A stretch of DNA of 33,504 nt, taken from the NCBI GenBank assembly GCA_017883205.1, contig JADGNZ010000060.1:1-33504 (forward strand). Reading direction: 5' to 3'. Positions 1 through 33,504 of this stretch are shown piece after piece. Below the pieces are notes generated by a model. It had not been told where the DNA came from and ran no database searches. It saw only the letters and a program-made list of their open reading frames with translations. The stretch is from Thermoanaerobaculia bacterium (GTDB taxonomy: Bacteria > Acidobacteriota > Thermoanaerobaculia > Gp7-AA8). The translations under genes were made by a program, and so were the position numbers. How positions within the stretch are numbered: the stretch's first letter is position 1; every line of letters begins with the position of its first letter.

Positions 1-1
1 C

Positions 2-403
2 GAGCGCGGAAAGGCGACGCTTCAAGCCGAATACGCCCTCCGCCCCGTCGCACACCGCCTCTCCGCCCTTCTCGACGGCTTCGCATTCACGCTCGACAGT
101 AACCTCGCCGATGGCGGCACCGAAGCTCTCCACGGCTACGCATGGGTCAAGCATTTTGCGAAAAGCCGCGCGGGCGCCGGTATCCGTCCATTCCTGGCCA
201 TCATCCAGACCGCGGTCCGCAAGGTCATCAACCTGCGTAAGCCCTCTGCCAAGAAGCCCGCCCCGCCCACCATCCCACCCGGAGCCCAGGGACTCCTGGC
301 CCCGAACCTCGCCAACCGCAACACCGCCCCCACCATCACCGACGACGACCTCCCCGAGGATTTCCGCAAGGCCCTGGACGCCGTCAGCGACGACGAGGAG
401 TAA
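2..403 (+). CDS. Family P hypothetical protein, copy 1 (5' truncated by window edge)
   Basis: Open frame running in from the left edge and ending at TAA 401-403, leaving 133 C-terminal residues. I do not know its function. It is clearly a paralogue of the genes at 16591-17370 and 32760-33446. It shares a helical region, a basic NLRKP stretch (NHRKP in copy 2), a Pro-rich linker, the motif IPPGAQGLLAPNL, and an acidic tail ending in DFRKALDAVSDDEE. No membrane segment or signal peptide is visible in the part present. Its start, leader and promoter lie outside the window. The stretch after its stop carries a 19-bp fragment of a dispersed repeat (432-450). The coding call is strong because the conserved frame differs from the other open frames here and matches two distant copies. 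Confidence 0.85.
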   Translation, partial: ERGKATLQAEYALRPVAHRLSALLDGFAFTLDSNLADGGTEALHGYAWVKHFAKSRAGAGIRPFLAIIQTAVRKVINLRKPSAKKPAPPTIPPGAQGLLAPNLANRNTAPTITDDDLPEDFRKALDAVSDDEE

Positions 404-431
404 CAACTTCTCGCTTACCTCTCAATCGAGC

Positions 432-450
432 GCGAAGCCGGATGAGGGGG
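432..450. repeat. 19-bp fragment of the CCTTCTCCCC-type repeat
   Basis: The sequence GCGAAGCCGGATGAGGGGG is identical to 21304-21322, inside the inverted element at 21261-21442. It looks like a remnant of the same dispersed family. Confidence 0.6.
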
Positions 451-492
451 GAGAAAACACGCAGGGCGATCAACGACGCCCGGTATCGCGGT

Positions 493-885
493 CTACTGAA
501 CGGGAAGTTCCTCGCCGCTCAACCGATCGCGGTTCGCCCAATACGGACACTGTGGACAAACTTCGCCATCGGGATAGTCGATCCCTTCCTCGTGCGGGCA
601 TCCGATGATTCCCGGGCTCAGGACAAACGTCTTCCCACCATGCTCTTCGATGAATGCAATGACCTCGTCACCAATTGCTGCATCACGCCGAACATCGCCA
701 GTCTCGGAGAACCACCTCTTCATCTCCGTAGGCATGCCGTCCTCCTCGGTGGGGATAATCCCGACAGCAACCTTCGAAGCCCGCGAAGCATCCGGCCCAT
801 AAAACGCAATCGTAGCCAAGGGGTACCCGCGGTGTCCCCGCCTCGCCTTCTTCTCCAACCGAGTCGGTTCACGTTTGATCTTCAT
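493..885 (-). CDS. Conserved hypothetical protein with Cys-rich C-terminus
   Basis: A 130-residue protein starting MKIKREPTRLEKKARRG. I recognise the general type as a conserved bacterial hypothetical but not its function. The N-terminus is strongly basic. The middle (around residues 25-45) is a short beta-like stretch, YPLATIAFYGPDASRASKVA. The C-terminus has CPHEEGIDYPDGEVCPQCPY, whose Cys and His residues could bind a metal such as zinc. No signal peptide or membrane segment is visible. No clear Shine-Dalgarno site precedes the ATG at 885. It stands alone, converging with family P copy 1 and divergent from the radical SAM gene. The plus-strand open frame over the same bases is taken as a shadow. 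Confidence 0.75.
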   Translation of the reverse strand: MKIKREPTRLEKKARRGHRGYPLATIAFYGPDASRASKVAVGIIPTEEDGMPTEMKRWFSETGDVRRDAAIGDEVIAFIEEHGGKTFVLSPGIIGCPHEEGIDYPDGEVCPQCPYWANRDRLSGEELPVQ

Positions 886-957
886 GATGAGGTCGAGAAT
901 ATCGCAACGTCTGCGTATCCCAAGTACCTCAACGGGAGCGCTGCCCTGTCATTATTA

Positions 958-1045
958 GTGTCATCCTGAGCCGCCGAAGCCGCCGCGTCGACGCCGTTGC
1001 TTGCGCAGATGGTGATGCGGCGAAGGACGGTCGAAGGATCTCAAG
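958..1045. repeat. Repeat remnant: GTGTCATCCTGAGC ... GAAGGATCTC
   Basis: The gap 886-1245 holds no gene. It contains the two ends of a widely seen bacterial intergenic repeat, TGTCATCCTGAGC at 959-971 and GAAGGATCTC at 1033-1042, separated by about 60 bp instead of lying close together. This is inferred from general memory of the element; only the sequence itself is seen here. Confidence 0.45.
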
Positions 1046-1060
1046 TTTCGTGAATCGTAT

Positions 1061-1090
1061 TTCACGCGGAGCCGCGGAGAGCACGGAGAA
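1061..1090. repeat. CGCGGAG-type repeat, single arm
   Basis: TTCACGCGGAGCCGCGGAGA is followed by a CACGGAGA unit. It matches the right arm of the larger hairpin at 24677-24745. Only one arm is present, so it may be a decayed copy. Confidence 0.5.
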
Positions 1091-1245
1091 GACCTAAAGC
1101 CGGAGATCATTGACGATCGCTCGCGCTAGGCGAACGAGATCTTCAATGTCGGGATGCGAAGTGAGCAGCTCTTCGCATCGCAACGTGTCAGGCGCCAAAT
1201 TCGGAATAACCCCCACCCCTGCTACGCTTCCCCGGCAGCTAGCTC

Positions 1246-2868
1246 ATGAAGATCCACCTCGTATCTCTCGAAGACGGCATCACCGCGACCGGGTTCCGGA
1301 AGTTTGCGGCGTATGCGGAGAAGATCAATCCGGACACGCGGACGTTCTATGTCGGGACGCAGCGGTATCGGTCGATGTGGAAGTCGTTCGTTCGGAAGGT
1401 CGGCGAGGGGCGGGCGTTCGGAGCGCCTGAGGTCGAGGAGATTGCGCAGGAGCTGGCGCAGGCGGATGTCGTCGCGTTCTCGTCGATGACTGGGTACGCC
1501 GATCTCACCAAAGAGCTGGCCACGCGGGTGCGGGCGATCAACCCGAAGGCGTACACGATGTGGGGCGGTATCCATCCGATCATCTATCCCGAGGATGCGA
1601 TCACGGCGGATGTGGACGCGATTTGCACCGGTGAGGGAGAGCTGGCTTTCGCCGAGTGGCTCTATCACTTCGAGAACGGCACCGACTTCCAGAAGGTCAG
1701 CAGCTTCTGGTTCAAGGATCGGACGACTGGCGCGATCCAGCGCAATCCGTTCCGGCCGCTGATGTCGTCCGCGGAGCTCGCCTCGATGCCGTATCCAAAG
1801 TACGGCGGCGACGAAGGGATCTACGAGCCACGCAAAGGATTTCGTCCCGTCACGCGCGGCGACTATCTCGCCAACAACGGCCTCGCGTATCCGGCGGTCT
1901 GGTCGATCGGCTGTCCGCTGCACTGCACGTACTGCGGCAACACCGTCTTCATCGCCAACGATCCCGAGTACCGCAAGATCCGGCACAGCGGCGTCGACTA
2001 CATCATCGGCGAGGTACAGGCGGCGCTGAAGGTCCATCCGTATCTCAAGACCGTTCTCTTCTACGACGACAGTTTCCTGGCCATTTCGCTGCGCGAGCTG
2101 ACCGAGTTCGCCACGCGCTGGCGCGAGGAAGTGGGGATCGAGTTCTGCATCTACGGGATCATCCCGACCTACGTGCAACGTGACAAGGTCGAGATCCTGA
2201 CGTGGGCAGGCATGAACCGCATCCGCATGGGAGTGCAGAGCGGCAGCGAGCGGATCCTGAAGTTCTACAAACGGCCGACGCCCATCGTGCGCATCGAACA
2301 GGCCGCGGCGGTGCTCGCGGAGTTCGCGCCGTACCAGATCAATCCGTCGTACGACATCATCGTCGACAATCCGGTGGAGACGCGCCAGGACGTGGTCGAC
2401 ACGCTGGAGTTGGTCTATCGCCTGGCCCGGCCGTTCACGCTCAACATTTTCTCGCTGCGCGTCATCCCGAACACGACGCTGGAACAGCAGATGATCGCCG
2501 AGGGGTTCGACGTCGAGCAGATCAACGAGAACTACACGGCGCTGCGGCCGACATGGGCGAACGTCCTGCTCTACATCCTCATGGTCTGGAAGCCGTCACG
2601 AAAAACGTTCGACCGCTGGCTGCTGAAAGTGCGCGCCTACAACGAACCGCAGCCGTCGCATCCGATCCTGATCCTCTTCGCGCGCATCCCCTGGCTCATC
2701 CAGCAAGGCGTGCGTCATCTCAAGCACGGCGAGTTCTCCGTGATCACCGGCTATCCGGGCTACATCCTCTGGCGCACGGGCGTGCTGAAGCTGATCAAGC
2801 GTTTGTTCAGCCGCAAGCTGGAACTGCCGGCGGAGAAGTGGGCAGCGCGCATCCCGGTTGAAGGGTAG
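1246..2868 (+). CDS. B12-binding domain radical SAM protein
   Basis: A 540-residue protein. The N-terminal ~150 residues look like a cobalamin-binding fold of the kind found before radical SAM domains (VAFSSMTGYADLTKELATRV, then MWGGIHPIIYPED and TGEGE). The radical SAM domain begins near residue 215 with C223-P-L-H-C227-T-Y-C230, the CxxxCxxC cluster that binds a 4Fe-4S centre and S-adenosylmethionine. Downstream are typical strand motifs such as FYDDSF and MGVQSGSERIL. The C-terminal ~120 residues are less typical and include hydrophobic patches. The substrate cannot be told; relatives include methyltransferases and oxidoreductases for lipids, cofactors and natural products. The ATG at 1246 has no obvious Shine-Dalgarno site. 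It appears to be monocistronic, followed at once by a repeat. Confidence 0.9.
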   Translation: MKIHLVSLEDGITATGFRKFAAYAEKINPDTRTFYVGTQRYRSMWKSFVRKVGEGRAFGAPEVEEIAQELAQADVVAFSSMTGYADLTKELATRVRAINPKAYTMWGGIHPIIYPEDAITADVDAICTGEGELAFAEWLYHFENGTDFQKVSSFWFKDRTTGAIQRNPFRPLMSSAELASMPYPKYGGDEGIYEPRKGFRPVTRGDYLANNGLAYPAVWSIGCPLHCTYCGNTVFIANDPEYRKIRHSGVDYIIGEVQAALKVHPYLKTVLFYDDSFLAISLRELTEFATRWREEVGIEFCIYGIIPTYVQRDKVEILTWAGMNRIRMGVQSGSERILKFYKRPTPIVRIEQAAAVLAEFAPYQINPSYDIIVDNPVETRQDVVDTLELVYRLARPFTLNIFSLRVIPNTTLEQQMIAEGFDVEQINENYTALRPTWANVLLYILMVWKPSRKTFDRWLLKVRAYNEPQPSHPILILFARIPWLIQQGVRHLKHGEFSVITGYPGYILWRTGVLKLIKRLFSRKLELPAEKWAARIPVEG

Positions 2869-2902
2869 TCTGCGAACATCTGCGTCATCTGCGGATAAAA
2901 GG
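2869..2902. repeat. ATCTGCGTC-type repeat directly after a stop codon
   Basis: ATCTGCGTCATCTGCGGATA begins about 10 bases after the TAG of the radical SAM gene. The same unit builds the hairpin at 9539-9570. Only one arm is evident here. Confidence 0.55.
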
Positions 2903-2963
2903 CTTTTACGCGGCCCCGATACCGCGATGGAATCAGCCCACGGTCTCCTCCGTTTCGCGACGC

Positions 2964-4067
2964 ATGAAACGACTTGCCTTTGCGCTTCTCGTGCTGTCTC
3001 TGACCTCGGCCACGTTCGCAGCCGACGAGCCTGAAAAACCTGCGGCCCCGGCCGAGAAGCCGGCCCCGAACCTCGGCGCACGCGCCGATAAGCTCATCAA
3101 AGACGCTCTTCCAGTCTGCGCGGGCGAGATGAAGGAGTCTCGTGTCGCCCTCACGCACAAGCTTCCGGAAAACATGCTCGGCGCCGTGATCCGTGAGGAA
3201 AGCAAGAACTCGCCATGTGAAGGGCAATGGGTGGCAGCGATCTCCAATGAAGGTGGGTTCTTCATGGGCACGCCCTGGTTTCTGGATGACACCGAGGGGA
3301 CGCTCGAGGAGCGGCTGAAGGCGTTCACGCTTCAATACATGAAGCAGGTTTTCGAACCGACGATCGATCGGACGAAGACACGCGAAGGGCTCTTCCACGT
3401 CACGCTCACGCAGGCAGTCGACGGCGGAGGCAAATTGCCGCTCGAGGGCGAGATCGATCCGGCCGGCACGGTCCTTTTCATCGGCCACTTCGTTCCGATG
3501 AGCGCGGATTACCGCACCTCGCGCCTGAAAGCCTTCGAGCACTTCCTGAGTCTTTCTCCCACAACGGGCGCCGCGAAGCCTGACGTGACCGTGATCGAGT
3601 TCTCCGATTTCGAATGTCCGTCCTGCCAGCATGCTGCCGGATATCTCAAACCGATCCTGGCCGCGCACAGCGATCGCGTCCGCTACATCCGTTACGACAC
3701 ACCGCTCGTTAGCATTCATCCGTGGGCGTTGCCCGCAGCCGTTGCCGGCCGCGCGATCTGGCATCAGAAGCCGGAGCTCTTCTGGAAGTACAAAGAGCAG
3801 ATCTACGAGAACCAGGAAAAGCTCTCCGCTTTCACGATCGACGATTTCACACGCGGCTTCGCCTCGGACCACGACCTCGACATGAAGAAGTACGACGCCG
3901 ACGTAAACTCGCCCGAGCTTCGCGCCGAGCTCGTCAACGGCGCCGGCAACGCATTCACAAACGACGTCCGCGCGACGCCGACCTACATCGTCAACGGCGC
4001 GTTCGTCGACTCAGGGGTCGATGGGAAAGGGCTCGTAGACTACGTGAACGGACTGCTGAAGAAGTAA
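2964..4067 (+). CDS. Secreted DsbA-family thioredoxin-fold protein
   Basis: A 367-residue exported protein. Residues 1-19 form a signal peptide (MKRLAFALLVLSLTSATFA, cleavage before ADEPE). A short Pro/Ala/Lys-rich linker follows, then about 150 residues of a domain I do not recognise. The C-terminal half is a DsbA-like thioredoxin domain starting VTVIEFSDFECPSCQHA, with the redox pair C218-P-S-C221 and the cis-proline loop RATPTYIVNG near the end. It probably acts in the periplasm in thiol-disulfide exchange, as oxidase or isomerase-like protein; which one cannot be told. Family members with just the thioredoxin domain are about 200 residues, so the N-terminal half is an extra module. The next gene starts 24 bp after its stop. 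Confidence 0.87.
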   Translation: MKRLAFALLVLSLTSATFAADEPEKPAAPAEKPAPNLGARADKLIKDALPVCAGEMKESRVALTHKLPENMLGAVIREESKNSPCEGQWVAAISNEGGFFMGTPWFLDDTEGTLEERLKAFTLQYMKQVFEPTIDRTKTREGLFHVTLTQAVDGGGKLPLEGEIDPAGTVLFIGHFVPMSADYRTSRLKAFEHFLSLSPTTGAAKPDVTVIEFSDFECPSCQHAAGYLKPILAAHSDRVRYIRYDTPLVSIHPWALPAAVAGRAIWHQKPELFWKYKEQIYENQEKLSAFTIDDFTRGFASDHDLDMKKYDADVNSPELRAELVNGAGNAFTNDVRATPTYIVNGAFVDSGVDGKGLVDYVNGLLKK

Positions 4068-4091
4068 TTGGGCCATTCGGCCTGCGGATTC

Positions 4092-4529
4092 ATGGACGTC
4101 GATGCAAAGGCCGAGATCGACCGTCTGGCAGAGTCATTCTTCGGACTCTTCTCCAACCGCGATGGCGTGCGGCCTGATCTTGGCAGGATCTTCGACCTCT
4201 TCATCCCCAATGGCCTGATCGCGAAATGCACCGGCCCAGATCCGGAGATCTCAACTCTTCACGAGTTCATCGCGCCGCGGCAGGAGCTGCTGACCAACGG
4301 CAGTCTTACGGACTTTTCGGAGTCTGAGACTTCTGAGGGCACTCATATCTTCGGCAACACTGCGCAGCGCGTCAGCACGTATCAAAAGAGTGGCTGTCTC
4401 AATGGCGTCCCGTTCTCTACGCGCGGGGTCAAGACGTTTCAATTCGTTCGGACACGAATCGGCTGGCGAATTCTGTCAGTGAGCTGGGATGATGAGCGCG
4501 ACGGACTGGCGATTGAGGAATTGTCGTAA
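4092..4529 (+). CDS. NTF2/SnoaL-like small protein
   Basis: A 145-residue protein beginning MDVDAKAEIDRLAESFFGLF. The pattern is that of the cone-shaped NTF2-like fold: an N-terminal helix, then FDLFIPNGLIAKC, a middle region with ISTLHEFIAPRQELL, and C-terminal strands FQFVRTRIGWRILSVSWDDE. The family includes polyketide cyclases, isomerases and many uncharacterised proteins, so no reaction is assigned. I use the ATG at 4092; an in-frame TTG at 4068 directly after the upstream stop would add eight residues without a better ribosome site. It may be co-transcribed with the thioredoxin gene. It converges with nudL, only 9 bp apart. Confidence 0.75.
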   Translation: MDVDAKAEIDRLAESFFGLFSNRDGVRPDLGRIFDLFIPNGLIAKCTGPDPEISTLHEFIAPRQELLTNGSLTDFSESETSEGTHIFGNTAQRVSTYQKSGCLNGVPFSTRGVKTFQFVRTRIGWRILSVSWDDERDGLAIEELS

Positions 4530-4538
4530 CGTCACTTC

Positions 4539-5153
4539 TTACACCGCTCGCCACACGAAATCGAGAAAGTGCTTCAGTATCCGGCCCGTCAATCCCCAGA
4601 CCTCGTATTGTTCAGAGCGATAGAAATACGCCGGGTAACGTTTGTTGCGGAACGGGACGTAGCGCACTTCCGGCTGTTGTGGCGACAAGAGCGCTTCAAT
4701 CGGCACCTCGAACACTTCGTCGACCTCGGAAGCCTGCAGGACGTAATCGATTCGCTGGTCGATCACGCCGGCGAATGGGGCGACGAGAAAGCCGCTGTGC
4801 GTGACGAGATCGTCGAGACGGCCGATCACTTCCACGCGCTCGGTGGCGATGCCGACTTCCTCGTGCGCCTCGCGAATTGCCGCAGCTTCCAGCGCTTCGC
4901 CCGGATGTACCCCGCCGCCCGGAAACGAGATCTGGCCGCTATGTGCCGCGAGGTTGATCGAGCGAAGTGAGAAGAGAATGCTCCAACCATGATTCGTAGG
5001 CACAAGAGGGATCAAAACAGCCGCGCGCTTCAAGTGCGGCGCTTCGATCTCGATCGCGGGGCGGGTGCTCAGTATCGTGCGCAGTCGGGCTAATGCCGCA
5101 ATGTCGAATCGCGGGGGTCGGGTGTTGGGGGTCGGGGGTCGTAGATCAGGCAT
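4539..5153 (-). CDS. nudL: Nudix hydrolase, coenzyme A pyrophosphatase type
   Basis: A 204-residue protein with a complete Nudix box (GGGVHPGEALEAAAIREAHE followed by EVGI) whose Glu residues bind the metal. Just before it lies FSLRSINLAAHSGQISFPGG, the extra signature of the CoA-diphosphatase (NudL) group, which cleaves CoA to 4'-phosphopantetheine and 3',5'-ADP. It is the last gene of the operon, its ATG overlapping the glycosyltransferase stop by 8 bp. The first residues, DLRPPTPNTRPPR, are encoded by a copy of the GGGGGTCGG repeat (5112-5140), so the N-terminus is repeat-derived unless translation starts at a rarer codon further in. Catalytic part confident, exact start less so. Confidence 0.9.
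   Translation of the reverse strand: MPDLRPPTPNTRPPRFDIAALARLRTILSTRPAIEIEAPHLKRAAVLIPLVPTNHGWSILFSLRSINLAAHSGQISFPGGGVHPGEALEAAAIREAHEEVGIATERVEVIGRLDDLVTHSGFLVAPFAGVIDQRIDYVLQASEVDEVFEVPIEALLSPQQPEVRYVPFRNKRYPAYFYRSEQYEVWGLTGRILKHFLDFVWRAV
5112..5140. repeat. GGGGGTCGG-type repeat inside nudL start
   Basis: Plus strand reads GGGGGTCGGGTGTTGGGGGT and continues CGGGGGTC. It lies at the glycosyltransferase/nudL junction and is translated in nudL as PPTPNTRPP-type residues. Confidence 0.8.
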
Positions 5154-6594
5154 TATTGGATGCGCTCATTGCCGACCGCCTCGTAAACTCCGCAAAGGAC
5201 TCCGGAACCACGATTGGAATCCCGTCCATCGCGTTGTAGAGCCGCAGCGTTCCAGTGAGAGATGGCAATGCAACTTCGGTCTCGTCGCCGGGACGAAGGT
5301 CGCGCGGTAATTCGATCCAGCGGTCGTCGATTACTCTGTCGCCGTCGAACGTGAGCATCATTAGCCGATATCCGGGCTGACCGTAGCTGCGCGTTTGCAG
5401 GGTGAAGTCGCCGGCATTGCGCAGCGCGAGCATGTCGCCGCGTAGGGAGGCTTCGATCTTCGGAAAGAGCGGCAACGTGCGCGTGATCGCGTTGCGGCCA
5501 TCGCGTGATTGATCGTTCAGCGCAGCGAGGTATCCCTGCACCGTCAGATCCATCGACGCGTTCCCGGCGAGCCAGGCCGCTTGCGCCTTCGAAGGATCGG
5601 GGATCTCGCGCACGAAAAAGCCGGCGAGCGACGCTGCCTCCGCATCGCCGAAAGGAATCTTCACCACGCAATCGTCGGGAAGCTCGGCGAACTGCGCGTA
5701 GTCGCTGACCGCGACTGGCTTGCCGGCTTCGAACGCGCGGACGAGCGTCCCCGATGTCTCGCCCGCACTCGGATAGCGAAGGTTGACGAGCCGGTCGACC
5801 GCGGCAAAGTACGCCGCGAATTCGTCGTCGGGAACGTAGCCGGTGAAGGTGATGCCGTCGCCGCGAAGCGCATCGACATCGACGTTCGGCGCCGGCTCGC
5901 CGACGATGAGAAGCCGCAGGCGTGGCTCCTGTGCACGCGCTTGCGTGAAGGCCGCGAGCACGACATCGGCACGTTTGGCCGAGGTGAGGAAGCCGAAGAG
6001 TCCGATGACGCGGTCGTTGATGCCGAAGCCATGCTGCGCGCGCACCGCCTCACGCCGGCCGCGCGCGGACGGTTGCGGCTCGAACGGATGCGGCACGACG
6101 TGGATCGGTGCCGTCACGCCGAACGAGCGCAGGCGATCCGCGGCGTAGTGGTTGTGCACGATGACCGCGCGCGAACGGTTCGCCACATCGACCGATGCAG
6201 GCATGAGGAAGTTCCCCATCTCGCTGTGCAGTCCCGCCGCCCGCCCGCGCGCCCACGCGGCACCTGCTTCTCCGTGATTCGCAGCCAGCGCCGCAACGTA
6301 GCCATCGACGTCGCCACGCGCCAGCGTCATCTCCACGATGAGATGGTGCAGCACGAGATCGTGCAGCACGATCACGCCGGGCGTGCGCATCGCCTCTTCG
6401 TAGATCCAGGCGTGATGGGGGTTGTTGCCGAGAAAGTAGATGCGGGGGTCGGGGGTCGGGGGTCGGGGGTAGGAGAGGGGCTCGGAGATGGCGATCACGT
6501 CAACCTTCTCGCGAAGTGCGGGCAGCAGCATCGACGCGTAGTGTGCGACGCCGGTGCGTGTCGGCGGCAACGGCGAGAAGAGCGCTATTTGCAT
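5146..6594 (-). CDS. GT4-type glycosyltransferase with C-terminal extension
   Basis: A 482-residue protein starting MQIALFSPLPPTRTGVAHYA, a typical GT-B glycosyltransferase N-terminus with a Gly-containing donor loop. The C-terminal Rossmann half shows GLFGFLTSAKRADVVLAAF and the GT4 signature region SAGETSGTLVRAFEAGKPVA. After about residue 370 comes an extra ~100-residue beta-rich domain I cannot name. The acceptor is unknown. Start chosen at 6594, with GGAG six bases upstream, over a longer in-frame ATG at 6669 lying inside prfB. Residues 43-51 (PRPPTPDPR) are an in-frame copy of the GGGGGTCGG repeat in a loop after the second strand. It follows prfB by 43 bp and overlaps nudL by 8 bp. Confidence 0.85.
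   Translation of the reverse strand: MQIALFSPLPPTRTGVAHYASMLLPALREKVDVIAISEPLSYPRPPTPDPRIYFLGNNPHHAWIYEEAMRTPGVIVLHDLVLHHLIVEMTLARGDVDGYVAALAANHGEAGAAWARGRAAGLHSEMGNFLMPASVDVANRSRAVIVHNHYAADRLRSFGVTAPIHVVPHPFEPQPSARGRREAVRAQHGFGINDRVIGLFGFLTSAKRADVVLAAFTQARAQEPRLRLLIVGEPAPNVDVDALRGDGITFTGYVPDDEFAAYFAAVDRLVNLRYPSAGETSGTLVRAFEAGKPVAVSDYAQFAELPDDCVVKIPFGDAEAASLAGFFVREIPDPSKAQAAWLAGNASMDLTVQGYLAALNDQSRDGRNAITRTLPLFPKIEASLRGDMLALRNAGDFTLQTRSYGQPGYRLMMLTFDGDRVIDDRWIELPRDLRPGDETEVALPSLTGTLRLYNAMDGIPIVVPESFAEFTRRSAMSASNNA
6443..6470. repeat. GGGGGTCGG tandem repeat inside glycosyltransferase gene
   Basis: Four G-runs joined by TC or T (GGGGGTCGGGGGTCGGGGGT then CGGGGGT). It is read in frame as PRPPTPDPR in the coding strand. 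The G-rich strand fits a G-quadruplex pattern. Confidence 0.85.
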
Positions 6595-6601
6595 GCTTTT
6601 C

Positions 6602-6634
6602 TCCGATTCCCGAAAACCGAAAACCGACACCCGC
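6602..6634. repeat. Variant GTCGG repeat between prfB and glycosyltransferase
   Basis: In the coding sense, GGGTGTCGGTTTTCGGTTTT then CGGGAATCGGAG begins about 7 bases after the prfB TGA. It looks like a diverged member of the GGGGGTCGG family and supplies the GGAG ribosome site of the next gene. Confidence 0.55.
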
Positions 6635-6637
6635 GAC

Positions 6638-7742
6638 TCAATCCGCCACCGTCCTGGCCCGTTGCGCAAGATACGCCTCGACGAAGCCGTCGAGATCGCC
6701 GTCCATCACGCGCTGCACGTCGCCGACTTCGTAGCCGGTGCGCAGGTCCTTGATCATCTGGTACGGCTGCATGACGTACGAGCGGATCTGCGAGCCGAAG
6801 GCGATGTCCTTCTTCTCCCCCTCCAGCTTCTCCTGCGCCTCCTGCCGCTTCTCCACTTCGAGCTGATAGAGCCGCGAGCGGAGGAGCTTCATGGCCACGT
6901 CGCGGTTCTTGTGCTGGCTGCGCTCGTTCTGGCAGGTGACGACGATGTTGGTCGGAAGATGCGTGATGCGCACGGCCGAGTCGGTGACGTTGACGTGCTG
7001 GCCGCCGGCGCCGCTCGATCGATAGGTATCGACGCGCAGATCCTTGTCGTTGATCTCGATCTCGATCTCTTCGTCGATGTCGGGATAGACGTAGACCGAT
7101 GCGAACGATGTGTGGCGGCGCTTGGCGGCGTCGAACGGCGAGATGCGCACGAGACGATGCACGCCGTGCTCCGACTTCATGTAACCGTACGCGTAGTCGC
7201 CGCGGATCATCACGGTAGCGCTCTTGAGGCCCGCCTCTTCGCCGGACTGGTAATCGACAATGTCCGCCGACCACCCTTTACGCTCGGCGTAGCGAAGGTA
7301 CATGCGCAGCAGCATCTCCGCCCAATCCTGCGACTCGGTGCCGCCGGCGCCGGGGTGGATGGCCAGGATGACGTCGCGCTCGTCGTGCTCGCCCGACAGC
7401 TTCATCGTCATCTCGATCACCGTGACCTCGGCATCGAGCTGGACGATGAGCGCCTCGATGTCAGCGTCGACGTTTTCGCCTTCGCGCTGCAGCTCGAGCA
7501 GCGTGTCAAGCTCCTGCTCCTTGCTGGTGATCGATTGATCGGCGGCGATGCGCTTCTCGACGCGCGCGCGCTTGCGGCCTACGTCCTGCGCCGTCTCGGG
7601 CTTGTCCCAAAAACCGGGCGCGGACATCTCGCGCTCGATCTCATCGAGCGTTTTTCGTGCGGAATCAGGGTCAAAGATAGCTCCGGACCGATTGCAGACG
7701 GTCTTTGAGGTCGGAGATTTTGCTGAGGGTGTCGTCTTTCAT
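6638..7742 (-). CDS. prfB: Peptide chain release factor 2 (programmed +1 frameshift)
   Basis: RF2 terminates translation at UGA and UAA. Translation starts at ATG 7742, runs 23 codons (MKDDTLSKISDLKDRLQSVR then SYL), meets an in-frame TGA at 7673-7671, shifts +1 and continues from GAC at 7672 (DPDSARKTLDEIE...) to the stop at 6638, giving 367 residues against 365 in E. coli. The codon-recognition SPF tripeptide falls near residues 201-203 in RLVRISPFDAAKRRHTSF, and the peptidyl-hydrolysis GGQ at about 246-248 in SSGAGGQHVN. The ATG overlaps the lnt stop as ATGA, so expression is coupled to lnt and then autoregulated by RF2 level at the shift site. Confidence 0.95.
7670..7685 (-). promoter_or_regulatory. 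RF2 programmed frameshift site
   Basis: Coding strand reads CGGAGCTATCTTTGAC. TAT CTT TGA C is the same as the well-studied E. coli prfB slippery site, and GGAG just upstream acts as the internal Shine-Dalgarno-like stimulator. Low RF2 slows recognition of the UGA and favours slipping, so the factor controls its own synthesis. Confidence 0.93.
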
Positions 7743-9559
7743 GTGGTGCGTAGAGTAGCCGAATCCACTAATCCTCTGCTCTTCCTCCGCACCATGCCCG
7801 CGATCACCACCACCATCGCCACCCACGCGAACCAGTCGCCGTAGTGAACGTACGGCGTGACCGATGTGCGCGGCTGAAAATCGGCGTAGATGATTCCTTG
7901 CTTGCCCATCGCCAGCTCCTGCACGATCCGGCCGGTGGGATCGACCACAGCGGAGATGCCGGTCGTGCCGGCGCGCAGCAGGTAGCGATCGTTCTCGATG
8001 GCGCGCAACCGCGCTTGATTGAGGTGCTGGCGCGGAGCCGAGGTGCCGTCGTACCAGGCGTCGTTGGTGATCGTGATGAGGACGTTCGCGCCATGCACGA
8101 CCTGCGCGCGCGGGATCTGCGGGAAGACCACCTCGTAGCAGATCGCGGGACCGTAGCGGAAGAGACCATCGAGCGGCGTGTCTTTCGTCCCGAACTCGAA
8201 CTGGCCGACGGCGTGAACGAGTTTGTGCGCAAAGAAGAGCATCTTCCGCATCGGCACGTACTCGCCGAACGGCACGAGGCGGATCTTGTCGTAATGGCCG
8301 ATGGTGCGCCCGCCGCTGACGAGAAACGCCGCATTCCATAACTTCTCCGGCTGCGCCGCATCCTCGGCCACCGATCCGAGGATGACGTCGATGCCGTGCG
8401 CGCGCGAGACGTCTTCGATCGCCTGGCGATAGAAATCGGTCGTCGCATACGAAAGCGGGACAGTCGACTCCGGCCAGATCACGACGTCCACTCCGTGCCC
8501 CGTCGCCTCCTCGGTCATCGCCATCATCCGCCGGAAGATCAGCACGAGATTGTCGTTGTCCCAGCGCATCTCCTGCGAGATGTTCGGCTGCAGCAGGGCC
8601 GCGCGTGCCATCGGCGCCGTCGTCGGCCGGATGATCACTTTCTCCGCAACGTAGCCGGTCGTCCACCAGACGAAAGTGACGATGGCGACGGCGGCGATGG
8701 CGAAGATCGGGGTGGAGGGTGGGGGGTGGGTGGGGGGGTCGGGGATCGGGGGTCGGGGGTCGGAGATAGAGGCGCCCGGTATCGCGGGTGTCGCGGGCTG
8801 GGCGTCGGAGATAGAAGCAACGTACGACGTTGGGCGCCGGGGGTCGGGTGTCGGAGATAGTTGTGCTGCAGGCACTTCTGTCTCCGACACCCGACCCCCG
8901 TACCCCCGACTCCCGCGTCCCACCCCCCACACCTCACTCCCCACCCCCCGAACCACCCCCCGCACCACCAGCCACGCGATCAGCGTCGACGGCAAGAGAA
9001 TCAACACGCCCAGCGCGTACGGGCCGGCGACGCGGTCGAACTGCACGAGTGGCGTGTAGTCGGCGATCGATGCGGCGATGAGGCTCCAGGGGAAGCCGCT
9101 GAAGAGATAGGTTCGGATGTACTCGACCACTGCCCAGGCGAGCGGCACGAAGAGCCATCGCCGGAAGCGCATGCCCGGCGCGATCCGATGAAAGAGCAGC
9201 GCGAACAGGCCGCCGTACATGCCGAGGTAGGCGCACATGGCGACGAAGATGAGGACGCCGGTGATGTAGGGCAGACCGCCGTAATGCGACATCACGCGGA
9301 TCACCCACGGGACCATGAGCAGCCAGGCGATACCCTGCGAGAGCCAGCCGAGTGCGAATGCACCTTTGTAACTGCTCGCACGAGAAAGCGCGACAAACAG
9401 CGGAAGCAGGGCGATGAAGATCAACCATCCGGCGGCAACGTTCGGGAAGGACCAGGCGAAGAGGACGCCGGAGACGATGGCGAGAATTACGTTGATTGAT
9501 GTGCGCAAGGCGGGCGAAGGATATCTGCGTTCATCTGCGTCATCTGCGGAAAGCTTCAT
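7739..9559 (-). CDS. lnt: Apolipoprotein N-acyltransferase with repeat-derived insert
   Basis: Inner-membrane enzyme that adds the third acyl chain to lipoproteins. About 606 residues against ~510 in E. coli. The N-terminal part has several membrane helices (INVILAIVSGVLFAWSF, GWLIFIALLPLFVAL and more). The periplasmic nitrilase-like domain shows the catalytic triad: E364 in VIWPESTVP, K425 in YDKIRLVPFGEYVP and C474 in PAICYEVVF. The excess length is an ~80-residue Gly/Pro/Ser/Asp-rich segment at residues ~204-284 encoded by dispersed repeats, in the loop before the last helix leading to the nitrilase domain, expected to be cytoplasmic. ATG 9559 lies in a hairpin; its residues ADDADER come from another repeat. 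Its stop overlaps prfB. Confidence 0.9.
   Translation of the reverse strand: MKLSADDADERRYPSPALRTSINVILAIVSGVLFAWSFPNVAAGWLIFIALLPLFVALSRASSYKGAFALGWLSQGIAWLLMVPWVIRVMSHYGGLPYITGVLIFVAMCAYLGMYGGLFALLFHRIAPGMRFRRWLFVPLAWAVVEYIRTYLFSGFPWSLIAASIADYTPLVQFDRVAGPYALGVLILLPSTLIAWLVVRGVVRGVGSEVWGVGRGSRGYGGRVSETEVPAAQLSPTPDPRRPTSYVASISDAQPATPAIPGASISDPRPPIPDPPTHPPPSTPIFAIAAVAIVTFVWWTTGYVAEKVIIRPTTAPMARAALLQPNISQEMRWDNDNLVLIFRRMMAMTEEATGHGVDVVIWPESTVPLSYATTDFYRQAIEDVSRAHGIDVILGSVAEDAAQPEKLWNAAFLVSGGRTIGHYDKIRLVPFGEYVPMRKMLFFAHKLVHAVGQFEFGTKDTPLDGLFRYGPAICYEVVFPQIPRAQVVHGANVLITITNDAWYDGTSAPRQHLNQARLRAIENDRYLLRAGTTGISAVVDPTGRIVQELAMGKQGIIYADFQPRTSVTPYVHYGDWFAWVAMVVVIAGMVRRKSRGLVDSATLRTT
8704..8960. repeat. 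Compound GGGGGTCGG repeat cluster inside lnt
   Basis: About 250 bp of G-rich (8704-8860) then C-rich (8881-8960) DNA on the plus strand. It includes a perfect 19-bp inverted repeat: GGGGGTCGGGTGTCGGAGA at 8839-8857 and its complement at 8881-8899, around a 23-base centre. In the coding sense CTATCTCCGAC occurs three times, each followed by CCC-type units. The whole cluster is open in the lnt frame and read as SPTPDPRRP, ISDPRPPIPDP and similar. Confidence 0.88.
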
Positions 9560-9570
9560 CCGCAGATGAC
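9539..9570. repeat. ATCTGCG hairpin at the lnt start
   Basis: Perfect 12-bp stem GTCATCTGCGGA (9539-9550) and TCCGCAGATGAC (9559-9570) with an 8-base loop. It begins four bases after the TAG of the zinc-ribbon gene. The lnt ATG (9559-9557) lies at the stem-loop border, so the hairpin could limit access to the start. Further ATCTGCGT units extend to 9523. Confidence 0.75.
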
Positions 9571-9573
9571 ACC

Positions 9574-10041
9574 CTACTTCTTGAACAGCGCGTCGAACGC
9601 CTTCCGCGCGTCGTCGGGCGTCTGCGGCTGGCGGCCTTTGTCGGCGGTCAGGTCGCGGACCACCTTCGGCTGGAAGAACGTGCACTCGTTTCGGGCGTGT
9701 TTGCCGGAGATGCGCGCGGGGATGTTCTCGCGGCACTCCCAGAGTGTGGTCGTGTCGAAAGCGCGGCAGTTGCCGCAGGTGTGCAGGTCGGCGCCGCACT
9801 TGATGCACGTTTCTTCAGACGTCGGCTGGTCGAGTCCGAGCCGTTGCGTGCCGCAGGCGTTGCATTTGAAGACTTCGGGGCCGAAGCCGCCGGCAGTGCG
9901 GCCGCGTGGAGCGCCTTCGATCCTTTGATTCTGAGGCTCGTAGGGCGTGCGCGGTGGCCGCGAACTGCTGGATGAATTGTTAGAGGAGTAGCCGCCGCTG
10001 TCCTGATAGCCGCGGTGCCTGTACTTGCGATCTTCGCTCAA
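9574..10041 (-). CDS. Zinc-ribbon hypothetical protein
   Basis: A 155-residue protein. Residues 1-50 are Ser/Arg/Gly-rich and probably disordered (QDSGGYSSNNSSSSSRPPR). A Cys-rich domain follows: CNAC, then CIKCGADLHTCGNC, then C and NECTFF, enough for two zinc sites. The function is unknown; such ribbons usually bind nucleic acid or protein. The start is TTG 10041, decided by the strong ribosome site GAGGTGA six bases upstream. That site overlaps the stop of the small membrane protein gene, so the two are coupled. lnt follows 14 bp after its stop. Confidence 0.82.
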   Translation of the reverse strand: MSEDRKYRHRGYQDSGGYSSNNSSSSSRPPRTPYEPQNQRIEGAPRGRTAGGFGPEVFKCNACGTQRLGLDQPTSEETCIKCGADLHTCGNCRAFDTTTLWECRENIPARISGKHARNECTFFQPKVVRDLTADKGRQPQTPDDARKAFDALFKK

Positions 10042-10047
10042 AGGAAA

Positions 10048-10054
10048 TCACCTC
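10048..10054 (-). promoter_or_regulatory. Ribosome binding site for the zinc-ribbon gene (TTG start)
   Basis: GAGGTGA lies six bases before TTG 10041. It fixes the non-ATG start and overlaps the last codon of the preceding gene. Confidence 0.8.
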
Positions 10055-10200
10055 ATGAAAACGTAGTAAAGAGCCCCGGCGATGATGACGACGGCGATCA
10101 CGAAGAGGATCAGACGGATCGCCACTTTCGCCAGCTTGAGGACAAACCAGATCACGATGATCGCGATCAGGAGCCCGATGAGCTCGTTCATGCTGGGCAT
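10048..10200 (-). CDS. Small hydrophobic membrane protein (50 residues)
   Basis: MPSMNELIGLLIAIIVIWFV and onwards: two hydrophobic stretches (residues ~8-20 and ~28-46) separated by LKLAKVAIR suggest one or two membrane segments with a basic turn. No family is recognised. Two ATGs are possible (10200 or 10191); neither has a clear ribosome site, and I use the first. It opens the operon that leads to the zinc-ribbon protein, lnt and prfB. Coding is supported by its hydrophobic pattern and by the downstream gene's ribosome site overlapping its stop. Confidence 0.62.
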   Translation of the reverse strand: MPSMNELIGLLIAIIVIWFVLKLAKVAIRLILFVIAVVIIAGALYYVFMR

Positions 10201-10260
10201 GGTGGGTGCTGCGTAGTGTAACAGGACGTGTGCGACTTTGATTGCACGAGTCTCGCGGTC

Positions 10261-10288
10261 GAGGCACCGGCGCGGCCGCCGGTGCCTC
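10261..10288. terminator. GC-rich 12-bp hairpin between genes
   Basis: GAGGCACCGGCG (10261-10272) and CGCCGGTGCCTC (10277-10288) form a perfect stem with a 4-base loop, 11 bases past the stop of the fibronectin-type gene. There is no T-run, so it may be a Rho-independent-like stop, an mRNA stabiliser or a dispersed palindrome. Confidence 0.45.
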
Positions 10289-10299
10289 ACGCAAGAGAG

Positions 10300-11388
10300 C
10301 TACGGCGTCGCCGTCGGGATATCGAGAATGGGAAAGGTCACGTGGGCCGGCGACTGCGGATTGAAGACCGCCGGGTCGTTCGTCGAGTTGTCGGTGAACG
10401 TGTGGAACGGAATGGCGATGACGTTGTCTCCTGAGACGTTGATCAGGATCGAGTCGCCGGGATTGACCGCCACGCCGAAGAAATGATCCGCCGCATCGAG
10501 GAAGACGTAATCGGCCGGGAGATCGAGAACCTTCTCCGTCACGGCGCCGCCGGCCGCGAAGTGAGAGAAGGTGACGTGCGCGGCAGTGAGAGTGCGGATG
10601 CCGATGTTGACACGGAACCGTGCGGAGGGGACGAAGATGTTCCAGTCGATCGGCCTGTAGGCGTCCGGCGGCATCACCGCCGCTTCGAACGTGCCGAATG
10701 TTCCTGCGGCCGCTTCGTTGAACAGCCGCGCCTCAACCGGCAGCAGGCCCACATCGGATAGAGGAAACCAATTGGTCGGAACGATGTCGATCGACCCGAT
10801 CCCGCTCTGACCGATCGCGGCAACGATGTCGTCGAACTGCTGCGTCTCTCCGCGCTCGACACGGTACGGAATCGACGGATCGTTATCGCTGCCGGCACGC
10901 CCTGCCGGATGAAAGATGATCTTTCCGCTGCTCTCCGACGTCGGCGGCCCAAGGCGGAGCGACGTCTTGAATTGCGCATTGTTTGCTCCACGAGTCGATC
11001 CGGCGACCGGAATGACGATTCTGCTGAGGCGCTGATAGAGCTCGGAGGGGGCCCATTGGATGGTCGCTGCGCCGGTACACGGAACGTTCGATGCGTTTGA
11101 CGGGTTCGACGCGGTGATGCGGTAGGAATACGGTTGGATGGAATTCGTCAGTTCGTTCACCGTGACGCCGGTCGTACCGGTAGGGAGATTCGCCAGCATC
11201 GTGGAATGCTGGAAACCGTCGGGCGATACCTGAACTTCATAATTCGTCGCGCCGGCGGTTGGCTGCCACGACAGTCGGTCGCCGCCGGGCAGGCCTGTGG
11301 TGGTCACTGGGAAGGTGCACGCCCCGAAGGACGGCACGATGAACAGAAAGAACAAAGCAGTAGCTACGAGAGCTCTTGATGAGCTCAT
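10300..11388 (-). CDS. Secreted fibronectin type III-like protein
   Basis: A 362-residue exported protein. MSSSRALVATALFFLFIVPS is a signal peptide with likely cleavage near FGA|C; the Cys could suggest a lipoprotein but the preceding residues fit the lipobox poorly. Residues ~25-110 resemble a fibronectin III domain (DRLSWQPTAGATNYEVQVSP, then YSYRITASNPSN). The remainder, starting RIVIPVAGSTRGANNAQFKT with FHPAG and GIGSIDIVP, resembles a beta-rich domain I associate with secreted acidobacterial proteins; its role is unknown. Start at 11388 is set by GAGAGGTG just upstream; an in-frame ATG 46 codons earlier lacks a ribosome site and signal peptide. Probably monocistronic. Confidence 0.82.
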   Translation of the reverse strand: MSSSRALVATALFFLFIVPSFGACTFPVTTTGLPGGDRLSWQPTAGATNYEVQVSPDGFQHSTMLANLPTGTTGVTVNELTNSIQPYSYRITASNPSNASNVPCTGAATIQWAPSELYQRLSRIVIPVAGSTRGANNAQFKTSLRLGPPTSESSGKIIFHPAGRAGSDNDPSIPYRVERGETQQFDDIVAAIGQSGIGSIDIVPTNWFPLSDVGLLPVEARLFNEAAAGTFGTFEAAVMPPDAYRPIDWNIFVPSARFRVNIGIRTLTAAHVTFSHFAAGGAVTEKVLDLPADYVFLDAADHFFGVAVNPGDSILINVSGDNVIAIPFHTFTDNSTNDPAVFNPQSPAHVTFPILDIPTATP

Positions 11389-11414
11389 GCACCTCTCTCC
11401 TATTTGATTGTGCT

Positions 11415-11450
11415 CGGCTGCGCGTGAAGATACGGCTGCGCGTGAGGATT
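11415..11450. repeat. 18-bp tandem duplication in leader region
   Basis: CGGCTGCGCGTGAAGATA is followed directly by CGGCTGCGCGTGAGGATT, two near-identical units upstream of the fibronectin-type gene. Possibly a duplicated operator or a chance slippage product. Confidence 0.5.
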
Positions 11451-11515
11451 TCCGGCGGGAAACTGCGGGATGGGCGTGGAGCTCGGACAACGGGACGCTA
11501 CCGCCATACGTATAG

Positions 11516-11533
11516 CGCAGCCGCAAGGCTGCG
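11516..11533. terminator. Hairpin downstream of the MFS gene
   Basis: CGCAGCC - GCAA - GGCTGCG forms a 7-bp stem, GNRA loop in the plus sense, about 50 bases after the MFS stop. No T-run follows, so its role as terminator of the ruvC-MFS operon is a guess. Confidence 0.3.
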
Positions 11534-11583
11534 TCAAGCTGCCGGGAGAACGAGCCGCAACGGCGGCTTAACGTTCCGACTTG

Positions 11584-12876
11584 TCACGCAGCCTCGGGTT
11601 CCAGCCCCGCATCGAGATCCGTTCCTCGCACGATGAAGATCAGAGCCACCACTGCGAGCGCGATGCCGTTCACTTCGAGCGCCGTCGTGATCGACCAGCG
11701 CTGCGCGACGAAGCCGGCCAGGAGGTTGCCGAGCGGCATGCCGCCGCGAAACGCCAGCATGAAGATCGACATTACGCGCCCGCGCATGGCGTCGCTCGTC
11801 GAGAGCTGCACGAGCGAGCTGTAAAGAGAGATGACCCCGACGATGGCCGCACCCGCGAGGAACGCGATGACCAGGCTCGACGTGATGTGCCGCGAGAATC
11901 CAAACGCCACGAGCGTGCAGGCGAAGACGAGTTGGAGCATCAGCGCGAGCCTCCCCTTCTTTGCTGCGTAGCTACTTCCGGCAACGAAGAGCGCGCCGAC
12001 GACCGACCCGACGCCGTAATCCGCTTGCAGCATCGAGAGACCTTGTGGCCCGAGGTGAAAGATGCTCTTGGCAACGACCGGCATCATCGTGAAGAGCGGC
12101 ATGCCGAGAAACGTGCCGGCGAACGACAGAAAGGTCAGCATCAACAGCGAGCGCCGCGATGCCACGAACGCGAATCCTTGCTTCATCTGCGCCATCATCG
12201 AAGTCGAGGTCGCATCCGCGTGCAGCGGCGGCATCTTGATGATGAGCAACGCGATGATGACGGCGACAAACGACAGTCCGTTGATGCCGAAACAGGCGGT
12301 GGCGCCCCACACGCCGAAGACGACGCCGCCGATGGCCGGGCCGATGACGCGCGCCAGATTGAACTGCATCGAGTTCATGGCCACGGCGTTCGACATGTCG
12401 TCGCGTTTGACGAGCAGCGGCAGCAACGATGCGTAGGCCGGACCGCTGAACGACTGCGCGCTCCCGGTCAGAAACGAAAGGATGAAGATGTGCCAGATCT
12501 TGACGGCGTGAAAGTAGATGAGGCCCGTCAGCACGAAGGCGAATGTCATCTGCATGACCTGCGAGAGGAGCATGATCTTGCGCCGCTCGATGCGGTCGGC
12601 GATGACGCCACCGAAGAGCGAGAAGAGCAGCATCGGCCCGGTGGCCAGGAAGCCGTCGACGCCGAGGAGGAACGCCGAGCCGGTCATCGTGTAGACGAGC
12701 CAGCCCTGCGCCAGCGTCTGCATGAACGTGCCGGTCGTCGACGTGAACGCGCCGAACCAGAGCAGTCGAAAGTCGCGGTAACGCAACGCGCTGAACGTAC
12801 GTTGGAGCCGGCCGCTTGGGATGCCTGCCTGCGCGTTCGCTTCGACCGTCTGTTCCTGAGGGAGCGACGAGCTCAT
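11584..12876 (-). CDS. MFS transporter (MFS_3 / EntS-like exporter)
   Basis: A 430-residue polytopic membrane protein with the length and spacing of a 12-helix major facilitator. After a soluble start (MSSSLPQEQTVEANAQ) comes FRLLWFGAFTSTTGTFMQTL, typical of the MFS_3 group that includes the enterobactin exporter EntS, then the loop GGVIADRIERRKIMLLSQ between helices 2 and 3, the MFS signature. The substrate is unknown. Its ATG overlaps the ruvC stop as ATGA, so it is translated with ruvC; the pairing gives no hint on substrate. The long plus-strand open frame across it is treated as antisense noise. Confidence 0.88.
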   Translation of the reverse strand: MSSSLPQEQTVEANAQAGIPSGRLQRTFSALRYRDFRLLWFGAFTSTTGTFMQTLAQGWLVYTMTGSAFLLGVDGFLATGPMLLFSLFGGVIADRIERRKIMLLSQVMQMTFAFVLTGLIYFHAVKIWHIFILSFLTGSAQSFSGPAYASLLPLLVKRDDMSNAVAMNSMQFNLARVIGPAIGGVVFGVWGATACFGINGLSFVAVIIALLIIKMPPLHADATSTSMMAQMKQGFAFVASRRSLLMLTFLSFAGTFLGMPLFTMMPVVAKSIFHLGPQGLSMLQADYGVGSVVGALFVAGSSYAAKKGRLALMLQLVFACTLVAFGFSRHITSSLVIAFLAGAAIVGVISLYSSLVQLSTSDAMRGRVMSIFMLAFRGGMPLGNLLAGFVAQRWSITTALEVNGIALAVVALIFIVRGTDLDAGLEPEAA

Positions 12877-13373
12877 CGAGCGATCCGCAACCTCTCGGCG
12901 GTTCCGGCCGTGTGGGCGTGGCAGATGGCGACGGCAAGCGCGTCCGAGGCGTCGGTGGACATGACCAGATTCGCGCAGCCGGGAAGGAGCATGCGAACCA
13001 TCTTCGCCACCTGTTCCTTCTCCGCGCCGCCGTATCCAACGATCGCGCTCTTGACGCTGCGCGGCGAGTACTCGAACACCGCAAGCTTTGCCGCCCTCGC
13101 CGCCAGCAGAATCACTCCTCGGGCGTGCGCAAGCTGGATCAGACTCTTGATGTTCTGCCCGCCGAACGGCGCTTCGACTGCCACGGCATCGAGCGCATTG
13201 CGCGCAATGACGGCGCTCAGCTCGTCGTGAATGCGGCAGAGCCGATCCGCCAGCTCAGCCCCGCGCGTCGTCCCGATCGTCCCCTGCTCGATCAGCGCCA
13301 GCCGCCCCCGAACCTGCTCGATGACGCCAAAACCTGTCGTGACCGAGCCGGGATCGATACCAAGAATGCGCAC
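12873..13373 (-). CDS. ruvC: Holliday junction resolvase RuvC
   Basis: A 166-residue endonuclease that cleaves Holliday junctions with RuvAB. Catalytic acids are visible: D7 in MRILGIDPGS, E67 in VAVEAPFGGQN, and D141/D144 in MSTDASDALAVAICH. Length is usual for the family (about 170). Translation starts at GTG 13373 with no Shine-Dalgarno site; a TACAAT hexamer ends six bases before the GTG, suggesting a leaderless message. It leads the operon with the MFS exporter; ruvA and ruvB are not in the window. Confidence 0.95.
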   Translation of the reverse strand: MRILGIDPGSVTTGFGVIEQVRGRLALIEQGTIGTTRGAELADRLCRIHDELSAVIARNALDAVAVEAPFGGQNIKSLIQLAHARGVILLAARAAKLAVFEYSPRSVKSAIVGYGGAEKEQVAKMVRMLLPGCANLVMSTDASDALAVAICHAHTAGTAERLRIAR

Positions 13374-13379
13374 GGAAGG

Positions 13380-13385
13380 ATTGTA
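13380..13385 (-). promoter_or_regulatory. Putative -10 box of ruvC (leaderless type)
   Basis: TACAAT on the minus strand, six bases before the GTG start. Transcription would begin at or next to the start codon. No convincing -35 element. Confidence 0.45.
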
Positions 13386-13452
13386 ACGAGGAACGGTTAC
13401 GGATGACCGGTGAATCGAAGACGGAATGTTGAATGTTGGGACGCCTCCGTTC

Positions 13453-13545
13453 TTGGCGTCTTCGCGCCTTCGCGTGAGCGGCTTCGCGTGAACACAAGGG
13501 AATCACGCGAAGACGCGAAGAACGCGAAGAACGCGAAGGAGAACG
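13453..13545. repeat. CTTCGCGT-type inverted repeat
   Basis: Left arm of CTTCGCG units (GTCTTCGCGCCTTCGCGTGA) and right arm of GCGAAGACGCGAAGAACGCG-type units, around GAACACAAGGGAATCACG. It starts a few bases after the stop of the serine hydrolase gene and fills the gap to ruvC. Confidence 0.8.
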
Positions 13546-13549
13546 TTCG

Positions 13550-15241
13550 TTACTCCACCCGCTTCCCGGGCATATCCATTCCGTTCTGGTGCAGCGTCAG
13601 GCCGGTGGCGCGTCCTGCTGCGTCGGTGACGAACGTGATCTGGGCGTCCACGACCTTGTAGAAGTAGTCATGATCGCTCTCGGCGAAAACTTCGAATTTC
13701 GGCTGGGCGGTGGCCTGGACAAACAGGTGGTTGTCTTCGCGGGTCACGGTGAGCACGAAGTTCGGCGCGAGCTGGTAGCGGCCGGTGTATCCGTCAAAGA
13801 TCTTCGGATCGACGGCAATCGCCTTGTGCTCTTTCACCGGTGGAGGCTCGCCTTCCATTCGCTTCGCAGGATGGTCGGCGCCGTTCTGATGTTGTACGAG
13901 ACTCGTCGCGCGGTCGTTCGAATCGACGACGAACGTGAGCTGCGCGTCGAAGTCTTTGAAAAAGAAGTCGCGGGCACCCTCGGCCAAGATCTCGAACCGC
14001 GGCTGACCGGTAGCTTGCGCGTAAAGCCGGTCGCCGTCCCGCGTGATGGTTAGGATGAAATTCGGAGCGAGCTGGTAGCGGCCGGTGTATTTCTCGAGAA
14101 CGGCGGCGTCCACCTTCACCTCATGCCGTTCCTTCGCCGGCTGCAGTAGCGGGACAGCGGGATCCAGAAGATGCTGGCCGATGTCATCGGCGCCGGCGTT
14201 CGTCGACGTGTTCGAGAGCACAACGACGCCGGTGCGGCTCTTTGGATCGAAGCCGATCCAGGTGCGGTAACCACCAGTGCCGCCGTTGTGCCAGATGATC
14301 TCGTGTCCGTTGCGGGTCCAGATGTGCCAGCCGAGGGCGATCTCGAGGTTTGGGTTGCCGGTTGGACGGCGCGCGGCAATCATCGCGGCCATCGATGGGG
14401 CCAGCGGTGACTTCTCGATGCCGATGTTCGCGGCGAGGAAGGTCAGCAGATCGTTCGCGGTCGATCGCAGCGCGCCGGCTCCGGCCAGAGTCGGGATGTC
14501 CCAATTCGCTACCTGGCGAAGTCCGGCGTCGTGACCGGGAGTGAGATGCTCTTTCATCGACTTCGAGAGTGTGATGGCGGTGCTCTTCATCCCGAGCGGT
14601 TCCAGAACCCGGGTCCGCAACAGCGTCTCGTAGTCGGTCCCGGCGCGGAGGGCCAGCGCGTGGCCGAGAAGGCCGCCGCCGAGGTTCGAGTACTCGTACT
14701 TCGAGCCGATGTCGCGGGTGAGCTCGACGGTGGCGAGGAACTCGTAGAGCTGCGCTACTGAGAAGTCAGCGTACGGATTGGCGGGATCTTTCGGATGAAA
14801 GTTCGTGGGCATGCGAGGCAGACCGGACGTGTGCGTGGCCAGATCGACGAGGGTGATCTTCTTTCCGCCGCGCTCGGGCACCTTCACGTTCGGCGGGAGA
14901 TACTTCGAAACGGGATCGGTGAGAGCCACTTCGCCGCGCCGTACTGCCTCAGCGAGGAGCAGCGATGTGAAGACCTTCGTGACGGAGCCGATCTCGAAGA
15001 CGGTATCGGCGTCGACAGGGCCTTCTCCCTTCTTCGTGCTTGCGTACGCAATCGTGCGCCGGCCCGACGGATCGATGACGCCGACGACCATGGCCACGCC
15101 CTGCCGCTGCTCGTCGATGCGGTCGGCGAGGATGGCCCGGATGTCCTTGTCCGGCAGCATCGCACCGGAGCCGGCATGGGCGAGAAGAACGAGGCTGAGG
15201 ACGACGACGACGCGCTTGAGCGATGCTTTCAATGTTTTCAA
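13550..15241 (-). CDS. Serine beta-lactamase-like hydrolase with duplicated C-terminal domain
   Basis: A 563-residue exported protein. A signal peptide (LKRVVVVLSLVLLAHAGSGA) leads into a class C beta-lactamase/esterase-type domain with S86-V-T-K89 (nucleophile and base), Y184-S-N186 and H318-N-G. Two tandem copies of a ~95-residue beta-rich domain follow, each with YTGRYQLAPNF, a central LYAQATGQP or LFVQATAQP and a closing LHQNG-type stretch. They resemble the DUF3471 domains that follow such hydrolases, usually present once. The substrate is unknown; peptidases and esterases are as likely as beta-lactamases. Start TTG 15241 with AGGAGG upstream overlaps the previous stop as TTGA. Third gene of the ECF operon. 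Confidence 0.85.
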   Translation of the reverse strand: MKTLKASLKRVVVVLSLVLLAHAGSGAMLPDKDIRAILADRIDEQRQGVAMVVGVIDPSGRRTIAYASTKKGEGPVDADTVFEIGSVTKVFTSLLLAEAVRRGEVALTDPVSKYLPPNVKVPERGGKKITLVDLATHTSGLPRMPTNFHPKDPANPYADFSVAQLYEFLATVELTRDIGSKYEYSNLGGGLLGHALALRAGTDYETLLRTRVLEPLGMKSTAITLSKSMKEHLTPGHDAGLRQVANWDIPTLAGAGALRSTANDLLTFLAANIGIEKSPLAPSMAAMIAARRPTGNPNLEIALGWHIWTRNGHEIIWHNGGTGGYRTWIGFDPKSRTGVVVLSNTSTNAGADDIGQHLLDPAVPLLQPAKERHEVKVDAAVLEKYTGRYQLAPNFILTITRDGDRLYAQATGQPRFEILAEGARDFFFKDFDAQLTFVVDSNDRATSLVQHQNGADHPAKRMEGEPPPVKEHKAIAVDPKIFDGYTGRYQLAPNFVLTVTREDNHLFVQATAQPKFEVFAESDHDYFYKVVDAQITFVTDAAGRATGLTLHQNGMDMPGKRVE

Positions 15242-15867
15242 TGTTCCTCCTGAAGACGAGACAGCTCGTCGATTTGTCGTTGATAGCCGCGCGCCTTCCG
15301 GAGGTTCAGCGGAATCGCCGCGATCATAAGGACAACGAATGTGATGATCTGGAAACGGATGAGTTGCACTTCCAAAGTCGCGAGGCTTGCGCCGGTGGTT
15401 GCTTTTATCCACAAAACTTCCGGGTGTGCCTGCACGAAACCGGCGGCGAAAACGAGCGGCCCGGGAAAGAAGAGAAGCAAGCGCCTCCAGAGACGCGCGC
15501 CGCGATGAAAATCGCGCCACCGCGCCAGCTCGGTCCGGAGGTGATCGAGTGAGGCCGTTTCGCCGGCATCACCGGTAGCAGCTCCGCGAAACCGATTCTG
15601 ACGGATCTGCCAGGCCAAATAGCTGTACCCGACGATTGTCAGGATGGCTCCAATCGTTTCCAGTGAGCTCATCCCGAGAAACATCGCGCTGATGCAAATG
15701 ACGATCATGATGGCCCACACCAGGTAAACGTCGAAGGCATCTCTGCGCAGCACGCGGTTCATTGTTTCGATCTTCCTGTGGATGTCTTCGGTGCTCATGC
15801 GAAATCCGTCGGTGCCCTGGGCCTGCCAGAGCTTGACGACGTCATCGGGCTGACTGTCATTGGCCAT
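15238..15867 (-). CDS. Four-helix membrane protein, candidate ECF partner
   Basis: A 209-residue protein. A soluble N-terminus (MANDSQPDDVVKLWQAQGTD, then MSTEDIHRKIETMNRVLRRD) precedes two membrane helices (VYLVWAIMIVICISAMF; IGAILTIVGYSYLAW), a cytosolic loop and two more (LLLFFPGPLVFAAGFV; IITFVVLMIAAIPLNL), then a charged end. I recall proteins with a comparable LWQ...MS.E.I.R. start next to ECF sigma genes, so an anti-sigma-like role is possible, but it lacks the Hx3CxxC zinc motif and this is inference. Its ATG overlaps the sigma stop by 11 bp and its TGA overlaps the hydrolase TTG. Confidence 0.78.
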   Translation of the reverse strand: MANDSQPDDVVKLWQAQGTDGFRMSTEDIHRKIETMNRVLRRDAFDVYLVWAIMIVICISAMFLGMSSLETIGAILTIVGYSYLAWQIRQNRFRGAATGDAGETASLDHLRTELARWRDFHRGARLWRRLLLFFPGPLVFAAGFVQAHPEVLWIKATTGASLATLEVQLIRFQIITFVVLMIAAIPLNLRKARGYQRQIDELSRLQEEH

Positions 15868-16387
15868 GGCGTTCTCCCTTGAACATCGTGTTGAAGCGGC
15901 CGGCGAGAATCTTCTTGATGCGATGGATCTTCGTAGCCACGTTGCCCGGCGAGATGCCGGTGATCTCGGCGATTCCTGCGGCGTCGGTTCCTTCAAGATA
16001 GAGGAGGATGACCTGCCGCTCGAGCGGATTCAGTTGCTGGATGAATTCGCGGAGGCGTCCGAGCGACTGCTGAAGTCCGAACGCGCCCTCGGAATCACCA
16101 TCACCGGCCGGCAAATCGTCGATTTCGTCGAGGCTCACCAGCGGCCGCGAACTGAAGCGCCGGTGCCGGACGACATGAGTGGCGGCCACGTTGTGCGCCA
16201 CGCGATAGACCCACGTTCGCAACGAACAGTGGCCGGCGAACACTTCGAAGCTCCGCCAGATGGCGAGATGGATGTCCTGGAGCAGATCGAGACGCTTGTC
16301 GCGATCCGCCTCGTAAGAGCCGGCCAGCCGTTCCAGCGCAGCGCCATACACGCCCGCCGCCTCCTGATACAGCACATCCTGCGACAT
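15857..16387 (-). CDS. ECF-type RNA polymerase sigma factor
   Basis: A 176-residue sigma-70 family protein. Region 2 spans roughly residues 20-90 (DLLQDIHLAIWRSFEVFAGH, then LRTWVYRVAHNVAATHVVRH), which recognises the -10 element; region 4 lies at about 110-170 (LNPLERQVILLYLEGTDAAG, then ISPGNVATKIHRIKKIL), a helix-turn-helix for the -35 element. There is no region 1.1 or 3, as expected for ECF factors. It heads a three-gene operon with a membrane protein and a secreted hydrolase. A TGTAAG-16-CGACTA promoter upstream looks like its own ECF target, implying autoregulation. Confidence 0.92.
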   Translation of the reverse strand: MSQDVLYQEAAGVYGAALERLAGSYEADRDKRLDLLQDIHLAIWRSFEVFAGHCSLRTWVYRVAHNVAATHVVRHRRFSSRPLVSLDEIDDLPAGDGDSEGAFGLQQSLGRLREFIQQLNPLERQVILLYLEGTDAAGIAEITGISPGNVATKIHRIKKILAGRFNTMFKGERHGQ

Positions 16388-16412
16388 CCGCTAAGTGTCC
16401 CTCCGAATGAGG

Positions 16413-16440
16413 TAGTCGATGGCGGAGGGTGTTTCTTACA
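16413..16440 (-). promoter_or_regulatory. Candidate ECF-type autoregulated promoter
   Basis: On the minus strand TGTAAG (16440-16435) and CGACTA (16418-16413) are separated by 16 bases, about 25 bases before the sigma ATG. The spacing and the GTAAG/CGACTA pair fit an ECF-type promoter. A GGAGGG ribosome site lies further down, 11 bases before the ATG. Confidence 0.55.
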
Positions 16441-16445
16441 GGTCG

Positions 16446-16510
16446 TTCTTCGCGTCTTCGCGTCTTCGCGTGAGTGCCGGGAATCACGCTAAGGCGCGAA
16501 GACGCGAAGG
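16446..16510. repeat. CTTCGCGT-type inverted repeat
   Basis: TTCGCGTCTTCGCGTCTTCG and right arm GGCGCGAAGACGCGAAGG around GAGTGCCGGGAATCACG. Same family as 13453-13545. It separates the family P terminator from the sigma promoter. Confidence 0.8.
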
Positions 16511-16513
16511 AGA

Positions 16514-16556
16514 AAGAAAAATTGCCGCCCCTCGGGGGTCCAGGCCGAGGGGCGGC
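16514..16556 (-). terminator. Intrinsic terminator of family P copy 2
   Basis: Minus strand: GCCGCCCCTCGG and CCGAGGGGCGGC pair as a 12-bp stem (16524-16556) and are followed by AATTTTTC. It lies 35 bases after the stop of the 16591-17370 gene. Clear stem plus T-run. Confidence 0.85.
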
Positions 16557-16590
16557 GTCTGCCATCTAGTTTGGCAACGAAGGCGAAACC

Positions 16591-17370
16591 CTAATCCTTC
16601 GTTGCTCGGTCCAACGCCTCGTTGAAGCTATCGGAATACTCATCCTCGCCAACTTCCTCGCGGGGAACCAGATTCGGAGCGAGGAAAGCTCGAGCGCCGG
16701 GCGGCAACTGCGTGGGTGGCGGAGCCGGTGCCCCCGCTTTCGGCTTGCGGTGATTGAGCACCTTCTTCACCACGTGCGACATCGCGTCGACATACGGAAT
16801 GAGAGCGGCGGCATCGGGACGTTTGACGTACGACTTGCCCCACGAGTAGAAATCGAGAGCCTGCGACCCCGCCTCGGCCGCGCCGTTGTTGACGGTGAAC
16901 TGCAGCCCATCGGTCAGTGCGGTGAGGCGCTGGATCACCGGTAGAAACGCGTTCTGCCTGCGGATGGCCAATTGGTTGGCCTCGATGTCGAACAGGTTCC
17001 GCTGGGCGGCCGGCGGGAATGACATGCACGCGGCGATGGTCGGCACGACCAGCTCGGGAGCGAAGCGGGCCATCGCCGCCACGCGGCGGACGTCGCGCGG
17101 ATCGTGATGCTGGAAGTCGGGGATCTGCGCCTGGAACTGATCGATCATGGCGATGAACGATGCCGCCAGATCCTCGGGCGTGGTCTCAGGCCCGGGCGTG
17201 GTTGGAACACCCGCGGCAGCGACATCGGCGCCGCTGGCCCGTTTGGCGCGTTTGCCCTTCGCTGCAGGATGGGCCGATGCGCCACGTTTACCGGTGGGCG
17301 CGCTGCTGCGAACGCGCTTGCCGGAGGGTTGAGGGGTACTGCTGCTGCTACCGCTACGGTTCTTCTGCAT
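16591..17370 (-). CDS. Family P hypothetical protein, copy 2
   Basis: A 259-residue protein of unknown function. Residues 1-50 form a Lys/Arg/Ser/Ala-rich tail (GKRVRSSAPTGKRGASAHPA, KGKRAKRA), reminiscent of histone H1-like tails, then a helical domain with IPDFQHHDPRDVRRVAAMAR, NLFDIEANQLA and DAMSHVVKKVLNHRKP, a Pro-rich linker, LPPGARAFLAPNLV, and an acidic end (EDEYSDSFNEALDRATKD). Copies 1 and 3 share this order. A nucleoid or nucleic-acid role is suggested only by the basic tail. Start 17370 is fixed by GGAGGTGAG; a longer in-frame start lacks this. It has its own terminator and is divergent from the array region, so it is its own unit. Confidence 0.88.
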   Translation of the reverse strand: MQKNRSGSSSSTPQPSGKRVRSSAPTGKRGASAHPAAKGKRAKRASGADVAAAGVPTTPGPETTPEDLAASFIAMIDQFQAQIPDFQHHDPRDVRRVAAMARFAPELVVPTIAACMSFPPAAQRNLFDIEANQLAIRRQNAFLPVIQRLTALTDGLQFTVNNGAAEAGSQALDFYSWGKSYVKRPDAAALIPYVDAMSHVVKKVLNHRKPKAGAPAPPPTQLPPGARAFLAPNLVPREEVGEDEYSDSFNEALDRATKD

Positions 17371-17380
17371 TCTCACCTCC
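17371..17380 (-). promoter_or_regulatory. Strong ribosome binding site of family P copy 2
   Basis: GGAGGTGAGA directly before ATG 17370 decides the start. Confidence 0.85.
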
Positions 17381-17384
17381 ACAT

Positions 17385-17407
17385 CCACGCGCATGATCCG
17401 CGCGTGG
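17385..17407. promoter_or_regulatory. Leader hairpin / inverted repeat of family P copy 2
   Basis: CCACGCGC - 7 bases - GCGCGTGG forms a perfect 8-bp stem four bases upstream of the ribosome site. A very similar CACGCG - 7 - CGCGTG lies at the same place before copy 3 (33465-33483). It may be an operator or an mRNA structure. Confidence 0.6.
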
Positions 17408-17649
17408 GGTTGCCACTCCGTCCACATCTACTTCGAGGTACTGGCCGTCAGCCACGCGCTGCCGGCCGGAAACTGCTGGTACTAGAAGGTGAGACGCATG
17501 AGAACGGCAGAGGTTACTTTTGGGGTTCCGGGTTTCGGGGCTGTGGGCCTGCCGGCTGGCCAGGCGATGGGGTCACCTCCGACCCGCCCGGCGAGGGCGT
17601 GCGCGCTCCGGCCGGCCCGTATCCTCTTGCTGCCAAAGGAGTTGGGCGA

Positions 17650-17990
17650 TGATGCCAACAAGTTTCTTGTTGCCGTCAACAAGATCGGTGTTGGCGTCAA
17701 CAAATATTTTGGTGGGCTCAACAAATTTTTGTTGGCGTCAACAAAACTTGTGTTGAGGTCAACAAACTTTGTGTTGAGCTCAACAAATCTTTTGATGGCG
17801 GCAACAAACTTTTTGTTGACCTCAACAAACTTTTTGATGGCGTCAACAAACTTTTTGTTGGCGTCAACAAACTTTGTGTTGAGCTCAACAAGTTGTTTGA
17901 TGGCGTCAACAAAACTATTGATGGCGTCAACAAAACTTTTGATGCGGTCAACAAGTTTTTTGTTGAGCTCAACAAAATTTTTGTTGACAC
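17650..17990. repeat. Array of sixteen 21-bp palindromic units
   Basis: CAACAA recurs at 17656, 17677, 17698, 17719, 17739, 17760, 17781, 17802, 17823, 17844, 17865, 17886, 17907, 17928, 17949 and 17970: spacing 21 every time except one step of 20. The unit is CAACAAACTTTTTGTTG plus four variable bases. Two symmetry centres alternate, CAACAAA/TTTGTTG and GTTGAGCTCAAC (perfect at 17773, 17878 and 17962). The longest palindrome is TTTTGTTGAGCTCAACAAAA at 17958-17977. The array is AT-rich in a GC-rich window. Units differ by a few bases, so it is not a recent slippage product. 21 bp is two helical turns, so all centres face the same side of the DNA. Confidence 0.93.
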
Positions 17991-18138
17991 CATGGTGGAT
18001 TGGTTTCGTAAAGCAACTGATTTTGGAATAAAAACGCTCAAAACGAGGCGGTTTGCCTCAGCGGCGTGCTCGTTTATTCCCGGTGGGGGTGATTCCTCGC
18101 TGCTCCCGCCGGCGGGACGCCGCCAAGCCAGCCGGCGA

Positions 18139-18196
18139 GGACGCCAGCGTTCCATCCGCTCGTGGCGTGCATTGTGCCGGCGGAACGCTGGCGTCC
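18139..18196. repeat. 15-bp inverted repeat of the GGCGGGACGCC type
   Basis: GGACGCCAGCGTTCC (18139-18153) and its exact complement GGAACGCTGGCGTCC (18182-18196) around 28 bases, flanked by CCGGCGG stretches. A dispersed palindromic element between the array and trmB. Confidence 0.75.
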
Positions 18197-18247
18197 CGCC
18201 GCCTACTTCGCGGCTCGGCGGCTCAGCATGACACCGCGGGCAAGTGT

Positions 18248-18312
18248 GATCTGTTCTCTGATCTCTTGTCTCTGATCTCTGCTTCCCCACTCCCTACCCC
18301 CCACCCCCCGCC
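18248..18312. repeat. GATCAGAGA and GGGGTGGGG repeats at the trmB 3' end
   Basis: In trmB sense, TAGGGAGTGGGGAAG continues the stop codon, then CAGAGATCAGAGACAAGAGA and TCAGAGAACAGATC follow. The G-rich part also encodes the last trmB residues (RAGGGG). Confidence 0.55.
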
Positions 18313-18917
18313 CTCACAAACCGAACCTCGAAGATCGGCCGGCCTTCCTCCCGATACTTCGCTTCGTAATTCGTTCGCGGCGGATCGCCGACGCCCGGCA
18401 CGCGGCGCTCGCTCGGGAAGAACTGCTCGATCACCGGCGCGGCTGCTTCGTAGTAGTCGCGGTGGTCGGTGACGAAGATTCCGCTCCCTCCTGGCACCAG
18501 CACCCGTCGCATCTCCCCAAGCGCCTCGGCGCGGATGATGCGGCGCTTCTGTTCGCGCTTCCGAGGCCATGGGTCGGGGAAGTAGATGTGGATCTCATCG
18601 ATCGACCCGTCGGGAAGCATGTCGCGCAGGACGAGAAAGGCGTCGTGGTTGATGAGGCGGACGTTGGTCAGACCACGCTTGATGACGCGGTCGCGGATGA
18701 CGCGGTGGTAGTGCAGCGACTTCTCGACGCCGATGTAGTTGACGTCCGGATGCTCGATCGCGCCGGAGATGAGAAAGCGTCCCTTGCCCGAGCCGATCTC
18801 GAGGACGACGCGATTGCGGTTGCCGAACATGGCCGCGACATCGAGGCGTACGAAACCGCTCTCGCGCGGGTCGATGACGAAGTCAGAAGCGTTCACGGCG
18901 GCATCATACGCAAGCAA
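18294..18917 (-). CDS. trmB: tRNA (guanine-N7)-methyltransferase
   Basis: A 207-residue Rossmann-fold methyltransferase that makes m7G46 in tRNA variable loops. Visible motifs: VVLEIGSGKGRFLI (SAM binding, residues ~38-51), IHIYFPDPWPRKREQKRR (catalytic and tRNA-contacting signature) and TNYEAKYREEGRPIFEVRF near the end. Start TTG 18917 has AAGGA nine bases upstream; an in-frame GTG at 18896 is the alternative. The C-terminal RAGGGG comes from a G-rich repeat that runs into the stop codon. Divergent from the ECF sigma gene at 18980, 62 bp away. Confidence 0.93.
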   Translation of the reverse strand: MLAYDAAVNASDFVIDPRESGFVRLDVAAMFGNRNRVVLEIGSGKGRFLISGAIEHPDVNYIGVEKSLHYHRVIRDRVIKRGLTNVRLINHDAFLVLRDMLPDGSIDEIHIYFPDPWPRKREQKRRIIRAEALGEMRRVLVPGGSGIFVTDHRDYYEAAAPVIEQFFPSERRVPGVGDPPRTNYEAKYREEGRPIFEVRFVRAGGGG

Positions 18918-18979
18918 CGTATCCGGTCCTTTCGTCCATCTTTGCAGCGTGCTATCGTTTCATTCATCCCGTCCTAAAG

Positions 18980-19570
18980 ATGATTCCCCCTGCACCCACT
19001 GACACGCTCTTCGAGTCTCTGCCGGCGCTCGTTCGAGCGGAGACTGATCCTCCTCCCGGCATCGACGACGATGAGTTCGTACAAGTCTACGAAGAGAACT
19101 TCGGTCTGCTGGTATCGCTCGCCGTCCGCAAGTTTCAGGTGCCGTTCGGCGACGCCGAGGGGCTGGCGCACGAGGTCTTCCTCTCGTATCTGAAACGGCG
19201 GAAGGAGATTCGCGAGCTGCACAAATGGCTGATCGGCGCGATCTGCAACGCCAGCCGCCACTACTGGCGCAAGCACGATCGAAGCATCGATCAACTCGAC
19301 GACGAATCTTCGTCGATTCAGGTCGACCCGGTCTCGGCGCACGTGGTGGAGTGGCTCACAGCGCGCATTGCCGCCGGCGAAGCGCTCGCCGTCCTCTCGC
19401 CGCGCTACCAGCACATCCTGCGTCTCCGCTATTACGAGGGGTACAGCATTCCGGAGATCGCCGAGGAGTTGGGCGTCACGGCGAAGTACGCGCAGAAGCT
19501 GGTGATCAAGATCCTGCGCCGCGCGGAAGCATTCTTCAAAGCTTCGGCCGGCCCGAGGGAGAGAAAATGA
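18980..19570 (+). CDS. ECF-like RNA polymerase sigma factor
   Basis: A 196-residue sigma-70 family protein. Region 2 at about residues 35-95 (EFVQVYEENFGLLVSLAVRK, FGDAEGLAHEVFLSYLKRRK, LHKWLIGAICNASRHYWRKH) and region 4 at about 130-185 (LSPRYQHILRLRYYEGYSIP, then EELGVTAKYAQKLVIKILRR). The N-terminal ~28 residues are an extra Pro-rich tail. Its TGA overlaps the ATG of the TPR protein (ATGA), so the two are translated together; the partner's N-terminal zinc motif suggests it controls this sigma. No clear Shine-Dalgarno site before 18980. Distinct from the other ECF factor at 15857-16387. Confidence 0.88.
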   Translation: MIPPAPTDTLFESLPALVRAETDPPPGIDDDEFVQVYEENFGLLVSLAVRKFQVPFGDAEGLAHEVFLSYLKRRKEIRELHKWLIGAICNASRHYWRKHDRSIDQLDDESSSIQVDPVSAHVVEWLTARIAAGEALAVLSPRYQHILRLRYYEGYSIPEIAEELGVTAKYAQKLVIKILRRAEAFFKASAGPRERK

Positions 19571-20802
19571 AGCACGCCGACGATCTGGATCATCTCGCCG
19601 GGTGTGCACGATGCCGGCAGCGTTTCGCCGGCAAGAGCCTCCCAACCGACAGCGGCGAGCGCCTGGCCCGCAAGCGTGAGTTCGCCGCGGCCGCCGTGCG
19701 TCTCGAGCGCGAGCGCAACGATGCCGTGGATGTCGTGGCGCGCCATCTGCGCGAAACGCCAGCCGAGGAGTGGCCGCGCCTCGCCGATCTGCCCGCGCTG
19801 CGCAACAACGCAGCGTTGGAACAGATGAGCGAGGAGGTGCGCAAGCGCCTGCACCGCCGCCCGACGGAAGCGCTGACGATCGCGCAGCTCTCCACTGCCG
19901 TCGCGGCGTTGATTCCGGACGGTCTCTATCCGCCGCTAGTGCTCGCACAGGTGCGCGCCAACGCCTGGAAGGACCGGGCCAGCGCCCTTCGGTACCTGGC
20001 TCGATACGACGAGGCTCTCGATGCAGCGTCGCGCGGCGAGGAGTACCTGACCCCGTTCGCTGCCGTCGAACATGATCGCGCCATCGTCCGGATGGTGAAG
20101 GGGATGGTGCTCTTCCAGAGCGGACGCTTCGAGGAAGCGGGACCGATACTGGCCGAGTGTCGCCGCGTGTTCGCGGAGCACCATGATCACCGGCGTCACG
20201 TGCATTCCGGCATTGCCGAGGCGAACGTGCTTTATGAGACGTCCCGGTACGCGGAGGCAAGCCTTGTCTACGGCGCCGTTCTCGACGATGCCATTGTCAC
20301 CGGCGACCTCGAGTCGCAAGCGAGCATTCACAACAATCTCGGCTACTGCATGACGCACCTCGGCGAATACGACCGCGCGAACATTCACTTCTCGGAAGCG
20401 ATCGCGAAGTTCACCGATCTCGGTTTCACGGCCGAGGTTCCGCGCACCGAGCGTGGTGCCGGTCTCATTCTGGTCGGCCGCGGCCAGATCGCCAGCGGAC
20501 TCGCTCATCTTCGCGCTGCACGCCGCGATTTCGCCGCCGCCGGAATGGTCGAAGAGGCAGGACTCTGCGCCCTGAATATCGCCGCGGTGTTGGTCGACCG
20601 AGGCGAAGGCGCGGAAGCCCGAGCGCTCACGCAGAACGTCATCGACGAATTCACTGCTGCGGGACTCGACGAGCGCGCTATCGCTGCCGTCGTTCGTCTG
20701 CGCGATGCCATCGACGTGGACGGTGCGACGGCCGAGACCGTGCGCAACGTCCACGCCTTTGTCGAAAGCCTTCGCGAAGATGTCTGCTGCGTGACGAACT
20801 AG
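19567..20802 (+). CDS. TPR protein with ZAS zinc motif, candidate soluble anti-sigma factor
   Basis: A 411-residue protein. Residues 9-16 read H-L-A-G-C-A-R-C, the Hx3CxxC motif of zinc-containing anti-sigma (ZAS) domains. After a charged helical stretch (~residues 25-90) come TPR-like helix pairs to the end (DRASALRYLARYDEALDAAS, VKGMVLFQSGRFEEAGPILA, ASIHNNLGYCMTHLGEYDRA and so on). No membrane helix is evident, so it should be cytosolic, unlike many ZAS proteins. By position (ATGA overlap with the sigma gene) it is likely the regulator of that sigma, with the TPR part sensing a protein or peptide. It is bounded by a plausible intrinsic terminator at 21006-21030. Confidence 0.85.
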   Translation: MKHADDLDHLAGCARCRQRFAGKSLPTDSGERLARKREFAAAAVRLERERNDAVDVVARHLRETPAEEWPRLADLPALRNNAALEQMSEEVRKRLHRRPTEALTIAQLSTAVAALIPDGLYPPLVLAQVRANAWKDRASALRYLARYDEALDAASRGEEYLTPFAAVEHDRAIVRMVKGMVLFQSGRFEEAGPILAECRRVFAEHHDHRRHVHSGIAEANVLYETSRYAEASLVYGAVLDDAIVTGDLESQASIHNNLGYCMTHLGEYDRANIHFSEAIAKFTDLGFTAEVPRTERGAGLILVGRGQIASGLAHLRAARRDFAAAGMVEEAGLCALNIAAVLVDRGEGAEARALTQNVIDEFTAAGLDERAIAAVVRLRDAIDVDGATAETVRNVHAFVESLREDVCCVTN

Positions 20803-20809
20803 TCCCGGC

Positions 20810-20989
20810 TCACGGATGCGGCCACGACAAGTCGCCCGAATCCAGCCCGATCACATGCCGGATGATCCTGACGATCTTCGTTCCGATGGAGGTTGAGGAG
20901 TCGCCCCTCGACGGAACGGCATAGACATTCGAGGTGGTGAGAGCAACAAGAAGCGAAGCAGTGGCTAGAGCTTTGGATACACGACGCAT
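20810..20989 (-). CDS. Tiny secreted peptide (59 residues)
   Basis: Start ATG 20989 has a strong ribosome site (GGAGGG, five bases upstream). The protein MRRVSKALATASLLVALTTS NVYA has a clear signal peptide with cleavage after VYA, leaving a ~35-residue mature peptide with a basic helix (SIGTKIVRIIRHVIGLD) and the end SGDLSWPHP. No family is recognised. It converges with the TPR gene, 7 bp apart. The combination of signal peptide, ribosome site and length makes coding likely despite its size. The mature part could be a secreted or periplasmic small protein; I cannot say more. Confidence 0.7.
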   Translation of the reverse strand: MRRVSKALATASLLVALTTSNVYAVPSRGDSSTSIGTKIVRIIRHVIGLDSGDLSWPHP

Positions 20990-21005
20990 AATCCCTCCGG
21001 TCAGT

Positions 21006-21030
21006 GCCCGGCCACGCGCCGGGCGTTTTT
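21006..21030 (+). terminator. Intrinsic terminator of the sigma-TPR operon
   Basis: GCCCGGC - 5 bases - GCCGGGC, then GTTTTT. A clear stem with T-run on the plus strand, about 200 bases past the TPR stop. It reads through the small minus-strand gene region. Confidence 0.75.
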
Positions 21031-21127
21031 CAAGGAGGGCACCCTCACCCCTAGCGTGACGGAAACGGCGAAATTGCTACCACCAGCGGTGAGAAATATT
21101 TTGCCCATGGGGGTGAAGAATCATCAA

Positions 21128-21190
21128 CCACAGAGGCACTGAGATCACAGAGATGAATCGATAACCTCTGTGACCTCTGCGCCTCTGTGG
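21128..21190. repeat. CACAGAGG-type inverted repeat
   Basis: CCACAGAGGCACTGAGATCA and its near complement ending GCGCCTCTGTGG form 25-base arms with 22 matches, loop ATGAATCGATAAC. Same architecture as the CGCGGAG and CGCGAAG repeats, with different unit. The gap 20990-21475 holds this, the terminator and the element at 21261-21442, and no gene I can support. Confidence 0.8.
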
Positions 21191-21260
21191 TGATGGGTTT
21201 TGGTTTCCGTCGGAGACAAACTACCCCGCATCTTTCATACCCTTCAGCGACTCCCATGCG

Positions 21261-21442
21261 TCGAGCGCCTTCTCCCCCACGCTTTTTGTGGGGGGAGAAG
21301 GTGGCGAAGCCGGATGAGGGGGCGTTTTGACTCTCGCGGCGACGTTGCGGGCGGGAACTTCATGCCTGCCGCTTGCACGACACCCCTCATCTGCCTTCGG
21401 CACCTTCTCCCCTCGAAAAGCACGAGGGGAGAAGGCGCTCGA
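21261..21442. repeat. MITE-like inverted element with 17-bp terminal repeats
   Basis: TCGAGCGCCTTCTCCCC at 21261-21277 is exactly complementary to 21426-21442. Each end carries its own hairpin (CCTTCTCCCCCAC... at 21268-21301 and CCTTCTCCCCTCG/CGAGGGGAGAAGG at 21403-21435), and the inverted similarity extends inward about 60 bp on each side (GAAGGTGGCGAAGCCGGATG against its complement). The core of ~55 bp is unique. Either two inverted copies of one short repeat or a small transposable-element remnant. The TetR stop lies 34 bp away. Confidence 0.75.
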
Positions 21443-21475
21443 TCGAGAGGTTGAGGCGAAAAAGGTTGAAGCGCG

Positions 21476-21916
21476 CTACCCAAGAAGGCGGCGAAAGAGA
21501 ATGCTGCCGAGGATTGCCGCGGCGGTCTCATCGTCCGCGCCGCGGCGGTAAGGCTCGATCAGCGCGACGACGATTGCGCGCGTTTCATCATTTTCCTGCG
21601 CTTCGCCGATGAGAGAAGCGACAACACCGCCGAGTGGACCGTTCATCAACTCCTCGAATGCTCGCTCTGCGCTTTCGCGATCGGGGAGGTTTGCCGGAGG
21701 TGGGACTTCGCGGCGAATGATCTCGGCGGCGAGCGCTGCTTTCGATGGCCAGCGGCGATAGATCGATGTCTTCGCGGTGCCAGCGCGGCGTGCCACTTCG
21801 TCGAGGCCGAGGGCGCGATAGCCGCCTTCGCTTAGGAGAGCTCGCGCCGCCTCGACGATCTTCGCATCGGCCTCGGTGCGTCGTGGCCGGCCGCGTCCAC
21901 GAGTGGGTGGGTTCAT
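21476..21916 (-). CDS. Short TetR-family regulator, probably C-terminally eroded
   Basis: A 146-residue protein starting MNPPTRGRGRPRRTEADAK. The TetR DNA-binding domain is intact at residues ~15-62 (ARALLSEGGYRALGLDEVAR, then RAGTAKTSIYRRWPSKAALA). The ligand-binding part is shorter than the usual ~190-residue total and stops at AILGSILFRRLLG, where family members continue. A repeat element begins 34 bp downstream, so the tail may have been replaced. Start 21916 is preferred over longer in-frame starts; it lacks a ribosome site but TAATAT ends seven bases before it, suggesting a leaderless message. The ligand and target are unknown; ftsK lies upstream on the same strand. Confidence 0.78.
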   Translation of the reverse strand: MNPPTRGRGRPRRTEADAKIVEAARALLSEGGYRALGLDEVARRAGTAKTSIYRRWPSKAALAAEIIRREVPPPANLPDRESAERAFEELMNGPLGGVVASLIGEAQENDETRAIVVALIEPYRRGADDETAAAILGSILFRRLLG

Positions 21917-21923
21917 CGGTTGG

Positions 21924-21929
21924 ATATTA
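21924..21929 (-). promoter_or_regulatory. Putative -10 box of the TetR gene (leaderless type)
   Basis: TAATAT on the minus strand seven bases before ATG 21916. No clear -35. Confidence 0.4.
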
Positions 21930-21937
21930 GACGAGAG

Positions 21938-22062
21938 TCGCCGGCGAGCCGCCGGCGGTACAGCCGCCGGGCCGGCGGCGCTACACATCGCTCCGACCGC
22001 CGACTCCTGACACCCCGATTCATCTCCCACACCCCACACCCCACCCCCGACTCCCCACACCC
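21938..22062. repeat. GCCGGCGG palindromes and GGGGTGTGGGG repeat after ftsK
   Basis: 21938-21984 is built of CCGGCGAGCCGCCGGCGG and CCGCCGGGCCGGCGG stretches. 21995-22062, in ftsK sense, is GGGGTGTGGGGAGTCGGGGG and related G-runs starting one base after the ftsK TAG. The second belongs to the GGGGGTCGG family. Confidence 0.7.
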
Positions 22063-22064
22063 CG

Positions 22065-24578
22065 CTAAATCGTCTGCCCGCTGGCCGGCGGATAGTCGTC
22101 TGCGCGGACGAGGATCTCGCGGGGCTTGGAACCCTGCGAGGGGCCGACGACGCCGTTGGCTTCCATGATCTCGATCAGGCGCGCGGCGCGCGAGTAGCCG
22201 AGCTTGAGGCGGCGCTGGATGTAGGAGGCGCTGGCCTGTCCGGTCGTGAGCACCACGCGCACGGCGTCTTCGTACTTCGGATCGTCGAGGTACTCGATGC
22301 CGTCGGCGCCGCTCTTCTCCACGTCGATCTTCGTGATCTCTTCGAGGAACTGCGGCTCGCCCTGGTTCGCTTTCACGAAGTCGACGATCTTGACGATCTC
22401 TTTCTCGGACACATACGCGCCGTGGATGCGCCGGACACGCGCGGTGCCGGGCGGGAGGAAGAGCATGTCGCCGTTGCCGAGTAGTTTCTCGGCGCCCTGG
22501 GCGTCGAGGATCGTGCGCGAGTCGATCTTCGATGCAACCTGGTAGCTGATGCGCGATGGGAAGTTCGCTTTGATCACGCCGGTGATGACATCGACCGAAG
22601 GCCGCTGGGTGGCGATGATCAGGTGGATACCGACCGCGCGGGCTTTCTGCGCCAGCCGCGTCACTGAATCTTCGACGTCCTTCGAGGCCACCATCATCAG
22701 GTCGGCAAACTCGTCGATGATGATGACGATGTAGACGAGCGGCTCGGGCACCTTGACCAGCTCACTATCCGGCCGCTTCATGGCCCGGCGATAGCCGTCG
22801 ACGTCTTTGAGCAGCGCGTTGTACTGGTCGATGTTGCGCACGCCGCATTCGGCCAGGCAACGATACCGATTCTCCATCTCGTTCACGGCCCAGATCAGCG
22901 CGTTCGAGGCGAGCTTGGGATCGGTGACGATGGGGTGGAGAAGGTGCGGGATGTCCTCGTACATCTTCAGCTCGACCATCTTCGGATCGATCATCAGCAT
23001 CCGCAGTTGCTTCGGCAACGCTTTGTAGAGGAGCGAGACGATCATCGAGTTGAGGCCGACGGACTTGCCGGCGCCCGTGGCACCGGCCACGAGCAGATGC
23101 GGCATGCGCCCGAGGTCGGTGACGACGGCCTCGCCGTGGATGTCCTTGCCGAGGGCAACGGTGAGGAGCGACGACTGCTGCGTGAAGGCGTCGGTATCGA
23201 TGATGTCGCGCAGCGTGATGAGCTCGCGCTTCTTGTTCGGGACTTCGATGCCGACCGTCGACGATCCGCTGATGCGCTCAATGCGGATCGATTCGGCCTT
23301 GAGCGCGAGCGCGAGGTCATCGCCGAGGTTCACGACCTTGGCGTACTTCACGCCGGCGGACGGCTTGAACTCGAACGTCGTCACGACCGGACCCGGGTGA
23401 TAGGCGGTGACCTCTCCTTCGACCGCAAACTCCTTGCAGCGGTCTTCGATGAGCCGGCCGATATCGAGAAACTTTTTGTGGACGTCGTCGTTGATCGTGT
23501 CCTGCTTCGGCCCCTCGGTGAGGAGATCGACGGGCGGAAGAAGGTCGTGCGTCAGTCGCGTGTCGCGCTTCGGCGGCGCTTCCTTCAGCTTGCGCGGAAC
23601 GGGACGCGGCATCTGCTGCTTCGGGCGCGCCGCGCGAACGGCCGGCGGATCGTCGAGGTAGAGCGGATCTTCGAATTCGCCGTCGTCGTCGACCGCCACC
23701 GGCCGCGATAACTGCGGCTTCTCCGCCTGTTGCTGCACCTCGGCCCACAACGTCGATGGATCGTGCGAAGGCTGCTTCGACAACTCCTCCGCGGCTTTGC
23801 GCAGATCGGCCTTCGTCACCTTGCGGATCTGGAACCGGCCGGCGCCTTTGACTTCCCGCACGATCGGTCCCGCCACCGGCATCGAGCCGGACATCTCATC
23901 GTTGGCGACGAGTCGCAATGCAGGAGCGTCTTTTTCGAGATGCTTGCGGACGAGCGCCGTCTTCATCTTGTCCTTGCGGCGCCGCTCCGTGAAGCGCGCC
24001 CATTGCAGCGAGAAGGCGCGGCCGAGGCCGAGGAGCTTCTGATGGATGGCCCTGAAGATGGCGGCGAGACTGATGCGCGTTGCCAGCAGCAGTCCGACGA
24101 GCATGGCCGTGACGAGGACGATGCCAGCGCCGCTGCCGTTCAGCTTCCCCGAGGCCGCGCGGTTCAGCTCCTGTCCAAGGTAGCCGCCGGACGGAATCTG
24201 CGCGCCGCGGACCCACACTTTGCCGAAAGCGAGGTCGCAAAGCGGCGGCATGGCAGCTACGAGAATCACGAAGCCGATGGCCTTCGTCTGCAGGTACTCG
24301 ATCTCTTTGACCCAGAAGCGGTTCCAGCCGACGACCAGCAGGGCACCGGGGAAGAGAAGCGACGCAAAGCCGAAGAAACCGACGCAGATCCAGGCGATGG
24401 TGGCGCCGTAATAGCCGATCCAGTTGGCTACGCCGCTGTTGGTGGAGGTGTAAAAAGCGGAGGAGTCGTCGGCGTGGTAGGTGAGAAGCGCGAGGGCAAG
24501 ACAAATACCTGCCGCCAGGATCACGATCCCGATCAGCTCCCCACCCCGTCTGCTCCTGGCAAATTGCAGAACTTCCAT
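22065..24578 (-). CDS. ftsK: DNA translocase FtsK/SpoIIIE
   Basis: An 837-residue septal DNA pump. N-terminal membrane helices (LIGIVILAAGICLALALLTY, IAWICVGFFGFASLLFPGAL and others within the first ~190 residues), a linker rich in charged and Pro residues (~200-350), then the motor: Walker A GATGAGKSVG near residue 500, Walker B VYIVIIIDEFADLMM, and a C-terminal gamma winged-helix (ASASYIQRRLKLGYSRAARL, then MEANGVVGP) that reads polar DNA motifs. It helps chromosome dimer resolution and clearance at division. I use ATG 24578; a GTG five codons upstream is possible, and the ribosome site is weak for both. It is followed by a G-rich repeat. Confidence 0.95.
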   Translation of the reverse strand: MEVLQFARSRRGGELIGIVILAAGICLALALLTYHADDSSAFYTSTNSGVANWIGYYGATIAWICVGFFGFASLLFPGALLVVGWNRFWVKEIEYLQTKAIGFVILVAAMPPLCDLAFGKVWVRGAQIPSGGYLGQELNRAASGKLNGSGAGIVLVTAMLVGLLLATRISLAAIFRAIHQKLLGLGRAFSLQWARFTERRRKDKMKTALVRKHLEKDAPALRLVANDEMSGSMPVAGPIVREVKGAGRFQIRKVTKADLRKAAEELSKQPSHDPSTLWAEVQQQAEKPQLSRPVAVDDDGEFEDPLYLDDPPAVRAARPKQQMPRPVPRKLKEAPPKRDTRLTHDLLPPVDLLTEGPKQDTINDDVHKKFLDIGRLIEDRCKEFAVEGEVTAYHPGPVVTTFEFKPSAGVKYAKVVNLGDDLALALKAESIRIERISGSSTVGIEVPNKKRELITLRDIIDTDAFTQQSSLLTVALGKDIHGEAVVTDLGRMPHLLVAGATGAGKSVGLNSMIVSLLYKALPKQLRMLMIDPKMVELKMYEDIPHLLHPIVTDPKLASNALIWAVNEMENRYRCLAECGVRNIDQYNALLKDVDGYRRAMKRPDSELVKVPEPLVYIVIIIDEFADLMMVASKDVEDSVTRLAQKARAVGIHLIIATQRPSVDVITGVIKANFPSRISYQVASKIDSRTILDAQGAEKLLGNGDMLFLPPGTARVRRIHGAYVSEKEIVKIVDFVKANQGEPQFLEEITKIDVEKSGADGIEYLDDPKYEDAVRVVLTTGQASASYIQRRLKLGYSRAARLIEIMEANGVVGPSQGSKPREILVRADDYPPASGQTI

Positions 24579-24676
24579 CACACCCACCGCCACTTATCTG
24601 CAGTTGCAGAGAGTAGCAGAAAATTCGCGGTCGCGGGGGGTTGGGGGCAGCGCTTTCCCGGAGCGGGTTGCTTGGT

Positions 24677-24745
24677 CTTCTCCGCATCTCCGCGCCTCCG
24701 CGTGAGAAAAGGGTTCACGCGGAGACGCGGAGGACGCGGAGAGAA
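24677..24745. repeat. CTCCGCGT-type inverted repeat
   Basis: CTCCGCATCTCCGCGCCTCC GCGTGAG, loop AAAAGGGT, then TCACGCGGAGACGCGGAGGA CGCGGAGAG. It begins about 10 bases after the stop of the 24755-24988 gene and fills the gap to ftsK together with a G-rich stretch at 24636-24652. Confidence 0.85.
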
Positions 24746-24754
24746 CCCAGCAAC

Positions 24755-24988
24755 CTACGTCTCCAACTTCAACATCACCTTCGGCGAATCCGCGGTCACG
24801 TGCACGTTCGGCTGCAGTTCAAACGAATCGTCGGCGTCGCTTGCGCCGCCGAGGAGGAGGCAGAGGCGGGCGAGCTCCCGGAAGGCGGCTGGCTCGCCGG
24901 TGAACGTTACGCCGGCGCTGTCCGCGCGCACCGTCAATGGCGTCCGCATCAGGCCGTCGAGCGCCATCATCGCCAGGTCGTAGTTCAT
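24755..24988 (-). CDS. Small Imm32-like hypothetical protein
   Basis: A 77-residue protein. VTFTGEPAAFRELARLCLLL, followed by an acidic stretch and VHVTADSPKVMLKLE, resembles the Imm32 group, small proteins first noted as candidate immunity proteins; many occur with no toxin. The resemblance is from memory of the pattern and not certain. No signal peptide or helix. Its ATG overlaps the stop of the PTPS/QueD gene (ATGA), so it is co-translated. No toxin gene is seen nearby, which speaks for a housekeeping role or for a wrong family guess. Confidence 0.6.
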   Translation of the reverse strand: MNYDLAMMALDGLMRTPLTVRADSAGVTFTGEPAAFRELARLCLLLGGASDADDSFELQPNVHVTADSPKVMLKLET

Positions 24989-25398
24989 TCTTCGTCCTCT
25001 CCGCGATAGACGACGGAGTTCTTCTCCGTCTCCTGCAGCACGACCTCGTACAACGCTCCCTCGGTGATCGCGGGCGACAACTGCGCCCAGAACGACCGCG
25101 CCAAGTTCTCGGCGGTCGGGATCACTCCGTAGAGAAACTCGACGTCTTCGTTCAGATTCGTGTGGTCAACGCGATCGATAATCTGCTTTCGAACGATGTC
25201 CTTGAGCCGTTTCAGATCGATGACCATACCGGTCTCGGGGTCGATCTTTCCTTTCACGCTGACCGTGATCACGTAGTTGTGGCCGTGACCCTTGGGGTTG
25301 TCGCACTTGTCGTAGACGCGGCGGTTCCAATCGGCGTCGTAGTCGGGGTTGTGCAACCGGTGCGCGGCGGAGAATGTGAGCCTGGCGGTGACGATCAT
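24985..25398 (-). CDS. 6-pyruvoyl-tetrahydropterin synthase / QueD family protein
   Basis: A 137-residue T-fold enzyme. FSAAHRL and GHGHNY supply the zinc-binding His residues, CDNPKGHGHNY holds the catalytic Cys, and DHTNLNED, PTAENLA and ETEKNSVVYRGE complete the pattern. The spacing CxxPxGHGH and the ending resemble the animal 6-pyruvoyltetrahydropterin synthase more than E. coli QueD, whose Cys motif is CxxxHGH. It acts on dihydroneopterin triphosphate, giving either a tetrahydropterin or the queuosine precursor carboxytetrahydropterin; the sequence does not settle which. It starts 11 bp after the pseudokinase stop and overlaps the next gene by ATGA. No other pterin or queuosine gene is nearby. 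Confidence 0.88.
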   Translation of the reverse strand: MIVTARLTFSAAHRLHNPDYDADWNRRVYDKCDNPKGHGHNYVITVSVKGKIDPETGMVIDLKRLKDIVRKQIIDRVDHTNLNEDVEFLYGVIPTAENLARSFWAQLSPAITEGALYEVVLQETEKNSVVYRGEDEE

Positions 25399-25409
25399 GA
25401 GCGTGGAAT

Positions 25410-28316
25410 CTATATCGTCACGCCTGCGAGCGCGGAACGAATCTCATTCTGCTGTCCCTTCAGCGTTTCGCGCAACTTGGCAAAGCGCGCGTCACTTTGC
25501 ATGAATCCGAAGAGAGGATTGGCGAGCACGTAGCTGGCCGTCGGTTCTTTGCGTGCGGCGGCGTGCTCGAGTGCATCGTCGACGCCGCGCGTGTCGCCGG
25601 CCATCGCCGCGATCTCGCCGGCAGTCGTCCAGTAGTCGTCGCCCGGCTTCGACGCAGCAGCAGCCGCCTTCATCTCGGCGTCCGCGAGCGCTTTGTTCGA
25701 CGACTGCGCGGCGATGTACGCCTTCAGAATGTGAGCTCCGTAGTTGGGATCGGTCTGCTCCACCTTCTTGAGCTCCAAGACGGCGATCTCCGTCGAATGA
25801 CGAAGCACGGCGATCCGCCCGATCTTCAGCGCGAGCGCCGGGTTGTGCTGCTGGTGCAGCTCAAGGTCGTAGTACATGTCGACCGCGTTGTCGATTCTCC
25901 CAGAGGCAACCAGTACATCCGGCGCATGCAACGCTGCGGCGTCTGATCCGCCGAGGCGGGTGAGAGCGGCTTTGAAGAGAGCGTTGTCGCCGGAAGCAAG
26001 GGCGTAGCGCCCGATGATATTGAGCGCTTCCGCGTCGGAATGGTCATGACGCAACACCACGCCAAAGCCGTTGAACGCCGCGGAGAGATCGCCGGCGGCG
26101 AGACTGGCACGCGCGACATGGCGTGCGGCGTCCACGTTTGACGGATCCAACGCCATGACCTGTTTCGCCGCCGCCAGGGCATCCGCGCCATTGCCACGAG
26201 CGTCGAAAAAGCGAAACGCGAGCAACTCGGTGGGCAGGAAGTTCGGATCTGCTTTGAGTGCGACACGCAACGCGACCTCGGCGCGGGTATCGTCGCCGAC
26301 AGCATGCGAGGCCACGGCGTCCGCGAACGCGTTGGCCGCCTCGGCACTGGCAGGAGGCCGAGGCGGGATCTTGAGATCGCCGGCGACCCAACCGACCAGT
26401 TCCTGAATGCCGCCGGCGGCGTCGAGCAACGGCGTGGCGGTTCCCTTCTTCACGGCCTTCCCGTCGGTGACCGCGATGATCTGCGGGGAAGCGCCTTCGC
26501 CCGTCAGCGCCGCCGTGTACGCGCTGACATCGGCACCTTTCGCATCGACGATGCGCACCTCGGGAAATGCGCGAAGAACTTCAATCGAAGCGAGGCGGAT
26601 CGCATCCGCTCGCTGTTGGAGCACGGGATCAGGCGGCGTGACCGAGAAGGGCTCGATGAACACTTTGCGCGGCGTGGCCACGGACGCCTGGGGAAGACCG
26701 GCATGACGAGTGATTGCTGCGGGCACAGGCTCTTCGCGACGATTGCGCATCCAGAAGAACGCCGCGCCTGCAGCAAGAATCACGAGAGCGGCGACCGATA
26801 TCGCCGCCAGCCGCGTACGTTTCTTCTTTTGGGCAGCACGCGCCGCTGTCGCATTCGCCTCGGCTTCCGCCTCCGCAGCAAGGCGCGCCGAGTCATCCGC
26901 CGCAACCGCCGCGTGGGCCGCATCCTCGACCGCCTGAACCTCCGGCGCGATCTCAAAGAGCTTCACGCCGGCACGCGCTCCGGCGTCGCGCAGCCGCACG
27001 CTCGTACGCCCTTTCTTCGTGACGGCTTCCGTGATGTAGAGCTTCTGCGGTTCGATCTGATCGAGAATCTCGAAGGCTTTGTCGACCGTGACGCCCGCTG
27101 GCGTTCCATCACGTGTCTCCACTTCGCCGGCGTGCAGGAGCAGGCGCACAGGAATCGGCGTGCCATCCTGCTGGTCAGGCGAGAAATCGAACTCCCCTTT
27201 GCGTCCTGCCTCCAATGCGCTCTCCAGCGAGGGCAGCTCTCCGACGAAACGCGGTCCGAACGGATCGACGACCTGGCCGTCGAAAAGATAGATCGCCTCG
27301 CCGAGAATCTGCTGCATCCGCGCGGCTGCCTTCGATGCCCCGGCAGGATCGGCCGCGTTCATCTCCCGGTAGTTGGCGATATCACCGGCGAGGATGATCG
27401 ACTGCCTCGTCTGTGCGGCGTGGCGTGCGGTGGCAACGGCATGGAGCGCCGCCCTGCCCATCTCGTTCGCCCATGTCACGACCTCGGCATCAGCCTTCAC
27501 GATGTCGTCGATGATCGCCTTCATGTCTTTGTGGCGGCGATAGGGGTCTTTGAAGAAGCACTTCCCCATCACGCTGAGCACGGCGCCGTCGATTGCGGGA
27601 TTGAGCGCCTTGGGCGACGGCGGCTGCTCATCGACGATCTTGCGGGCGATCTCCGCTGCGCTTGGCGCCAGGTAGGGCCGGCGCCCCGTTGCGATCTCGT
27701 ACATCACGATGCCGAGCGAGAACACATCGGTCTGCACGGTGACCGGCTGGTTGATGATCTGTTCCGGCGCCATGTAGCTGACGGCGTCGGGGTCGCTTCC
27801 CTTCAGCGCGAATGCCGAGCCAAGCCCCTCGCGCCGCGGCAGGAACGTCATCGAATTGAGTCCGGCGATCTTGACCTGTCCGTTGTCCGCAACGAGCACC
27901 GAATCGCCGGCGATGTTCAGATGCAACACGTTCTTCGCGTGCATCAGCTTCAGCGCATCCGCAAGCTGATAAGCGATGTGGAAGAACTCCGTCCGTTCGG
28001 CCGCATGTCCGCGAAAGACCGCAGCGACGGGCCTGCCTTCAAACCACTCCATGACGAGGATCAGCGCGTCGTCCGCAGGCAGGACGTCGATGTTGGTGAC
28101 GAGCGATGCGTGATAGATCGCCGCGCCCTGCCGCATGTCGCGGATGACCATCTCGCGCCTCGCCGGATCGCGCGGAAGCTGCTTCGTCAGAACTTTGACG
28201 GCGACCGGCTTGCCGCTGCGCGTATCTTCCGCGCGCCACACCGTTGCGCTAACGCGCTCGATCAGCCGATACGAGAGAACGTTCCCGCCGGCAACGAACG
28301 GATCGATGGCAGACAT
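25410..28316 (-). CDS. Membrane pseudokinase / pseudocyclase / TPR protein
   Basis: A 968-residue protein. Residues ~15-285 are a Ser/Thr-kinase-like fold: VAVK (K41) and APE (residues ~183-185) remain, but the HRD loop is H132-L-N-I-A-G-D-S, the DFG site reads I-A-G-L, and the Gly-rich loop is RVSATVWRA, so phosphotransfer is unlikely. Residues ~305-455 resemble a class III nucleotide cyclase domain (IILAGDIANYREMN, VRLLLHAGEVE, VDKAFEILDQ); the first metal Asp is kept but the second region (DPFGPRFVGE) lacks the usual GD, so it may be inactive too. A charged linker (Ala/Glu-rich) leads to one membrane helix at ~503-523, then a periplasmic part with TPR-like repeats (~640-900). It probably scaffolds or senses. 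Start 28316 is set by TATAAT six bases upstream. Confidence 0.85.
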   Translation of the reverse strand: MSAIDPFVAGGNVLSYRLIERVSATVWRAEDTRSGKPVAVKVLTKQLPRDPARREMVIRDMRQGAAIYHASLVTNIDVLPADDALILVMEWFEGRPVAAVFRGHAAERTEFFHIAYQLADALKLMHAKNVLHLNIAGDSVLVADNGQVKIAGLNSMTFLPRREGLGSAFALKGSDPDAVSYMAPEQIINQPVTVQTDVFSLGIVMYEIATGRRPYLAPSAAEIARKIVDEQPPSPKALNPAIDGAVLSVMGKCFFKDPYRRHKDMKAIIDDIVKADAEVVTWANEMGRAALHAVATARHAAQTRQSIILAGDIANYREMNAADPAGASKAAARMQQILGEAIYLFDGQVVDPFGPRFVGELPSLESALEAGRKGEFDFSPDQQDGTPIPVRLLLHAGEVETRDGTPAGVTVDKAFEILDQIEPQKLYITEAVTKKGRTSVRLRDAGARAGVKLFEIAPEVQAVEDAAHAAVAADDSARLAAEAEAEANATAARAAQKKKRTRLAAISVAALVILAAGAAFFWMRNRREEPVPAAITRHAGLPQASVATPRKVFIEPFSVTPPDPVLQQRADAIRLASIEVLRAFPEVRIVDAKGADVSAYTAALTGEGASPQIIAVTDGKAVKKGTATPLLDAAGGIQELVGWVAGDLKIPPRPPASAEAANAFADAVASHAVGDDTRAEVALRVALKADPNFLPTELLAFRFFDARGNGADALAAAKQVMALDPSNVDAARHVARASLAAGDLSAAFNGFGVVLRHDHSDAEALNIIGRYALASGDNALFKAALTRLGGSDAAALHAPDVLVASGRIDNAVDMYYDLELHQQHNPALALKIGRIAVLRHSTEIAVLELKKVEQTDPNYGAHILKAYIAAQSSNKALADAEMKAAAAASKPGDDYWTTAGEIAAMAGDTRGVDDALEHAAARKEPTASYVLANPLFGFMQSDARFAKLRETLKGQQNEIRSALAGVTI

Positions 28317-28322
28317 GGGTGA

Positions 28323-28328
28323 ATTATA
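28323..28328 (-). promoter_or_regulatory. Putative -10 box of the pseudokinase gene (leaderless type)
   Basis: Perfect TATAAT on the minus strand, six bases before ATG 28316. No ribosome site exists between, so the message would be leaderless. Confidence 0.55.
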
Positions 28329-28331
28329 GAG

Positions 28332-28473
28332 TGCGGGGGTCGGGAGTCGGGAGTCGGAGAATAGGCGGGCTGACGGGTTGAGAGGTCTCCTGCGCTCCGA
28401 GGGCATCAGCATTCTCAGAACAGAAAGTGAGTCCGCCGCGTGCTCCGACACCCGACCCCCGACTCCCGACACC
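28332..28473. repeat. Inverted pair of GGGGGTCGG repeats between biotin carrier and pseudokinase
   Basis: Arms at 28336-28365 (GGGGGTCGGGAGTCGGGAGT then CGGAGAATAG) and 28443-28473 (CTCCGACACCCGACCCCCGA then CTCCCGACACC) are complementary and enclose about 75 bp of ordinary-looking DNA. The right arm touches the TAG of the biotin carrier gene; the left arm ends at the pseudokinase -10 box. It could act as terminator or attenuator between the two transcripts. Confidence 0.8.
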
Positions 28474-28974
28474 CTACGCAGGCAATAGATGCAAAAGATC
28501 CGCGCCGCTCTCGACTGTATCGCCGGCCGTGACGAAGATCTCGTCGACGATGCCATCGGCGGGCGCAGGGATCTCGTTCTCCATCTTCATCGCTTCGAGG
28601 ACGAGAAGGCCTGCGCCGCGCTGGACGGATGCTCCCTTCTCGACCATGACTCGGGCAATGCGGCCCGGCATCGGCGCCTTGATGATGCCGCTGGCGCCAA
28701 GGTGGTCGTCACCACCTTGGCGGCGGAGGGCGAGCGGATCGACGATCTCGATGTCCAGCCTCGATGCTCCGATCGTGATCTGGCGCATCGCCCCGTCGCG
28801 ATGATGCTGGAGCGAGTACTGTCTTCCGTCGTCCAGGCGCACCGAATGAAGGCTGCCGGCAGCAACGAGATCCGCGACGATCCATCGATCGCCGATTTTC
28901 ACGCGGTAGCTGCTGCCATGCCGCTCGACTTCGAGCGCCGTTTCCTCGTCGCGATAGCGGGCGATGAACTTCAA
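28474..28974 (-). CDS. Biotin carboxyl carrier protein of acyl-CoA carboxylase
   Basis: A 166-residue protein. The C-terminal ~75 residues are a biotinyl domain with EAMKMEN (the biotinylated Lys is in MKM), preceded by IKAPMPGRIARVMVEKGASV. The N-terminal ~85 residues resemble the linker that, in one-piece alpha subunits such as propionyl- or methylcrotonyl-CoA carboxylase, joins the biotin carboxylase to the carrier. Here the alpha subunit is split into two genes overlapping by ATGA. The carboxyltransferase partner is not in the window, so the acyl-CoA substrate is not known. Its stop codon abuts a GGGTGTCGGG repeat. Confidence 0.92.
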   Translation of the reverse strand: MKFIARYRDEETALEVERHGSSYRVKIGDRWIVADLVAAGSLHSVRLDDGRQYSLQHHRDGAMRQITIGASRLDIEIVDPLALRRQGGDDHLGASGIIKAPMPGRIARVMVEKGASVQRGAGLLVLEAMKMENEIPAPADGIVDEIFVTAGDTVESGADLLHLLPA

Positions 28975-30470
28975 CCGCGCACCCGAAGTGCGTCCATGCG
29001 GCCGCTCTGCTTCCAGCGCGAGACCTTTTCTTCAGGCAGCGACACCTTCTGCGCATCCTCGAACGCCAGGATGGCCGCGGCGATGAGCGCGACATCGCGC
29101 CGGTCATCGCTCGGAGCGCGATGTTCGAGATCGAGCGCGGGCAGAATCGTGTCGATGAATCCCGTGTCGAAATTCGCGGTCCGGAAATCGGGATGGCCCA
29201 TCAGGAATCGGAAGAATGGAATCGTCGTGCGGATGCCGTCGACGCGGTACTCCTCGAGTGCACGCAGCATCCGATCGATGGCCTCGCCGCGCGTGCTGGC
29301 GTGGCAAATCAGTTTCGACAGCATCGGGTCGTAGTAGACGGGCACGGTGTAGCCGGCATAGACGCCGTTGTCATTGCGAACGCCCGGTCCCTGCGGCAAG
29401 GTCAGATTCCGAATGAGGCCGGGCGATGGCGCAAAGTTGTGCGCGGGATCTTCGGCATAAACCCGGCACTCGATGGCGTGACCGTTCGGCGCGAGATCCT
29501 CCTGCGCGAAGCCCAGAGGCTCCCCCTGCGCGATCCGCAGTTGCGCCTTGACCAGGTCGATTCCCCACACCATCTCGGTCACCGGGTGCTCGACCTGGAG
29601 CCGCGTGTTCATCTCGAGGAAGTAGAACTGCTTGTCGGGTCCCATCAAACACTCGATCGTCCCCGCGGAGTAGTAGTTGACGGCCGACGCCGCCTTCACC
29701 GCCATCGCGCCGAGACGCTCGCGCAAGGCCTGATCGACCACGGGCGACGGGCACTCCTCCACGACTTTCTGATGCCGGCGTTGCAGCGTGCACTCGCGCT
29801 CGCCGATGTGTACGACATTGCCGTGTTGGTCGCCGAGGATCTGCACCTCGATGTGGCGCGGTGAGGCGATGAACTTCTCGGCGTAGACGGCGCTGTCGCC
29901 GAAGAACGACTGCGCCTCGCTGGTGACGCGCTCGAAGGCGGTATGCAAATCGGCTTCGCGCTCGACGAGCCGCATTCCTTTGCCGCCGCCGCCCGCCGAG
30001 GCTTTGACCATGATCGGGAAGCCCGCTTCGCGCGCAAATGCCTCGATCTCATCGAACGACTTCACCGCTTCGGTGAGGCCGGGAACGACCGGCACACCCG
30101 CCGCTTGCATCCGCTGCCGGCTTTCGGTCTTCGAGCCCATCGCCTCGATCGACTCGGGCGAAGGTCCGATGAACAGGATGCCGGCATCGCGGCACGCGCG
30201 CGCGAAGCCGGCATTCTCGGCAAGGAAGCCGTAGCCGGGATGGATGGCCTCGGCCCCCGTCTTCTTCGCGGCATCGAGAATGCGATCGATGCGCAGGTAG
30301 CTCTCGCGCGAAGGCGCAGGACCGATCGGCATCGCCTCGTCCGCGTAGATGACGTGCAGCGCGGCACGGTCGGGCTCGGAGTAGACGGCCACCGTCGGAT
30401 ACCCCATCTCCCGGCACGCGCGCATGACCCGCACCGCGATCTCTCCTCGGTTCGCCACCAGGACTTTCAT
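28971..30470 (-). CDS. accC: Biotin carboxylase subunit of acyl-CoA carboxylase
   Basis: A 499-residue ATP-grasp enzyme that carboxylates biotin on the carrier protein. It opens MKVLVANRGEIAVRVMRACR, has the ATP-binding Gly loop SAGGGGKGMRL near residues 164-174, EVQILGD and HIGERECTLQRRHQKVVEE, and the catalytic stretch FLEMNTRLQVEHPVTE. The last ~50 residues (after DLEHRAPSDDRR) go beyond the usual 450-residue AccC, as in alpha subunits of propionyl/methylcrotonyl-CoA carboxylases, so a role in acyl-CoA metabolism is as likely as fatty acid synthesis. TACAAT eight bases before ATG 30470 suggests a leaderless start. First gene of an operon with the carrier. Confidence 0.95.
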   Translation of the reverse strand: MKVLVANRGEIAVRVMRACREMGYPTVAVYSEPDRAALHVIYADEAMPIGPAPSRESYLRIDRILDAAKKTGAEAIHPGYGFLAENAGFARACRDAGILFIGPSPESIEAMGSKTESRQRMQAAGVPVVPGLTEAVKSFDEIEAFAREAGFPIMVKASAGGGGKGMRLVEREADLHTAFERVTSEAQSFFGDSAVYAEKFIASPRHIEVQILGDQHGNVVHIGERECTLQRRHQKVVEECPSPVVDQALRERLGAMAVKAASAVNYYSAGTIECLMGPDKQFYFLEMNTRLQVEHPVTEMVWGIDLVKAQLRIAQGEPLGFAQEDLAPNGHAIECRVYAEDPAHNFAPSPGLIRNLTLPQGPGVRNDNGVYAGYTVPVYYDPMLSKLICHASTRGEAIDRMLRALEEYRVDGIRTTIPFFRFLMGHPDFRTANFDTGFIDTILPALDLEHRAPSDDRRDVALIAAAILAFEDAQKVSLPEEKVSRWKQSGRMDALRVRG

Positions 30471-30478
30471 CGCCGCGC

Positions 30479-30484
30479 ATTGTA
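30479..30484 (-). promoter_or_regulatory. Putative -10 box of accC (leaderless type)
   Basis: TACAAT on the minus strand, eight bases before ATG 30470. The same 37-bp gap holds TAACAT on the plus strand nine bases before the 30508 start, so the gap may contain two divergent promoters. Confidence 0.4.
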
Positions 30485-30507
30485 TTCGCTGCTAACATCC
30501 CCGCCCT

Positions 30508-30828
30508 ATGACGGAAGAACCTCTCAAAGACCAGCGCACACAGATCCTTTCCGGCGTCGTAGCGACGCTGCTGGAAGACCTCAAGAGTGGTGCAGGAGAC
30601 AAGGACCGCCGCCGGCAGGTCGAGGAGTGGATGCGCACGCTGGCGGAGAAGTACCCCGAGTTTCACATCGAGAGCGGCCTGCGCGACTACTACCTCGCCG
30701 AAGCCGAGCGCCTCCGCGCCGATTTCGAAAAAGCCGCCGAGCTCACCGAAAAGCTGGCGCTGGGACGATCGATCGAAGGATTCCTCGATCGCGCCGCGGA
30801 TTACGCGAAGCGGATCGCGGAGAAGTAG
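30508..30828 (+). CDS. Small helical hypothetical protein
   Basis: A 106-residue protein, MTEEPLKDQRTQILSGVVAT. It appears all helical and highly charged (KDRRRQVEEWMRTLAEKYPE; YYLAEAERLRADFEKAAELT), with a hint of coiled coil. No signal peptide or membrane segment. Family not recognised. Divergent from accC, 37 bp apart, with no clear ribosome site. It ends 58 bp before the TMTC-like gene, which has its own possible -10 box. A longer plus-strand frame from 30587 overlaps it out of phase and is only an upstream extension of the next gene. Confidence 0.65.
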   Translation: MTEEPLKDQRTQILSGVVATLLEDLKSGAGDKDRRRQVEEWMRTLAEKYPEFHIESGLRDYYLAEAERLRADFEKAAELTEKLALGRSIEGFLDRAADYAKRIAEK

Positions 30829-30873
30829 CGCGCAGCCAGGTCTGGCCGTTCTCAGCCGGGCACCACGCTCGGC

Positions 30874-30879
30874 TAGACT
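30874..30879 (+). promoter_or_regulatory. Putative -10 box of the TMTC-like gene
   Basis: TAGACT, seven bases before ATG 30887. Fits the leaderless pattern of other genes here; weak on its own. Confidence 0.3.
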
Positions 30880-30886
30880 AGGCGTA

Positions 30887-32668
30887 ATGGGTAAGAAAGC
30901 TCGCAACAAGAGAATCGGATCGCGGATGGAGGCGCCCGCTTCGATCACGCCGGGGAACGAGGTCGCGCCAACCAGCCGCCAGTCGATCATCGGAATCACG
31001 GCAGGCCTCGCTCTGGCGGTCATCTGTATCTACGCGCAGGTTCGATCCCATCAATTCACGAACTTCGACGATCCGATCTACGTCACCGACAACTCCCATG
31101 TGACGGCCGGCCTGACGCTCGACGGTCTGCGGTGGGCGATGACGTCGATGGATGGTGGCATCTGGCTCCCGCTCACATGGCTCACGCATATGGCGGACGT
31201 GCAGTTCTTTGGGCTCGACGCTGGCGCGCACCTCCTGACTAACGCGGCGCTGCACCTAGCCAATTCGGTGCTGCTTTTCTCATTGCTGCTCATCGCCACG
31301 GGCCGCGTCTGGCGCAGCGGATTCGTGGCCGGCCTCTTTGCTGTTCATCCCCTGCATGTCGAGTCGGTCGCGTGGATCGCGGAGAGAAAAGACGTCCTTT
31401 GCGCGTTCTTCTTTCTCCTGGCCATCCTTCTCCATATCCGGTTCGTGAAGACTCGCTCGAGATTGTTGTACGCAGGAGTGATCGCCTGTTTCGTTCTCGG
31501 CCTGATGTCGAAGGGGATGATCATCACGCTTCCCTTCGTACTGCTGTTGGTTGACTACTGGCCTCTGCAACGCTGGTCGTTGCAGGACCTGCGGCGGCTC
31601 GGGCCGCTCCTTCTGGAGAAACTTCCACTATTTCTGCTCCTCGTTCCAGCCGCTTTCATTGCGATCGAGGGGCAGGAACACGTCAAGGCTATCGCGGCAA
31701 ATGTTCCTCTCACGGCTCGACTTGCCAATGCCGTCGTTGCGTACGCCGCCTACCTCGGAAAGACTTTCTGGCCGGTCAGCATGGCGGCGACCTATCCATT
31801 TCGCGCCATCAGCCCGGCTCTGGCCATCATGGCCGTTCTGTTTCTCGTGGCCGTGACCGTTGTCGTGGTGTGGCAGGCGACGGCAAGGCCCTATCTTGCC
31901 GTCGGTTGGTTCTGGTATCTCGGAATGCTCGTTCCCGTGATCGGGCTCGTTCAGATCGGCAGGCAGTCGATGGCCGACCGTTACACGTATTTGCCGCTGA
32001 TCGGTATTTTCGTTGCCGTCACCTGGCTGGCAGCGGAAGCAGTGCGCAACAGGTTAGTGCTTGGAACGGTAGGCGCTGTCGCGATCGTGCTCCTGGGCAC
32101 GATCGCTTATCAGCAGGCGGAGTACTGGCAGGACAGCATCACTCTCTTTCGCCACGCGCTGGCGGTGATACCGGATAACCCGTCGGCGGAAGGGAATCTC
32201 GGTGAAGCGCTCCTCACGAATCTCGACTACCAGGGTGCAATACCGCACTTCCGCGCGGCGCTGGCTGCATTTCCGGCGGATGCGCACTTGCACAATGAGC
32301 TCGGCGCGGCACTCGGACGTGAGGGGAAAGACCTGGAGGCCCGCGAGGAGTACCAGAAGTCTCTCCAACTGGCGCCCGGCGACTACGACACCTACATGAA
32401 CCTTGGCGCTCTGCTCAGCCGGATGGAGGACAACATCGCCGCCATCGACGACTTCCGGCTTGCCGCCAAAGAGAGACCTGACTCCTTCGAGCCGCACGTC
32501 TATCTGGCTTTGGTCCTGGCCCAGATCGGCAAACGTCCCGAAGCGATTGCGGAAATGGAGAAGGCGATCAGCATCGATGCCGCGGCCGCCAATAGTCAGG
32601 TTTTGAAAGCGACCGACAACCGCTTTGATGGCAGAGGATTCATCGCCGGGCTGAAGGCCCAACGCTAG
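30887..32668 (+). CDS. TMTC-like GT-C membrane protein with C-terminal TPRs
   Basis: A 593-residue membrane protein. A basic start (MGKKARNKRIGSR) precedes helix 1 (IIGITAGLALAVICIYAQV), then the conserved luminal-type stretch NFDDPIYVTDNSHVTAGLTL followed by WLPLTWLTHMADVQFFGLD, and HPLHVESVAWIAERKDVLCA, which I recognise from bacterial relatives of the eukaryotic TMTC O-mannosyltransferases. About ten helices follow to residue ~400, then TPR repeats (AEGNLGEALLTNLDYQGAIP and later units) to the end. The acidic DD pair fits a GT-C active site. Donor and acceptor are unknown; bacterial TMTC-like proteins are mostly uncharacterised. It converges with family P copy 3 across a hairpin. Confidence 0.83.
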   Translation: MGKKARNKRIGSRMEAPASITPGNEVAPTSRQSIIGITAGLALAVICIYAQVRSHQFTNFDDPIYVTDNSHVTAGLTLDGLRWAMTSMDGGIWLPLTWLTHMADVQFFGLDAGAHLLTNAALHLANSVLLFSLLLIATGRVWRSGFVAGLFAVHPLHVESVAWIAERKDVLCAFFFLLAILLHIRFVKTRSRLLYAGVIACFVLGLMSKGMIITLPFVLLLVDYWPLQRWSLQDLRRLGPLLLEKLPLFLLLVPAAFIAIEGQEHVKAIAANVPLTARLANAVVAYAAYLGKTFWPVSMAATYPFRAISPALAIMAVLFLVAVTVVVVWQATARPYLAVGWFWYLGMLVPVIGLVQIGRQSMADRYTYLPLIGIFVAVTWLAAEAVRNRLVLGTVGAVAIVLLGTIAYQQAEYWQDSITLFRHALAVIPDNPSAEGNLGEALLTNLDYQGAIPHFRAALAAFPADAHLHNELGAALGREGKDLEAREEYQKSLQLAPGDYDTYMNLGALLSRMEDNIAAIDDFRLAAKERPDSFEPHVYLALVLAQIGKRPEAIAEMEKAISIDAAAANSQVLKATDNRFDGRGFIAGLKAQR

Positions 32669-32720
32669 CCTCGAGAGACTGGGAGGCGACTAGCTACAGC
32701 CAAGCTGGCCAAAGGAACGA

Positions 32721-32746
32721 GGGGCATGCTCGTGGCTGCATGCCCC
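32721..32746. terminator. Bidirectional hairpin between converging genes
   Basis: GGGGCATGC (32721-32729) and GCATGCCCC (32738-32746), 9-bp stem, 8-base loop, centred in the 91-bp gap. No strong T-run on either side, so efficiency is uncertain. Confidence 0.55.
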
Positions 32747-32759
32747 CCGTAACTCACAG

Positions 32760-33446
32760 CTACTTGGTGACGTCTTTCAAGGCCTGTTCGAAACGGTCCG
32801 CGACATCTTCCGGCTCATTGGTCTTGTCGGGGGTTCTGTCGGAGACGAGATTCGACGCCAGGAATCCCTGAGCGCCAGGCGGGATTTGAGACGTCGTCGT
32901 GGTGGAAGGGGTGGGAGCCGGTGCCGGTGCCGGCTTCTTGCGGTGGTTCATCGTCTTCTTGACGATTTGCGACATGGTGTCGACAAAGGGCTGCAAATCA
33001 GCGCCGTCGGGCTGCTTGACGGCGTGCTGCGCCAATCTGTAGACCTGAAGCCCCTGTACGGACGAGGCGGCAAGCAGGTTGTCGCTGGTGAACATGACAT
33101 CGTTGGCGAACTCGATCAACTGCATCGCCAGCGGGACGACCTGATCCTTGAACTGACGCGCAAAGTGCCCGGCATCGACGTCGAACAGGTTGCTCTCCTT
33201 CATCCGAGGAACGTTGGCAACCAGGTTGATGACGGGGATGATGGCGTCGTTTCCGAACTTGGCGCTCGCCGCAATGCGCTTGATCTTCTTGGAGTCGAAC
33301 TTCTGAAGATCAGGCACGATCGCAAGGAGCGTCACAAGGACGGCCCGAAACTGCTCGGCAATCGCATCGGCCGTCGCTGCTGCGGTTACTGCTGGACTAG
33401 TGGTGACAGGAGGAGGGTTAGAATCTGGAGCGTTAGAGGTTGACAT
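32760..33446 (-). CDS. Family P hypothetical protein, copy 3
   Basis: A 228-residue protein of unknown function, paralogous to 16591-17370 and to the partial gene at 2-403. A short Pro/Thr/Ala-rich start (NAPDSNPPPVTTSPAVTAAA) replaces the basic tail of copy 2. The helical domain carries IVPDLQKFDSKKIKRIAASA, NLFDVDAGHFA, FVDTMSQIVKKTMNHRKK, then a Pro/Thr linker, IPPGAQGFLASNLV, and an acidic end (EPEDVADRFEQALKDVTK). Of two in-frame ATGs (33452, 33446) the second is chosen because GGAG lies six bases before it. A hairpin like that of copy 2 sits upstream. Confidence 0.86.
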   Translation of the reverse strand: MSTSNAPDSNPPPVTTSPAVTAAATADAIAEQFRAVLVTLLAIVPDLQKFDSKKIKRIAASAKFGNDAIIPVINLVANVPRMKESNLFDVDAGHFARQFKDQVVPLAMQLIEFANDVMFTSDNLLAASSVQGLQVYRLAQHAVKQPDGADLQPFVDTMSQIVKKTMNHRKKPAPAPAPTPSTTTTSQIPPGAQGFLASNLVSDRTPDKTNEPEDVADRFEQALKDVTK

Positions 33447-33464
33447 CGTCATCTCCGGTTAAGG

Positions 33465-33483
33465 CACGCGCTCACAACGCGTG
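33465..33483. promoter_or_regulatory. Leader inverted repeat of family P copy 3
   Basis: CACGCG - 7 bases - CGCGTG, about 10 bases upstream of the GGAG ribosome site. Matches the inverted repeat in front of copy 2 in core sequence and position. Confidence 0.55.
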
Positions 33484-33504
33484 TCGTCATCCATCGTGTG
33501 GCCG

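Follow-up and report, generated by a model that had tools for sequence, protein, structure and literature searches.

Introduction

Plasmid iterons are helically phased repeats of about 20 bp that lie upstream of a Rep gene. They occur as few repeats on a replicon, and the Rep protein is a winged-helix protein. In type III toxin-antitoxin systems, repeats precede the toxin gene. KfrA of plasmid RA3 is an alpha-helical protein that represses its own promoter and has a charged C end that binds DNA non-specifically (PMC7783346). The autoregulation, the oligomerisation and the N-terminal helix-turn-helix (HTH) of KfrA are experimental results, and its operator comprises five 9-bp repeats around the -10 box (PMC7783346). 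StbA of plasmid R388 binds the stbDRs around its own promoter, which form two sets of five 9-bp direct repeats with 2-bp spacing (PMC3098194). For tandem REP arrays, PMC3116915 gives separations of 72 and 112 bp.

The locus described here lies in a window (the whole stretch of DNA that was analysed) of 33,504 nucleotides from the genome of a Thermoanaerobaculia bacterium. The locus pairs an array of about 16 palindromic units with a gene of family P, an all-helical protein family without annotation, and as a genetic unit it appears to be undescribed. The pairing recurs in the window genome and in its relatives, and it is practically certain that the array and the P gene form a module.

The P arrays are similar to iterons in that they consist of phased repeats of about 21 bp upstream of a protein gene. 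Unlike Rep, P has no winged-helix match in Pfam. Like KfrA, P is alpha-helical, has a positively charged C end and has a repeat array on the promoter side, ahead of its own coding sequence. Unlike the KfrA operator (PMC7783346), a P array comprises between 5 and 30 palindromes, each about 21 bp in size, and such arrays are found dozens of times in one genome, with mostly unlike units. No HTH is established in P, and the P-array pair is known here from sequence whereas KfrA is known from experiment (PMC7783346). A KfrA-type N-terminal domain has no Pfam or NCBIfam match at E 1 in the two window P proteins, and Pfam finds no common family among 32 members. The P locus also resembles StbA and the stbDRs, since there are regular repeats near the gene of a binding protein, which is putative here. 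However, the stbDRs are direct repeats and not palindromes, they belong to a single locus, and the binding of StbA is experimental (PMC3098194). KfrA and StbA show that such a design exists. Judged by its sequence, P belongs to neither family.

ParR-parC is likewise an array with a cognate protein, in several families and with private specificity, a likeness that is putative for P. Unlike ParR-parC, which works with ParM (PMC9426499), the duplicated P unit of the cleanest locus pairs contains no such partner. As with REP sequences, REPINs and RAYT, the P palindromes are tied to a protein gene and further copies are dispersed in the genome (PMC3116915). RAYT is a tyrosine transposase (PMC3116915), but none of the libraries searched gives a transposase match for P, and both P models are all-helical. 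A Y1 HUH transposase family is not matched by P in Pfam. ToxIN also combines tandem repeats with a protein gene, but in ToxIN the protein is an endoribonuclease and the repeats serve as an RNA antitoxin (PMC8860590); no RNA signature was found in the P arrays. A ToxN-like endoribonuclease is matched neither in Pfam or PADLOC (32 P members) nor in NCBIfam (two members). Where the defining features of known families could be looked for, none was found in the P locus. The mechanism likely resembles that of plasmid operators and centromeres.

The Array and Its Neighbours in the Window

The features of the window are as follows (positions in the window).

2..403, plus strand: second family P gene, truncated at the contig start
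13388..18311, no strand given: block of about 4.9 kb with a beta-lactamase-like gene, an unassigned ORF, a sigma-70-family factor, P and the array (names from Pfam)
16524..16556, minus strand: terminator-like hairpin 3' of P (read from the sequence)
16591..17370, minus strand: family P gene, 259 aa, ATG at 17370 (ORF, paralogues and model)
17371..17380, minus strand: ribosome-binding-like GGAGGTGAGA immediately 5' of the ATG (read from the sequence)
17656..17986, minus strand (taken as the P-gene sense): palindrome array with about 16 units at a 21-bp period (one step of 20 bp), 5' of the P gene
32760..33452, minus strand: third family P gene, with about 50 bp of upstream sequence before the contig end

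The sequence CAACAA occurs 16 times in the array, first at 17656 and last at 17970. The steps are 21 bp in 14 of 15 cases and 20 bp in the remaining one (17719 to 17739). Tandem Repeats Finder places the array at 17656-17986 with a period of 21 and 15.8 copies, and this is the longest array in the window. The array has an autocorrelation of 0.75 at lag 21; among 1000 shuffled versions, the highest value at any lag from 5 to 69 is 0.39. These three results agree with the repeat count and steps given in the original prediction, which was also right that the array is richer in A/T than its surroundings: the G+C content is 38% in the array, 62.5% in the whole window and 62.5-65.5% in the flanks. 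A high A+T content is not a general trait of P-linked arrays. The P-linked arrays of the window genome have a mean G+C content of 52%, with a range of 38-68% (n = 43).

In the P-gene sense, the window unit is TTGTTGA, two variable positions and TCAACAA, together with near variants. The arms are mostly kept and the middle varies. A perfect 16-bp palindrome is present in one of the 14 units caught by a loose pattern. Each unit had been described as palindromic about two alternating centres. The second centre is present, formed between neighbouring palindromes, and the GTTG..CAAC centre is the one that reappears in the unit of a related P locus in G002 (TGTTGACGGCAAC). A promoter scan around the window array finds none, with 0.4 expected.

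The array is separated from the P gene by 285 bp. For this gene, the start at 17370 is favoured over a start at 17427 because GGAGGTGAGA directly precedes that ATG. The layout of the protein is a low-confidence N tail, a helical bundle (model residues 65-205) and a basic, Pro/Ala-rich C tail. The hairpin 3' of the gene has a perfect, G+C-rich 12-bp stem (16524-16535 with 16545-16556) and a 9-nt loop, followed by AATTTTTCTTT. The hairpin scanner takes loops of up to 8 nt, and this hairpin is not in its list.

The block at 13388-18311 is missing in all three relatives compared (G001, G002 and G009), and the same flanking genes are separated there by 86 to about 870 bp. The gene names RuvC and TrmB are presumptive assignments, made from the sequence rather than by family search. 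Both contig ends (1-403 and 32760-33504) lie in or just before a P gene. More than 10 further contigs of the window genome also carry P at one end, a pattern that would arise if P modules interrupted the assembly.

Sequence, Structure and Distribution of Family P

A search with the window P protein finds 47 places in the window genome, and a profile of 32 members finds 66 family P matches. Among 18 genomes of the taxonomic family, five contain family P, with 65, 54, 28, 9 and 2 copies, and the other 13 contain none. A named relative, probably of the same genus as the window, is Thermoanaerobaculia bacterium isolate Chersky.31_28. In a draw of 396 genomes from the phylum, with the best seven candidates per genome scored, family P is present in four: three of the same taxonomic family, including the window's own, and one weak case from another class. 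The weak P locus of the other class has a 42-bp repeat in 2.3 copies.

No Pfam, PHROGs or PADLOC family has matches in two or more of the 32 P members. NCBIfam has no match for two window P members, and neither Pfam nor NCBIfam has one at E 1 for the two window P proteins. A DNA-binding domain is not recognised in P by Pfam (32 members), NCBIfam (two members) or fold comparison, and no transposase, nuclease or recombinase family is found by Pfam, NCBIfam or PHROGs. Relatives of the window P protein are absent from 50,697 phage and 72,556 plasmid records by tblastn. Viral contigs yield 74 pattern matches to P, none of which is confirmed.

The AlphaFold models of the window P protein and of a distant paralogue share the same plan, with a confident helical bundle that includes one 53-residue helix and with less confident tails. 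In Foldseek comparisons of the two models with the PDB, the best E values are 5.5 and 3.6. VIA-align gives best Z scores of 4.8 and 4.2 among 27 and 19 chains. Foldseek against a viral library, with the second P model only, finds nothing below E 0.5, and a profile search of PDB sequences with P finds nothing below E 0.66. The comparison of these predicted structures shows neither a new nor an old fold. At least five K/R residues are present in some 12-residue stretch of the last 60 residues in 79% of 111 P proteins. On average, P/A/S/T residues make up 43% of the last 40 residues.

Arrays Upstream of Family P Genes

In five genomes, the window's own and those of relatives, a 21/21.5/22-bp array is present at most 1.5 kb upstream of 95 of 119 evaluable P genes and downstream of one of 134. 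No array is detected upstream of the other 24 evaluable genes. Arrays were accepted in both sets of P loci if they had periods of 19-23, 41-44, 62-65 or 83-86 and a length of at least 80 bp, so that other periods cannot show in these counts. In the first set, where at least 1 kb of upstream sequence is available, an array is found upstream of 85 of 102 P genes and downstream of one of 118. The upstream counts by genome are 40/48 (G000), 6/7 (G001), 22/24 (G002), 16/21 (G009) and 1/2 (G016). The 85 include at least four genes that come second to another P, with the array on the far side of the first (C2:39381, G001 C61:20965, G002 C132:6902 and G002 C179:159068). The first set comprises 66 rows from G000, 28 from G002, 22 from G009, seven from G001 and two from G016, which is only part of the P matches of G001, G002 and G009. 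Each row is an ORF or fragment with E up to 1e-4, rows less than 200 bp apart are merged, and rows with less than 1 kb upstream are set aside.

Among the further P loci, 10 of 17 have an upstream array and none of 16 has a downstream array. The single downstream array (L026) resembles a Lys-rich coding repeat. On contigs C49 and C73, control ORFs with a minimum length of 200 aa have an array upstream in 8 of 221 cases and downstream in 11 of 221. Because arrays are frequent upstream of P, nearly absent downstream and rare at other ORFs, the array is taken to be the 5' companion of P. The link between the array and the neighbouring P gene, which had been suggested from the window alone, is upheld in the window genome and in its relatives.

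Divergent P pairs that share one array are seen at C100:100727-102638 (L165) and C21:4439-6309 (L163) of G000. A second small gene lies 3' of the hairpin after P at L166, C49 near 179700, L121, L082, L112, L195 and L196. A further weak P match follows the first P on C81, G001 C61, G002 C132 and G002 C179. The ORFs after 29 P genes have no common family by blastp clustering and Pfam, except for M4 peptidase and small proteins. For example, the gene after P at L215 encodes an M4 (thermolysin/protealysin-like) metallopeptidase (3177-4337, Pfam), and a similar gene follows P on G001 C51 and C30, G009 C48 and G000 C95 (blastp clustering). The order of P and then M4 metallopeptidase is perhaps an older arrangement.

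Spacing, Symmetry and Diversity of the Units

In the arrays that could be scanned, the centre-to-centre spacing is 20-22 bp in 960 of 995 intervals and exactly 21 bp in 808, with spacings below 13 bp outside the reach of the scan. The other 35 spacings are 40-43 bp (17), 63 bp (4), 13-18 or 23-27 bp (11) and longer (3). Tandem Repeats Finder favours even spacing, so that evenness inside one array is partly built in; a spacing of 21-22 bp common to unlike arrays is not. CRISPR/TIGR-like unique spacers are absent from the eight arrays examined, in which the whole unit repeats.

The units are palindromic above chance. At least six of eight pairs about the best centre are complementary in 55 of 88 units (20-23 bp), compared with 16% of shuffled units. 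The conservation of the unit is lowest beside the palindrome centre (0.81) and highest in the arms (about 0.88-0.90), which is the pattern of dimer sites. Mismatches in the P sense comprise 234 G:T and 242 C:A pairs. Since these numbers are close, selection looks double-stranded, and nothing here suggests that the array is preserved as single-stranded RNA. Compensated double changes number 75, compared with 34.6 expected. Non-compensated double changes also number 75, and no inference is drawn from either count.

Unit sequences are mostly unrelated between loci of one genome. The identity of P proteins and the similarity of their units are correlated (Mantel r 0.30, 91 P genes), and none of 1000 permutations reaches this value. 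This correlation may come from joint descent alone. Similar P proteins with similar units are found, for example, at G000 C42 and G002 C107 (GAGTAC..ACTC) and at G000 C3 and G002 C85 (TAGTTC..GAACTA). Units are unrelated despite 81-90% P identity in the pairs C97/C67 (G000), C193/C188 (G002) and C51/C21 (G009). When segments of P are compared with the unit, weak peaks appear in several places, with partial correlations of at most 0.31 compared with 0.28 for the best of 100 permutations, and none is singled out. The statement that spacing is kept while units differ extends from the window to unlike arrays at other loci. A recurrence of the same 21-bp unit had also been envisaged; the 21-22 bp phase and the palindromic symmetry do recur, but the unit itself mostly changes from locus to locus.

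Candidate Mechanism

The best reading of the locus is that P dimers assemble on their own upstream array, to which we give slightly less than even odds (a probability of about 0.46). P is proposed as the binder because the kept arms and loose centre suit a dimeric DNA-binding protein, because a spacing of two helical turns places the sites on one face, and because P goes with the array, is helical and has a basic tail. The module itself, its polarity, phase, symmetry and duplication, and the presence of arrays in samples of P-rich but not P-poor genomes are observed. The one-sided association, the fixed spacing, the symmetry, the Mantel correlation, the basic C tail and the occurrence of arrays in P-rich but not P-poor samples count in favour of binding by P. 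Points against it are that no DNA-binding domain is recognised and that units are unlike in some P pairs of 81-90% identity, so that a few residues would have to set the specificity of a sequence-specific binder. Also against it are the arrays without P, the evaluable P genes without a detected array and the possible origin of the correlation in joint descent.

The array would be the DNA half of a two-part locus, and the adjoining family P gene would be the other half. P, as a small, all-helical protein with a basic tail, would bind the palindromes as a dimer. With sites two helical turns apart, dimers would line up on one face of the DNA and could assemble cooperatively, forming a single extended nucleoprotein complex ahead of the gene that encodes them. 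P would thereby regulate its own expression. In addition, the complex might pair with P-less arrays that have the same unit at other places in the genome and may be additional sites. The array, P and hairpin would spread together within the genome, and subsequent divergence of array and protein would give rise to many private pairs.

The dozens of loci with different palindromes suggest a large set of matched protein/DNA-site pairs on one genome. A more far-reaching version is improbable as a whole. It holds that there are dozens of distinct, self-spreading, centromere-like modules of an undescribed protein family, in which each P reads its own array and the P-less arrays of the same unit, and that these form a many-coloured address system that regulates loci or ties them together. 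If P binds its own arrays, one genome would hold dozens of natural, diverged protein-operator pairs of the same geometry. These would permit direct tests of DNA specificity and target co-change, of selection on helix phase and of array spread, and the multi-site DNA-binding pairs would be usable as tools. The one-sided pairing of P with phased palindromes at most of its genes is a strong regularity whether or not P is the binder. No description of the array-P module was found in the open-licence full-text literature, a scope outside which most subscription journals and all preprints fall.

Duplicated Modules and Arrays without P

A hairpin (stem of at least 10, one mismatch allowed) is present at most 70 nt past the stop codon in 70% of 123 P genes, compared with 9% of 202 other ORFs. 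The array and P are duplicated together in a segment about 1.2-2.2 kb long, as a comparison of 20 locus pairs shows. In the cleanest pairs, the alignment begins at the array, stops shortly after P and extends little or not at all into the flanks, and the duplicated unit in these pairs comprises the array and P only. The other pairs have broken alignments. Aligned pairs are listed by locus pair, alignment columns and percentage.

L164/L165: 1379 columns, 90%
L157/L087: 1572 columns, 81%
L021/L022: 1379 columns, 85%
L024/L027: 1220 columns, 87%
L106/L111: 1237 columns, 93%
L212/L213: 2160 columns, 82%

An empty-site search with the C3 locus gives matches only inside the module and none to the flanks.

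Of the 10 arrays of at least 100 bp on C49 and C73, eight have no P within 1.5 kb, and two of these eight lie at a contig end. C49 was sampled as a known P carrier and C73 for its large size, with no P matches listed for it; the surveys of sampled contigs had no narrow period limit. A stretch of C91, sampled as a known array carrier, contains two arrays, both without P within 1.5 kb. Excluding this stretch, there are 10 arrays in 360 kb of G000. G009, which is P-rich like G000, has three in 200 kb, and the P-poor genomes G010, G012 and G016 (0-2 P matches) have none in 526 kb, with the G009 and G016 stretches taken from contigs known to carry P. In the same samples, arrays of other periods are three in G000 (78 or 165 bp) and three in the P-poor genomes (7, 9 and 18 bp). 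Among 20 P-less rows, eight have a minimum of 30 nine-mers in common with a P-linked array at another locus, four pair mutually and the rest match little. The P-less rows C1:156664 and G002 C132:9302 sit upstream of P just past the 1.5-kb limit, and the P-less rows C32:224 and C73:11882 resemble coding repeats.

These observations bear on an unlikely alternative, a mobile or selfish unit in which P helps the array, P and hairpin to copy themselves, the array provides end-binding sites and the P-less arrays are non-autonomous, as REPINs are for RAYT transposases. The alignment of paralogous loci from the array to just past P, the patchy copy number among genomes and the common P-less arrays, some of which share nine-mers with P-linked ones, are all in keeping with mobility. 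In addition, several arrays of unlike units have the same end sequence, and the window locus is missing at the matching site in three relatives. However, the block that is absent from the relatives carries three other ORFs and is thus not the unit itself; the search for target duplications covered the window junctions. P has no transposase, nuclease or recombinase match and nothing marks it as an enzyme, and transposition needs no long phased arrays.

Other Explanations

Assembly of P on its own array also competes with binding of the array by a host factor, so that changes in copy number would alter the expression of a variable protein family. The P-linked arrays are 5' only and of differing length, and P is a large, divergent paralogue family, as this explanation would have it. 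A single factor, however, should select one common unit, and the units differ between loci of the same cell. Such arrays are also absent from the samples of P-poor relatives. A host factor in place of P is quite unlikely.

It is very unlikely that the array acts as RNA, with transcribed tandem hairpins that bind or neutralise P in the manner of the repeat RNA of type III toxin-antitoxin systems. The order of repeats and then protein is the same, palindromes can fold, and compensated double changes exceed expectation. Non-compensated changes are equally many, G:T mismatches have no excess over C:A in the P sense, and a fixed period of 21-22 bp is unexpected of RNA. With a permissive threshold, Rfam gives 33 matches in window 16400-18400, mostly to miRNA families, and all are below their own gathering score. 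No ToxN-type family is matched in Pfam or PADLOC.

Neutral minisatellite expansion without function, placed near P by chance or descent, has a slender chance. It is in line with the point changes between units inside an array and with the lack of a nearby P for most arrays on the two sampled contigs, but it does not account for a one-sided association with P in five genomes, above-chance symmetry and one phase for unrelated units.

The coding core of a repetitive protein, also offered in the original prediction, is disfavoured for the array family as a whole and can be set aside almost entirely, because, although the 21-bp period fits seven codons and a 180-codon open frame (17489-18031) runs across the window array, the 20-bp step moves the heptad in every frame (the first four units are NK repeats in one frame and the remainder in another), the smallest period in 19 of 89 P-linked arrays is 20, 22, 41, 43 or 64 bp, which are not whole codons, and the first three sister arrays to be read have open frames that differ in sequence.

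Other Repeats and Array Ends

Short ACGCGAAGA / TCTTCGCG repeats are present in the window at 13505-13538 and 16447-16471. Dispersed repeats of the ATCTGCGTCATCTGCGGATC type are found at 9523-9550 of the window and in dozens of places in G000. They often form close inverted pairs, and some adjoin arrays. The end sequence that arrays with unlike units can have in common contains a palindrome similar to GGCAA-N3-TTGCC at L047 (1500-1625), L009 (3400-3510), L010 (2476-2572), L046 (about 1100) and L011 (about 3100-3145). At L046 and L011, an inverted copy of this end is visible by eye on the opposite side of the array.
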